Shown piece after piece: positions 1-64,000 of a stretch of DNA of 64,000 bases. Location: the NCBI GenBank assembly GCA_034190875.2, contig CM067343.1, forward strand, positions 59,435,534 through 59,499,533, read 5' to 3'. The notes beneath the pieces were generated by a model that was not told the DNA's origin, made no database searches, and saw nothing but the letters and a program-made list of their open reading frames with translations. This stretch comes from Urechis unicinctus. Its lineage: Eukaryota; Annelida; Polychaeta; Xenopneusta; Urechidae. Within the stretch, counting starts at the first letter, position 1. The number at the start of each line of letters is the position of its first letter. The position numbers were made by a program, and so were the translations under genes.

Positions 1-94
1 GTATATACTGTCTTTTCTTCTCAGCGACAGTGTGCACCGGAGGTTACTGTGCAATCAAAGCGGGTATATATACACAATATGTGTGTGTGTCTAT

Positions 95-215
95 ATATAT
101 ATATATTATATAGGGTCAGATAGATATAGATATATGTTATATATATATATATATATCCTATATATATATCTATATAGATATATATATATAGAGATCCTCT
201 CTATCTCTCGGTTGA

Positions 216-252
<37 letters not shown>
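95..252. repeat. TA-rich microsatellite
   Basis: Long runs of TA with scattered interruptions. The Tc1-like element at 256-1248 is inserted at its right edge, and TA repeats resume after 1249, as expected of an element that targets TA. Confidence 0.9.
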
Positions 253-255
<3 letters not shown>

Positions 256-1248
256 TGGGTGTCACTAGAAACGCACCACTCACATGTTGTGAAATATATA
301 AAGTTAGGAAAATGCCACAGTCTGTTTTTTTCTTGTAATATGTAGTCACACATCTTGCCTTGCTGGGTCTGATCACCTGTCTTTGTGCGGCCATGCGTGA
401 CGACTGCAAAAACAAAAGAATGGACCCAGAGTGGGAAAGTAAAACTCGCAAAATGGCCTACTGACACAACAACAAAGTCAATGACGAGAAGAGCATTATT
501 ACAGATTAACATTAAGCGTTATCACATTAAGCAACCCGGGGCAGTGTTAGTAGTGTTTGTGTCGTCCATCATGGGCAATGCACTCTCTGCATCGCTTGTG
601 CATCGTGCTGATGAGGCAGCAAACCAGCTGCTGAAGGATGCGCTCCCATGGTTCGTTCAACAACTGGTGAAGATCAGCTAGCTGGGGATGGGGCCGCAGA
701 CGTTGGCACACCTTGGCACGTAAGACCTTCCTCAGGTTCTCTATCGGCGACAGATCAGGGGACTGTTGAGTACCCATCGACTACGTGAAGATGCGTCTTT
801 TCGTCCAAACCATGACACTCGGACACTGAGAGCTATCCCGTTCTTGCACACAGCAAGGGCGATATCACTCCCCACGCGCCTCCAAACGTGCCCTTGGCGG
901 GCCTTCCTGAGGCTGTACCTTGCCTCATCAGAGACGAGAACGCGTCGCCACTATTGCCTTGTGAACCTCTTGGCCCATTGGTGCTCTGCGGTGTTCAGCT
1001 GTCAAGACATCCTTGGTGGCTGGTCTGTGCCCATGCAGGCATGAGCCTATTACCTGCGAGTTCTTTCTTTTGACTTTGGCCACTATCTTTAAATCTGGAG
1101 CCCTTGCGCTTGATCGCACACCGATAGGTGATCTACCCTTGCATAACACAACCTGTGGCTGTATATTGTAGCAGAAGTTAGCAATATGCTATTGTGATAA
1201 CTGGACATATTTCAGATTATGCGAGTGGTGCGTTTCTAGTGACACCCA
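256..1248 (-). mobile_element. Tc1-like DNA transposon, decayed copy (~1 kb)
   Basis: A 26-bp perfect inverted repeat bounds the element (256-281 and 1223-1248, starting TGGGTGTCACTAG). Both ends abut TA-rich DNA, matching the TA target of Tc1/mariner. At ~1 kb it is shorter than a full Tc1 element (~1.3-1.6 kb). Remains of a Tc1-type transposase lie on the minus strand inside. Non-autonomous. Confidence 0.85.
547..1149 (-). pseudogene. Tc1-like transposase remnant
   Basis: Two minus-strand pieces in different frames recall Tc1 transposases. The upstream piece (928-1149) contains VLTAEHRRA, like the family motif that follows the helix-turn-helix domain. The downstream piece (547-777) contains SPDLSPIENL, the motif just before the last acidic residue of the DDE core. 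The pieces are separated by stops and a frame change, and the N-terminus is missing, so no functional transposase is encoded. Confidence 0.75.
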
Positions 1249-1260
1249 CTATATATACAT

Positions 1261-3180
1261 GTATATATACATATATTCATATATATTTTTGTTTAGAGAT
1301 AACATTTGTGTAATATTGGAAGACATGCCGTTGGCGTTTGTGCCGACTCTAGTTACATGTGGTTTTACCTTCCTTAATTTCGCTGACTTTCACGGTGGCA
1401 ACGAACGAACTATAAACTAGCTGGAGATTTCCAAACAGTTTCATTGTTATTCTCATCGCTTCGTCCAGGTATCTAGTTTTAAGCCTGTCGCCGAAAAGAT
1501 CGAGGTAGTCTTTTGCTCTGTGGACAAACGTTTTTATTTCACGTAAAGAAACTGTTAATAGCCCAGAATTGATGTATGGTTATTGTACGTAGCGTGATGG
1601 TTGATTATGTTATGATTGACGGCTTAGGCCAGGCTCCCCCTGTAGAGTAGAACCATGTGTCATAATGAGGCGTTCTAAAGTCATAACGGTCTAAAGTGAT
1701 AATGTTGACCTCCGTCAGGCCACGTGACGAGTGTTCTTTGATGTTAGTTGTTGGGGGTCAGTCTAATTTATGCATGTATGTTTATGTTCTGGGGCCAAAT
1801 GGAAGGCCATTTAAGTTTAAGTCACATTATATGTAATGTCCTGTGTAATGTTAATCGTATGTTTATATGTAAATGTCTTGGCCAACTGAAAGGCCATTCA
1901 AGTTTAAAGTGATTCGCCTTACATATAGCTTAGTGAATTCATGATGAATTAATGAGGCGTCTGCCCATTTGGTCGCACGCCAAACGAAATGGTATATAAA
2001 GACCTCAAGAACTGAGGACGGGAGATAATTCGAAATCATTCGGAAATCCAGAGAGACCAACCAACTGCGTTGGCCTTATTCATTACCAACTATCTCTCTG
2101 GTGCGGAGTCTAGCAGTAGTGTGAAGTCTAATTCAGTGACTACACTCTGTGAAAATGAACACGCAGAATATCTTTGTGCTAGAGCATGGGACTCGCAAAG
2201 CCTTGCCGTGACCCTATCGTTATCCCTGCCACGATCTACACAATTTCCCCCTTGTGACGTAACACTAATTCTAACCGTGACCCCAACCTTATCCTTGTCA
2301 TAACCATACCCTAATCTGCGTTGTGTACTTGCCTTAATACCCTCCCATTCCTTAAGACAACAATATATCGCGACTGTCTAGGGCTCTATTGTCTGTCTGC
2401 ACCCTCAGTTGCGCTCGGACACCAATGCTATTACTCGGATTTGCGTTTCGACCCTGCCCCTAATGCACACATGACATCCAACATAAAAATCAACACAACT
2501 GTATCACGTCGGCTATTTCCAGAGCGCTCCATATGGATGTGAGCTGAGGACAAACAATTTTGGTTCAACACAAAGAAAGACGGTATAACACAGGTATATT
2601 GGTTACATCATATTTCGATGGATCCGTACATATATCTATCGCACCCTGTCTCAAGCCCAAGCATCTTCCTCTAAATTCTAACACAGATTACTAGAAAAAC
2701 AAACGTACCGCATGTCGTCTCTGAAGCTGTTATCGATTTCAATATGATTTGCAAAGAAAGGGCAAGAAACCCGAGTTCCAATATATGAGCTACGATTTGT
2801 GGACCATTTCGGAACTTTCTGACGCTAAATAGCAATATTCGCGTGAAGCTGACTTATCCGATGCTTAATATGGACATTATATAGTGTTGTTGTTGGCTAC
2901 TGAATCAATATAGGTGCTCAGTTATAAACGCTTTGGTAAGCTTGTTCTTCATCTGGACAGAAACGGGGTCGATTAGTAATAGTTTTTCCTCGCATCCTGG
3001 TGATTATAGCAGCATCGGATCGATGAACCCTGCCATGCACGTCCCCTCTGTTTTCCTACATGCTCATAGCTCTGGTTAGTAGATGTGAGTGGATCTTCAT
3101 AAACAAATCGAATACCCAAGCAGTCCTGTTATTCAAATATGATACAAAGGTGTCAAATTGCAAGTAGAAACAAAGAAACT
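1261..3180. other. No recognisable gene; weak LTR-like promoter patch
   Basis: No convincing coding exon. About 1777-1845 and 1859-1927 are a diverged direct duplication (a shared GGCCA...AAGGCCATT core). A TATA-like box (GGTATATAAAG) lies near 1990, followed by short palindromic sequence, which could be the edge of an old LTR or promoter, but no partner LTR is seen. Confidence 0.4.
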
Positions 3181-3183
3181 AGC

Positions 3184-3208
3184 TATGGTTGGCCGTGGTG
3201 GACATAAC
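3184..3208 (+). repeat. Left inverted repeat of the MULE candidate
   Basis: A 25-bp sequence (TATGGTTGGCCGTGG...CATAAC) found perfectly inverted at 16084-16108. Similarity stops just inside both copies. Confidence 0.75.
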
Positions 3209-3211
3209 GCT

Positions 3212-3465
3212 CAACTGTTGCGCGCAATTAAATGTGTAGTTGCGCGCAAGTTAATCAGCCAATCAGAGAACACATTTTGATTGCGCGTAGCTTAATTTGA
3301 CCAATCCCAGAAAAGAAATTAGTTGCGCACAACTAAATCAGCCAATCACAGAACAGGAATTAGATACGAGCAACTAAATCAGTCAATCACAGAACAGGAA
3401 TTAGTTGCACGCAACTAAATCAGCCAATCACAGATCAGGAATTAGTTGCTAATCAGACAATCAGG
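3212..3465. repeat. Subterminal ~42-bp tandem repeats
   Basis: About five diverged units of the form TTAGTTGCGCGCAACTAA + ATCAGCCAATCACAGAACAGGA. Each unit holds a short palindrome (TTAGTTGC..GCAACTAA) and a CCAAT-like box. They start a few bases inside the left inverted repeat, where transposase-binding sites of large DNA transposons usually lie. Confidence 0.7.
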
Positions 3466-3539
3466 GTTTTTTTCGCCTAATTGTTCCTCACTTGATGTCG
3501 TTTTCCTTGTCGGCATTTCAGATAAACCACCAATCAGAA

Positions 3540-4545
3540 TCGCCGACTTTTTACCAGGCCCCTCAGCTGAGCCTCTATATGTTCATTGAGATTTGTGATG
3601 AGGCTCCAGGACCCTCATCATTCTCTGAGGCTCCAGGAACCTCAGCTGAGCCTTAATATGTTCATTAAGACTTGTGATGAGGCTCCAGGACCCTCATCAT
3701 TCTCTGAGGCTCCAGGAACCTCAGCTGAGCCTTAATATGTTCATTAAGACTTGTGATGAGGCTCCAGGACTCTCATCATTCTCTGAGGCTGCAGGACCCT
3801 CAGCTGAGCCATGATGTGATGAGGCTCCAGGACCCTCATCATTCTCTGAGGCTCCAGGAATCTCAGCTTAGCCTCAATATGTTCATTGAGAATTGTGATG
3901 AGGCTCCAGGACCCTCATCATTATCTGAGGCTCCAGGACCCTCAGCTGAGCCTTAATATGTACTTTGAGAATTGTGATGAGGCTCCAGGACCCTCAGCTA
4001 AGCCATGATGTGATGAGGCTCCAGGACCCTCACCATTCTCTGAGGCTCTAGGAACCTCAGCTGAGCCTTAATATGTTCATTAGGACTTGTGATGAGGCTC
4101 CAGGAACCTCAGCTGAGCCTTAATATGTTCATTTAGACTTGTGATGAGGCTCCAGGACCCTCATCATTCTCTTAGGCTCCAGGACCCTCAGCTTAGCCTC
4201 AATATGTTCAATGAGAATTGTGATGAGGCTCCAGGACCCTCAGCTGAGCCTTAATATGTACTTAGAGACTTGTGATGAGGCTCCAGGACCCTCATCATTC
4301 GCTGAGCCTTCAGGACCTTCAGCTTAGCCTTAATATGTTCATTGAGACTTGGGATGAGGCTCTAGGACCCTCATAATTCTCTGAGGCTCTAGGAATCTCA
4401 GCTGAGCCCTAATATGTTCATTAAGACTTGTGATGGGGCTGCAGGACCCTCAGCTGAGCCTTAATATGTTAATTAAGACTTGTGATGAGGCTCCAGGACC
4501 TTGATTATTCTCGGAGGCTCCTGGACCCTCAGCTGAGCTTACATG
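3540..4545. repeat. ~79-bp minisatellite with nested GAGGCTCCAGGA motifs
   Basis: Roughly a dozen imperfect units built from GATGAGGCTCCAGGACCCTC, CATCATTCTCTGAGGCTCC, AGCTGAGCC and TTAATATGTTCATTAAGAC. Some units have lost or doubled sub-blocks. It ends shortly before the first Ulp1-like exon. Open frames across it are repeat artefacts. Confidence 0.85.
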
Positions 4546-4602
4546 TATTAAATTGTGTGTATACATAAGCTGCAATGATGATGTTCATTTTCTCCTCTCC
4601 AG

Positions 4603-6855
4603 GCCATAGATGGCTATCTCTTCATATTGAAGCATGAGATGGTGAGTGAAATTACTATATTCAATCCTCTGTTTTTACTAAATGACTAATGTGACTAACC
4701 AATAGTGAATAGATAATGGTATGTTGAAGGGTAAGATATGCACAATATGGTGTTGAGTGTTTGGTATTTTGCCATATAGAGCAAAACTTAATCTAATGTT
4801 TACTATTTTAGTATGAATTACTAGGAATTAGATCATTCTGCAATTGGTTTCCAGCAACAGAGGAAAGTTCATCACCTGTGCACACAGGTGTTGACTCAGA
4901 TTTTTCTCATTGGAGATACCTCAATGATGAAAGGGGTGTGTATCTAATATAATGCCCAACACATTAAAAGAAAACTTGGAAGTGATTATAACAAGTTGCA
5001 AGAATAATCAATGGTTTGACTTTGATTTATTGTAGAGTCAACCTGACTTTGAGAACGTCGATGCATTCATCGGTGTTGTAAATGAATCCAGACGCTGGAC
5101 TGCTGTGGTAAGTTTGATTATGCTGCTTTAACCTCCATATGATACTTTAGAGATCAAGATCAATTTCGAAATGATTTTCTAAATTTTATGAAACACTGCT
5201 TTGTACTTGCAAAGGATAAATCCATTTGAATATTTGTGGTATGCAGATGTCCACAACCGATCGCTTACATACCTAAATTCTTTGGGTGAAAAATCTGTGG
5301 TGATGGGGAAATTCCTCACCAATTGGAGGTTAGTGCAAACCATTACGTTTCATGTCCATGACATACGTAGGGCATTCTACACTTTTTTCTTATTAATTTT
5401 CTTTCAGGAAGTTCATCCATAAATATGAGGGTTTGAGAGGAAGGTGGAAAGTCCACACTAGAAAACATCCACTTCAGAAGGACAGTGTTGCATGCGGTGT
5501 GTATGCCATCAAGGTAAGGATATCTTCAATTTTGGTATTGACATGCATAGTTATCAAAATATGTCAACGCTCTAATTTTGGAACCCCTTACAAAAGAACA
5601 CTTGCTCTGAATGATGTTATCTGAATGCAGTTTCTAGAGCAAATATTAAGAGAAGAGGCACTTGAGGTGGATGTTGTAGAATCAAGGAGATCTATCCAAA
5701 AGAAACTTATATGGGTACAATTCTTTCTTATGTGTGGCATACTGCTAAATAAATAAATGCCTATCAGCCCATGATTCATCACATGTTTTTGTACAAAATG
5801 CCTGTAACAGTATATGCAAGTAAATACCAAGTGCTTTATGCACTTTAATTTTCAGTGATTCAAAAGAAATCCAAGAAAACCAAGTTCCAGGTAACAGGTT
5901 CTTTCTAAAATTATCAGTGCAAAATGGTACAGGTCTCATCAGCTAGCTTAGAAATTAAAACAAATGCTCATGAGTGTTGTGCTCTTTTTAATGTATGCCT
6001 TGCAGAAATTATTATTTTTGTCTGGATTCACCGAATTTGTTTTCCTAAAGCTTAATACTGAAAGAATGTCTTAGGGAGTTGTTTCAACCTGACTGCCTTG
6101 CTTAGATGGCCTCTGCACAAATATTATCTTTTAATCTTCCCTTAGTAAACCATGTTCTGGTCATATCCCATTACAGGTTGTTCCTATCTTGGGCAAATTT
6201 GTCCTGCCTTTGCTAATGACTCTTTTGTATGATGTTTATTCAAATACAGTGGCTTTGAGTCAGTAGTTGATAATTATGTATTTAGAGGATTGATAGCCCT
6301 GTACCTTTCCATGCAGATTAAACTTTGCTGTGACCCTCATTGCATGTGCATTGCTTGGACCCAGGGCTAAATGATATATTGAAGCACCCATACATGTGGA
6401 TAATGGAATGCAGGTAATACATATTTATTCTTTTACAGGCTAATGAACAGCCAAAGGAAGAAGAAGAAGAGTCAGGAAAGCTGCCAGCAGAAGAGTCTGG
6501 AAAGCCGCCAGCAGAAGAGTCCAGAAAGCTGCCAGCAGAAGAATCCGGAAAGCTGCAAGCAGAAGAGTCCGGAAAGCTGCCATCAGAAGAGTCTGGAAAG
6601 CCGCCAGCAGAAGAGTCCGGAAAGCTGCCAGCAGAAGAATCCAGAAAGCTGCCAGCAGAAGAATCCGGAAAGCTGCCAGCAGAAGAGTCTGGAAAGCTGC
6701 CAGCAGAAGATTCTGGAAAGCTGCCAGCAGAAGAGTCTGGAAAGCTGCCAGCAGAAGAGTCTGGAAAGCCGCCAGCAAAAGAATCCGGAAAGCTGCCAGC
6801 AGAAGAATCCGGAAAGCTGCCAGCAGAAGAATCCGGAAAGCTGCCAGCAGAATAG
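4603..6855 (+). CDS. Ulp1/SENP (C48)-like gene of the MULE, with 8-residue repeat tail
   Basis: Likely exons: 4603-4641, 4855-4935, 5036-5107, 5215-5328, 5408-5513, 5631-5714, 6439-6855. Most junctions are GT-AG and in phase; 5107/5215 is off by one base. The start is not found. The core reads VVNESRRWTAV, then NPFEYLWYADVH..LTYLNSLG, then PLQKDSVACGVYAIKFLEQIL, matching the C48 fold (HW...DSL...Q..CG). The catalytic Gln and Cys (TGC at 5493-5495) are present, but the His position is Arg and the Asp of the usual DSL is Asn. The last exon encodes about 16 acidic EESGKLPA repeats and stops at TAG 6853-6855. Ulp1 domains cleave SUMO-like proteins; their role in transposons is unknown. Confidence 0.65.
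6466..6852 (+). repeat. 24-bp coding minisatellite (EESGKLPA)n
   Basis: About 16 units of a 24-bp sequence, so each unit is 8 codons. Units differ mainly at synonymous or conservative positions (L/P, G/R, E/K). All three plus frames are mostly open; the phase arriving from the upstream exon selects EESGKLPA. The antisense LLLAAF reading is a shadow. Confidence 0.9.
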
Positions 6856-6868
6856 CTCTCATGTAAGT

Positions 6869-9118
6869 GCTCTTTTTAAAGTTAAAACATACTTATTATG
6901 GCATGATCATGAATTTCAGGCTTTTTTTACTTGTGATTATCAAACAAAATTTGAGACTCACAAATGAACATTTTTTTAGTTTAAGTCCCATCCAGGCTCC
7001 ATCTTAATTTGGGAAAAAGGAAGCAGAGGGTGTGCAAAGTCACTGCAGGGGAGCTGTTGAGACGATGTGGGGGGCCTGAGTATTACTCAGCTGGCGCTGT
7101 AAAGGCCATGATGCGTTGGAGAACCACGTCTGTTTTACCTAAACATATACCAATTACACCATCAAAGATTGGAGAGTCATCTTACTTCTCCCTTTTTCTT
7201 GAAGGTATTTGAATCTTCTACAGTTGATTATAGTTGATTCCTTAAATATCCACTTTGAACATTTTTATCATAGTGATTCTGTTGGCTGAGTTGTAATGAG
7301 GAAGCTTTTGAAGGTATCAATACCATAACCACTTCATTGCTGTTTGAAGATGATTCGAAGAGATTGGCACAGGATTTCAATGCTCTTGTGAGCAGAAATA
7401 TAAACCCGATCGAGTGGACGGACAGCCCCATCAGTCAGGTCAACAGGGAGGAGTGCAGGTCAGACTAGGCTTATACTCTACAGCTTTGCAGTGGTTTTTA
7501 GCTTATTCTCCTAATGTTGAGATCTTGTATATTTCAATGGCTTTGCAAACCTATCTTGTTCAGTGCATATTTATGCAAAGTGCTGGATTATCAAATTCTG
7601 GTGTTATCAGTGGAAACGCTCTTTTTAAAGTTAAAACATACTTATTATGGCATGATCATGAATTTCAGGCTTTTTTTACTTGTGATTATCAAACAAAATT
7701 TGAGACTCACAAATGAACATTTTTTTAGTTTAAGTCCCATCCAGGCTCCATCTTAATTTGGGAAAAAGGAAGCAGAGGGTGTGCAAAGTCACTGCAGGGG
7801 AGCTGTTGAGACGATGTGGGGGGCCTGAGTATTACTCAGCTGGCGCTGTAAAGGCCATGATGCGTTAGAGAACCACGTCTGTTTTACCTAAACATATACC
7901 AATTACACCATCAAAGATTGGAGAGTCATCTTACTTCTCCCTTTTTCTTGAAGGTATTTGAATCTTCTACAGTTGATTATAGTTGATTCCTTAAATATCC
8001 ACTTTGAACATTTTTATCATAGTGATTCTGTTGGCTGAGTTGTAATGAGGAAGCTTTTGAAGGTATCAATACCATAACCACTTCGTTGCTGTTTGAAGAT
8101 GATTCGAAGAGATAGGCACAGGATTTCAAATGCTCTTGTGAGCAGAAATATAAACCCGATCGAGTGGACGGACAGCCCCATCAGTCAGGTCAACAGGGAG
8201 CAGTGCAGGTCAGACTAGGCTTATACTCTACAGCTTTGCAGTGGTTTTTAGCTTATTCTCCTAATGTTGAGATCTTGTATATTTCAATGGCTTTGCAAAC
8301 CTATCTTGTTCAGTACATATTTATGCAAAGTGCTGGATTATCAAATTCTGGTGTTATCAGTGGAAACGCTCTTTTTAAAGTTAAAACATACTTATTATGG
8401 CATGATCATGAATTTCAGGCTTTTTTTACTTGTGATTATCAAACAAAATTTGAGACTCACAAATGAACATTTTTTTAGTTTAAGTCCCATCCAGGCTCCA
8501 TCTTAATTTGGGAAAAAGGAAGCAGAGGGTGTGCAAAGTCACTGCAGGGGAGCTGTTGAGACGATGTGGGGGGCCTGAGTATTACTCAGCTGGCGCTGTA
8601 AAGGCCATGATGCGTTAGAGAACCACACGTCTGTTTTACCTAAACATATACCAATTACACCATCAAAGATTGGAGAGTCATCTTACTTCTCCCTTTTTCT
8701 TGAAGGTATTTGAATCTTCTACAGTTGATTATAGTTGATTCCTTAAATATCCACTTTGAACATTTTTATCATAGTGATTCTGTTGGCTGAGTTGTAATGA
8801 GGAAGCTTTTGAAGGTATCAATACCATAACCACTTCGTTGCTGTTTGAAGATGATTCGAAGAGATAGGCACAGGATTTCAATGCTCTTGTGAGCAGAAAT
8901 ATAAACCCGATCGAGTGGACGGACAGCCCCATCAGTCAGGTCAACAGGGAGCAGTGCAGGTCAGACTAGGCTTATACTCTACAGCTTTGCAGTGGTTTTT
9001 AGCTTATTCTCCTAATGTTGAGATCTTGTATATTTCAATGGCTTTGCAAACCTATCTTGTTCAGTGCATATTTATGCAAAGTGCTGGATTATCAAATTCT
9101 GGTGTTATCAGTGGAAAC
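6869..9118 (+). repeat. Three tandem ~750-bp copies
   Basis: Copies at 6869-7617, 7618-8367 and 8368-9118 are nearly identical, so the amplification is recent. Copies 2 and 3 share two changes to TAG (7866-7868/8616-8618 and 8113-8115/8865-8867) against TGG and TTG in copy 1. Copy 2 has one extra A near 8127 and copy 3 a 2-bp insertion near 8625. Confidence 0.95.
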
Positions 9119-9422
9119 GTCTTTTGGAAAAACTATTCATATGGACTGTGCTTTAATCACCTTATCCTGAAATGAACATTTGAGGGTATTTAAGTTTTGA
9201 CTGAAGGCAAACCAGATTATCAAGGAAAATGGGCACAACTCAAAAGTAAAAACTATTCCATGGAAGAGGTGACTGCTGAGGCTCTTTTGATTTTTCTGTA
9301 GGTCGACTCTGAAGGAGATCTCGGATAACCTCAACTTGGACGACCTTGGTCTGGCCACACATGGGTTCGCCAAAGAAATTTTCAAGGGATTTTTCGGTCT
9401 CCTGGACCATTTGTTTAATTAA
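6996..9422 (+). CDS. AP-2-like DNA-binding protein in the MULE (exons triplicated)
   Basis: Exon A (6996-7204) contains KVTAGELLRRCGGPEYY, exon B (about 7301-7458) contains TTSLLFEDDSKRLAQDF, and the last exon (9302-9422) contains LGLATHGFAKEIF and ends in TAA. In this order they recall three blocks of the TFAP-2 C-terminal domain: the helix before LNAS, the TSLVEGEAVHLARDF block, and the (I/L)THGFG block. B joins the last exon in phase; A to B does not close cleanly by eye. Exons A and B recur in two further copies (7618-8367, 8368-9118), each with in-frame TAG stops, so only copy 1 looks coding. No upstream start was identified; it may be separate from, or spliced to, the Ulp1-like gene. 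Confidence 0.5.
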
Positions 9423-9454
9423 CCATTTTTGTATGTTATGTTGTAATGCTTCTG

Positions 9455-10020
9455 TACATAAAATGCTGATGATTAATATTTGTTTATGAAAGAAATACCA
9501 GATATCTTACAAAGTAAGCAAATGCTTTAATAACGTGTGCAGATGCCAAAAATAAAATACATAGGAAACTATAGAAAATTTGCAGCATATTTACATGGCA
9601 ATATAACAAAAATGCAGATAATGGTATAAATAGTAATTACAACATTAAACTCATACCAGAGTTGTCTCGCTGCACATTTATGTTTTGTATACCAGTGGTC
9701 CGATCAATAGGGCTGACCTCCTCTGTACATATGTTAATAAAATGGTGATGCTTTATATTTTCGTTTATGAAAGGAATACCAGATATCTTACAAAGTAAGC
9801 CGATGCTCTGATATAGAGGTCCGCACCGAAAACAAAATACACAGGAAACTATAGAACATTTGCTACATAGAATGTGCAGTTGTACATGGTAATATAACAA
9901 AAATGCAGATAATGGTTCCATAAATATTAAATACAACATCAAACTCATACCAGAGATATCTCGCTGCACATTTGTGTTTTGTATACCAGTGGTCCAATCA
10001 ATAGAGCTTACCTACTCCCA
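9455..10020. repeat. Two tandem diverged ~275-bp units
   Basis: About 9455-9727 and 9728-10020 are alignable throughout (shared ATACCAGATATCTTACAAAG, ATGCAGATAATGGT and CTCATACCAGAG blocks) with scattered substitutions. They lie between the convergent 3' ends of the plus- and minus-strand MULE genes. Confidence 0.85.
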
Positions 10021-10207
10021 TGACTCTCTTTTTCTTAAAACTGGTTTGGCGGGTTGACTTGGACTTAAAGTTCATTGGTGTCTAACTCCTTCAGGCTCTC
10101 TACCAATGCTGGACGATAGGAGTGCATTTGCCGAATTTTTTTTGTGTACTTACACTTGTGAACTGCCCAAACAACCCAGGAAGCTCAGTGAAGCTGCTGC
10201 TGAATGC

Positions 10208-13200
10208 CTATGATGACAACTCCTGGAGCATTTGTTGGGTGGATACACTGACTTTCGCTGCATCCAGGTCCACATGGCTGTCTGTCTCTGGCAACTGTTC
10301 CACTAGCCTGGGTTCATGTATGTGCCTGCCAAGGATACTGCAAATGCAATCTATTCCAAAAGAAAAGGTAATGCAGGTGCATCTTGCAGCCACAGTGTCG
10401 TAAATAGTAAAATACTGGTCCAGGCATCAGTCTCAAAAACTATCTTGTTTCCTGCTGCCACGTAGGGATCACCCTCAAGCGAATCTAAAGCATATGTCAT
10501 CCTTTCTGCTTCAACATCCACACCTTTTTGGATGGCAAGGCATAGTGCCACTTGTAAGTGCTTGCAACCTCCTAGATTGACAGAAGAATCATTTATTTAG
10601 CACCAAAGGATAGAAAGTCCCTTTTTATATATGCCTAGTGGCATTAATTACACTAAAAATGAAAGTATTAGACAAAAGTACTCTTTAAGGCACCTGATAT
10701 GTTAGAGACGGGACAGTCACAGATGTAGAGGAGAAGGTTGACCCTCCATGACACACTTGGCAGAGACTGAGATGGCATTATGCAAGTGGTATTGGTCTCC
10801 CATACTACATTGCTTTCCACCCCTGATTGCATCATTGCCTCTGCACGTTCTCTGGTGCCCTTGTTGGCACTCCACAGACTTTTCAGGCGACCGCATCTTT
10901 GAAGATCTGTGACGTACCTGAATAATGTTGGGCCAGATTGTAGAAAACAAAACTATCATGATAAGGTACATACCACAGGAATATGAAACAGCAGCATTAA
11001 TTTTAAGTTCTGAGTACTCAACAGTACTGTAGCCTAATTTGATGTTGAGATTCCATTTTAAGGTCATTTCCTTAGATAATGTAGAGGGAGCCACTCAAGG
11101 TAAATCAATATTGAGGTGTCCTCAGTGAATATTCAGGGTCAACATCAACCTGGATTAAGATCAATGTTAAGGATACTCAGACTGGTACATTTTGTTCAAC
11201 ATACTAGTCCATTGCACATTTTCACCCATAAAGATATTGTTACTCACTCAAAATAGTTTTTGACTGAAGTTGACAATAATTCCAACAAATCATCCGCACG
11301 TCTGTTTGCCATTCCTTTTAGGAATTGGTACTTCAGACGCAAGAAGAGCCTGCATATTTAATCAAAATATAAGCGTTAATTCTCAATTTGACCAGATGAG
11401 CAACAATCATAATTTCCACACCTTACTTCAAGCATATTTTTTTAAGAATGGCGAGAGGATCTTGCCTTTCACTAATGTTGTTTGTATCACTGTCGTCAGG
11501 GAAGAACAATCTGCCAAAGTCTGCCCACATTTCCCCAATACCCATCCAATTAGCCCATTGTTTCTTTGTGTTGATGATTAGGTACTGGGATCAAAGCCCA
11601 CTTCAGTGTCAGTACAATTTGTATCATCGGGAATCTATAACTATATAGGCAAGTTATATTGTAATAGTACAAATGGCGCAAATCCAGATGGATTCTAATA
11701 CAACTTATGAGATCATCAAGTCTGAGTCTGTTAAAAACCCAGACTGAAATAAAAAGACCCAACAGCTAAAGAGTAGTTTGTGACTATTGCAAAAACAACA
11801 ACTGCTCTGCATGTCAAGTCTAGAACAGCATTGTATGGGTGACAACAGAACTATCAATTCATTGACTAGTTTTGTATTCATACCTCAGAACGTAGTCACA
11901 ATTGGTGCTCAACTTGTATTTACACAGAAGGGTGATTTTAAACTATTGTTTAACAACCATAGTACACAGTAAATTTCAATTAAGAAAATACTCAATGTCT
12001 AGCATATAACAGTCTAGTCAAACATAGCAGCCTAAGATACTTGGAACCAGCAAAGGAGAACAGGAACCACCACATCCTCATAGGCATGTTTGATGGCTTG
12101 AACAAGCTTCATGTCCTTGTCTACCATAAAGGCCCTGAAAGCAAATAACTTCAGCATATCTGTTCAAGGCATTGTATACTAAAAGTTCAATCTCATACCA
12201 GCAGTATACTTTCACATCATTTAAACAACTTCAACTTTATGTAAATATACCTGGAAATAAATGAACTTACGGCAGCGATCAGTGTGTCTTGATTATGGGC
12301 AATGTAGGACGTATTAAAAACATGAGTGTTCATTGTGTAAGTGTGAGTGAGTATGTAACTTTTGTGTAATATTATAACATCAAAATGGATATTGGTGTAT
12401 CATGCAAAGAAAAGTGTGAGGTGTGTTTGGAGGATTGTGTATACTTTGCATATGGTGATTGGAGCGCGTGTAAATGAGTGACGGTTATTGCCCAAGATAG
12501 TATTTAAGAAAGCTAGAAAGAGCCTGTTTAGAATAATTATGCCTGAAAGAATATATATGTTGCACATGGCCACTATCTAACATGTAATTCCGGATACACA
12601 ACGGTGTGACACTTTAATTGCATGTGTTGTACGCGCGGGAGAAGATCAATTTAAACAACTCATATATATTTGTATTGAGAATTAAATGTTATCGATACTT
12701 CTCCATAAATTATTTTGATAAATACGCCCGCCTTCCCTAAGCTGCAGATTCCTTCATGAGATTATACCCCGCATATACTTGAATAATATAAGATTAGCGT
12801 TATGGGTAATGTGTAACATAAAGGGTCGCTAATTTTACGCGTGTCCGCATGATATGCCAGACGGGGCGATAATAGCGCAGTTGACTTCACTTATTGTAAG
12901 ATTTTGTCTTATTATCTGCAGACATAGAGGCAAAATAATTTTGAATATAATTGATGATATAATTGTGTCAAGTTGGCACTGCGTGGAAGAAGACAAGTTT
13001 TAAAAGTCTTCTTACAATTTAAACCTGGACTAACAGTTGACTGGATTTCGTGAGGCGGCAAAGGATGCGTTTGATGAAACGTCAAATGTGTATGTCACTT
13101 TGGAGACTGCCTTTGAGACTTCAATTGAAGTGCAATTAAAGAGTGGCAGCTTTAGCCCTCTGAGACAGCCCAGTTTGTTGCAATTACAATGGAGTCTTTA

Positions 13201-15198
13201 ATCCTTGATAATTGGTGGACGCACCAATCAGGGTCTTTTATCTGTGTGAATGTCTGAGTGCAGCATGTTTGCAAAAGGAGTTAAACAGCCCTGGGTATAC
13301 GGGCCGACTGTTAAAACCTTAAATTGGACTGATAAACATTTGAATTTCACGGCTTTGTTATCTTTGACACTTTAGTTGGTTCCTGAGTTCGCCTTGATAA
13401 TTTGAATTTGTCTAACCGATAGATTCATGCGTTTGAATGTGTTTGACACGTGACTGAGATGGTATCGTTGGTAAAATGCTACATGGTTGGAATAAGGAAA
13501 GAAATAGGTGTGTAAAGATTGTGTGAAATAATTGCATGTAAAAATGGTTATGCATATAAAATGAATATCGACGTCTGGCTCTGAAAAGATAATATATGGC
13601 TAAAAATAACATGACATAGGTGGGACAAAATTCTAAGAAGGGAAATATGTACGAAGAATACTATGAAAATGAATCAATGAGGCTAGTAAACATAATTCGT
13701 TATTGTTTCAAAATTGGTAATGCTCACCTTCCGCGCCACATCCTTGCGTCCTCGAAAACCCACTCATATTTGATCGCCAGTGGTAGAAGCTGAAGGGGGG
13801 CATGTGGGTCGTCATTTTCGGAGTCTGGTCTTGATCGCGCCAGGTTGCTAGTATGCCTTAGATGGTGGCAAGTCGAGAAGAAGAAGCCGATGTACGCTAC
13901 CGTTGCAGTGAGCCATGCTTGTAATTTGTGGCCTCGTGTATTCCCTCCTCGACGTGTGAAGCAAAATGTCAGCTTTCTTCTCTAACGTAAGAGCGTGTAA
14001 GGGCTAGCGTCGGGAAAAAGTGTGCTTGGCAACAGTAGAAGCTGCCAACTGCCCGGACTCTCACACCATTTGTAAAGCTAGAATTTCTTAGCTTTTCTTG
14101 CTTATGCACGCTCTTTGTTATAGCACTGCTACTCACTGCCTGTAGTTGCTGGAGTGGGGACTAATCAGAGTCCTGAAGTAGAGCTGCTTATTTTGTTTAT
14201 TTATATTTCAACAATGAAGCTCCCTGGAATCTCGCGGTCCGAATCGTTTCTCTGACTAGGTGATCTCCCCGTGACTGACCCATCTGTGGACCTTATAAAG
14301 GGTCCACACGATAGGCCAGGCTAAAACAATCCCCATGTGACAGGACTAGTCCACTTGGAGGGTGGACTCGCCCTGCTGTAAGGATTGCTACATTCAGGGT
14401 TACACCCCTCCCAAAGAGTTGGGTGGTGTAACCCGGGCTCTCGTGCTGAATAATTAAAGGGGGAGGCTTTTTAAGAATGTTTGAGCCAGAATAGTATTAT
14501 AACATTTACATAGGATAAAAAATTGCCTGCGTGTTCACGCAATCGAGCAAAGCAAGTGGACAAGATTTCAGTATTTTCCTTCCCCATTATGAACCTTGCA
14601 ACAGGCACCCCATGTCCATATTCATTCCGCACTGACACCAGGTAAACCGCATATCCATAAGCCGTCAAGCCTTGAAACACAACCATAGAGTTATAGCAGT
14701 ACAATTCAACAAAAAATGGTTTATCTTCAACAGCGTTGGTCAAGAATTTATTTATTACATCAAATATTAGTATGCATTACAAACTTATACCTGAATAGCT
14801 AGCATCCACAAAAACAACATTCTTTCCACACTGCTTCAAGTCGGCAAGCTGTTGGGCACTCTGGAGTACAACAACCAATGGCTGTTCACTTTGACTGTCT
14901 GTTGGTTGGTAAAAAAACCACCTCTTCCCTCAATTTGCTCTTGACTAAGTGGTCTGTGCTAATGGCATCATTCGGATCATAATGAGTTCGTCTGAAAAAT
15001 ATCATAATTCAATGCAAATCAATGTCAACAATGCTCACGGTAGAACAACATCACAATCTTAAAAGTACCAAATTCTCTGAAACAGCTTAAATGGGTACCT
15101 TAAGAATGATTGCCTTATGTTTTTGATGTCGCAAGGTGTTGGGAAATAACGACGGTCATGCTTGTCTTGGTGTCCCCTTTCTTCACACCAGGTGACCC
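10208..15198 (-). CDS. MULE transposase with SWIM zinc finger (at least 9 exons)
   Basis: Minus-strand exons: 15099-15198, 14791-14991, 14510-14670, 12041-12134, 11427-11584, 11248-11330, 10694-10917, about 10488-10571, 10208-10337. Most joins close in phase with GT-AG. In order: a C/H block (WCEERGHQDKHDRRYF), the first catalytic Asp (VFVDASYSG, split by an intron), GVPVARFIMGKE, the second Asp (FMVDKDMKLVQAI..LCWF), NISERQDP with a candidate catalytic Glu, LKYQFLKGMANRR, and a SWIM finger CDCPVSNISGGCKH split by an intron. This is the MULE/PF10551 layout. The transposase would cut and paste the element. The N-terminal exon upstream of 15198 and the end of exon 8 are not resolved. No stop was seen in the exons read, so it may be intact. 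Confidence 0.82.
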
Positions 15199-16083
15199 CT
15201 GCTAGTAGTAGTCAGGGTAGTAGGACCTCTGTATTGGTCTTGCCTAAGGAAAGCTGTACATATCGATGAATGTGTGGGCAGTGACGTCATAACCCACCAC
15301 AGTACCTACATACATTCATCTAATATGCACATCTTTTTCTCTAAAACTTACATTCTGATATGTAATGTGCGTTTTTACGATGATGACTGAATAAACGATA
15401 ATATATGAACCAAAGAGGAACAGGAATAAGGTCGTCTAGTTCAACCATACACTACCTAAAACCACTAAGGCACAAAAACAATGCAAACATCATATGTAAA
15501 GAGCACATTAAACCATATTACACATGGTTATGATGATCAGTACGATAAAGTTACGCACCTCGACTAACAATCTGTTCCCATTGTTTTCCCGCTGAGGCAG
15601 TGTTATGATAAAGGGGCACGTCCTTAAATGTTAGGTGCTGATGGGCGTGGATTTGGATGGGGTCATCGTTTCGTGTTGGCTGTGGGCGGGGCCAAATATG
15701 CGGCCCCGGGCCGCTGCGGTCCCGGACCTGTTTTAAATCGACCTTTTAGCCCGCTGCAAGTCGTCGCATGATACACGGTCCACCATGTACCCTTCAATTT
15801 GTGTTGTCCAAGTATTCACCTAAAACAAATCATCAAATGCTCTGTTTTTTTTAACTCAGCTGTGCGTAGGCGCGCTTGGCAGGAAGAAGACAACCGGCAT
15901 GGGTCGTCTCATTAACATATTCAAATCACATCTATTGACATATTTAAATTAACATCGACGGCGCCCTTCGGAATGGGTTAAGGGAGATAAATGGTTAGGA
16001 TGGTCAATAAATATTTGAAAATGCTTGTATTGCATATGTTGTTCATTGGACAGAGCTAATTCAAACCATACCCAAAACTACTA

Positions 16084-16108
16084 GTTATGTCCACCACGGC
16101 CAACCATA
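16084..16108 (-). repeat. Right inverted repeat of the MULE candidate
   Basis: Perfect reverse complement of 3184-3208. The immediate outer flanks (CTAGC-side on the left, ACTTACGG-side on the right) do not form an obvious target duplication. Confidence 0.75.
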
Positions 16109-16110
16109 AC

Positions 16111-18314
16111 TTACGGCTGATACTACAAAATATTGCAATCAATCTCGAGTCGTAACGCCCAGTTCTTAATCAGTTACGACGACTGTCGGACGAATAAGAT
16201 ACGACTCTGACCGACAGGCACATATTTGATGAGCTCCATCAGTGGGGGTGGGGGGGGGGAGGTTGCTCTGTCCTTCATTGGAAGGGGGGGGGGGGGTCTG
16301 TCCTTCATTGGACGTACTTCTGTTTTACCATGGAGGCAAACAGCTTTCACCGTCGTTTTGCGTCGCGATACGTATGAGCTATGACGAATGATGAGAAGCA
16401 TACATTAAGAGACCAGACACGTACTACAGGCCCTCGAGTCTTAACATGCCCCTCCTCTCTGGCTTCTTTTTATGTTAGAGGACAGAGTGGGGGCGTTATA
16501 TGACGCGAGGGCCTGTGCTCCTGAGTGTCGGCATTCCATACCGAGAGAACATTTGTCATGCAAGAGGAAAGTGAAGAAGATGGTATTACCAGCTGTAAAA
16601 ATAATTCAATCGAGTAAGCCCCAGTAATTAAATTCATACTCTTGCGAAATATTCAAAAGTACATTGTATTGCCAACATTATCAACTGACTAGCGTCTGGT
16701 ACAATCAGTTGTCAGTCATCGGTCTCTAAATCACCCAGGCGTTTGTTTATAATATCAAGTTGGTAGCACTTTATGCGAGTTTTACAAACGGGAAAACAAC
16801 ACAGTCCCAGAACTGGATCATGCAAAACATCACTGATCTGTCCGTTTGTTAGTCCGGCTTAACAACATGTTGGTTCCCGCCTAGCGGTATTTTTGGAAAA
16901 GTGGTGTGCTATTTAACCGATGAATCTATTGTTTCACATCAACCTCTCCGCCAATTCCTTCTACACACCCGACCATTGTTCTCGGTACACGATCGACATT
17001 TGGAAGAATAATTCCGCGAAAGCAGGACCTGAAAACCAGTCTTGTTGACAAAACGAAGCATCTATGATCAATTCCAAATGAGACATTGAAACACACCAAT
17101 AACTTAAACTACAGCTATTATCCCGGCGACAGCTCGAACTATTATTGACTTTCTGCTAGCAACTGTATTTCCAAGCAGCCTATAGTAGTTCTAGTAAGCC
17201 ATACGCTAAATTGATATAACAAACACACGAGCTTTACTTCAATAAATATAACCGAAAGCTGTTAAGCACACACACACTCATGTACAACAGCGACCGCCTG
17301 AACTACTTTTTGACCATGTTACCACTACGAATTGCTGGCTGGTGGTGTGTTGTACTTAGAAACGGGACGGTGGGTGCGACATAGTGAGCTGGGGAACACA
17401 ATAAGGCAACCCCTAAAAGCCTACCAATTAACGAATACAACACTACACCCCCTCCCCCTACCGATTCGTAATTCTAACAGGTTCTGCTGTGAAAGAAGAA
17501 TATAGCTTCCTATTTGTTCATGTATTGGATCCACAAATAACAATACTTTTATGTCAAAGTTCTTGTTGTAGCAGTCTGACTTCTGTTTGTATGTCTGTCT
17601 GTCTGTCTGTCTGTCTGTATGCATACATGCATGTATGCATGTATGCATGTATGTATGTATGTATGTATGTATGTATGTATGTATGTATGTATGTATGTAT
17701 GTATGTATTGTATGTATGTATATTTCATATAGATATATATCATACCAAAATAAGATTGCATCTGCTTCGAAGACTGACAAAGAACATACAATACAATTTA
17801 GAGACACTATCATTAATCTGCATGCAGGGTGTCGTTTTGTTTTGTGTGGATGTCAAGTGAGTTGGTAAATAAGAAACTGACACAGCGTCACCAAGGCGAC
17901 TAACGCACGATGTCACTGTTAGTAAATATAGATGTGGGGAGTAGGATATATGCGGGTTCGTGAAATGTGAAGGGTAGCAGGATGGGCGTGGAAGACATGA
18001 ACCAGTCCTGAAGTAGCCGAGACAATCCTGGGAAAAACGACTTACTCTTGACATCGAGAGCATCATTTGCCGAGCTGCGTTGTGGTGAGGCAACCTTGGT
18101 TAAAACGAATATATCAACCATATATAAAATGAAGCGACAAGCACAGTGAATAAATATAACGTGATTCAAACAAGCAGTCTTTCTTAAAGAATTAGTCTAA
18201 AGTATATAAGAGTAACCCCGCCGAATAACGCAGCCCAGAGCCTGATAAAACTATTCAGCGTTTATATATTGAGCCTCATGCCATTCAGCCAAGCACTAGG
18301 CGTGACGGAACATC
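16111..18314. other. Gene-free spacer upstream of calpain; ATGT microsatellite
   Basis: No coding exon recognised. G-rich tracts lie at about 16246-16300. A (CTGT)n/(ATGT)n microsatellite occupies 17585-17716 and produces long Tyr/His-rich open frames on both strands that are not genes. The stretch just before 18315 is the likely calpain promoter and 5' UTR but has no clear core element. Confidence 0.6.
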
Positions 18315-21300
18315 ATGGCAGCGTTGTTTGAAGATGGAGATTTTCCAGCAGAAGCCTCGTCCATTTATTACAAGGGGGGTGAGACTGACTTGGAATGGAA
18401 GCGCCCAGGGGTAAGTCATACAGGCTTTATGTTTGCTGTTACTGGCGTGCCACTCACCATAATATTCCGTTTATAAATCCTGTATTTTACTAATACGCAT
18501 GTGCGATGCCCTTTTCGAAGGTCGTCGCTCATTTACCTTCACAACGAGAGCCTCGTAAAGGCGGCGGGGAGAAAGTACCCGAATGTATATATATCCCGGT
18601 GGGGGGCACTTGGCCTTATTCTGGATAGGGGTGTGCCGCGGGACCTCAAAAACCCGTACCCGTCGTAGAAGGTCAAAATGGCCGATTGTATAACCTGTAG
18701 TACACATTGAACCTGAAAAACATACCCCGTCGTTCAAGTATGAGGCCCAAAAACCCGTCGTACAAGTCGAGAGGCCCAAAAAACATACCCCGTCGCGCGG
18801 CACATATATACTACCTCTATACACTTAAGTGCCCCCCCCCTGAGGGGGGGGACTTAGTCTAGTCCCGGGTACTTGGTCTAGACCAAGTGCCACCGGGACC
18901 TCAAAAACCCGTATCCGTCGTACAAGGTGAAAATAGAAAAAGCATACTCCGTTGTACAAGGTATTATGCAAATAAATAACCCGTCGTACAAGGTGAAAAT
19001 GCAAAACAACGTACCCCGTTGTACAAGGTATTATTTAAATGAATAACCCGTCGTACGATGCGAAAATAGTGTGTGCAGCTTAGATAATTAATTATCAGAA
19101 ATCATATATGTTGGCGCCTGTGACAAGAATGCCGTAGACAAAAAAGCATGAAGCCAGATAAACGATTCTTGGCGCCTCACACAGGGACCATTCATTGCAT
19201 TTGCATTGTCAACTGTCGTTGGCAAATCCCGGGAGGAAATCTCGACATACCGAAGCAAAATATGTATTAAACCCGCTATACAGATGGGAAAAGAAAAAAT
19301 ACCCCATCGTTCAACACGACGCCCCCCAAAAATACAGATTGCTGCTGAAAAACAAGCCCCGTACGAGGCCCAACAAAACCCGTCGTACAAGCCGAGAGGC
19401 TGAAAAAACATATCCCGTCACGCGGCCCATGTATACTACCTATATAAACTTAAGTGATCCCCCGGGGCTGCTCAGTGAAATGTCCTTGTGTTTAGAAATG
19501 TTTAAATCAAGGTCGTTATGATTCTTCACATTATGATCAGCTTTGCTGCTTGTTCTCTGAGCGTTATTGCTGTCGAAGAAAGTGTTCATGAATTCAAGGC
19601 GTTCTATCTGACAACGCCGTGCTCTTATGCTGTATATCTAACAATATTTCACATTTCAATTACCATGACCGTCTAGTTCCTATAAACCACGGAACATTTT
19701 AGAGTCACAACGTATGTAACAGTGAAGTTTGGTTTGGAACAGGAGCTAACACAGGATCCGGTATTCGTCACAGAGGGCGCCACTCGCTTCGACTTGCATC
19801 AGGGAAATTTAGGTTAGTTGTAATCCCCAACTTATTCTATTGGTATAGAATCTATTGTTTAAAAGCATTTGTAAGAAACAATATGAAAGCTTGCCAGACA
19901 GACACTCCCCAATCCCACCATGTACACGTGTAGGATACTGCGACATGCTCCTCGTAATACTCATCGATCACAACGAACATAAGGGTCTGTCATATCATAA
20001 CGTAGAGACAGTCGTCGGAATAGATCAAGCTTAAAAGCGTTCACCATTACATGATGCGCTTATGCATATGAAACAACTTTACGAAGAGGAATTTTGTCAA
20101 TTGCTGGGCTCACCAAGCTGGGTGCGCGCAGACAACATGTTTACATTAAACGAAATCGTATACCAACCGATGTTTGTTTATCAAATTAGTATGTTTGGTT
20201 CAGGTAATTGCTGGTTTCTCTCGGCCGCTGCCACATTGGCCACCAGACCCGAGCTCTTCTCTCAAGTGGTCTCCCCTACTCAATCCTTCGCTGCCGGCTA
20301 CACAGGTGCGTCTCTTGCTCACTGTCATGCCTGATATTTACGTGTGTTTAGCTGTGCCACTAAAGCAATTTTTCGAAAGTAGGTCAAACATGAAACTCAA
20401 ATCAATGTGGTATAGATATAACGGGTGAGCCAGGTCTTTTTGAATTTTCATAATTTCAATGTATATCCAGTATTTGATCTGATAAATAAAACAGATCAGC
20501 CAGTGACTGTCATAACGGGCAGCTAGCGTGTGTTTCTTCCATATGGACCTATGTTGTGTTGTGATAGGTAAATTCTGTTTCCGCTTCTGGCGTTACGGAA
20601 CCTGGGTGGATGTAGAGATCGATGATCGGCTACCGTCACGCAATGGCAGCCTCTACTTCAGCTCCAACAGACAGGAGACGGGCGAATTCTGGTGCCCACT
20701 GCTGGAGAAAGCCTTCGCCAAGTCAGTAACCGTCGCTTCCCCCAAATATCCGCTCATCTAGTTAATATAATAGACCATTTGTGGTGAATAAAGAAAAAGA
20801 ACATTATTTTGATAATCAAGCAGTCTTTGACGAATGTGAATTGAACGGAATGAAAGTTGCTGTAAATTATTCCTTTATCTATTTGTTATTATGTGTGGAA
20901 GTTACGTATGGTGTATTTGTATGACCCAGATTATTCGGCAGTTACCAAGCGCTTGATATGGGCTACAGTGATGAAGCTTTAGTGGACTTCACGGGTGGAC
21001 TAGGCGAGTCGGTCGACCTTAATGACCCCGAACTCGAGGCCCACCAGCTGTTTAAGAGACTGAAGAGGCTCCACAGGAACAGGGCTCTCTTGTGCTCGAC
21101 CATTGCGGTGCCGTGAGATGATGTGTTTGTCATCATCATACTGATAAACTTAGTCACTATCAACATCGTCGTCGTCGTCGTTGTCTCCGTTGTACATCAT
21201 TATGACATGCTATTCACCATCACCATTATCATAACGTTATGAATTAATTTAATTCCATCAAAATAATATATCATAACGGCCTACACATCGACGCTGATTA

Positions 21301-24300
21301 TCATCGCATGAGAGAAACCCTTGGTCAATAACAACGGAATCAGTAATAGATATTCTATTTTATCCATTCTTCGTTCACATATGAAACCCCTGTGATGAGT
21401 TTAGTCTTATAACATCGTAAAGATATTTGGATGGATGCCCCGACTGAGAATATCTCATGTGTCTTTCAGGCGGAGACGTCGACGTATGAGTCCCAGCGGG
21501 ACAATGGCTTGGTGGTAGGCCACGCCTATAGCATCACTGGTGTGGTCGAGGTGAGGTTTCACATGCATCTCGAAATCTATATAGCCTTGTTTAGCTTTTA
21601 AGCTTCGACAGCGAATCGGTTTCCAATCACATGATCATGTGAGGCTCTGTTTGCCGACTTAATTAGGTGGAAATCGAGGGAGAGGAATCGAAGATACTGC
21701 GTCTGCGTAATCCATGGGGATACCGCGAATGGAACGGGGCTTGGTCAGACAGGTGAGTGTAGCTTGGACAAACAGGTGGGTGCAGCTTGAAAAACAGGTG
21801 GGTGTAGCTCGGACAACAGGTGAGTGTAGCTTGGACAAACAGGTGGGTGTAGCTCTGACAACAGGTGAGTGTAGCTTAAATAAACAGATGACCATAGCTT
21901 GCACAGACAAGTGAGTAAGGCTTGTATAGACAGGTCAGTGGAACTTCGACAAACAGTTGAGCTTGGACAGACAGTTGTTGCAACTTGGTCGGACTTTGGG
22001 TGAAGCTTGATCGGACATGTGGATAGAGCTTGGTCGGACATGTGGAAGGAGCTTGGACTGACACGTGCATGGAGCTTGAATCGACAGATGGGTGGAGCTT
22101 AGTCACACATGCAGGTTGAGCCTGTATTGACAGGTGAACTGGCGCTAAGACACACAGGTGGTTAGAATTCGGACAAACAGGTGGGAGGAGCTTGGACTGA
22201 GTGACAGGGAATAAGACGGCTATGGAGTGATTCCAATGATGGTTATTGCCCTGCTAGTGACTCATTACGGTAGAATATAATTGGATTTTAATATAAACAA
22301 ACAAAACTCTTCGTGATGATTAATCTCAACGAAGAGTAACCGTGCTGAGTTTTAACATGGCTGGGAATGGTTCTGTGATGTGACAGTTCCGAGGAGTGGC
22401 GCGCCGTGTCGGAGGAGCAGAAAGAAGCATTGGACCTCATAGTGAGGGACGAAGGCGAGTTCTGGTGAGATACTCAAATCGTAATCGCATTATGTGTTTG
22501 TGTACTGTTATCCTAACGCGTCCCGTAATGTTCGCTACAGCACAGCACCTTGTTGGCGATGCAATCTGCATAATATCCGCGCACAGTTGTTTTGTTAGTT
22601 TCAGCCCGCAAGAGTCTAACATCTGTCTGTGGCCCTTGTGTGCATTATTTTGATAGGATGCCAGTTACGGATTTTGTTGCTGGCTTTGACAGCCTTCAGA
22701 TCTGCCACCTTACTCCCGACTCTGTTCGAACCGTGAGGGTAAATATCTCCGTGTGGGTAAATACAGTCAATCCGGCCTCTCCTTAAGCGTGGAATATGAT
22801 GTTTCCTTACTTGGTGTGTTACCTGTGTTGCCTGCATCACAGACAAGCACGGACTGGACAGTGCAGACGTTCCATGGAGCGTGGGTACGCGGTGTATCGG
22901 CTGGTGGCTGCGGTGCCCCGCCCAATGAAGGTCAGGCGACATAACCAAATATGTCAGTGAGCAATACATCATAACGCTTAAGATGATTAGGACCGCCTGT
23001 TCCGGGTTGTACTTGGTGACAGCTTTATAAAGCCCTTGACGAATAAGATTCAGGATACATCTAATCATTTCTGTAATCATCTTCATTATTCAGCAAGTTG
23101 GAGCTGTATTGATAACTGATCGGCGGTCAGTAATCGCATGTTAAAAAATGCACCCGTTCTCCCTTCATACGGGAGGTTACAAAGTAATGCTGTGCCCACT
23201 TCATTTAGATGCACCCTTAAAATTACGTGCCTATTGTGCTGACAAAATAAAGTGATGACGTCATCAGTTCTCGTCCATGTGAGACACGCATACCTCGCCT
23301 TAATAGGCTTGTCTTGGATGACGGTGTACTTTATAACTCTGTGTGGGTGATTTGTAGCTCTGTACAGAATGAACCCACAGTACTACGTGCGCCTGCAGGA
23401 CGCGGACGACGACGATGATGACGCCAAATGTACGATGGTCGTCTCTCTCATGCAGAAGTACGCGCGGGCAGCCAGGACCCGACTTCAGCGGGATGATACT
23501 CGAGAAACCATCGGATTCGATATCCAGCGAGTAAGTGGCTTGATTGTTCTCAATGCATACCGACCACATGAACGCTACCATCGATGACGTCACCATGTCG
23601 TGCACCTGGCCGCTGCCCATGTCGATCTAGGCGCCAGAAGTTGTTCAGTATCATCCATAGCGTTTGTTATGTATTAGCTTAATCTTACGGATGTTTCCTT
23701 GTGTTCTACTTCGGGGCTTAGGGCTCTGTTACACATCGACTTAAACCAACCGTGTGCTTCAGTACCTAGGGGATGTTACGGACAGCATCGAGAATCTACA
23801 CGCACCTCAGTCCATGCTGCGTGAAGTACACAAGATGTACCGATACGAAAACCTGCGCGAACGCACGGCCTACTTCCGGCTGGACCCTGGTCTCTACTGC
23901 GTCGTACCGTGCCTGTATGACCCTCATGTCGAGGGACACTTCATGCTGAGGATAGGGACGGAAAAACCAGCCGAGGCGGGGTAGGTTGTGAAGTACATGG
24001 TGAGGACAGATACAGAGAAACCAGTCAAGGCCGGGTAGGTTGTAAAGTACATGGCGAAAATAGATACAGAGAAACCAGTCAAGACGGGGTAGGTTGTAAA
24101 GTACATGGCGAAAATAGATACAGTGAAACCAGTCAAGACGGGGTAGGTTGTAAAGTACATGGCGAAAATAGATACAGTGAAACCAGTCAAGACGGGGTAG
24201 GTTGTAAAGTACATGGTGAGGGTGGATACAGAGAAACCAGTCAATGCATGTAGGTTGTAAAGTACATGGCGAGGATAGAAACAGAGAAACCAGTCAAGGC

Positions 24301-26265
24301 ATGTAGGTTGTAAAGTACACGGAGAGGATAGATACAGAGAAACCAGTCAAGGTGGGGTAGGTTGTAAAGTACATGGCGAGGACAGAAACAGAGAAACCAG
24401 TCAAGGCGGGGTAGGTTGTAAAGTACATGGCGAGGATAGATACAGAGAAACCAGTCAAGACGGGGTAGGTTGTAAAGTACATGGCGAGGATAGATACTGA
24501 GAAACCTGTCAAGACGTGGTGAATTGTTCATAGTACATAACATGGTTTTGGATAGGAACAAGGCAACCGTATTGTTCTAAATAATTATCTCATCGAGTGT
24601 TCCATCATTTTATCATTCAAGTAGCTAACACATGTATTACAATTTAATCCATGGTTTTGAATAAAGATGCTGATTTAGATAATTTTTCATTTCAGCGATA
24701 CCGATGTACCGTCTGGACCGATGCCAGAATCGGTGAGCGTTTGTTCTCTTCTTTATCTTATGACAACGATGCCAACTACGTATTCTAGATTACTGTGTAA
24801 ACAATTCCATCTCGAGTTGTTGTGTCTAAATTGACAGAGAGAATCTGGAGGAGGTGAGCAGAGGAAGTTTGACCGTATGTTTGCTGAGCACGTGGGCGAT
24901 GACGCTGTGGTCGATTGGAGAGAACTGCAACACATCCTTAACGAGGGCTTGGTGGAAGGTAATGAGAACTAGCGAGACTACAGACGTGATGTGAAGTTAT
25001 GAGAATTAGCTACATTGGTAATGAAGGCAATGGGAACCAGCGAAGTTGCGGAGGTTATGAGTGGAATGGGAAAAAACGAGGTTTCAGTGCTTATGAAAAA
25101 TTTGATGAAGATTACGATGATGGTGGTGGAGATGACGATGATAAAGATGATGATGACGATGATGATGCTGATGATAACGATTGTCATACCGGTGGTGACA
25201 ATTATGACGTTATGATGATGATATGTTGTTGATTATTCTGATGATAGCTAAAATGATGGAGAAGAAGAAGATGATGATGATGATGATAATGGTGACTGTA
25301 ACAATGACGGCGTCATAGATAACGATGATGATGATGGTACTAGTGATTGTAACAATGACGGCGTGATAGATAACGATGATGATGACGTAGACGATTATGC
25401 TAATGGCGACATCGGGGATGGAAATGACGTCATTGGCGACGAGGACGTATACACCAGTCGAAATGATGACTCCATCGCTGATTTCGTTGTTTCAGATTGG
25501 CTAGGAGTGGACACTTTCAGTCGCGAAACATGCCGTGCATTGATCAAAATGGCTACGGTTTGTGTCTAAAGATCACACCACGTAAATTGATTGTTAGATT
25601 GATTTCCATAAGATGAGTATCACGACCCGCTGATTAAGTCTTTGCCACCACAGGGTGACAGAAATTCCAGGCTTACAAAGAGGGATTGTAAGACGATCTG
25701 GCGCAAGGTGATAGAATTCCAGGTAGGTTTATCCGCTTACGAAACTCCCTGATTCAAGCACGATCATTAGGTATCGATCACCCAAAATCTCACCGTATGC
25801 TTGAGGTATTTGATGTCTTACACTTCAGCCCCACAACACTCCACACACATCATACACCAGCCCCTCTAGTAATGATGTACTGAGCGGCCGTTTGTGTGGT
25901 CAACACAGCTGATGATTTGTTGAGGGTTAGTATATTCCATACAATGACTCAGACCCCTCATTACTATGTTGCTAGGAGGCGTTTTCTCAATTTGATGCGG
26001 ACGGATCTGGACAAATAGGGCGAGGGGATCTGCGGAATGCGTTCACAGCACTAGGTAACAGTTGTTTACATTACCCATACACTGTCGTATATGCTCTTGG
26101 TGTTTAGTCGGGCTTGGTTAATAACCAATATGATGTATTTCAGGCATGTCTCTGAGTCGGCGGGCGTTGGTCAGCATGGTGGAGCGTTACTGTGGCAACT
26201 CAGACAGTCTCTCTCTTGATGAGTTCATCATGTGCGCTGCCAAAGTCTCCGCCACATCAGGTTGA
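18315..26265 (+). CDS. Classical calpain (Ca2+-dependent cysteine protease), 18 exons
   Basis: Exons: 18315-18410, 19743-19812, 20204-20305, 20568-20721, 20930-21107, 21470-21550, 21667-21752, 22387-22464, 22657-22738, 22843-22930, 23358-23530, 23763-23980, 24696-24732, 24838-24958, 25496-25557, 25654-25722, 25976-26054, 26144-26265. All joins are GT-AG and phase-consistent, giving 631 codons with no internal stop. The start is the ATG in MAALFEDGDF. The catalytic triad is present: Cys (GNCWFLSA, 20209-20211), His (GHAYSITG, 21521-21523) and Asn (RNPWG, 21709-21711). Then come the C2-like domain (GAWVRGVSAGGC..., acidic DADDDDDD loop) and penta-EF-hand repeats including DADGSGQIGRGD. The protein is slightly short (family ~700) because the fifth EF-hand looks incomplete after ..KVSATSG; a further 3' exon near 27049-27105 is possible. 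Cytosolic limited proteolysis is the family role. Confidence 0.93.
18595..18841 (+). mobile_element. MITE copy in calpain intron 1 (G-rich TIR family)
   Basis: Starts CCCGGTGGGGGGCACTTGG and ends CACTTAAGTGCCCCCCCC, with internal repeats of CCCGTCGTACAAGGT. It is closely similar to 42882-43163, the copy with a clear target duplication. Confidence 0.8.
18864..19467 (+). mobile_element. Second, longer and degenerate copy of the same MITE family
   Basis: Begins CCCGGGTACTTGGTCTAG and ends near TTAAGTGATCCCCCGGGG. It carries several CCCGTCGTACAAGGT-type units (18895-19060 and 19290-19420) separated by about 200 bp of unrelated sequence. Probably an older copy with an insertion. Confidence 0.65.
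21739..22215 (+). repeat. ~23-bp minisatellite starting at the calpain exon 7 splice donor
   Basis: About 20 diverged units like GTGAGTGTAGCTTGGACAAACAG. The first unit overlaps the end of exon 7 and its donor (GACAG|GTGAGTGTAGCTTGG), so many units carry a CAG|GTGRGT-like decoy donor. It fills most of intron 7. Confidence 0.88.
23960..24525 (+). repeat. ~60-bp minisatellite starting at the calpain exon 12 splice donor
   Basis: About nine units of GATACAGAGAAACCAGTCAA + GRCGGGGTAGGTTGTAAAGTACATGGCGAGGATA. The first unit is the 3' end of exon 12 and its donor (GCGGG|GTAGGTTG), so the array copies exon end plus donor. Confidence 0.88.
25090..25420 (+). repeat. GAT-rich triplet repeat in a calpain intron
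   Basis: Dense GAT/GAC repeats inside the intron between 24958 and 25496, giving Asp-rich readings. A second GAT patch lies at 26792-26895. Flanking calpain exons splice cleanly around both, so they are intronic or downstream and not coding. Confidence 0.75.
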
Positions 26266-29250
26266 CATATTAATAGCAACAAATGCATACAAAATAGTTT
26301 ATTATAGGAATAACTTTTCTCTATTGTATTTCCTTCAAGTACAGAGCGGCTATTACTTACTGATTCAGAGCGAAATCAAAGACGATTCAGAGATGCAGCG
26401 ATGCTCAGTTGTTTTACATGCGTTTTTTAATTGAATATTCATTAAGATACCAAGCTTGCTTTGCCTTGAAATTATAATATATGCCTCCATGTGGCAAACA
26501 GTCAAATGGACTAAATTTCCTCTACGCTAGGCAACGGTAAAGCGCTGTCAGTGGTCTATGGCAGACTGATTCAGTGACTCGGGGAGGTATGCGAGGTTAT
26601 GTTTCTATATGTCGTGTTATCTAAGATTAGTGGATGAAAGTAGGGTGATTTATTCATGTGCAACAGATGTATTGCGGACATCGCGCCGGGATCGACCTAG
26701 AGCAGGTGGCAATGTGGAACTCTCATATGATGACGTAAGTATTGTGACAGAAAGAACGTCTCCGAAGTTAAATTTGGGAAAAGGTCGGAGATGATGATGA
26801 TGATGATACTCAGACTGATAATGATGTTGCTGGTGATAAGAAAAAACCCAAATGATGATGACGATGTATATGATGATGTCGATGATGATGATGATCGGGC
26901 TCGTATATATGTGTACCTGATGTATTTCCTTTCTCTTATAATGATCTTCTATTTTACCTCTGCTGTCACACATTCACAAGAACACTTCAGTTATCCATTT
27001 TTGCTTTCTGCTTCATCCTCTCTTGTTTTTTTTGTTTCATATAGATGCTGGATTTGGCGCTTTGAAAAACAGAAAACCGCTAAGGATAGTGTTCGATGAC
27101 GCACTGCAGTTTATAGTGCGAATTTCATTCAAATAATAACTCCAGAGGTTCCATGCTCATACTTTCTTTTACAGAATGCTTACCTTTCTTATTTTATCTT
27201 TATCTCTTATATGAACAAGATACTGAATAAAATGTTATGGTATATCATTACACTATCAATGACTTTTTAATAACAAGGTTATATGGAATGTCCAGTACAA
27301 AACTTCATTGAACCTTTATTGCCCGGACAAAACCCTTGTATTCATTGCCTGTGATATTTTGTATAGTAATATGCCAATGTAGATTTCATTGAAACACGTG
27401 GCAGATATATTAAGATTGGCAGTTAATTGTGATAAGGACTACTGTCCTAGTTTGGCCAATATAAAGCCCACTCGCGTGTTTGAGTCTGAAACAATAGCCA
27501 GTGGGGAGACAACCTCCAACAACTCTGGATTATTGGCTGACACTGCCTGCGTGTAAGATTAACGCTTTGGGTTTATGCGTTTTACGTGGCCGATATTTTG
27601 TAAACAATGAACGGTTTGACTTAATGATTCAACCATGGGAACGACAATGTTTTTACAGCCATGGGATTAAATACATTTGATAGAATATGTGATTGGTAGG
27701 ATGGGTTTTATCATAGCATGTTGTGTCCGATGTACACGATTAGCGGAATCCTATTGAAGTAAATCGTCATCATTGAAGGAGCTGTAAAACGTGAAACAGT
27801 TGTTTGCTCAGGTGCCGTTTATTGCTACTTAAGGTGGTCATTATGACTGTACGGGGCGTGTGATTTACGCCAATGATGTCATATGTTGTCAGCATATGAT
27901 ATGTCTTATCAAGTTATCAGGCGTTCCGTTTTGGTTCGCGATGCTCCAAGCTGTCACCCCCGATGTTACTTATCAGGCTAATTGCAACGCGCCCGGTAAT
28001 TAATACACCTGAGACATCAGTCACCTGGTTTAGGAAGACGTTCGTTAATTACAATCGTGGTGTTACCAGGTGCTGCTGGGTAAGGTTGATATTTCAATGG
28101 TTTATAAACAGCGTATATTCGTGGCCATTGCCGTCTCGTCGTGCGTCTGAAGTACCATAACGTGGCCCGGGTGCATCAACGCTCAATATACGCAACCACT
28201 CAAAGCCGGGTGTTTACGAATAACCGACACCCATGTGCAATGGTTCATTTGCTGAATAAGCACCTTTTGTAGATTGATGTCAGGTAAACACATACCAAAG
28301 GGCACAGGCATATTGATCATTAAGTCATAGCTTTCGTTGTAAGTAAATACCAGATAACGAGAGTCGGTGGGCGATGTTAGTGTATATTGGTGGCTGCAGC
28401 CGGATGAAGATAGGGACCGATGTTTATAGCCGGCTCGGTAGGTTTTGTTATAAGAGTTAGGACGGCTATTAGTGGTTATATCAAGACAAGGACAAGTAAT
28501 GGCGGCTATATCTGAGCAAGGATGGTAATTGGTGGTTATAGTAGGGTAAGGAAGGGAATAGATGGTTATGGTTGAATTTAGACGAGAATTGGTGTTTATA
28601 ACCGAGGAAGAATTTGTATTGTTGGTAATAACAGGGTTAGAACGAATATTTGTGAATGCAGCCGGGTTAGGACGGATATTAATAGTAGGTATTGAAGGTA
28701 ATAGCCGGGGTAGGACAGTATTGGTGGGTATAGCTGGGTTAGGATGGATATTAGAAGCAGGTATTGAAGATAAGAGCCTGGTTAGAACGGGTATTGGAGG
28801 TTTTACCTTTGTAAAGACGTGTGTTGGTGGTAAAAGCGGGGTGTCTATTGGTGTTCATTACCGGATAACAATGAATTGACAAGCTGTCAGAGTGCGAGGG
28901 GCTTGTGGGATCCAAAACTCACTGTTCCATGATGGAAATGACTCAATGGAAACAGATGTTGTTACATCGTACATATTAAACAGGAATAACAGAGTGATAT
29001 GCCATGAGAACGAATGTTGTGTGTGCTGTGGCGGGCTTATCCAGGCCCAGCTGTCACTCTGGGAGAGTAATTATTTGTTATCCTTGGGCAAACGAGGCCA
29101 ATTTCAAATTCGCATTTTCGTATACCGAGCGAACTAGCACCAACTTTTCAACTAATTGAGGTGAGGATCTTGAGTTGTTTTACTTAAATATCGCCATAAA
29201 CGCTAGCAGCACACAGAAAACTAAATAATTGTCGGTGAGTATTGTGACCT
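26266..29250. other. Gene-free stretch between calpain and the ARL-like copy
   Basis: No confident exon. A possible extra calpain 3' exon sits at about 27049-27105, after an AG acceptor in the right phase, but it does not resemble the usual last EF-hand. About 28430-28850 is a degenerate minisatellite (units near 35-40 bp, GGGTTAGGACGGATATTRGT and variants). Confidence 0.5.
28430..28850 (+). repeat. Degenerate ~35-40-bp minisatellite
   Basis: Repeated blocks of GGTTATAGC, GGGTTAGGACGGATATT and GGTATTGAAG with much drift. The 105-codon open frame over it (28562-28879) follows the repeat and has no recognisable domain. Confidence 0.7.
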
Positions 29251-29268
29251 TGATATACTATCGATGGC

Positions 29269-29838
29269 GTGGCTCTCGATGATGACCTGGGTAGCTGGAG
29301 TCAAAACAAACATATTGATCTCCTGGTGATTGGATTGCCTAACAGCGGCAAATCGACGCTGATGAGGCAGATCAAACCGAAGGATGTCTCCATGGAGAAA
29401 CATAGCCCACCATTACCTCTAGCAGCACATATGGAAAAATTCCATTTCAAGTGCATCACTTTCTCAGCTTTTGATCTTCAGGAGCAAAACGGCTTCGGCA
29501 ACCCATGGGAAGATTTATACAGACACTGTCAGGGAATTATATTTGTTGTGGACAGTGCAGATCGAATGAATGTTCTGTTCTTGAAAACGCACCTTAACCG
29601 AGTGCTAAGCCACGCACTGGTGAAACACAGAGTCTTTCCCATCTTACTGCTGGCCAACAAAATGGATCTGGGTTTGTCCGTGTCTCCATATCAGCTCGTC
29701 GACCTGCTGGGATTACAAACGATTACAGATAAACCTTATCAAGTGTTCTCTACAGATAGCTTGACAGGTGAAGGACTCACTGAAGCACTGGATTGGATGG
29801 CTGGTCAGTTGAAACATTGTCTGCAAAAACATCCCTGA
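29269..29838 (+). pseudogene. ARL6-like small GTPase, intronless degenerate copy
   Basis: A 190-codon open frame without introns, with overall similarity to ARL6/BBS3 from P-loop to end. G1 is GLPNSGKS (intact), then FDLQEQNGFGNPWEDLY where ARF-family proteins have DxxGQ, then IIFVVDSADR, LLLANKMDL (G4 intact) and a G5-like STDSLTGEG. The switch I PTxG is replaced by PLPLAAH, and the G3 glycine is lost, so GTP switching should be impaired. The frame begins after a TGA at 29251 and has no in-frame ATG until beyond the P-loop; the nearby ATG at 29264 is in another frame. This looks like a retrocopy or a diverged pseudo-GTPase. ARL6 itself recruits the BBSome at cilia. Confidence 0.72.
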
Positions 29839-30148
29839 TCAAGCATTTTCCGCAGCATTTGGGCATAAATGATGTTGTTGATAACTCGATGCAGCCACGA
29901 GGCGTCTTTACCAAAACTTCACCTCTCCTCATTGCTTTACCTTGAAATGTGTTTAATATATATGAGTTACTAAATCTGACTAAGGAGGAATATTTCCTCT
30001 TGAGGATCTATGTTAAGCGCTTATTGAACTGGAGGATAACATTTACATATATGTCAGTTTCTGATCCAGAACAGACATCAAGCACAATCAATACAGGACT
30101 GGTTCGACGGAGGCAATTACTGTTGCTGCTCACACGTGCGCGCGCATA

Positions 30149-30591
<443 letters not shown>

Positions 30592-30945
30592 AAAACCCCA
30601 CTTATCCAACAACCGTGGCCACGTGATGTAATTACAGCATGTGCAAATACAGGTGCACTGCAGTCGAATGCTAGGGCGAGTATAAAGGGTATAACTGAGT
30701 CAATAATTCTTGTAGAACATCTCATCAACATGCGCGGTTTCTGAGAGGAAATGCTCGTTCAGTGCGTGTGATGGATTCGTGTGGTACGTGTGCAATTAAT
30801 AATGTAATCGGGGGTGATGAAGTGCTGTCGAGCTTCCGGTGACCGGTTGATCTTTGTACATGAGATAACAAAGCACCCGCTTGTAGTATACACGTCTTTA
30901 ATTGTCCTTTCAGCAATTACATAAATACGGTCAATTACTCTGCTG

Positions 30946-30954
30946 ATATATATG

Positions 30955-31048
<94 letters not shown>
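30946..31048. repeat. (TA)n microsatellite
   Basis: About 100 bp of TA repeats. A further short (CA)n tract of about 26 bp at 31561-31586 lies just upstream of the last caveolin exon, forming part of its polypyrimidine-like acceptor on the minus strand. Confidence 0.95.
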
Positions 31049-31052
<4 letters not shown>

Positions 31053-31251
31053 GATGGATTCATGCAATTCTTGCTATGTTACATTATAATACTATAAGCA
31101 ATCGAATAAAATCAGGTTGCATTCTACACAGAAAGAAACCCACGTCAAATATGTAGATCTGGGATGATGCTTTAAGGTGTTAATTTTCTGATAACGTAGT
31201 CTGCGTAATTAGCTGTTTAAGTCCGTTATATGTTTCTGCTGACCTTGACAC

Positions 31252-32540
31252 TCAGACTGTGTCAACTTGCTGACCCCCTGAGTTATCTCTTACCATGCTA
31301 CCCAATCCTAACACAGAAAGTCGGAACTTTCCCTGAACTGACGAAAAAATAAGACCGGTACTTTCAAAGAATGGATCAGTTACTATGCGGAGAATTGGAC
31401 GAAACAACGAGCCGATGAGACGCAAGATTTGGAAGCAAGCCTTCATCAGGGGCTGGATGATCCAAACTAGAAGGAAGCTCCAGAGACCATAGAAAACCCC
31501 CCAGATGATGGACAAGAAGAGTCCAAGTATAGCTGTGAGGACGTAATACAACCCAGTCTGTTACACACACACACACACACACACACGCAAGATATGTCGC
31601 TTCTGAAATAATCACTGAATTGCTACACCACATATGAAAAGTGGTATAAATATTCCTCCTTAAAAAATTCCTAAGAAACAATTATATCGCAGCGACCAAG
31701 AACTTTTTACGATGTATAGCCGATAATAGACTATATGACACGGTACAAAAATCTATGTGAACAGGACAGCAAGGATGAACAAAAGAAAACTTTTAAAATA
31801 ATAATTCAATAACATAGGAATTTGCATGGGGAAATCGAAGCTTTGGCGATTTACAAAATGAGGTCCAACAAGAAGGTGAGGTTTTTAGAACAGATGTATT
31901 CCTCATTTATGAGCAGTCGCACTATTATTTTCACAAAAAAAGACAAAACTGCCATTGAAGGAAATTAATGTAATGACCTTGACAAAAATCACTGCGAAAT
32001 ATACGCTATATTGGATTAGAGTAATCTTTTGATGATTTACGAGCTAATTGTTTTAATTGGCCCAAAACGACCATTGTATACACTACTGCTTATGGTGGAT
32101 TTTGGATGCCTACCTGTGTATAATTAAAGATGAGACCGAAGAACCAGTTGAGAGGACTGGCCATGTACTGCCCTAAACCCTTCTCTCTGTAAGCTGCCGG
32201 CTCGCCGAAGGCTGAGTCGTAGTCAACCTGGTCATGAGAACGTCAGCGATGTATGTTCAGCACAATTTACGAACAAATATGGAAAACATACTTTTCCAAA
32301 AAATGTTTAAAAGATCACAATGTGTAATGTCAAATAGAAGTGGAGCTTAGATATTTGTTAGATCGATATGGGTAAGATAAGTTGTACACAGTATACCTGG
32401 ACATGCTGGGGGAAGTCAAACATCCATGCTGTCTGGTTACTTCTTTGGTCATGCTCGGCCTTAGTCAGATTATCAAGTACCTTTTTCCCTTCCATTGGAA
32501 GCTCCACCACGCCTACAGAACTGCCAGCATACAATGACAT
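31252..32540 (-). CDS. Caveolin, three exons, complete
   Basis: Minus-strand exons: 32397-32540 (start MSLYAGSSVG), 32114-32227 and 31252-31557 (stop included), all GT-AG and phase 0, giving 187 residues. Exon 2 encodes VDYDSAFGEPAAYREKGLG. Exon 3 encodes the membrane hairpin (LFLSIIWGVFYGLWSFLLVW) and the family block DPFFESTGLIFSSVQ, equivalent to DPLFEAxGKIFS of vertebrate caveolins. Caveolins oligomerise in the inner leaflet and shape plasma-membrane pits. Its sister gene is at 43476-44514 on the plus strand, with the same exon phases and a 38-codon middle exon. Confidence 0.92.
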
Positions 32541-32599
32541 GACAAATGGCCACCGCCTTGTGGTTCGTTGAGATGAAATTCGCCGTTAATTTGCAGAGA

Positions 32600-34039
32600 G
32601 GGTAAATATCAGTTTATTCTAGTGTCGTTCTCAGCAAGTTCTGTTCTGAGAAGCCGACAGGCGTTATTGGAATATATATACTTGGTTATTCCAAAGACAT
32701 TGTTGTTGCCGTATCCATGACGCGCGTGCAAATATCATTCTCCTCGACCTGCCTTATCTGTGTCTACACCTGTACTGCAGCATGATATTACAGGTAACAA
32801 GCCCACCGTGGTTTAGGAAAGGGACGAGTGACTCTAGCTAGCTCCGTCATTTTATCTCAAGCGATGGCGGCCAAAGGTTGTGAAGGCCTCATTCGAGGTT
32901 CTGCGGCTTACGAATATGATAGGATGGAAATATCCGAATTGTGATTTGCTTTTCGAAATCATTTTGAGGATAAATTTTGTTGACGAGTAGTCTGTATAAG
33001 CGATCTGAATTTCACGATCCGTTACACTGCCTCTTCTATATCCTTAACACGGGCGTTTGATGAAGCTATTCTTTATTCCTGCAAACAAATAGTTTGGCGA
33101 ATCATATTGCACTCATAATATTGTTATTTCCATTTCATCTTACACTTTGAATGATATAAATATTCAGTCTAGCACAATGGCCTAAGGAAGTAGTAGTCAG
33201 AATTTGTATTATAACTATGAACTAAATAATACTGACTCCTTATAATCTAAATGTTCAAACTCCGACTTCAATAAGCAGAACACTATGATGATCCACTGGC
33301 TACCTGGTCTGGTCGTATTTGACATTATGATCAGCTGCTAGTTGAGCGGGAATCTTACAAGTAGGTGAGGGTTAAAGAGCTGTAGCATGAAGTGCACCTA
33401 GCCGTCAATAAGGGAAGAGTGCTCGGTTGTTAGGGCAGATTGCCGATGACAAGCCATCAATCAATATTTGATAAGTGATCCTGAATAAACGAATCCCAGT
33501 AACTGTAAGCAGAGGTGCAGCTGAAAATAACAGGGCAATATTTCAACATTTAAAGAGTGCATGAGTTTACACTTTAGAGTGTTTAATCGACATGTGAACC
33601 TTAGCACTAAGCAAATATTCATTCAGGAATAGAAGACAACACATTATTCAGTCGATGCTCAAAGGCAAATTTTAGGGGTTTAGAGTGACAAATATAGTAT
33701 TCCGCATACACTAACTGGCCTCGAAGCTCTGGTGTGATACTGGAACTAGAATATTGTTTATGCCACAACCTAATCGGGACTAATGGTCACATCGCAGTCA
33801 CCAGCAGCCAGAACATAACCGGACAATAAGCTTAACATTCGGAGTAAGCAAAAAAAAGAAAACTATTGTCAAAGGCACAGAACACCTACTCAAACATAAC
33901 TCATTTAATAAATCTCAGCATGGTTTTCTGTGTATATGATCTTACCTTACCAACCGTTTGGATTTCTTAGAAGACGTTACTAAAATGATAGATGTCCTGT
34001 AAATGAAATATATTTGCACTTTCAAAAAGCGCTCCCTAC
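32600..34039. other. Spacer upstream of caveolin, left flank of Gypsy element
   Basis: No exon or repeat family recognised. It should contain the promoter of the minus-strand caveolin, but no core element is obvious. Confidence 0.5.
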
Positions 34040-34188
34040 TGTTATGTTATGTCCAAATAACTATATTGAGAAACACACACACGAGGACGACACCATGTAG
34101 ACCGGAACAGAACTGTCTTTATTCTTAACCACCATCCAACACATGAAGTGCACGTTATGATTTTTAGTGAGGGCTTCATAATGCAACA
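34040..34188 (-). repeat. 3' LTR of the Gypsy element
   Basis: 149 bp, matched by 38907-39055. On the coding strand it starts TGTTGCATTATG and ends CATAACATAACA. The polypurine tract AAAGAAGGGGGA lies directly beside it at about 34189-34201. Confidence 0.95.
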
Positions 34189-34373
34189 TCCCCCTTCTTT
34201 TAAGAAATCATCAATGACAGACATTATGTTAGTTGCTTGTCTGCAGTCACAAACAAAAAGGTAGCAGTCTGCCTGTTACAATAAAATGACATACAATTTA
34301 TATCTAGTCCCAAGTTGACATTCATACAAAACAATACTATCTGGTTCTGCTACAATATGAATATGTAGTTAGA

Positions 34374-34682
34374 TTAAATATCTTCTATGAGACGACGTGG
34401 AGGCATGACATTTCGCTTGGGACGTGGTGTAGGTATTGTAGTATTTCCACTTTTCTGTAACGCAGGTGAGGAGACTGATGCGTTGTGATTCACGTTACTA
34501 GTAGGTGTGGAGATGGGATCAGGTACGGGGTTATCCTGTGTTGGCTGTAGAGTAGGTGGGGCAACTATCGGTGCAGCTGGTGGTGACGGAGTTGGGCTTG
34601 TGTAAGTGTCAGTGGCTATGGGTCGAGGTCGTAGCAATATTCTGTTGCGTTTTAGAGGGCGACCTGTCGTGTCGTGCGGCAT
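34374..34682 (-). pseudogene. C-terminal tail of Gypsy integrase region
   Basis: Proline-rich stretch ending PPRRLIEDI after RPLKRNRILLRPRP, a common Gypsy pol tail. It is in a different frame from the integrase core, with at least one frameshift between 34690 and 34860. Confidence 0.6.
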
Positions 34683-34858
34683 AGCACTGTGTAGGAACGT
34701 GGTTCGGGGCCAATTCCAATAACCTTACCCGGGGAGCCAGTTTTTACGTGCCACATCCTGGTAGTAAACGGGCTGGTTGATGTCAAGCTCATCAAGGGTT
34801 TTGCTCTGGCTGTTGTAACGCATTTCAGATTTCTGATGGGCTAGCTGTCTAGCTGCAG

Positions 34859-35731
34859 TTATGTCATGGGCGTTGCCTTGATGGTAGAGACTGGTAGGTT
34901 GAAGTTAATTTTCCTTTGGAAAATGAGTTCAGCTGGTGAGGGGATTTTAGGGCCTAAAGGGGTTGTTCGATACACAAGAATAGCTTTGTCGGTTTCCTCA
35001 GGTGACTTCTTAATGAGGGCTTTCATGCTCCGGACCATGCGTTCAATAAAACCGTGTGAACGAGGATGGTGAGGGGAGCTGGTGACATGAGCTATTCCAT
35101 AGTTGTTTGTCATTGCCTGGTAAGCACTGCCTATAAACTGTGGACCGTTGTCCGAGATGATGGTGTCTGGACAACCAAACATTGAAAATACATGACTGGT
35201 AATAGCAGCTACGTGACGGCTGGAAGTGTCACGTCCAAGGCATTCAACAATCGGGTATTTCGAGTGGTAGTCTGCTATGATGAGATAGTTCTCATCATTC
35301 AGTGTGAAGAGATCTGAGCCAATTGTATGCCAGGGATATGGTGGAACGGTTGTCATAACGGGTTCCATTGGCTCTTTACTCTGCGATGCCTGGTGCTTTT
35401 GACAAATGGCACATTGTGATATTATGCCCTCGATGTCAGAGTTGATCCCGGGCCAGTACACGCTACCTCTAGCGCGCATCTGACAGCGGATAATCCCTTG
35501 GTGACCAGTGTGGATGTCAGTTAGATATTGGTCATGGAGGATCTCTGGGATCAGCAGTTGACTTCCCTTCAGAATGAGACCATTTTCAATGCTTGGTTCG
35601 TCTCGGAAAGGCCAATAAGGATGAATGCTGTGGTGGACGTCTCTTTGGCGTCCGGGAAATCCTTGGATAATGTATTTTGACAGGCGATTGAGTGTCTCGT
35701 CATTTGTTATTGCTTCACGAAGCTCATCGAG
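34859..35731 (-). pseudogene. Gypsy integrase
   Basis: Continues in the same frame as pol after a TGA at 35732-35734. It has the zinc domain (HTGHQG near the start, CAICQKHQ) and the DDE core: IGSDLFTLN, IISDNGPQF, and HGFIERMVRSM. The catalytic residues are all visible. It inserts cDNA into the host genome. Confidence 0.9.
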
Positions 35732-38218
35732 TCATCTGTTGCTGAATTGAACAAAGCATACCTTAATATTCAGTTCAATGTGCTCATCAGCACTAGACTT
35801 TGGGAGTCGAGAAAGGCTGTCCGCTAGAATCATCTCTTTGCCAGGTCTGTATTTTATCTCGTAGTCATAGCGTTGCAACCTCAACAGCATACGCTGCAGA
35901 CGGGCTGGGGCAGATGTGAGTGCTTTGGCTGAGATCATCTCCAGTGGACGGTGATCTGACTCGATGGTAAACGGTTTGCCGTACAAATATGTGTGAAAGC
36001 GTTCTGCTCCAAATACACATGCAAGTAGCTCTCTTTCTATGTTTGCGTACCGCTTTTCGGTGTCAGACAAACTTTTTGAGGCAAACGAGATTGGGTGACC
36101 ATCTTGAATGAGTGCGGCGCCGAGGGCTTCTTGACTCGCATCAACTTGCAATACAGCTGGCTTGGTTGGATCAAAGTATGAGAGCAATCCAGCTCTACTA
36201 ATGAGCTGTTTGAGTTGGCTGAAAACTGCTTGATGCTCTGGATGCCACTGGAATTCAGAGTCCTTCTGTAGTAGCTGTCTCAATGGTCCTGTAACGTTAC
36301 TCAGCTTAGGGATATACGGAGCAAGGTATGTGACCATTCCAAGGAATGACTGGAGTTCTGAGACGTTTGCTGGGGGCTTCAGGTCGATGATAGCCTGCAC
36401 TTTGCTTGGATCAGGCTTGACCCCTGACTCCCCGTAGATGTTGCCGAAGAAGCATACTTCGTCTTGGTTGATTTTACATTTCTCTGCATTGAAGACAAGA
36501 CCACATTTGCGAGCACGTTCCATCAACTGATGGAGATTGCGGTTGTGATCAGCTTGGTCAACACCGAACACAGTGATGTCATCTGCAATGGATATGACGC
36601 CAGGCAGTCCATCGAGTATCTGATCCATTGCCTTTTGGAAAACGTCTTGGCTAGTTTTCAAGCCAAATGGGAGCCTTTGGAAACAGAACCTTCCAAATGG
36701 ACTGTTGAACGTAGTGAGGTGTTGACTGGCATCATCTAACTGCACGCTCCAATAGCCGGACTTGGCATCCAGTTTGCTAAACACTTTGGCGCCCTTGAGT
36801 CTGTGTGTGACCTCTTCAAGTGTGGGGGTGCGGTGCTGACCCCTCTTTAGCGCCTTATTGATGTCTTTCGGATCCAAACAAATGCGGAGAGACCCGTTTG
36901 GTTTTTGAACATATGTTATGCTCGAGACCCAGTCTGTAGGTTCACTCACTGGGCGGATGACATCTAGGTCCAGCATTCTGTCAAGCTCAGAGCGGATTTG
37001 AGATTGGAGCTGGATTGGAGCTCTTCTTGGCGCATGGATTACAGGACAAGCATCCTCCTTGAGGATTAGTGAATGCTCTCCTTTGAATTTACCCAAGCCT
37101 GTGAATCGGTCAGGGTACATGGACTTGACGTCACTCAGCTTTCTAAGGTTTGCAGTGTCAGTCTGGAGAGATATGGTACAGTTCATGGTCACCAGACTGA
37201 GAGCTTCGCAAGTTTCCAATCCAAAAATTACAGGACCTGGTGTGTCAGTTACATAAAATTTTGTTGCTTGCCACTGGCTGTCCGCGTAACGACACGGGAT
37301 GGTAAGTGTACCGTACTGACGAATCGGAGTGCCATTGTATGCAGTGAGTTTGGCGTCACTTTTAACTAAGGTTGTTGGCAGTCCATCTTCATTTACATGC
37401 GATGGGTATATATTGCGGAACGTTCGCAGAGGCAGGATATTCCCTTGAGCACCTGTATCCACTTTACCTCGTAGATTTGTCTTCTTGTTGGGGTATGCCT
37501 CAATGCACAAGATTGCAAATGCTTTGTCCCGGCTTACTGTTGAAATGGAGAGAGTGTCGAATGTGCACTGTTCAAACTGTGGGTCATCCTGATTCTCAAC
37601 ACAAACAGAGTGTACATCAGGCTTCTGCTTCTGTTTGTTATACTTTGAAGTACTGTACTTTATTGAGCCACTGCGATGTCCTTGCGTAGAACTGTGTGCA
37701 GCAGTACTGCGACAAACTTTTCCCCAATGACCAACTTTTAAGCATTTATTGCATTTCTGGTCGCGAGCGGGACATTCCTCCCGACGGTGTCTAGTCCCAC
37801 CACAAAAGTGGCATGTGTTCCTTGAGGTCGATTCAGCATGTGGAATCGGTCCTTTCCTTTGGTTGTTTCGCTTTTGATGGATGCTATCCACCTTCGTAGC
37901 CTGCCCAAACTGATTGAGTTGTTGTTGTGTGGCCTCGTATGTTCGAGCACAGTCAAGAACTTTGTCAAGTGTCAACTTCTCGGGATCGTGGTCTAGTAGC
38001 TTTTTACGAACGGGGTTGTGCACAGTGCCAATAATGATTTGGTCGATCAGCATGTCCTCGAGAGCAGCCTCGAATTTACACTTCCGTGCTTGCACCTTAA
38101 GACGAGTTGTAAAGGTGTCAATGGGCTCAGCTGACTGTTGACAAATGTCGCGAAATTGAAAACGGGCAAGTCTATAGTTAGCCGTGGGCTCAAAATAGTC
38201 TTGGAATGCCTGCCACAC
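35732..38218 (-). CDS. Gypsy gag-pol polyprotein (nucleocapsid, protease, RT, RNase H)
   Basis: 828 codons without a break. Residues ~136-169 form two zinc-knuckle-type CCHC motifs (CHFCGGTRHRREEC, CNKCLKVGHWGKVC). The protease motif VDTGAQGN is at ~253-260. RT contains LDAKSGYWSVQLDD and the active site SIADDITVFG (IADD variant). RNase H follows (LQVDASQEALGAAL), then KPFTIESDHRPLE. It ends at a TGA that separates it from an otherwise in-frame integrase. The gag start lies upstream in another frame. Confidence 0.95.
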   Translation of the reverse strand: MWQAFQDYFEPTANYRLARFQFRDICQQSAEPIDTFTTRLKVQARKCKFEAALEDMLIDQIIIGTVHNPVRKKLLDHDPEKLTLDKVLDCARTYEATQQQLNQFGQATKVDSIHQKRNNQRKGPIPHAESTSRNTCHFCGGTRHRREECPARDQKCNKCLKVGHWGKVCRSTAAHSSTQGHRSGSIKYSTSKYNKQKQKPDVHSVCVENQDDPQFEQCTFDTLSISTVSRDKAFAILCIEAYPNKKTNLRGKVDTGAQGNILPLRTFRNIYPSHVNEDGLPTTLVKSDAKLTAYNGTPIRQYGTLTIPCRYADSQWQATKFYVTDTPGPVIFGLETCEALSLVTMNCTISLQTDTANLRKLSDVKSMYPDRFTGLGKFKGEHSLILKEDACPVIHAPRRAPIQLQSQIRSELDRMLDLDVIRPVSEPTDWVSSITYVQKPNGSLRICLDPKDINKALKRGQHRTPTLEEVTHRLKGAKVFSKLDAKSGYWSVQLDDASQHLTTFNSPFGRFCFQRLPFGLKTSQDVFQKAMDQILDGLPGVISIADDITVFGVDQADHNRNLHQLMERARKCGLVFNAEKCKINQDEVCFFGNIYGESGVKPDPSKVQAIIDLKPPANVSELQSFLGMVTYLAPYIPKLSNVTGPLRQLLQKDSEFQWHPEHQAVFSQLKQLISRAGLLSYFDPTKPAVLQVDASQEALGAALIQDGHPISFASKSLSDTEKRYANIERELLACVFGAERFHTYLYGKPFTIESDHRPLEMISAKALTSAPARLQRMLLRLQRYDYEIKYRPGKEMILADSLSRLPKSSADEHIELNIKVCFVQFSNR

Positions 38219-38219
38219 T

Positions 38220-38609
38220 GACTCTGGCTGGCGTTTTCTTCTGCTCTACTGTCAGATGAGACCAGTTGTCGTAGACTTCTAAAGCATTGGGACCCAACCA
38301 CAGTAGGATGTAGTTAACAATTTCGTGACCTGTTTTGTTACTGTACGTAGGAGTCGACAACAACAGTTCACAATAACGCTTGAATGAGCGAAACTGATGA
38401 GGCAAATCGTCACTGTCCTAGTTGAATGAGGGCAACTTGATACCGGCTAGATCGTTTGAGTGCACGTACTGCACGCTTGCTGCTGGGTTTGTAGCTCCGG
38501 TCATAACGGTAACATGAATTTGTCTACTGACGTCTTGTAGGGCTACTGGGTTTGATTCCGACATGATTTGGCGGGCGATAAACTGCACACTGTCACTGAC
38601 GCGATGCAA
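38220..38609 (-). pseudogene. Gypsy gag 5' part, frameshifted
   Basis: Minus-strand pieces 38418-38609 (ending KLPSFN then TAG) and 38230-38405 (DDLPHQFRSFKRYCE..) are one gag region split by a stop, with a frameshift near 38220 into the long pol frame. Confidence 0.75.
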
Positions 38610-38886
38610 TTATTTACCACAACGTCCAACACGATCACTAGACCTGATATTGTCACATGTAGAAGCTTACTTGCGATTTGCACTTTGCGCTCGTTTTGTT
38701 GCTCGACATTCCAACACCACAGTCACACAATCCGTCGCCGACCATGTGCGTTTGAGCGGGGTCGTTGAGGAGGTGAATTGCTCGGTTCACTGAAATCCGG
38801 TGTCACTGACCTCAAGACGACAGTCGTTTCCACTGCTGACTAGCGGAAGATAAAAACACTGTTTTTAATCACTATGGGTCGTTTTA

Positions 38887-38906
38887 GATCTCACTTGCTG
38901 CCACCA
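38887..38906 (-). promoter_or_regulatory. Gypsy primer-binding site
   Basis: TGGTGGCAGCAAGTGAGATC on the minus strand begins directly after the 5' LTR. This is the expected position and TGG start for a tRNA primer site; I did not assign the tRNA. Confidence 0.75.
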
Positions 38907-39055
38907 TGTTATGTTATGTCCAAATAACTATATTGAGAAACACACACACGAGGACGACACCATGTAGACCGGAACAGAACTGTCTTTATTCTTAACCACC
39001 ATCCAACACATGAAGTGCACGTTATGATTTTTAGTGAGGGCTTCATAATGCAACA
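38907..39055 (-). repeat. 5' LTR of the Gypsy element
   Basis: Near-identical partner of 34040-34188, followed by the CCTAC duplication at 39056-39060. At 149 bp it is short for a Gypsy LTR. Confidence 0.95.
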
Positions 39056-39654
39056 CCTACCAGCGGTAAGCTAGAAAACTGAAACAGTGGAGTTCTGCAT
39101 ATCGGTCAAACATTTTGATTACCGAATGGGCGATTCTAATCTAAATGAGGTGTCAGAAAAACGGGATTGAGGTGCAATATTTGATCAGTCATTCAAACAT
39201 AGCAAACAATGCTGAGCAGCCGTTAAGGCAAACAGGGTTCTCGGGACGATCAGACGATGGTTCACTAGTTTACAATGCACTTGGTAGGCCTACGTTTGAA
39301 AATTCGATTCAGGCGTAGTAACCCTACCTTCAATGTGACATAGACATACTGAAAATAGTTCACAATTGAGCTACTAAGCTTATAACCGGTATGCATGGTT
39401 TAAGTTACGAACAAAGATTGCGCTTGTTAGGTGACATCTCTTAAAACACGACGTCCCCGTGGGGATCACATACTGGTTTACAGCATGTTCGGAGGATTAC
39501 ATGACATCAGTGTTGATTTATGTTTTCTCCTTTCCGGTATTGAGGAATCAACACTCCGAGGCCATGCGTCAATGCTCCGCGGTCATGCTCAATATTCCGA
39601 GGTCACGCGTCAATACTCAAAGGTCATGCGTTAATATTTCGAGGTCATGCGACA

Positions 39655-40140
39655 CAAATCCACGGTCATGCGTCAATACACATCGACTGCCATACAGCCC
39701 TACACACCGGCTGCCATACAGCCCTACACATCGACTGCCATACACCCCTACACATCGACTGCCATACAGCCCTACACATCGACTGCCATACACCCCTACA
39801 CATCGACCACCATCCGGCCCTACACATCGACTACCATACAGCCCTACACATCGACTTCCATCCGGCTCTACACATCACTGATTACACAGCCCTAACTATT
39901 ACTAACCACCCACCTCTACACATCACTCATCATCCAGCTCGCACATCACTCATCATTCAGCCCTATACATCACTCATCACACAGCCTTATACATCACTCA
40001 TCACACAGCCCTATATATCACTCATCGCATAGCGCTACAGATCAATCATCACTCATCAGTCCTACACCTGTACGCATCACTTATCATCCAGCCCTACACA
40101 TCCCTCATCACACAGCCCTACGCATCATTCACCACACATC
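39655..40140 (+). repeat. 24-bp minisatellite array A
   Basis: Units of CTACACATCGACTGCCATACAGCC, passing at 39880 into CACTCATCACACAGCCCTATACAT. It shares the ACAGCCCTA core and 24-bp period with arrays at 41580-42190 and 46290-47115. Open frames follow from the period being a multiple of three. Confidence 0.88.
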
Positions 40141-40247
40141 GCTACATAGTCCATGTCAATCGTCAAGTATATGGCTCGTTCGTTGTCTACGATAGCTATA
40201 TATTTGGATGGCAGGGATGCCATGGTTCCCTTGATGACACCTACCTT

Positions 40248-40378
40248 ATACACAACCCGCATGTCCGCGAGGATGGAATAATCAAGCCAATGTGGCGCAC
40301 GAGTCGGAAGTAGGTCTTCATCAAAGGCTGGATGAGCCGCGCGATGAGGAAACGCCCCAGTCCAAAGCCATCTCTGTA
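40248..40378 (-). pseudogene. Possible caveolin-like exon relic
   Basis: The minus strand reads YRDGFGLGRFLIARLIQPLM then KTYFRLVRHIGLII. It resembles the middle caveolin exon (AAYREKGLGQYMASPLNWFF) in spacing, and its IQPLMK..F..LR block also recalls exon 3 of the 31.3-kb gene. A GT donor (AAG|GTAGGT) lies near 40250. No other exon is found next to it. It could be a decayed third caveolin or chance similarity. Confidence 0.35.
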
Positions 40379-40389
40379 GAGCTTTGTCA

Positions 40390-40590
40390 TGTGTACTCTT
40401 TAGGGCTGTTTCATGACGATTGTTTAGAGCGATTTCGTGAATGTTGTGAAGGACTGTGTTTTCAGTGATGTGCAGGGCTATGTCGTCAATGATATGTTGG
40501 GCTGTGTTATGAGTGATATCTATGTCATTAGTTGTTTTGGGTGTTATATTTCATGATTGCTGTGCAGGGCTTTGTCGTTAGTATTGTGTG
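40390..40590 (-). repeat. Inverted copy of the 24-bp array start (partner 46280-46530)
   Basis: Read on the minus strand, this block matches 46280-46530 on the plus strand closely (AACTAATGACATAGATATCA, AAATCGCTCTAAACAATCGT and more). It directly precedes the caveolin-like relic on that strand. Confidence 0.8.
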
Positions 40591-40599
40591 GGGCTGAGT

Positions 40600-41575
40600 T
40601 CCATCCCTCGATTCTGAGTTATCACTGGTCGTGCAAAGCCCCGCCCTAGGCTGGCCCTTCAGATCCAACTGCGTCATTCAGTGACTGGTTAGCAAGCTGT
40701 CAATTGAGGTTCAGCGTGACTGATAGTCCTCCTGAATCAACCAGAATCAAACTGAATATCTAGTAAAAAATTAACGAACTTAAGTTTTTAGACGAAACAC
40801 TTTATTAGTTCACACGCTGTCGATAAAAGTGCATGCATAATATTAACTCACAGTGGAATTTACTGCTTTTCATTCGCATCGCAAAAGGGTCACCATTTCG
40901 GAATCAAACTCATCAAATTGAGAAATATTGTAAGGGATTCATATGGATACATCATTCATGGAAATAATTATTCTGTTAGTATGATGTGATTATTCTCGTG
41001 TGTCGCAGTAATCAGTGATGCTGTTGACCCCTGGTTGACACCTGGTTGACCCCTGGTTGACCCCTGATTGACCCCTGTCCTGACACCTCATCATCTGCTG
41101 CATGTCACATTACGCATTATACTCACACTACCCGGCCAAACCCTGTCTCGAGATGTCCAGATGTTGCAGTTATTTCAACAATCACCATATTTTAGACAGC
41201 TAATTGATCAATTATTCCGGTATGCAATAAATGTAGAGGAGTTAAAATGTAAGCTAATCGTTTGCAATGTAAGAGCTAAGCGGAAAGGAGTTCTTGCAAT
41301 GCATTTTATATAAATGATGCCTAGTATTCAATGACGTTGTTTGGCCTATCGTTATGAACAAACTCATCAGCAGGTGGATAATGACCCAGTCTTAGCAGGC
41401 AGCTTACTGAAAGAAGGATTTATGACAGCCCATGCGGAGTCCCCTCAGCTAGTTCTTCCGCCTCATCTTGAACAATACCCAGCCCTACAGAGTACCCACG
41501 ACACAGACAAAGCGAGTATTATGACAGAGCCCTAGAGGATACCCATGATACCGCCTACAGAGTACTTGCAAGGTC
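40600..41575. other. No recognisable gene
   Basis: Short simple-sequence block at about 41030-41085 (repeated TTGACCCCTGG). No exon recognised; the small open frames have no domain. Confidence 0.5.
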
Positions 41576-41579
41576 TTTG

Positions 41580-42190
41580 TCGTGGTACTTTGCAGGATTG
41601 TGTCACAGCCCTACAGAGTACCTATGACACAGCCCTATAGAATACCGATGCTACAACCCTACAGAGAACCCATGACATAACCCTGCTGAGCACCCATGAC
41701 ACAGCACTACATAGTACCCATGGCACAGCCAGACCGATTACACCTGACACAGCCCAACAGAGTATCCTTGACACAGACCTACATAGTACCCATGGCACAA
41801 CCCAACAGAGAACCCATGACATAACCCTGCTGAGTACCTATGACACAGCCCTACAGAGTACCCATGACACAGACACGACGAGTACCGTGATACAGCCCTA
41901 CTGAATACAGATGACATAACCCTATAGAATACCTACGACACAACCCTACAGGGTGCCCTTGACACAATTCTGCAGAGTATCCATGACACAGAGCTAGCGA
42001 GTACCATGACACAACCCTACAGAGTACCCATGGTATAACCCTGCTGAGTACCGATGACACAACCCTACAGAGTACTCATGACACAACTCTGCAGAGTACA
42101 CATAACACAGACCTAGCGAGTACCATCGACATCGCCCTACAGAGTACCCATGATAAAGCCCTACAGAGTACTTAGGGCACAGCCCTACGC
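41580..42190 (+). repeat. 24-bp minisatellite array B
   Basis: Units of ACAGAGTACCCATGACACAGCCCT with substitutions and one-base slips. Related to arrays A and C. Confidence 0.88.
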
Positions 42191-42881
42191 AGTGGGGGGG
42201 GGAGTAAAGGAAACGAGGCAATATGATCAAAGAGTTTGGCATAGCGTCTCTTAAAACCACGTGGAATGCTGTTTTTATTTTGGAGCTGTAGTCGCCTCGA
42301 ACAATAAGATAACTCAAAGACGTTGGATCAACAGTTCCATGTACTTTTGTTGATTTCATGGTATCGTCGTCTGATGTCGGGGGTGTCTTTCGAGCAATTT
42401 CATAATCGTCACGCAGCTTAGCGTAGCTATAAACTCTTCGCTCGAAACCTTCACACCCCCTGACATGCCAAAAATGTTAATGTCGACCCCTGGTCAGTTC
42501 CCTCGCTTCAGACATTTATTGACAATCTAAAACCATCCGCGGTGCGAACATAGGGCATGAAAGATCGAGGATAGTAAACTGCGCGGACGCTGTTAAAGGC
42601 AAACTGTTTATCATAATTTATCAAGGTGACATTTATTTAGTACTTGCTATTTTCACTATTCATAAACCTATTGTGCGACGTGTTTTTGGCAGTGGCAAGG
42701 CTCTGTGAAAAGACATTTTTCCCGCTCTCAACAATCGCAGTGACGTCAGTCCAGTATTCCCGTGTGCTTTTGTTTGTGTCACGGTAGCTCCACCTTACGA
42801 TTGCAGTGTATTATAATTAGGGAAGCGATCACCACAGAGTTACTCGAAGTGAGACCTCTAAGCGTATCTATGAACTCTTTA

Positions 42882-43163
42882 CCCGGGGGGGGGGCACTTG
42901 GCCTTATTCTGGATAGGGGTGTGCCGCGGGACCTCGAAAACCCGTACCCGTCGTACAAGGTCAAAATGGCCAAAAACATACCCCGTCGTACAAGGTATTA
43001 TGCAAATGTATAACCCGTCGTACAGATTGAAGCTGAAAAACATACCCCATCGTACAAGTATGAGGTCAAAAAACCAGTCGTACAAGTCGAGAGGCCGAAA
43101 AAGCATACCCCGTCGCGCGGCACATATATACTACCTCTATACACTTAAGTGCCCCCCCCCGGG
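42882..43163 (+). mobile_element. MITE, 282 bp, G-rich TIR, 8-bp target duplication
   Basis: Ends are inverted (CCCGGGGGGGGGGCACTT / AAGTGCCCCCCCCCCGGG) and flanked by ACTCTTTA at 42874-42881 and 43164-43171. The interior consists of CCCGTCGTACAAGGT-type units about 40 bp apart. No coding. An 8-bp duplication suits a hAT- or Mutator-mobilised MITE. Relatives lie in calpain intron 1. Confidence 0.9.
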
Positions 43164-43475
43164 ACTCTTTACCATCATTTGGTGTGGTGTTTGCTACCAA
43201 TACACACACACGCTGTCTTCAGTCTTGAACGAGCCACTTCAGACAAGCAACTCTAAAACTAAACCTGTAATACTGTCACATCTTACCGCTCACCAGGCAA
43301 GTCTTCTATTGATATTATCATATTGCCGTCTTTTTCCTTGAGTAGTGTTTGTTCACTCGACACAGAGGCCCCATACAACTTACAACCGATTCTGACTTAC
43401 TTCCTGCTTCATGCGCGCGACCAGTTGAACGACTCACTCCACCGAGATCAGACCGTTCTAGGCTAGTGGTCAGGT

Positions 43476-44514
43476 ATGGACGCTGAAACGGATCCCTTAA
43501 TACCACGTGACAATTCCCCGGACGTTGGGTGTGAGCGTGATGGCTCCGCGTCACCTGGAATGTTTGAGTTATCAGACCCAATAAAGGTTGGCAATATGTA
43601 AAGCAGCACTTTAAAGGGCAATTAAAGGTAGGATACTACTTCCTGAATAGGTGGACTTATCTAAGCTATGAGTATATTTTGAGTGTGTATGTATGTTAAA
43701 TGCTATATGTAAAATGCTTATTGCGTCTTTAAACGAGTGTAATAACTACTGTGAAATATTTGTTTCAATAGGTGGATTATGATTCTATATTTAACGAACC
43801 TGTATTCTACAAGGAGACTGACCTGGGAAAGCATGTGTCTCAACCCCTCAACGCATTATTCCGTGCCATCTTCAACATAACCCGGGTTAGATAGCGAAGG
43901 TTCTATTCAGGCCCCCTAGAGATAACGCTCATAGTTTAGTGCAAATAGCAAAGAACTAAAATTGTATATGTGTGTATTTACGATTGCAGGTTTATCATAT
44001 ATAATTAATCATTGTGGTTTACATTGTTCTATATTTTTTTAACAATTAATTGCGAATTCATTTAACAATTCTAATATATATCCACTAATATCGTAAATTT
44101 ATCCACATTTATAGAACTGGTTGTAAACGAGGTGCTGTCCATAGCTCAAGTGTGCGAGCTTTACACATAATGTTTGTTTATTATCGTTTTTGTTTGTAAC
44201 AGACCGTGATCTACTACTCTTTCGTCGCCATATTTGGGATCTTTCTCTCTTTCTTCTGGGCATTGTTCTTCGGTGTCTACACCTTTTTCCTTATGTGGCT
44301 GGTACGCCCTTCCCTAAAGCTGCTGTTTCAGTGGCTGTCCCTCGGTATGGCAGTCATCAGCCCATTTTTCAGGATGTTCCTCGACCCTTTCTTTCAGAGC
44401 GCGGGTTTGGCACTTTCATCCATCCAGGGAAAGTTTCGTCTCTCGGTTCTGGGTTTAGGACGGCTGGTTCGACATTCCAAGATGTCTGCGGGGCGCGAAA
44501 TTGAAACAGTCTAA
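43476..44514 (+). CDS. Caveolin, three exons, complete (second paralogue)
   Basis: Exons 43476-43586 (start MDAETDPLIPRDNS), 43772-43885 and 44203-44514 (stop TAA), GT-AG, all phase 0, giving 178 residues. Exon 2 reads VDYDSIFNEPVFYKETDLG. Exon 3 has the hairpin (IFLSFFWALFFGVYTFFLMW), DPFFQSAGLALSSIQ and the tail KFRLSVLGLG, which it shares with the 31.3-kb gene. Identical phases and the 38-codon exon 2 show that the two arose by duplication. It faces away from its sister, with a Gypsy element and satellites between them. Confidence 0.92.
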
Positions 44515-44927
44515 GAGCAGCTGTCCTGGGAGGTCCCATGATACCTAAAACTGTCTTGCATTCGACGTTTTGTATTCCGTGTCTTATGAAGTGCTGTGAA
44601 GCAGCATCTGTCAACCAATACCCTCAATTAATACACACACTGGACAATTATCATTATCATCCAATGAGTCACGAATTTATCTACTCATATTCCGTTACCC
44701 TATTCCTTGACCCCTGGGAAACATAAATGGATCACTATGTTATGAATATTTTCATATATCTATTATCATACGAAAATAAATTTTATCATTCCAACATTGG
44801 GTTGATTTCTCTTGATCAATTTCGTCAAACGATATCAACTAATAACTCAGTCGAAGCATTAGAGGGTAATACATGAATACCAGCACATAACCCGAATTTG
44901 AGGTTGGGGAGATGGCGATTGGAGGAT

Positions 44928-45040
44928 ATACAAATTGATGAAGTTCACAGTATTGTTGTCTGTAATCGCCATGGTAAGTATTAACGCCCACTTATGGCAA
45001 ATAAACCCATCAAGTAATAGAAGATGAAGAACTCTGCTGA
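44928..45040 (+). repeat. Direct repeat copy 1 (partner 47128-47240)
   Basis: Shared blocks ATATACAAATTGA, GTAAGTATTAACGCCCACT and CAATAGAAGATGAAGAAC recur in the same orientation 2.2 kb downstream. Copies 1 and 2 bracket the 45.1-46.3 kb inverted-repeat arm and array C. Confidence 0.8.
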
Positions 45041-45123
45041 CCACCTGTCACAGAACAATTTCTCATTTCACACATTTCTAAACGTCACTTATTTGTGACA
45101 GTTGGAAATACTTTCAACAAACA

Positions 45124-46275
45124 TCTGCATAATATTTCAAAGTGCAAAGGAATGGGAAGAAATCCTCTGTACGGTCTGAAAGTCCTCATCTGTTCAGTGT
45201 CAAGACTGCTCCAAAATTGTCGTCAGTTGTCAACTAGGAAGGCCCTAAATTTTATTCGTTGTTCTTTTAATATCCGTTTAGCTCATAGCGTCAGTAATCA
45301 TAGAGACTAAGGTTAGATTGGATAATGGACATCTTATCATGCAGGCGAATGATCAAAGTTATATTTAATTGGTCAAGCCTTAGTTGGGCTATATGGGATA
45401 CATACATAAACGACGCTCACTCTGTCAATCCTATTTAACTCGTCAACTGACTGGTTAACGCACAAACTAGTAGTTGGTGCTTATGTATCATTGTACATGT
45501 CAGGGTTGAGCCTTATGCCTTTAAATGCCAACCATAATATCTTGGTCTTTTATGTTAGAGTCATCAAACCATTATGATAAAAAATCTTTATGATACTTAG
45601 CAATAAAATGATTTTCTCTTTTTGTCCGTGCGGTTCATGATGATGTTGATGCACTGCATATCGATTCTTGAAAGTTCCAACTGTATCCAGTTGATGGCTA
45701 AAAACTGAAGTGAGCGTTTATACGAAATGAAATGTATCACCATTCATATAACATGACGACTGCATGTACTTATTATATAGGCAGTCATAGACTTAATATA
45801 TTTTAGTTGCTAGGAAAGAGGAGCGTTTAAAGATTCGATTGCTTTTGAAATAATGTTTCGCCTTCTTCCTGTCGGGGACCAAATCTTTATCATAGCCAGG
45901 ACAGCTTGTTCAGGTCTATTATGCGGCTGCTACCGAACCAGGCGTCCAGTGCAGTTACAAAAGATAATGGAAAACCAACACTGTATACCAAAAGGATAGA
46001 TGGAAATGTGATTCGGTCGGTAAACCTCTCATTTCGGCTATTTATTATTTGCCGAATATTTGATGAAGTTAGCCTGCTGCTGAAGCAAAACGTTGCTTAA
46101 ATGTCACCAAAACGTTTAAATAATTTTTCCTGTTGTAGACCAATTGATTTCATGTGGTTGTCATGGGCGTCGACAGCGGCCTACTAAAGTGTAACCCTGA
46201 TAATATCAAACAGACTGGTCCGTGTGAAATATGTTTTAAGCGCCTTTTTGAGCATAGTTAGTGTTTGGGCATGAG
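45124..46275 (+). repeat. Left arm of a >=1.15-kb inverted repeat
   Basis: Matches 62825-64000 in reverse complement along its whole length, with scattered substitutions and small indels. Inner edges are near 46275 and 62825; the right arm runs off the window. A 65-codon open frame (45906-46100) is kept in both arms but shows no domain I know. Confidence 0.9.
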
Positions 46276-46289
46276 AGCAATAATCAAAT

Positions 46290-47115
46290 ATAACACCCAC
46301 AACACAGCCCTAAACAACTAATGACATCACTCATAACACAGCCCTTAACCACTGACGATATAGATATCATTCATAACACAGCCCTAAACAACTAATGACA
46401 TAGATATCATTCATAACACAGCCCAGCATATCATTGACGACATAGCCTTACCCATCACTCAAAACACAGTCCTACACATCATTCACGAAATCGCTCTAAA
46501 CAATCGTCATGACACAGCTCTACAGAGTACACATGACACAGTACTGCAGAGTACACATGACACAGCTCTACGGAGTACCCATTACACAGCCCTACAGCAA
46601 ACCGATGACATAACCCAGAGTAACCAAGACACTACTGAATACCCATGACATAGCCCTACAGATTATCCCTGACACAGACCTAGCAAGTACCATGACACAG
46701 CCATGCACAGTACCCTTGGCCCAGCCCTGCACAGTACCCATGACACAACCCCACAGATGATACATGACATTGCCCTGCAGAATACACATGACATAACCCT
46801 ACAGAGTACCCATGACACAATCCTAGAGAGTACCATGACACAACCCTACAGGGTACCTTTAACACAGCCTTACAGAGTACCCATGACACAGGCCTACAGA
46901 ATACAGATGAGACAACCCCGCAGAGTACCCATGACAAAGCCCTGCAGATTACCTATGACAGAGACCTAGCAAGTATCATGATACAGCCCTACAGAGTACA
47001 CTTGGCACAACCCTGTAGAGTATCCTTAAAACAGCCGTACATGTTACCCGTGACACAACCCTACAGAGTTCCCATGATATAACCCTGCAGAGTAACCATG
47101 ACAAAGCCTTACTTT
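46290..47115 (+). repeat. 24-bp minisatellite array C
   Basis: Units of ACAGAGTACCCATGACACAGCCCT and variants, like array B, beginning with the block inverted at 40390-40590. It lies between the left inverted-repeat arm and the Polinton genes. Confidence 0.88.
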
Positions 47116-47127
47116 TATTCTTTCAAT

Positions 47128-47240
47128 ATACAAATTGACGAAATTCGCAGTATTTTTGTATGTAATCATCAAGATAAGTGTTAACGCCCACTGATTGCAA
47201 AGACCCCCATAAAGCAATAGAAGATGAAGAACGTTCCTTG
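47128..47240 (+). repeat. Direct repeat copy 2 (partner 44928-45040)
   Basis: Same orientation and order of blocks as copy 1, at about 80-85% by eye. Confidence 0.8.
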
Positions 47241-47402
47241 AGCTGGAGGGTGAACATGGAGGCGAGTATCGATTCTCATCGTCAAAGACTTGCATTACTG
47301 TATATGGTATACACCATTTTCAAATGAATGTTGGATACTCTGTGGCATCTCCTGCCAAGATGACCATCGCTCGGCATTGTAATATCCCGTGAGATAAACG
47401 GA

Positions 47403-48082
47403 TGAGCGATGCGGACTTGTTACAAGCTATGGAGCAAATCGAGATGGAGGAAGTGAAGCCGCTATACACGCGCTACTTTGCGCAGTATTCAATAGCGGTT
47501 AGGTGGTGTTTTTGAAAACCAATTTCAAGAAATGCCACATAGAGTTGGGGATGAACTGTATATTAGACTGTGGATATGAAATAGCTACTGTGACAGGAAC
47601 TTTGAAACAGGTAGAAGGGGAAGACGAGAGTCGCGTCGAGGTCGCTATTGGCACAGATGTGACGATAAGTGTATGATAACCTGTCCATATGGTGCTAGTC
47701 AAAAAGGGTCACGTGACAATGCAATTGGATGGTTACACGTGGCATATGCTTGTAGAAGCGTGGGACGAATTAAGACAGCTCCACGGAGCCCACACGTGGT
47801 GAGAGCAAAATTAATGGAGGAATATATGACTGTGGTGTACATAGACACGCTTGTCGACTTAATAGAAATTATAGTAACAGCAAAATGCAAAGGATGCGAC
47901 AGCATAATCTTTGTTTGATGGCCGAACCAGAGGAACAAGTTCGGATGTGTATGGCGGACGCCCTCGAACGTGTTGATGAACTGTATGTGACAAGATTATG
48001 GGATGTGAGTATAACTTTGAATGACCCCCGCCCCTCGTGGTTCGAATGTAGCGGATGGTTGTGTGTGGATTATAGGAAATGA
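47403..48082 (+). pseudogene. Polinton left-end ORFs of unknown function
   Basis: Starts MSDADLLQAMEQIEMEEVKP at 47403 and then continues in broken frames (47673-47918, 47885-48082). The pieces ECSGWLCVDYRK and KCKGCDSIIF suggest a lost single protein. No family recognised. Confidence 0.4.
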
Positions 48083-48276
48083 AATCAGATATTGAAATAC
48101 GTATAATTAACAGATTGTGTAATAAATGAGTGAAAATATAGAACAGTGTTTTTATTTGGAATGTATGTTATAAAGAAAAATTTTATGGGTGGTCATTTAT
48201 GACTAAGATAGTCTGAGAGTGACATCAACATGACGGATGCGTATAGCAGTGGTCTGGTTTAAAAGACAAGTAACAG

Positions 48277-48477
48277 ATGCATGCACAACCAACTCGAGAA
48301 CTGAGAGACAATAAGATCTATAGACAATTTAGTATAAATCAACAGCGCTTGATGGAGCATGGTTACGAATTTGATACGGCTCTTAGTAAATCGATCGAAG
48401 CTAGAGATTGTTTAATGGATTGTCAGATAAATACGTTCGTGTCTGAAGATGAGGTAGATTATAGTAATCATAAATGA
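48277..48477 (+). CDS. Small Polinton ORF, unknown
   Basis: 66 codons starting MHAQPTRELRDNK and ending VDYSNHK. The protein is charged and probably helical; no motif recognised. It is immediately followed by the small zinc-ribbon-like ORF at 48530. Confidence 0.4.
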   Translation: MHAQPTRELRDNKIYRQFSINQQRLMEHGYEFDTALSKSIEARDCLMDCQINTFVSEDEVDYSNHK

Positions 48478-48529
48478 TGGTTAACAACAAGTTTACTGTC
48501 ATTAAAGGTTGAATCTTTAAAGTGACGAC

Positions 48530-48709
48530 ATGGATACTTGTGTACAATGTGACGAATGTCAGAGAATCGCTGAGATCCAACAAACATATAGACCCAAGTC
48601 ATCTGTTCAGGGTGCACAAAGAATCTTGAAGTTAAGGCGTTGTCCTCTGTGTCGATGCCGGTTTTGTTACGAAGGCGCTTTTGACCCAACACTAGAAATA
48701 ACACTGTAA
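48530..48709 (+). CDS. 59-residue cysteine-rich (zinc-binding type) ORF
   Basis: ATG at 48530, TAA at 48707-48709. It has CVQCDEC near the N-terminus and CPLCRCRFC near the C-terminus, so eight to nine cysteines in two clusters, as in small treble-clef or ribbon proteins. It is intact and short, among decayed neighbours. No family assigned. Confidence 0.5.
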   Translation: MDTCVQCDECQRIAEIQQTYRPKSSVQGAQRILKLRRCPLCRCRFCYEGAFDPTLEITL

Positions 48710-49094
48710 TTATAAGCTGTGCATTCACAATCGAAAATTAAGAAAAACAACAGGCACAACAAAGCAGAGGAAGGTTGCAACACAATCGGAAAGCTCAACT
48801 TCCAAGCTAGAAGAACCCACAACCGGGTGTGTATGATTTACCGGATCTGAAATTAGTTCGTCACATGATCATGAAAAACCGCTGACATCAGCTAAATCAA
48901 TTCTAGGTTTTTGTGTGACCCCCGAACACTGCTCTAAAGTCTTAATGGGGGTACCCTATGACTGTGAATATAACCGAATTATTAGGCGTATGAATATACA
49001 TGATTGGTGATTTAATAAAAAGTGATACTATACTTTAGTTGAATTTCTTTTTGAGTTCTACTTATCATGACACCCAATGCATAACACACAGCAC

Positions 49095-49110
49095 CTATCT
49101 ATAAAAAGAG
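49095..49110 (+). promoter_or_regulatory. Candidate TATA box of Polinton gene
   Basis: CTATAAAAAGAGCGGGAA, preceded by AT-rich sequence and followed about 470 bp later by the ORF at 49573. Suggestive only. Confidence 0.25.
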
Positions 49111-49572
49111 CGGGAAACTGTGAATAACTTAGTATACGAATGGATCGAGCCTTAAAACACCCCTTAAGTTGTGTGATGGCTGGTCACTACTCACCTATTC
49201 ACCAAAGAGAGTCATCATGGCAATCTTAGCGTGTTGTATTTAGTACAAACTTTATTCAGAAAGAATACAAAACATCGAACAATCATTTTGAACGCTCATT
49301 ATTTAACTTATATTTAAGAACCCTCTGAACCCTTCACAAATCATGCATTAAGCCAAACAAATCTACCCGCGAAACATTAAGTATGTACAAGAAGTCTTTT
49401 TCGGATGCTACTTCACAACTCCATGGTTATTTGTTTATTGATTTGAAGCAAGCAACGCCAGATCACTTACGGTTACGAACTGACATACTAAGGCCCAATC
49501 AAGTTGTATAACTACAGAAATAAATACCGTCGATCATCCTGCGACCACCATTCCTATCGTTAGACATCGACC

Positions 49573-49921
49573 ATGTCAGAGCGTCTCAGAAAACACGCAG
49601 ATACATTACAAATGATGGCTACAGCCAAACCCTTTGTCAATAGGGGTTTGATTCACACGGCTGACAAAGAATTGATCAATTGTCTATCTGAATGTGCCCT
49701 CAATGTTTTAAAAGGAAACGCATCCTTGACTTCAGTTCAGAAGCGTAAATTAACCCGACACAAACAAGGTCTGTGCTTTGATCTCACCTACAACTAACGT
49801 CAAGAAAAAGAAAAGAGTATTTCAAACCGACGGTTTTCTCCTGGCGTTATTAGGACCTATTTTAGGTATCGCTAGTCCGTTGTTGGGCAAACTGTTCGGC
49901 AAATTATGGCTAAGAAAATGA
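49573..49921 (+). pseudogene. Polinton PX-like (core-type) small protein, one frameshift
   Basis: 49573-49797 encodes ..LKGNASLTSVQKRKLTRHKQ; after a one-frame shift 49802-49921 encodes KKKKRVFQTDGFLLALLGP and a hydrophobic tail. A basic stretch followed by GGFL-like and hydrophobic segments recalls the adenovirus-X-like small proteins seen in Polintons. Family assignment is from memory. Confidence 0.5.
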
Positions 49922-50494
49922 TGGTGGTCGATCCCTGGGTGTTGTCAAGTACACGTCAAGATCAAGCTCCCACTGTCGACGTGTTATCTAACTTGGATGC
50001 TGAGATGAGGGATGTCCTGAATCGTAGTGATTTATTGGAGGAGGCTAAAGTAGAATCGCCAGCACAGAACCCACACCTCTCACGACCTTAGCTACTCCCT
50101 CTTCTCTCACACCCAAAATAGAAGATGTGTCTATTGCGGAGGTAATAGAAACCATACTTGATAAATTTCAGAAAAAAGGGCGTTTGTTATTAGAACACCT
50201 TCTAAAAACCCAGACGTGGGTTGGAATGATCAAGGGGAATTAACGATTAAAGGACAAGCCGTTAGTTGAACTAACATGGCGGATTTAGTTAACGATGTGT
50301 TGAGACGACATAAACACTTTGAACCACAGGGCTGGAAAAGATTTGCTGAAGCGTTCCGAGACTCCAACTTTCCCCAAGATTTACTAGGTCACCCCCATCA
50401 TTGGAACTATATCCGACAGGTTGTGACGCGAATAGATAAAATACCTGGTGAGGAGGCCGCTGTGACACAAGGTTGGGTGTCATGGATAAGTTAA
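49906..50494 (+). pseudogene. Polinton conserved protein, broken
   Basis: 49906-50091 (MAKKMMVVDPWVL..LSNLDAEMRDVLN) overlaps the previous gene's end. 50098-50494 contains KKGRLLLEHLLKT and then MADLVNDVLRRHKHFEPQGW. Both blocks (LD.EM..IL; DLVxxxLRxRK...P.GW..F) recur in Polintons. At least two frame changes. Function unknown. Confidence 0.5.
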
Positions 50495-50599
50495 GTGTGT
50501 ATTTCGAACCCGAGACACCGGCCGCGTATGGAGGGGTGCAGCCATTGGTCAGAGCTCTGAAACTCAAAACAAAGGCAGTCAGACAATGGTGGAGTGAAT

Positions 50600-51320
50600 A
50601 AGATGCGTATGCATTACAGTAACCAACCCATCGTCGATTTGAAAGACGACGCATCATAGTCGAGGGGATTGACCATCAATGGCAAGCAGATTTAGTGGAT
50701 ATAGCCCCCTTAACCAAACAGAACCAAAACATTTCGCTTTACCTGTATCGATGTATTCTCGAAATATGCGTGGGTGATACCACTAAATATAAAACGGGAG
50801 ACAATTTGATTCGAGCCTTTGCAAGTTTATTAAAACAAGGGTGGAAGCCCCTGTGTTTACAGACCGATAAAGGTGAAGAATTTATCAACCGTTAATTTCA
50901 GACATTTCTTAAGCAACAGGGGGTTCGCTTTCTCACCACCCACAACGAAAAAACCAAAGCTACCATAGTCGAGCGGTTTAATCATACGTTAAAGACTCAA
51001 ATGTGGCGTTATTTTACCTAACTCAACACCCGTGTTTATCTACCAGTTCTGGCTTCGCTGGTGAAAGAATACAACCTCAGCTATCACCGCAGCATCAAGC
51101 GTAGCACGATATCCGTCTCGTTGCGTAATCAAGAAGACACGTGGATGACATTATATGGGGAACGCTCTGATGGGGTTAAACGACCTCGGTATAATACCGG
51201 GGATTGTGTCCGCATCAGTCAGGCACAGGGTAAATTTAAAAAAGGTTACACTTCCAATTGGAGCAAGTTGTTTTCATTGGAGAGCTTTCACTTAGGCTCC
51301 CCTAATGTATACGATAAAGG
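50600..51320 (+). pseudogene. Polinton retroviral-type integrase
   Basis: Frames change several times, but the DDE core is readable: CIDVFSKYAWVIPL (first Asp after the zinc domain region, codon 50749-50751), LCLQTDKGEEFINR (second Asp) and TKATIVERFNHTLK (Glu), then AYN-type YNLSYHRSIKRS. An in-frame TAA (50893-50895) and others interrupt it. Polinton integrases cut and join the element's ends. Confidence 0.88.
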
Positions 51321-51377
51321 ATGATAATGAAAAGGTATTAGAGAAAACATTTTAGGCCGAAGAATTACAGAAAGTGA

Positions 51378-51506
51378 ATGACAAAGCATGGTAAAATTAT
51401 CAAAGAATGTAAACGGATAGAACAAAAACAATACTTTGTCAAGTGGTTTGGCTACCCTGCCAGTTTTAATAGTTGGGTCAGTGGTGTGGAGCTTAATAAA
51501 AACTGA
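51378..51506 (+). CDS. Chromodomain tail of the Polinton integrase
   Basis: Encodes IEQKQYFVKWFGYPASFNSW, the chromodomain signature (Y.VKW.GY....NSWV). It normally forms the integrase C-terminus and is thought to bind modified histones. Here it is separated from the core by a broken linker. Confidence 0.8.
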   Translation: MTKHGKIIKECKRIEQKQYFVKWFGYPASFNSWVSGVELNKN

Positions 51507-51531
51507 GATTTGGATCAGAAGCGTCATTAGG

Positions 51532-51747
51532 ATGGAAGATCAGAGAAGTGAGCGGGTGTGGACCATATTTGGTCGGGATATTCCTAAAGCCAAAATCGTG
51601 GTTTTCACACAAATCCTCATTTTATATACGGTAATCATCGTCAGCATCTACGATCTATCAGCGGGTAAAGGAGATAGTAATTTGTGGACTGCTCTGTTAA
51701 CCAGTAGCTTAGGGTACATTCTTACTAACCCCACTTTAAAACATTAA
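51532..51747 (+). CDS. Polinton small membrane protein
   Basis: 71 codons, intact: MEDQRSERVWTIFGRDIPKA, then a transmembrane helix (IVVFTQILILYTVIIVSIY), then SNLWTALLTSSLGYIL, a second hydrophobic segment. This layout is common downstream of Polinton integrases. Function unknown. Confidence 0.6.
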   Translation: MEDQRSERVWTIFGRDIPKAKIVVFTQILILYTVIIVSIYDLSAGKGDSNLWTALLTSSLGYILTNPTLKH

Positions 51748-51749
51748 GC

Positions 51750-52535
51750 GACGAGTTTCTTTCTAACCCTGCCTTCCAACAGTTCAATGAATCATCACCC
51801 CAACAACACGTTGACACGTTTACGTTACTCAATTGCCTAAACCCATACAATAAAAAGGTGATTGGGAAATGGGATTAGCAGAAATTCCGTACCATGTTAC
51901 CTAATACAACATCGGGGAGAACGTGGGTTTTGTCATAGTGGATCAGTGAGCTGGGTACCATATGATAGACAGACCCGTAAAAGGGGATCCTTGGTCGTTC
52001 ACCTGACTACTGGTTCCTACAGTGCTGATCAATTGATAGACACGCTCAATATGCACATCCGCAAATCGCATCTCAGAGGCATTGTTCGATATCAATTAAA
52101 TTCCCACTCACAGACTGTGAATGTAAAAATAACCGACCCCAAACTTCAAGTTGTCATGACCAAGGTCTTCGTCAAATATTGCGGTGTTAGGAATGTCTTC
52201 CCCTTTTACGATTCTCAAACTGAATATAAGCGTAATGTATTTTGAGGGTTGTACGCACTGTACGATTATTGTAGTATAATTGAATCACAAGTGGTTTGTG
52301 ACACGATGCCCCACTTGTTACGCACAGTTCCCGTGGACTACAATCGGATGCACAAAATGGTGACCTAGACATAGGAACAGATATTTTATCACCCTGTGGG
52401 CACCAAAACTTTTTCTACCATATAAATTGATATAAGAGACAACACGGGTCAGTCTGTAGCATTCGAAGATGGACATGTGATGGTGACTTTACATTTCCGT
52501 GAAATCAAGAAGAGCTTAATTTGAGTCTCAAGTTA
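51750..52535 (+). pseudogene. Polinton capsid-region protein, broken
   Basis: Readable blocks in different frames: LTTGSYSADQLIDTLNMHIR, a middle NVKITDPKLQVVMTKVF, MPHLLRTVP and IDIRDNTGQ..VTLHFR near the end. These blocks are typical of a structural protein found in Polintons. Several frameshifts and stops. Confidence 0.55.
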
Positions 52536-52540
52536 TCACC

Positions 52541-52990
52541 ATCATGAGTTTCTTTCTGATCCTGCCTTCCAACAGTTCAATGAATTATCACCCCAAAATC
52601 TGTACGATTGGAAGGGGCTTGGGGAGTGGGATTAGCGGAAATTCAGTACCCTTACACGTGGTACAATGTTACTGAGGACGAGGGGTTTGTCGTCATGGAT
52701 CGCGTGACTGTCGTTTCTCCCGGATGTCTGTTGCAGCGAGCGATATGACATTGTGAGTGAATTTGTGGAGGCCCGTCCCAAATATTTTTACATTATCCCG
52801 GGTTTTTATACGACCGACCTGATCGTTGATAGAAGCCTTTGCAGCCAAGTTAAAGGGGCAAAATGAGGAGCGAGTGCGTCTCACCTACAATCAAACATGA
52901 CAGTCAGCAACCATTACCCTAGACAATGAGTCAGTTGTAGTTAACATGGACGAGGGGTTGCGTCAAAGACTCGGTTTAGAAATGGGGATT
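52541..52990 (+). pseudogene. Second partial copy of the capsid-region gene
   Basis: Its start (52541-52760) repeats the start of the previous gene (SFF...LPSNSSMN in nucleotide terms, GLAEI, then GFVVMDR). The block YFYIIPGFYTTDLIVD is the same G.Y...LI element. Broken. Confidence 0.55.
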
Positions 52991-53249
52991 TATGAGAGTA
53001 GTCAAGTTAATCCATCTCTAATTTGCGTATGTGAATGCATTGTATTGTTGTTAACGCGAAAGACAGGTTCACACCACGACTCGTTTTTTGTTCTCTCAGC
53101 ACATTCATGTATATCTCCTTGTTCAGTTCGATTTGACGTTTATCGAGTCAATTTCACGAGGCTTTATCTGTAGTTCCATAACAGTAATAAGTTTTACTTC
53201 ACAGACCTATAAAGCAATCTCCACTCCACTCCTCTTTAAATAACCCTGG

Positions 53250-54201
53250 GGTTCATTTATCATATTTATGGCGGGTCACACAACACGGTTAAGGTACACA
53301 CGGGGTTGCATCCGTTTTACACTGTATAAAATTGTTGGTGTGATCATCACACGCTACAGCTGGCCACCACTGAGGGTATCTCGGTAAAATTGTTCTTTCA
53401 TGTTGGGTTTGTTGACATCTGTTAAATGTGTACTACTAAGCGCAATATAACTTCTATCAGTGTCCATCTGTACATAGGCAAAATCACATCTCTCGACATA
53501 CTTGTCAATAAAATCATAGTAAAATTCAAGCATTCTTAATTTGGGTATTGATTAACAAAATAGCCTGTTTGTTGGGGTAAGTTGATATCAATGGTGGTTT
53601 TAGCCATGTCGATTTCAAACAGGTCGACGTAGCTGACATCACCGAGTTTAATTTTTTCTGTGACGCATTAACCTGCAAACATAAACAAACACATATATCT
53701 TTGTGTATATCGTATATCTTTGTGATCACCAGACCACGTTCCAAGTACCATTTCAGTGGGTATGATTTCATTTCGGGTCAGTTCAAAGTTTTTGAATATG
53801 AGGTCATTTCACTAAAATAGTCTTTGAGGGTTTTAGGTACGTGTATATCTACTTCAGCCATTCCAAAAAGGTTCCGTCACGTATATTGGCTATGAGCTGT
53901 TTTTCCTTCAAAGGGATTCATGGTGGGTTGAGGTCGACTGTACGTGAACGCTTTGATATGAGGGTCTGTTTTCCGTTTTTTCGCCCATTAACATCCCCAT
54001 TCAACTACAACCTTATAACCTAATCCTCTCAAATACAGGGTATTTCTTTCTGTTTCGGCACATAAGTCACTCATTAGTTTTCCACTGATGGGCTATGGGT
54101 CATTTTCAGACACGGACAACTATGCAGTACACATCCGTGAAACTGATACACTGTTTGAGTTTCTGCGCACCTACCATCTACGAGAAGTTTCTGGGCGTCT
54201 T
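53250..54201 (-). pseudogene. Polinton DNA polymerase B, C-terminal part
   Basis: Minus strand. Blocks in order: VDGRCAETQTVYQFHGC directly at the Gypsy junction, GTFFGMAEVDIHVP (two frames), PLKWYLERGLVITKIYD, and the palm motif C region FAYVQMDTDRSYIALSS (codons 53456-53464 for DTD). The usual DTDS is DTDR here. Many frame changes. Protein-primed replication polymerase of Polintons. Confidence 0.85.
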
Positions 54202-54276
54202 TGTTGTTTTGTTGCATTTCTAATCATGAAGTTAAAATACAGCTTGTCATTTGTCACTTTGTTATCCGTCACTCTG

Positions 54277-55086
54277 TCAGCAACATTTTCTGGCAAGCAT
54301 TTGAGTCTTCTCGATGCCCTGGTGACTGTGACTGTGAATCTGAGTAAGAATGTTGAGACCAAGACACTCGGGTATTATGATCTGTTGACCTTTCATGAGT
54401 ATGCCATCATCGATACTGATGTAGTCCTTGAGAGTCCAGTAAGGCTTCAGTGTTTTGGGAGGTTTATGACAGTCCATTGGCCATCCGTTCTTAACTACAT
54501 CAAGTAGCAGAGTTTCATCCTGTTTTGTGGCCCACTTCAAGAAGTCGAGTTTACTGTCACTCCATCTCATGGCATGTGTAGTGTGTTCCATCTCGATATG
54601 TTTATGAGCAGTATTTGGCTGGTATCTGGACAGGAAGTCAGCAAGTAGCAGTTCAGATCCTTTACGGTATTTTATCTCAACATCATATGGCTGCAGACTT
54701 AGCATCATCCGTTGAAGTCGTGGAGGAGCTTGTGCCAAGTTCTTGGTAAGTTTTGCCTCCAGTGGTTTGTGATCACTTTCCACAGTTACTTTTGTACCGT
54801 AGATATAGGTGTGGAACTTCTCTATGCCGAAGACAACTGCAAGGCATTCTCTCTCGATGTTAGCGTAGCAAGACTCGGTGTTAGAGAGGCTTTTAGAAGC
54901 AAAAGCTACAACATGCTCTTTCTCTGGTTCCTGTGGGTTGATCTGAATTAATGCAGCACCCAGACCAATTTTGCTAGATTCTACCTGGATTTTTGTGTTG
55001 TGTTTTGGGTTGAAGTAAGACAAAGTAGCTGCACCAGCAATGGTGTATTTTATCTTGTCAAAGGCATTCTGGTGAGTTGAGTCCAA
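54277..55086 (-). pseudogene. Gypsy RNase H and integrase zinc domain
   Basis: 269 codons: VESSKIGLGAALIQ, then FASKSLSNTESCYANIEREC and KVTVESDHKPLE (RNase H), then the integrase linker IPECLGLNILTQIHSHSHQG. It is cut off at the deletion junction with the partial LTR. No catalytic core of integrase remains. Confidence 0.92.
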
Positions 55087-55099
55087 GTGAACACAGATT

Positions 55100-56540
55100 C
55101 TTTCTTGGTAAGTTCACGCAGGTGCGGTGAGTTCACTGAGGTGGGGAATGTGAGGTGCTAAGTACTGTACCATTCCCAGGAAAGACATGATCTTCTGTTT
55201 ACAGGTAGGTGCTGGAAGTTCTTGGATCTCCTTTGTTCTTGCAGGGTCTGGTCTAATCCCATCGCTGCTGTACACTGCTCAAAAGAATGTGATTTCAGGA
55301 ACTTTAATGAAGCTTTCTTGGGGTTGAACACAAGTCCATAGGAGCTTGCTTTTGTCATCAAATTGTGTAGGTCGCGATCATGTTCTTCCTCGTCCTTGCC
55401 ATAAACACAGATATCGTCTGCTATGGAGATAATACCATTCAGTCCTCTAGTTATTTTATCCATAGCCTCTTGGAATAGATCTTAAGCTACAAAGAGCCCA
55501 AATGGAAGTCGGTTAAATTAGTGTGCCATCATAAGTTAGTAGTCTATTTTGTCAGTTTGCTCAGGATACAGCTGTTTAAAATAACGAGCAGGTAAGATAT
55601 TTGCTTCTGCTTCTGTGTCAACTTGTGTGATTAAGTTGCTCAGCGTGAATACTGTATATTATATGTTGAATATTCAGCGATTCATTCTCAGATTCAGAGT
55701 CAGCTGTTAGGTAATGTATGTTCTCAGAATTATTGGTTCTGCGGGAAGATTTGTACTTGCGATCCCTCGAAAGTCCATTAGACTTCCTGTGCGACGGCTA
55801 AATTTTGTGGCCAGTAGAGTGTTTGGTTGCAGTATTGCACTGAGCTTTCTAGTGGTTAAGTTTGCCACACTTGTCACATTTGGCTCCCCAAGCAGGACAT
55901 CGTCCGCGGACATGGCTGCGCCCACAAAAGTAGCAGCTCCTAATTTCATTTCGAGATTTTGAGCGAGTAATATTGCTCACAGTGGCTTACGCACTGGACA
56001 TAGTGCGAAGCTGTGTTAGAGAAATTTCATGAGCATGTACAATTTCTTTATATCAAGTTTCAGGAGTGACCCCTCCTGTAATAGCTTCTCTCTCACGAGG
56101 TCAGAGGTGATACCGCATACAATTCGATATCTAACCATTTCATCTGGCTTATCATACTCACAGTCAACCACAAGAAGCTTTAAATCAGTGACAAATTGGT
56201 CAAATGCCTCATGCTGCTCCTGTTTCCATGGGTAAAAATTATATCTGGCAAACACCGTGTTGTTCTTGGGCTTCGCATGCGATTCAAACCGGGTGTAGTA
56301 TGACTCAAGCAACTTACGGTTTTCCTCTGTGAGGTCCGTCAAAGTATTATATATGTCTCTGCCTTTTTCTCCAATCCATATAAGGAGATAATTTACCTTT
56401 TATTCTTCCGATTTTGACCTCAGTGGTCCATGAAAAGTGAGTTCAGCATGCTGCTTAAATTTACGCCATGCGTCGTGGAGATTAGTAGCCTCCAATTCAT
56501 AACTGGGCAAGGTATAAGCGATTCGATTCATCGTTAGCTT
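55100..56540 (-). pseudogene. Gypsy gag, zinc-knuckle and partial RT, broken
   Basis: RT palm fragment 55158-55463 (GIISIADDICVYGKDEEEHD). Zinc-knuckle remains and RT fingers around 55500-55960 are frameshifted and partly missing. A gag piece with FYPWKQEQHEAFDQFVTDLK is at 56016-56342. The RT is far shorter than normal, so there is an internal deletion near 55480-55560. Confidence 0.8.
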
Positions 56541-56929
56541 TTAGTTAACAGTAGAACAGACAGTAGTTACCCTGCTACCAACGGTCGCGGCAGTCAGTGG
56601 TCAGTAGTCTGGTAGTTGGTGACGTGGCTTACGTCGGCAGAAAAGGACATAGAGCGATAATATAGTATAGTCTGAGCGTTCCGAACATGGTCCAGAATGT
56701 GCCCACTTGCAGCAAGAGATCCTAGTGAGGTCCGTAATTATCACAACCGCTGCTACCATGTTGTGTTGTTGCGTTCCTAATAATGAAGTTAAAATACAGC
56801 TTGTGTAAGAAGAAGCAGTCAAGAAAAAGAGTCTGAACTTACGACATCTTTAATTCTAGAGGTAACACTAACGAGACCAAAACTGTCATAGTAAAAGCAG
56901 TGAACAATAATGTTACAGTCTATTCTTTT

Positions 56930-59900
56930 TTCCCCTCTGTTTAGTCAGTGTTGAATTTGGTTTTGAGAGCTATGTGCTATCCAAGCCAACCATTCATCCG
57001 CTACACCACGTTTTCGAGTCTGTATCGGTTTGAACTCGAGTGCATGTCATCGGGTCGGAAAGTTGGCTGGCATGGGTTGAGACAACGCCCACAGATACAA
57101 CGCATTTGCATCGTAACCCACGATTCCTTCACACAACTTCGCTTCATTTCCGTTCTGTTCTCCCCAGATGTGATATTTTCCCTTTTCGTGGTAACAATGA
57201 AAGATGATTGAGGTTCCGCCCACTATTCCATTTTTTATTAACCAATAGATGTCTTTGCTTTGTTCGTCTGGTAAGGTAAAATAATCTTGCAATTGTTGAA
57301 ACAAATATCGCATGGTTAATCCAGGCACTGATATTCTATCTTTCAACATATCTATACCTCTCTCACAGTTAAAACGACTCTCTATAGCTCCAAGAAAAGG
57401 TTCAAGATCTCAATTATTGTAATATATTAAAAAGTGTTTAAAAGTCCGCATATGACCTGCTTCCCGGCTTCTTGACATTCATCGTATTGGTCAGCTGTAA
57501 TGTTTTCTTGTTTTAACTCACTATAAAAGCTGCATGGGGTGGTAATTCTGTATTGTTCAAACGATCGAGTGTCACCCATTCATATTGGAAATATCCCTTT
57601 TTCTGTTCATATTGAAAGACTGGTAGGTATTTGTCTTGTGTATATCCAGGTGCAATAAAGTTGGTTTCAATGGCAATGAATGAGTTATTTTGTTTAATGG
57701 TATACTTGAGTGAAGAGTGTTCTTACAGGTAAGTTGTCAATGGTATTTTCACAACGTTGAGGTTATAATTCGATGAGTTGAAGCCGACTGACGGTAATAC
57801 GTGTAAATAGTTTCTGCAATGGGTGTTCTCCCTTTGGCGAGCATGTCCCTTGATGGGCTTCATCAAATTTTTTTTGTACCTGGGTTAGGGTAGCTTTGTA
57901 TTGAGCAAGCATTAGTAGATAGGCTGCGTTTGATATGTACATCATCATCCTGTCAATCAATGTTTGGGCGTTTCCTTCCGTTACAAAGCATTTTGGTTCT
58001 GTATAATAAGGTACATTGCTGCATACACTCACTGATAACGGCAGGTGTTAATGGTCCCAGTGAGTTGGGTGAATTGACGGGTAGGTTGTCTTCTCCAAAA
58101 TAACTTTCAAAATTATAGGCGGCTCTGTAAGGGTATAAACAATCTTCTATTTCCATTCCTTAGTCCCCTAACGCTTCAAAGATAGTGGGTGGTAGATGAA
58201 AAACACCGCCTGGGTACTTGTATTTCGTTTCCACAGTACATTTGTTTTTGTGGCAATGTAATTTTTTCTCACTTTTCCAAAGCTTCTGACATGTATCACA
58301 AATATATGATTTGCTATAAAGGTCAAAGTTTTTTATGCAACTAAAGTTATTTTCGTGCACGTTCAATTTTAACGTCGCAGCAAATTATGTACGCGTTCGC
58401 TTGACCAAAGTAGCTACCTGAAATACATATAACAAAACGATCACATCTGTTTCTCATTTAAATGGTAAAGCACCCATTTAACTATCAAATGATTTCATCG
58501 TTTTTGTGTTAAATCTGTTTAATCACTTAAAGAAACACTCGATTCTCGTCTAGCGTGTACACCGTGCATTCACTTTGTATTGTTTTGCATGTCTTTTGAC
58601 ACCTTCAACAGGTACACCCGCGAATGATTTTTTCTTTTGTTTTGGGTAAGCAGTCTTTAACAAATTTTTTTTGCTGCTGTCTCTAGACCCATGATCTTTG
58701 CACCTCTGTGCAAGGCCATGGCCCTGAAAAAACACAATCGGTCTTGATACGGTTTACCCGTTCGCTCTAACAAGTTGACTCCTCGCTCTAACAAGTTGAT
58801 GGCTCCTTTTGCTTTCAGGTGTTCCGGCATAACAGGCGGCGGGTAGTATTGTAAGTTTTTTTGTACCCGGATTCTCCACCAGTTGTTATAAGTATCTTTT
58901 TGTACCCGGATTCTCCACCAATTGTTCTAAGAGTGATTTATAAGTTTCTCAGAAGTTGTTTGCGGTGCAGAACTCAAAGACTTTTGTAATCTAGATAATT
59001 ATAGTTTATTGCCTCTCGTATAGTCTTCGCTCTCCTGGCAAGCTTCTCTCTCCCCATGCCCCCAATGTCCTTCCTTATATCCCCACCCTGGAGCTCAACC
59101 ATTCCACCAACCAGACGCATGGACTACCGTCATTGGTCACGGCTGGTCACCTGGTTGGAGTGTAAGTGAGTGATTGGTTCGGGGTTGGGGACGCCAGGTA
59201 GAACACAGGTTGCATCTGGAGATTAGAAAGCTGAGGTCCATTTTAATTAGATAGCAGACACCCTGTATAAGTGTAAATTTGAATTAATGGTGGGATTGCT
59301 CTAGATCAAAGGGATTCAAAATGCTGTTGTTACCATCTGATAGATAAAATGGATAGAGTTTGTAAAGAATTTATACCACCAAAAGGGGTCATAAGTCTGA
59401 ATAATTTATGTGTGGAATAAGGGCTTTGATATAGAAATTTTGAAAATACCGTAATAACAGCAGCCGATCACGTGATCTGCGATTGGGTTCATGCCTCCAC
59501 ACTCCATTTCGAATCCGGTCGTTGGTTCTGGGTATAGGTTAAGATGTATGTTTGTGTTATTTCACGCATAGCCCTGTCAAAATCGTCCGCATTCCATACA
59601 AATCGAGGTGTAGGTAACATTCGAATGTTGTTTACTGACGAGTGAAAGTACCCCAAATCATCTGTTTCTTTGTGGCGTAATAAGAATCCATGACTCCCGT
59701 TGATTTTAAAGCCTGAATCACATTACTCAAATATATTCTGGTTGAGGTTGGGTACATCTTCAGATAAATTATAGCTGTAAACAGTTTGTTACATTCCAAA
59801 TCACGTATTAGTCCAAATAGCTCTTTCATTAGCAGCCAACACAGCTTCTGTGGACATAATCATCGATGTCAATATAAATATCACCAAATGTCACAAAGCT

Positions 59901-60070
59901 TTCCGTTACGTCATTCCTCAATTCTACCCTGTACTAGACCTACCCTTGGCATTGTCGACTGCAGCGTCAGCTATAGCTTCTGTTTGTGTCATAGCAGGTG
60001 CGTTATGAAATTGGTTCAAAGAATCCAACGCTGTATTGGCCTGTTCGATTTCATATGTATGTAAAATATC
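56930..60070 (-). pseudogene. Polinton DNA polymerase B, N-terminal part
   Basis: Minus-strand pieces: ADDFDRAMREIT and GVMDSYYATKKQMIWGTFTR (59.5-59.9 kb), CDTCQKLWKSEKKLHCHKNK zinc-like block (58.16-58.37 kb), YPGGVFHLPPTIFEALGD and YPYRAAYNFESYF (57.95-58.2 kb), then GIVGYDANALYLWAL (motif A, Asp at 57110-57112). About 58790-59490 has no polymerase similarity and may be another insertion; it also holds a short direct repeat (GTACCCGGATTCTCCACCA at 58863 and 58905). Frames change repeatedly. It ends at the Gypsy insertion. Confidence 0.82.
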
Positions 60071-62824
60071 TTCATCTCCGTCAACACTGAAACACACTCG
60101 TATAAAAAAAACTGTCAGTCATGTATAACGTATACCTGATAATTCTATGATTCAGGTATGGAAAATAAAATCATACTCCATCTCGATTTTGTCCACAGCT
60201 TTTAAGTCGGCATTGCTCATCTGTCTACTGCGTTTGCCTTCGAGTCACACATCTGTTTGTTTAGTGGCCTCTATAAATTAACTGCCTTGCCGTTGCGAAC
60301 CAGAGCATCGTAGGGACTATCCTCGGTATCAGCAAAGTTGTTTTGGTTTTTTTCGCAGTTGGTAAGCTTTATTCGCGTACTGATTCTGAACAGTTAGTTT
60401 GGTATATGGATGATTCCATTGTAGCTTCTTGGTGTGGTCTAGATATGATTTGGGATAATTTATTTTGGTGTATAAATTGGTGACCCATTTAAAAAAATTG
60501 TATATGAATGGGTCTCTTTTCAGAGGATTTGGTATGTAAATGGTTCCCTTTTCTCACTTTGGCTTGGTATATATATGGTCCTGTTTTTGTTTGCGATGGC
60601 GGAGAATACTGTTATTACTGACACATCCTACGCAATCATGCAGTGTGTCTCTTCCCGGCACGCCAATGTTGCGATCCAGTTTTTGAGCTGCTAGTTAGGA
60701 AAGTAATATAGTACGAGATTTATGGATATGATTTGATGGATTGCTAGTTAGGAAAGTAATATAGTACAAGATTTATGGATATGATTAAGCGTAATGTTAT
60801 TGCTTAAGGGAGAGTCTTATATCTGTACGGTGGCTTACTCATTTAGCTTATTTATGAGTAATGGACTTCCATTTTTATGTGACATTGATGGCTGAGTGAT
60901 GTTTGCGTAGCAGTCCAATTTCCCTCTCTTGATTAAGTCGGTTACGCTTTATATGACATGTTGATGCTTTTGGCCACAGAAACCCTCGTATGCTGCGTGA
61001 TTGCTTTATTTTAGCACCCCATTGTTAGTGTTTTAGGCGTCGGATTTTTCGTATTATGCATGCGTTGAAGGGATAGATAAATGTTGTATGGTGAATTACA
61101 AATTATCTTTATTGGAAGTAGTCAAGTCGATCCTAGCGTATATAAGACACACAAAATAGCGCACCCTCACTCCAGTTCCACTCCAGTTCCACAGAAGTCC
61201 ACAGCCGTCCATCGAAGCCACAGACGGAAGACAGCCAGACTTCAAAAGAGACTGACTCCCGTCAACTTCCCGAAGACAAATTTTGTGTCACATGCTGTTA
61301 TGTTTGTTAACTTAAATATCTGTGCTGTCCAGATGGGCTAACCACTGAACTTTTCTGTGATCTGTATCTGTTAATCCCACTATTATAATTGGTGGCTTGT
61401 TTTCCACCCAGCATACTCCCGGTACATTTCATCAATATTTTGGCTGCTTTACTTCCAACTCCATCCAAATGCATTGCTAGTGTTCATATACTTACGACTT
61501 GGTGTTCTGTTCATACTTGTTCCTGATGTGGTATTTCGAAGATTTTGTTGTAGCTTCTCCTTGGATTAGACCAAGTGGGCATATCTGTCCAAGTAGCTAT
61601 GTAGTATTCATTGTGATCTGGGAAGACAAATGTGATCATACGAAGGCAAGCTTTTGTCTGCATTGTTGCAGTTATTGGATCTATGGGAATTGAAAGGATA
61701 ACATATATCATATCCTTTTCGTTTCTGTTAATAGGACGCCAACATTTTTAGGGATTGAATGTGTGCCGCTGTGAGCCATTACCGGTCATTTTACTGGAAT
61801 ATGGACTTCGGGCGTCAACGCCATTTAGTCCAAGATTTAGCAAGAATGACATTTACTCTTGATTTCATGCGTACACTGAGAGCCACGGTGTTGGAAGGAC
61901 ATATATGCATCCGTGCCTTCTTCACTTGCATGCAAGAGTGCAGATCAGGAATTGGTAGACAGGCTCATACGAGTCATAGGGGATGGGTGTTTGACATGTT
62001 TGAACTGATTCTTTGAATAATGCCCGAGTCTGCTTCTTTCAATAAAAGTGATATGATTGATAATGCAAACCAAATATCAAATTTGATAATAACCACTATC
62101 CACATTAAATAATCTATTTGTTTCATAAAAATCGGATGGAGTTGGCCGTCAAATAGCCATGGATGGCAACGTTATTTAGTTCGGAGGCCAAATTTGGGAC
62201 ATAGCTTCAGAGCCCCTATCCATGAAGGCCGTTTCCTCCTGCCTCAGAATGGTCACCATAGTGCCACAGCCAAACCTGTGGACCAGGTGGGTGTGGATTA
62301 TATATTTCCAATACTGTCAAATATGGTGAACATTAGCATTTCTTGTGTCATTAACCTGCACTAACTTATATTTGTATAAACAAGTCAGGAGTTATCGTAT
62401 GTATGTTTATTTAGAAGTCATTTCAGTTAACAGCTGAATTGATTGGTTACCTTATCGATGTAATCTTTTGTATAGATCAAAATTGACCATCTTTATTATT
62501 ACCTTATCCTCATATTGATGTTGCAGAACTGTAGCAATTTCCAAGCTGGGTCAGTTCTCCGTGCCAAAAACAAGACAGCTAAGCTGGACATTACTGGTGC
62601 ATTTGCATCTGTTTGTAACCGTGACTTCCATTGCAAGATTTCTCAAACATGTGTAGCGGTAACTCTTTTCGTATAGTTTCAATATGGTTTGTAGAATGTC
62701 ATAATTGCACATCCAGGCACCCTTAACCAAGTAACTCATTTGTGACAGCTAGATTAATGTGTCATAATGTGCTCTCCCCTCAGCCTAGCCATAACAGATC
62801 ACGAAACAAAAACGATGAACTCAT
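60071..62824. other. Unassigned stretch between polymerase B and the right inverted-repeat arm
   Basis: A 45-bp direct repeat with 53-bp period lies at 60689-60786 (GCTAGTTAGGAAAGTAATAT). A TATA-like GTATATAAGAC is at 61139, ahead of a Ser/Pro/Arg-rich open frame of 86 codons (61081-61341) without known domain. Another 85-codon frame is at 61759-62016. No confident gene. Confidence 0.4.
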
Positions 62825-64000
62825 GCCCAAACACTAACTTTGCTCAAAAAGGCGTTTTAAACATATTTCACACGGACCAGTCTGTTTGATATTATCAGGG
62901 TTAAACTTTAGAAGGCCACTGTCGACGCCCATGGCAACCACATAAAATCTATTGGTCTACAACAGGAAAAATTATATAAACGTTTTGGCGACATTTAAGC
63001 AACGTTTTGCTTCAGCAGCAGGCTAACTTCATCAAATATTTGGCAAATGATAAATAGCCGAAATGAGAGGTTTACCGACCGAATCACCTTTCCATCTATC
63101 CTTTTGGTATACAGTGTTGGTTTTCCATTATCTTTTGTAACTGCACTGGACGCCTGGTTCGGTAGCACTAGCAGAATAGACCTGAACAAGCCACCCCGGC
63201 TATGATAAAGATTTGGTCCCCGACAGGAAGAAGGCGAAACATTATTTCAAAAGCAATCGAATCTTTAAACGCCCCTCCTTCCTAGCAACTAAAATAGATC
63301 AAGTCTATGACCGCTAATATAAAAAGTACATGCAGTCGTCATGTTATATGAATGGTGATACATTTCATTTCGTATAAACGCTCACTTCAGTTTTTGGCCA
63401 TCAACCGGATGAAGTTGGAACTTTCAAGAATCGATATGCAGTGTATCAACACCATCATAAACCGCACGAACAAAAAGAGAAAATCATTATATTGCTAAGT
63501 ATCATAAAGTTTTTATCATAATGGTTTGATGATTCTAACATAAAGGACCAAGATATTACGTATGGCTTTAAAGGCATAAGGCTCAACCCTGACTAGTTTA
63601 CATGTACAATGATGCATAAGCACAAACTACTAGTTTGTGCGTTAACCAGTCGAGTTAAATAAGATTTACAGAGAGAGCGCCGTTTATGTATGTATTCCAT
63701 AAAGCGCCATTAAGGATTGACCAGTTGTACATAACTTAGAATATTAGAGAAAGCCTGGAGACGCCTTTGATCATTCGCCGGCAGGATAAGATGTCCATTG
63801 TCCAATCTAACCTTAGCCTCTATGATTACTCACGCTAGGAGCTAAACGGATATTAAGAGAACAACGAATAAAGTTTGGGGCCTTCCGAGCTGACCGCTGA
63901 CGACAATTTTGGAGCTGACTTAACACTAAACTGATGAGGACTTCAGACCATACAGATGCTTTATTCACATTCCTTTATACTTTGAAATATTATGCAGATG
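62825..64000 (-). repeat. Right arm of the >=1.15-kb inverted repeat
   Basis: Reverse complement of 45124-46275, continuing to the window end, so its outer boundary is not visible. The matching 65-codon open frame is at 62995-63189. Confidence 0.9.

Follow-up and report, generated by a model that had tools for sequence, protein, structure and literature searches.

The window is a 64,000-nt stretch of the Urechis unicinctus genome (features in Table 1). A multi-exon gene for a predicted transposase lies on its minus strand, and converging with it on the plus strand are exons for a C48 (Ulp1-like) peptidase, a micro-exon, a linker and TFAP-2-like exons. A perfect 25-bp inverted repeat (3184-3208 and 16084-16108) encloses these genes; the first-pass annotation had located it correctly and had taken it as the bounds of a 12.9-kb MULE.

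Table 1. Features of the locus, in window coordinates
Feature	Position	Strand	Remarks
Other transposon family, left part, outside the MULE	3184..3557	+	25-bp TIR and 41-bp subterminal repeats
MULE internal tandem array	3558..4560	+	~79-bp unit GAGGCTCCAGGACCCTCAGCTGAGCC...
C48 exons 1-3	4603..5107	+	~4603-4641, ~4812-4935, 5036-5107
C48 exons 4-6	5240..5714	+	5240-5328, 5408-5513, 5631-5714; with the Cys of the CG motif
Basic micro-exon	5856..5890	+	35 nt; KKSKKTK in the window
Linker exon	6439..6862	+	24-bp repeats encoding EESGKLPA; in the window, a stop codon close to the end of the exon
TFAP-2-like exons A and B	6980..7458	+	A 6980-7204, B 7305-7458; leading copy of a tandem triplet
Two further tandem copies of exons A-B	7611..9130	+	~750-bp unit; stops and frameshifts
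TFAP-2-like exon C	9302..9422	+	with stop codon
Transposase C-terminal exons	10400..10920	-	SWIM-type CDC...CKH motif; exon limits approximate
Transposase middle exons	11250..12134	-	include exon e (FMVDKDMKLVQAIKHAYEDVVVPVLLCWF) from 12134; remaining limits approximate
Later nested insertion, 2.3 kb	12240..14505	.	site empty in C12, C8_435, C4_111, C5_648 and C14
RNase-H core exons c and d	14539..14925	-	c within 14925-14791 (start not fixed), d 14670-14539; FVDASY; PF21056
ORF with upstream transposase exon	15059..15211	-	TWCEERGHQDKHDRRYFPTPCDIKNIRQSFLR
Right subterminal region	15249..15757	-	MULE terminus at 15757 (5'-GCAGCGGGCTAAAAGGTCGATTTAAAACAGGTCCGGGACCGC)
Other transposon family, right part	15758..16108	+	25-bp arm at 16084-16108

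The 25-bp inverted repeat bounds a separate transposon family, inside which the MULE is nested. In a genome search the left part of this family gave at least 41 matches spanning almost the full query. Window positions 3184-3557 and 15758-16057 align with the family's interior, homology to its copies L002 and L003 extends as far as 3557, and equal 6-bp flanks were found in five of six candidate end pairs. Because the repeat belongs to a family of its own with 6-bp duplications and its end was absent from all ten MULE copies, for each of which 18 kb were fetched, it is not the MULE terminus. The MULE family instead has a TIR that begins GCAGCGGGCTAAAAGGTCG... and gave 24 genome matches; four of the ten fetched copies carry the terminus at both ends. 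The target duplications of 8-11 bp sought in the first-pass annotation do exist, but at these ends: perfect 10-bp duplications flank three of five two-ended copies (GTGTGAAGTT in C9, GCCGCCAGGC in C5, ATAGCCTTAC in C17), the other two lacking clean ones. TIR and duplication are both present, the latter within the 8-11 bp given for MULEs in PMC6446971.

The window copy is dead. Its original left end including the TIR is missing (the left TIR lies ~4.9 kb further out in C12 and ~0.5 kb in C5), so that the right end alone survives, and the 10-bp flank to the right of 15757 does not occur a second time within the window. The Cys/His-rich transposase start of other copies is deleted at 15249/15254, the AP-2 exons are tripled and carry stops, and a 2.3-kb insertion has been added, whose ends, tentatively read as short inverted repeats, lie at a TA site. 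The description of the element as intact or recently intact therefore had to be abandoned; none of the copies seen is intact. Neither Rfam nor tRNA scans gave a match in the window.

The transposase core matched PF21056 (ZSWIM1-3 RNaseH-like; E 4.4e-8, 33.6 bits, cut-off 27.2), and it is through this profile that the protein is placed among the MULE/DDE RNase-H transposases, the match to PF10551 (MULE) being under its cut-off (E 0.0023). The proposed SWIM-finger MULE transposase was recovered as a multi-exon minus-strand gene with a C-x-C...C-x-H motif, but for the finger itself PF04434 gave E 0.032. The Cys/His-rich start of other copies had no credible Pfam match, the core matched no PDB chain, and a single 26-residue match was obtained when viral contigs were queried with the transposase. 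The predicted product is a ZSWIM/FAR1-type MULE transposase.

The C48-like gene placed on the opposite strand was corroborated by PF02902, which was over the cut-off in the sister copy C3 (5e-8) and just under it in the window copy (7.7e-4). Of the catalytic residues, which we take to be His, Asp/Asn, Gln and Cys, the His is replaced by Arg in the window and kept in five other copies aligned over the site; C12 also carries it. Profile match and catalytic residues occur together in C3. The motif series GHW...YLNSL...QTDSVSCG is readable in C3 and C9, where exons 3-6 are open throughout; the window has lost the AG acceptor of exon 4, and its exon 6 lacks 7 bp relative to C3, C5 and C9. The dN/dS of C48 was 0.58 in the true frame and 0.59 in one wrong frame.

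The micro-exon is present, with at most six changes, in the window and seven of ten other copies, with an AG acceptor in six and a GT donor in all of these eight; C3 is without it. It would shift phase 1, in which C48 exon 6 ends in C3 and C9, to phase 0 of the linker. Micro-exon, linker and AP-2 exons are all open in C12; no copy is open continuously from C48 through AP-2, and we infer the joint between the two from phases in different copies. C48, basic micro-exon, acidic EESGKLPA linker and TFAP-2-like exons are thereby predicted to be phase-compatible as one gene, and the C48 and AP-2-like parts most likely form a single fusion protein. The first-pass annotation was right about an animal MULE with Ulp1-like and AP-2-like coding sequence convergent to the transposase, but C48 and AP-2 are most likely one fusion and not C48 next to a cargo gene.

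Resemblance of the last exons to the TFAP-2 DNA-binding domain had been noted before and was reproduced with PF03299. The sole copy past the cut-off of 23.4 bits is C12 (5.4e-5, 23.6 bits), by a margin of 0.2 bits; the window copy is under it (2.3e-4, 21.5 bits), as are two shorter copies (E 0.11 and 0.14; 12.8 and 12.5 bits). The first codon of exon A is TAA in the window and GAA in C12. A profile of 120 TFAP2 domain sequences ranked the two transposon domains first and second of 2004 sequences, 2000 shuffles included. With hhalign the probability was 19% for a three-sequence and 69% for a 120-sequence profile, and an E-value of 4.5e-5 was obtained in a one-entry comparison. In a shuffle test the observed score was reached by none of 1000 shuffles in five of six comparisons and by one of 1000 in the sixth. 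The domain is colinear with metazoan TFAP2 by alignment, and the intron preceding exon C has the same position and phase (2) as in the host TFAP2 gene; for the other AP-2 intron such sharing is not clear. Unlike metazoan TFAP2, the domain lies in a transposon, is apparently fused to a protease, does not keep the RAKSKNGGR block and is 36-37% identical to TFAP2 over the 84 hhalign-aligned columns alone. These comparisons suggest that it is probably homologous to TFAP-2, the similarity being weak. Its frame looks to be under purifying selection (dN/dS 0.35, bootstrap 0.27-0.47; the two alternative frames gave 1.10 and 1.40).

A PDB search with the AP-2 alignment profile returned no TFAP2 chain, and the AP-2 query had no match in viral contigs. 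Protein searches in which shared exact words were required gave no match among 3843 candidates for the C48-AP-2 fusion and none among 583 for the AP-2 part alone; animal proteins are in the searched set, since a host TFAP2 control gave 1571 matches. TFAP2 proteins are characterized by the TFAP-2 fold and by binding of GCCNNNGGC. Their consensus sites were not systematically enriched in the element arrays: GCCN3GGC was observed five times (one expected) in the right array of C12 and SCCN3GGS 11 times (2.3 expected) in its 181-bp array, with one site in the window TIR and none in the left array of C12 or the window arrays.

Transposase, C48 and AP-2 modules were found together at five of 25 genomic clusters, the window included. 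At all five the arrangement is convergent, as had been claimed for the window and now recurs at four other loci. The first-pass annotation had stated that an inverted repeat from an unrelated family, with three genes that never co-occur, would speak against it; the former was found, the latter was not. AP-2 adjoins C48 on the same strand at 14 of 16 AP-2 clusters. No MULE core was detected at nine AP-2/C48 clusters, and four of ten MULE-core clusters are without AP-2 A-B exons within 15 kb, one of these (C5_648) carrying exon C. In C9 and C5, C48-AP-2 DNA is enclosed by a TIR pair of one family with perfect duplications; copy C5 contains other parts of the transposase, its core being absent. 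Some copies detected in the C48 or AP-2 search are at 70-77% DNA identity.

Taken together, we read the window as a decayed, nested MULE copy of the family with the GCAGCGGGCTAAAAGGTCG... TIR and 10-bp duplications, carrying genes for a ZSWIM/FAR1-type transposase and a convergent C48-AP-2-like fusion, with a probability of roughly 0.7. The transposase would cut and paste the element. The AP-2-like domain would bind GC-rich palindromes in the ends or subterminal arrays and bring the C48 protease to these sites, where it would deSUMOylate either silencing chromatin or the transposase. This mechanism as a whole, targeting of a C48 deSUMOylase to element DNA by the AP-2-like domain, is tentative and somewhat more likely wrong than right.

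The likeness of the last domain to TFAP-2 could be due to chance or convergence, given that one copy passes the Pfam cut-off, barely, and that the PDB search from the transposon side was without a match; the shuffle tests, the first two profile ranks, the one-entry hhalign value and the intron shared with host TFAP2 make this unlikely, if still worth serious weight. The C48-AP-2 gene could also be a passenger without a role in the element, picked up in Pack-MULE style from a piece of host TFAP2 and a C48 gene. MULEs are known to catch gene fragments (PMC6446971, PMC13317346), the shared intron would fit and many copies are broken, but the AP-2 frame looks selected and 14 clusters carry the gene, some of them at 70-77% DNA identity. 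Any capture would not have been recent, because the 36-37% identity over 84 columns compares with 62-81% between the host TFAP2 domain and 120 listed TFAP2 proteins; we consider the passenger explanation unlikely.

Chance adjacency of two independent elements, one with the transposase and one with C48-AP-2, would account for the clusters in which one partner was not detected. It is made highly improbable by the identical convergent order at five loci and by the one-family TIRs around C48-AP-2 DNA in C9 and C5, a copy of both genes within one TIR pair having been seen partially, in C5. The intact 12.9-kb MULE as first annotated has the perfect repeat around the genes in its favour and deserves hardly any credence, as that repeat is another family's, with its interior flanking the MULE on both sides, and occurs in none of the ten MULE copies as fetched.

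MuDR of maize has two convergent genes, mudrA and mudrB. Like MuDR and other two-gene MULEs, the element that we favour combines a DDE MULE transposase bearing a SWIM-like motif, long TIRs, a target duplication in the 8-11 bp range and a second convergent gene; it differs in its C48 and AP-2-like second protein, 10-bp duplications, animal host and many introns. Kaonashi (KIU) is likewise a MULE with an Ulp1/C48-like gene, but it is a non-TIR plant element in which Ulp1 is one of three genes, and no AP-2-like domain is described for it in the available part of PMC13317346. The animal groups of MULEs treated by Dupeyron et al. 2019 (PMC6446971) include Phantom, Ghost, Spectre and MULE-Mollusca; in some of these groups a second ORF and SWIM or FLYWCH fingers occur. 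The extra motifs tabulated there for animal MULEs include OTU, SET, PMD and FAR1, with a PHD finger in Rehavkus; the words 'peptidase', 'protease', 'ulp' and 'AP-2' are absent from its main text. We found no relevant report of AP-2/TFAP2 associated with transposons and no earlier description of the C48 and AP-2-like pairing in a MULE, MULEs with a second gene or Ulp1 being already known.

If a transposon links C48 to a DNA-binding domain, interference of the element's own product with SUMO-dependent silencing would become directly testable in animals. If the AP-2-like domain is truly related to TFAP-2, MULEs bear on the question of TFAP2 origin. We otherwise know of no TFAP2 relatives outside host transcription factors. 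It is conceivable, but on balance doubtful, that MULEs of this animal code for targeted deSUMOylases as a class, in which C48 joined to an exchangeable nuclear module, AP-2-like in the present family and PHD-like in a second one of this genome, would act against SUMO-dependent silencing or free the transposase, and that the AP-2-like module is a mobile relative going back to the emergence of metazoan TFAP2, perhaps even its source as opposed to a derivative.

At a second locus with C48 and MULE sequences (C8:59234411-59239960), no AP-2 was found in the 1.5 kb read. At C3:13967830-13972966, a ZSWIM-type MULE core and C48 are accompanied by a further nuclear-type module downstream, as in the present family; here it is a PHD-like finger, under the Pfam cut-off in an unspliced reading, that replaces the AP-2-like domain, and everything lies on one strand.

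The first-pass annotation had placed the ends of an intact MULE (Mutator-like element) of approximately 12.9 kb at a 25-bp inverted repeat. This repeat is indeed present and perfect, but it belongs to a different transposon family. In the 1.19-Gb genome, where the window corresponds to C2:59435534-59499533, a search with 3184-3400 yielded at least 95 matches (with 40 of 265 candidates scored), at least 41 of them with an identity of at least 86% across nearly the full query. Perfect 6-bp duplications were obtained for five of six candidate inverted-end pairs; the flanks of the sixth, with ends 11 kb apart (C12:60188404/60199429), harbored none. The 6-bp flanks in the window itself, ACTAGC and ACTTAC, agree in only 4 of 6 bases. 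Because the interior of this family flanks the element on both sides and the family is bordered by 6-bp duplications, the proposed ends are those of another transposon, with the gene-bearing element nested inside. No match to 3184-3560 was detected in the 18-kb stretches fetched for 10 further MULE copies.

These 10 copies, two of which were extended, were used to define the true ends. The terminal part of 15682-15757 of the window was found inverted at the C48 side (C48, Ulp1-like protease domain) in 7 of 10 copies, 4 of which carry it at both ends. The terminus reads GCAGCGGGCTAAAAGGTCGATTTAAAACAGGTCCGGGACCGC, and the MULE TIR query gave 24 genome matches. Perfect 10-bp duplications were observed in 3 of 5 two-ended copies examined; the expected target duplications of 8-11 bp exist, but at this terminus and not at the 25-bp repeat. 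In C8:66757362-66762245, CAGTGGCGTA was present in both flanks, a few bases away from eroded ends, while inspection of the flanks of the two-ended copy C4:11172719-11179353 revealed no duplication.

Features of the window and of related copies (positions without prefix refer to the window; Cn, genomic contigs)
Feature	Position or copy	Detail
25-bp inverted repeat	3184-3208/16084-16108	perfect
25-bp-repeat transposon family	3184-3557 and 15758-16108; C1, C3, C5, C7, C12 copies	TIR TATGGTTGGCCGTGRTGGACATAAC, 41-bp subterminal repeats, 6-bp duplications
Matches to interior of this family	3184-3557; 15758-16057	fetched stretches L002, L003; L003, L006, L008
6-bp duplications of this family	five pairs picked for flank reading	TGTGTC, AGATGG, GCCATG, GTTGGC, CGTGAG
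MULE 10-bp target duplication	C9 copy	GTGTGAAGTT
MULE 10-bp target duplication	C5 copy	GCCGCCAGGC
MULE 10-bp target duplication	short C17 copy	ATAGCCTTAC
AP-2 exons A, B, C	6980-7204, 7305-7458, 9302-9422	
Linker exon	6439-6862	24-bp unit EESGKLPA, repeat length differing among copies; window 424, C9 225, C3 304, C12 160 (nt)
Insertion	12240-14505	nested, 2.3 kb; apparent ends ATGTAAAT/ATTTACAT, site TA; end 14071-14505 also near C9 and C3 MULE copies
Module clusters by content	25 clusters	all three modules 5; AP-2 and C48 9; AP-2 and MULE 1; C48 only 5; MULE only 4; AP-2 only 1
Single-exon ORF	29254-29838 (+)	194 aa, Arf-like small GTPase likeness by eye (VIGLPNSGKSTLM, ANKMDL)
Gypsy-like retrotransposon	34859-38245 (-)	pol ORF 837 aa, integrase ORF 290 aa, judged from translation
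RT/RNase-H-like piece	54277-55113 (-)	judged from translation

Contrary to the first reading, the window copy is not an intact or recently intact element. Its left end is missing; judged from C12 it would have been situated approximately 4.9 kb farther outward, or 0.5 kb if C5 is the reference. No duplication remains, since the 10-bp right flank occurs only once in the window. The insertion is missing at the same site in five copies (C12, C8_435, C4_111, C5_648 and C14). The transposase start seen in other copies was lost at 15249/15254, the AP-2 exon pair is tripled with stops in tandem copies 2 and 3, and all three tandem copies start with TAA, where C12 has GAA. In C48, the catalytic His is replaced by Arg and one exon acceptor is lost.

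On the minus strand, the proposed SWIM-finger MULE transposase was confirmed for its core: window exons c, d and e matched PF21056 (ZSWIM1/3 RNaseH-like) at 4.4e-8, above the cut-off, while PF10551 (MULE) remained below it (0.0023) and the downstream C-x-C...C-x-H motif reached only 0.032 with the SWIM profile. A Cys/His-rich upstream exon of other copies gave no credible Pfam match. PF21056 was matched at least 123 times in this genome, so that transposase sequences of the ZSWIM type are common in it. A TNP-like RNase-H domain of P-element/THAP9 type (PF21787, 8e-27; L027:4951-5310, C8:43577951) lies at a distance of approximately 2 kb from the MULE core on C8.

Module clusters within 15 kb were compiled from three genome searches; two contributed all of their rows (27 and 22), the third 13 of 43. 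Of the 30 rows dropped, 29 represented a brief repeat (query 582-630), and the remaining one was a 28-bp piece of a locus already counted. The convergent arrangement of the first reading recurs: each of the 5 complete clusters has C48 followed by AP-2, and after these the transposase, which is encoded on the opposite strand. C5_648, counted as MULE only, carries AP-2 exon C. At C13:30619827-30652119, AP-2 and MULE fragments form a head-to-head, palindrome-like pair, surrounded by three more open-frame PF21056 matches.

The plus-strand C48-like gene was verified with the C3 exons (PF02902, 5e-8). In the C9 and C3 copies, exons 3-6 form a single open frame that contains GHW, YLNSL and QTDSVSCG, and they finish in phase 1. 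A 35-nt micro-exon, which can be recognized in the window copy as well as in 7 of the 10 further ones, though not in C3, would bridge phase 1 to phase 0; a repetitive linker and the in-phase AP-2 exons A, B and C follow, and in C12 the frame is open from the micro-exon to the stop. Given these compatible phases, C48 and AP-2 most likely form one protein, although the phases were combined from different copies and no single copy reads open across both parts.

Selection was assessed by dN/dS pooled over pairs (12, 8 and 8 rows for the AP-2 exons, counting short divergent stretches), skipping codons holding stops; since rows share ancestry, the codon bootstrap intervals are too narrow. Values were 0.35 (0.27-0.47) for the AP-2 frame versus 1.10 and 1.40 in the other frames, and 0.57 (0.35-0.99) for the transposase versus 1.03 and 1.08. 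For C48 (0.58; 0.38-0.95) selection cannot be claimed, because one wrong frame gave 0.59.

The noted resemblance to TFAP-2 was upheld narrowly in C12 (PF03299, 23.6 bits, cut-off 23.4; 5.4e-5); the window copy stayed below the cut-off (21.5 bits), and two shorter copies gave 0.11 and 0.14. Local alignments with the host domain and PDB AP-2 alpha and beta chains yielded z 4.6-7.8, the observed score being reached by 0 of 1000 shuffles in five of six comparisons and by one in the other. With a 120-domain TFAP2 profile, two element sequences ranked first and second among 2004 (2000 of them shuffles). Hhalign gave E 4.5e-5 (probability 69%) against 120 TFAP2 sequences and 0.0012 (19%) against three. 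The element intron at AG|G-STLKE shares alignment position and phase (2) with that at AA|A-AMLKE in host TFAP2 (C9:12307664-12317761); the second has no clear host match. A PDB search from the element side returned no TFAP2 hit, and the conserved block RAKSKNGGR is missing. We consider it probable, at roughly three in four, that the domain is homologous to TFAP-2.

Plant Kaonashi MULEs carry an Ulp1 gene (PMC13317346, available text). The C48-AP-2 arrangement is not described in the available portions of PMC8277862, PMC2572040 and PMC12062965, peptidase, protease, ulp and AP-2 are not mentioned in the accessible main text of PMC6446971, nor AP-2 and TFAP2 in that of PMC10027918. In the literature covered, outside which lie most subscription journals and Repbase, no transposon was found to be described as carrying a TFAP-2-like domain.

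MULEs move by cut-and-paste through a DDE transposase, and the copies have DNA-transposon anatomy with 10-bp duplications. The C48-AP-2 protein might enter the nucleus via its basic micro-exon, the divergent AP-2-like domain could bind element DNA, and the C48 part would then strip SUMO from chromatin or transposase at the element. TFAP2 sites showed no systematic excess in MULE arrays.

Among 72 PF02902 genome matches, C3:13967830-13972966 and C13:58324536-58327959 combine a strong PF21056 with a weak C48 approximately 3 kb off on the same strand, with identical scores. At the C3 place, C48 reached 1.2e-10 once two pieces were joined by eye, a PHD-like finger follows (7.4e-4, below cut-off), and AP-2 is absent from the 2.5 kb read. 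A PHD finger is given for the Rehavkus group (PMC6446971, available text). As a lead, C48 plus a further, differing nuclear-type module may recur beside MULE cores. Near a C8 locus with C48 and PF21056, a THAP-like zinc-finger start (CAAANCSNSRKREKKLFPFPMDPNW) was seen by eye on the reverse strand of L068, a fetched stretch, at approximately 1104-1346.
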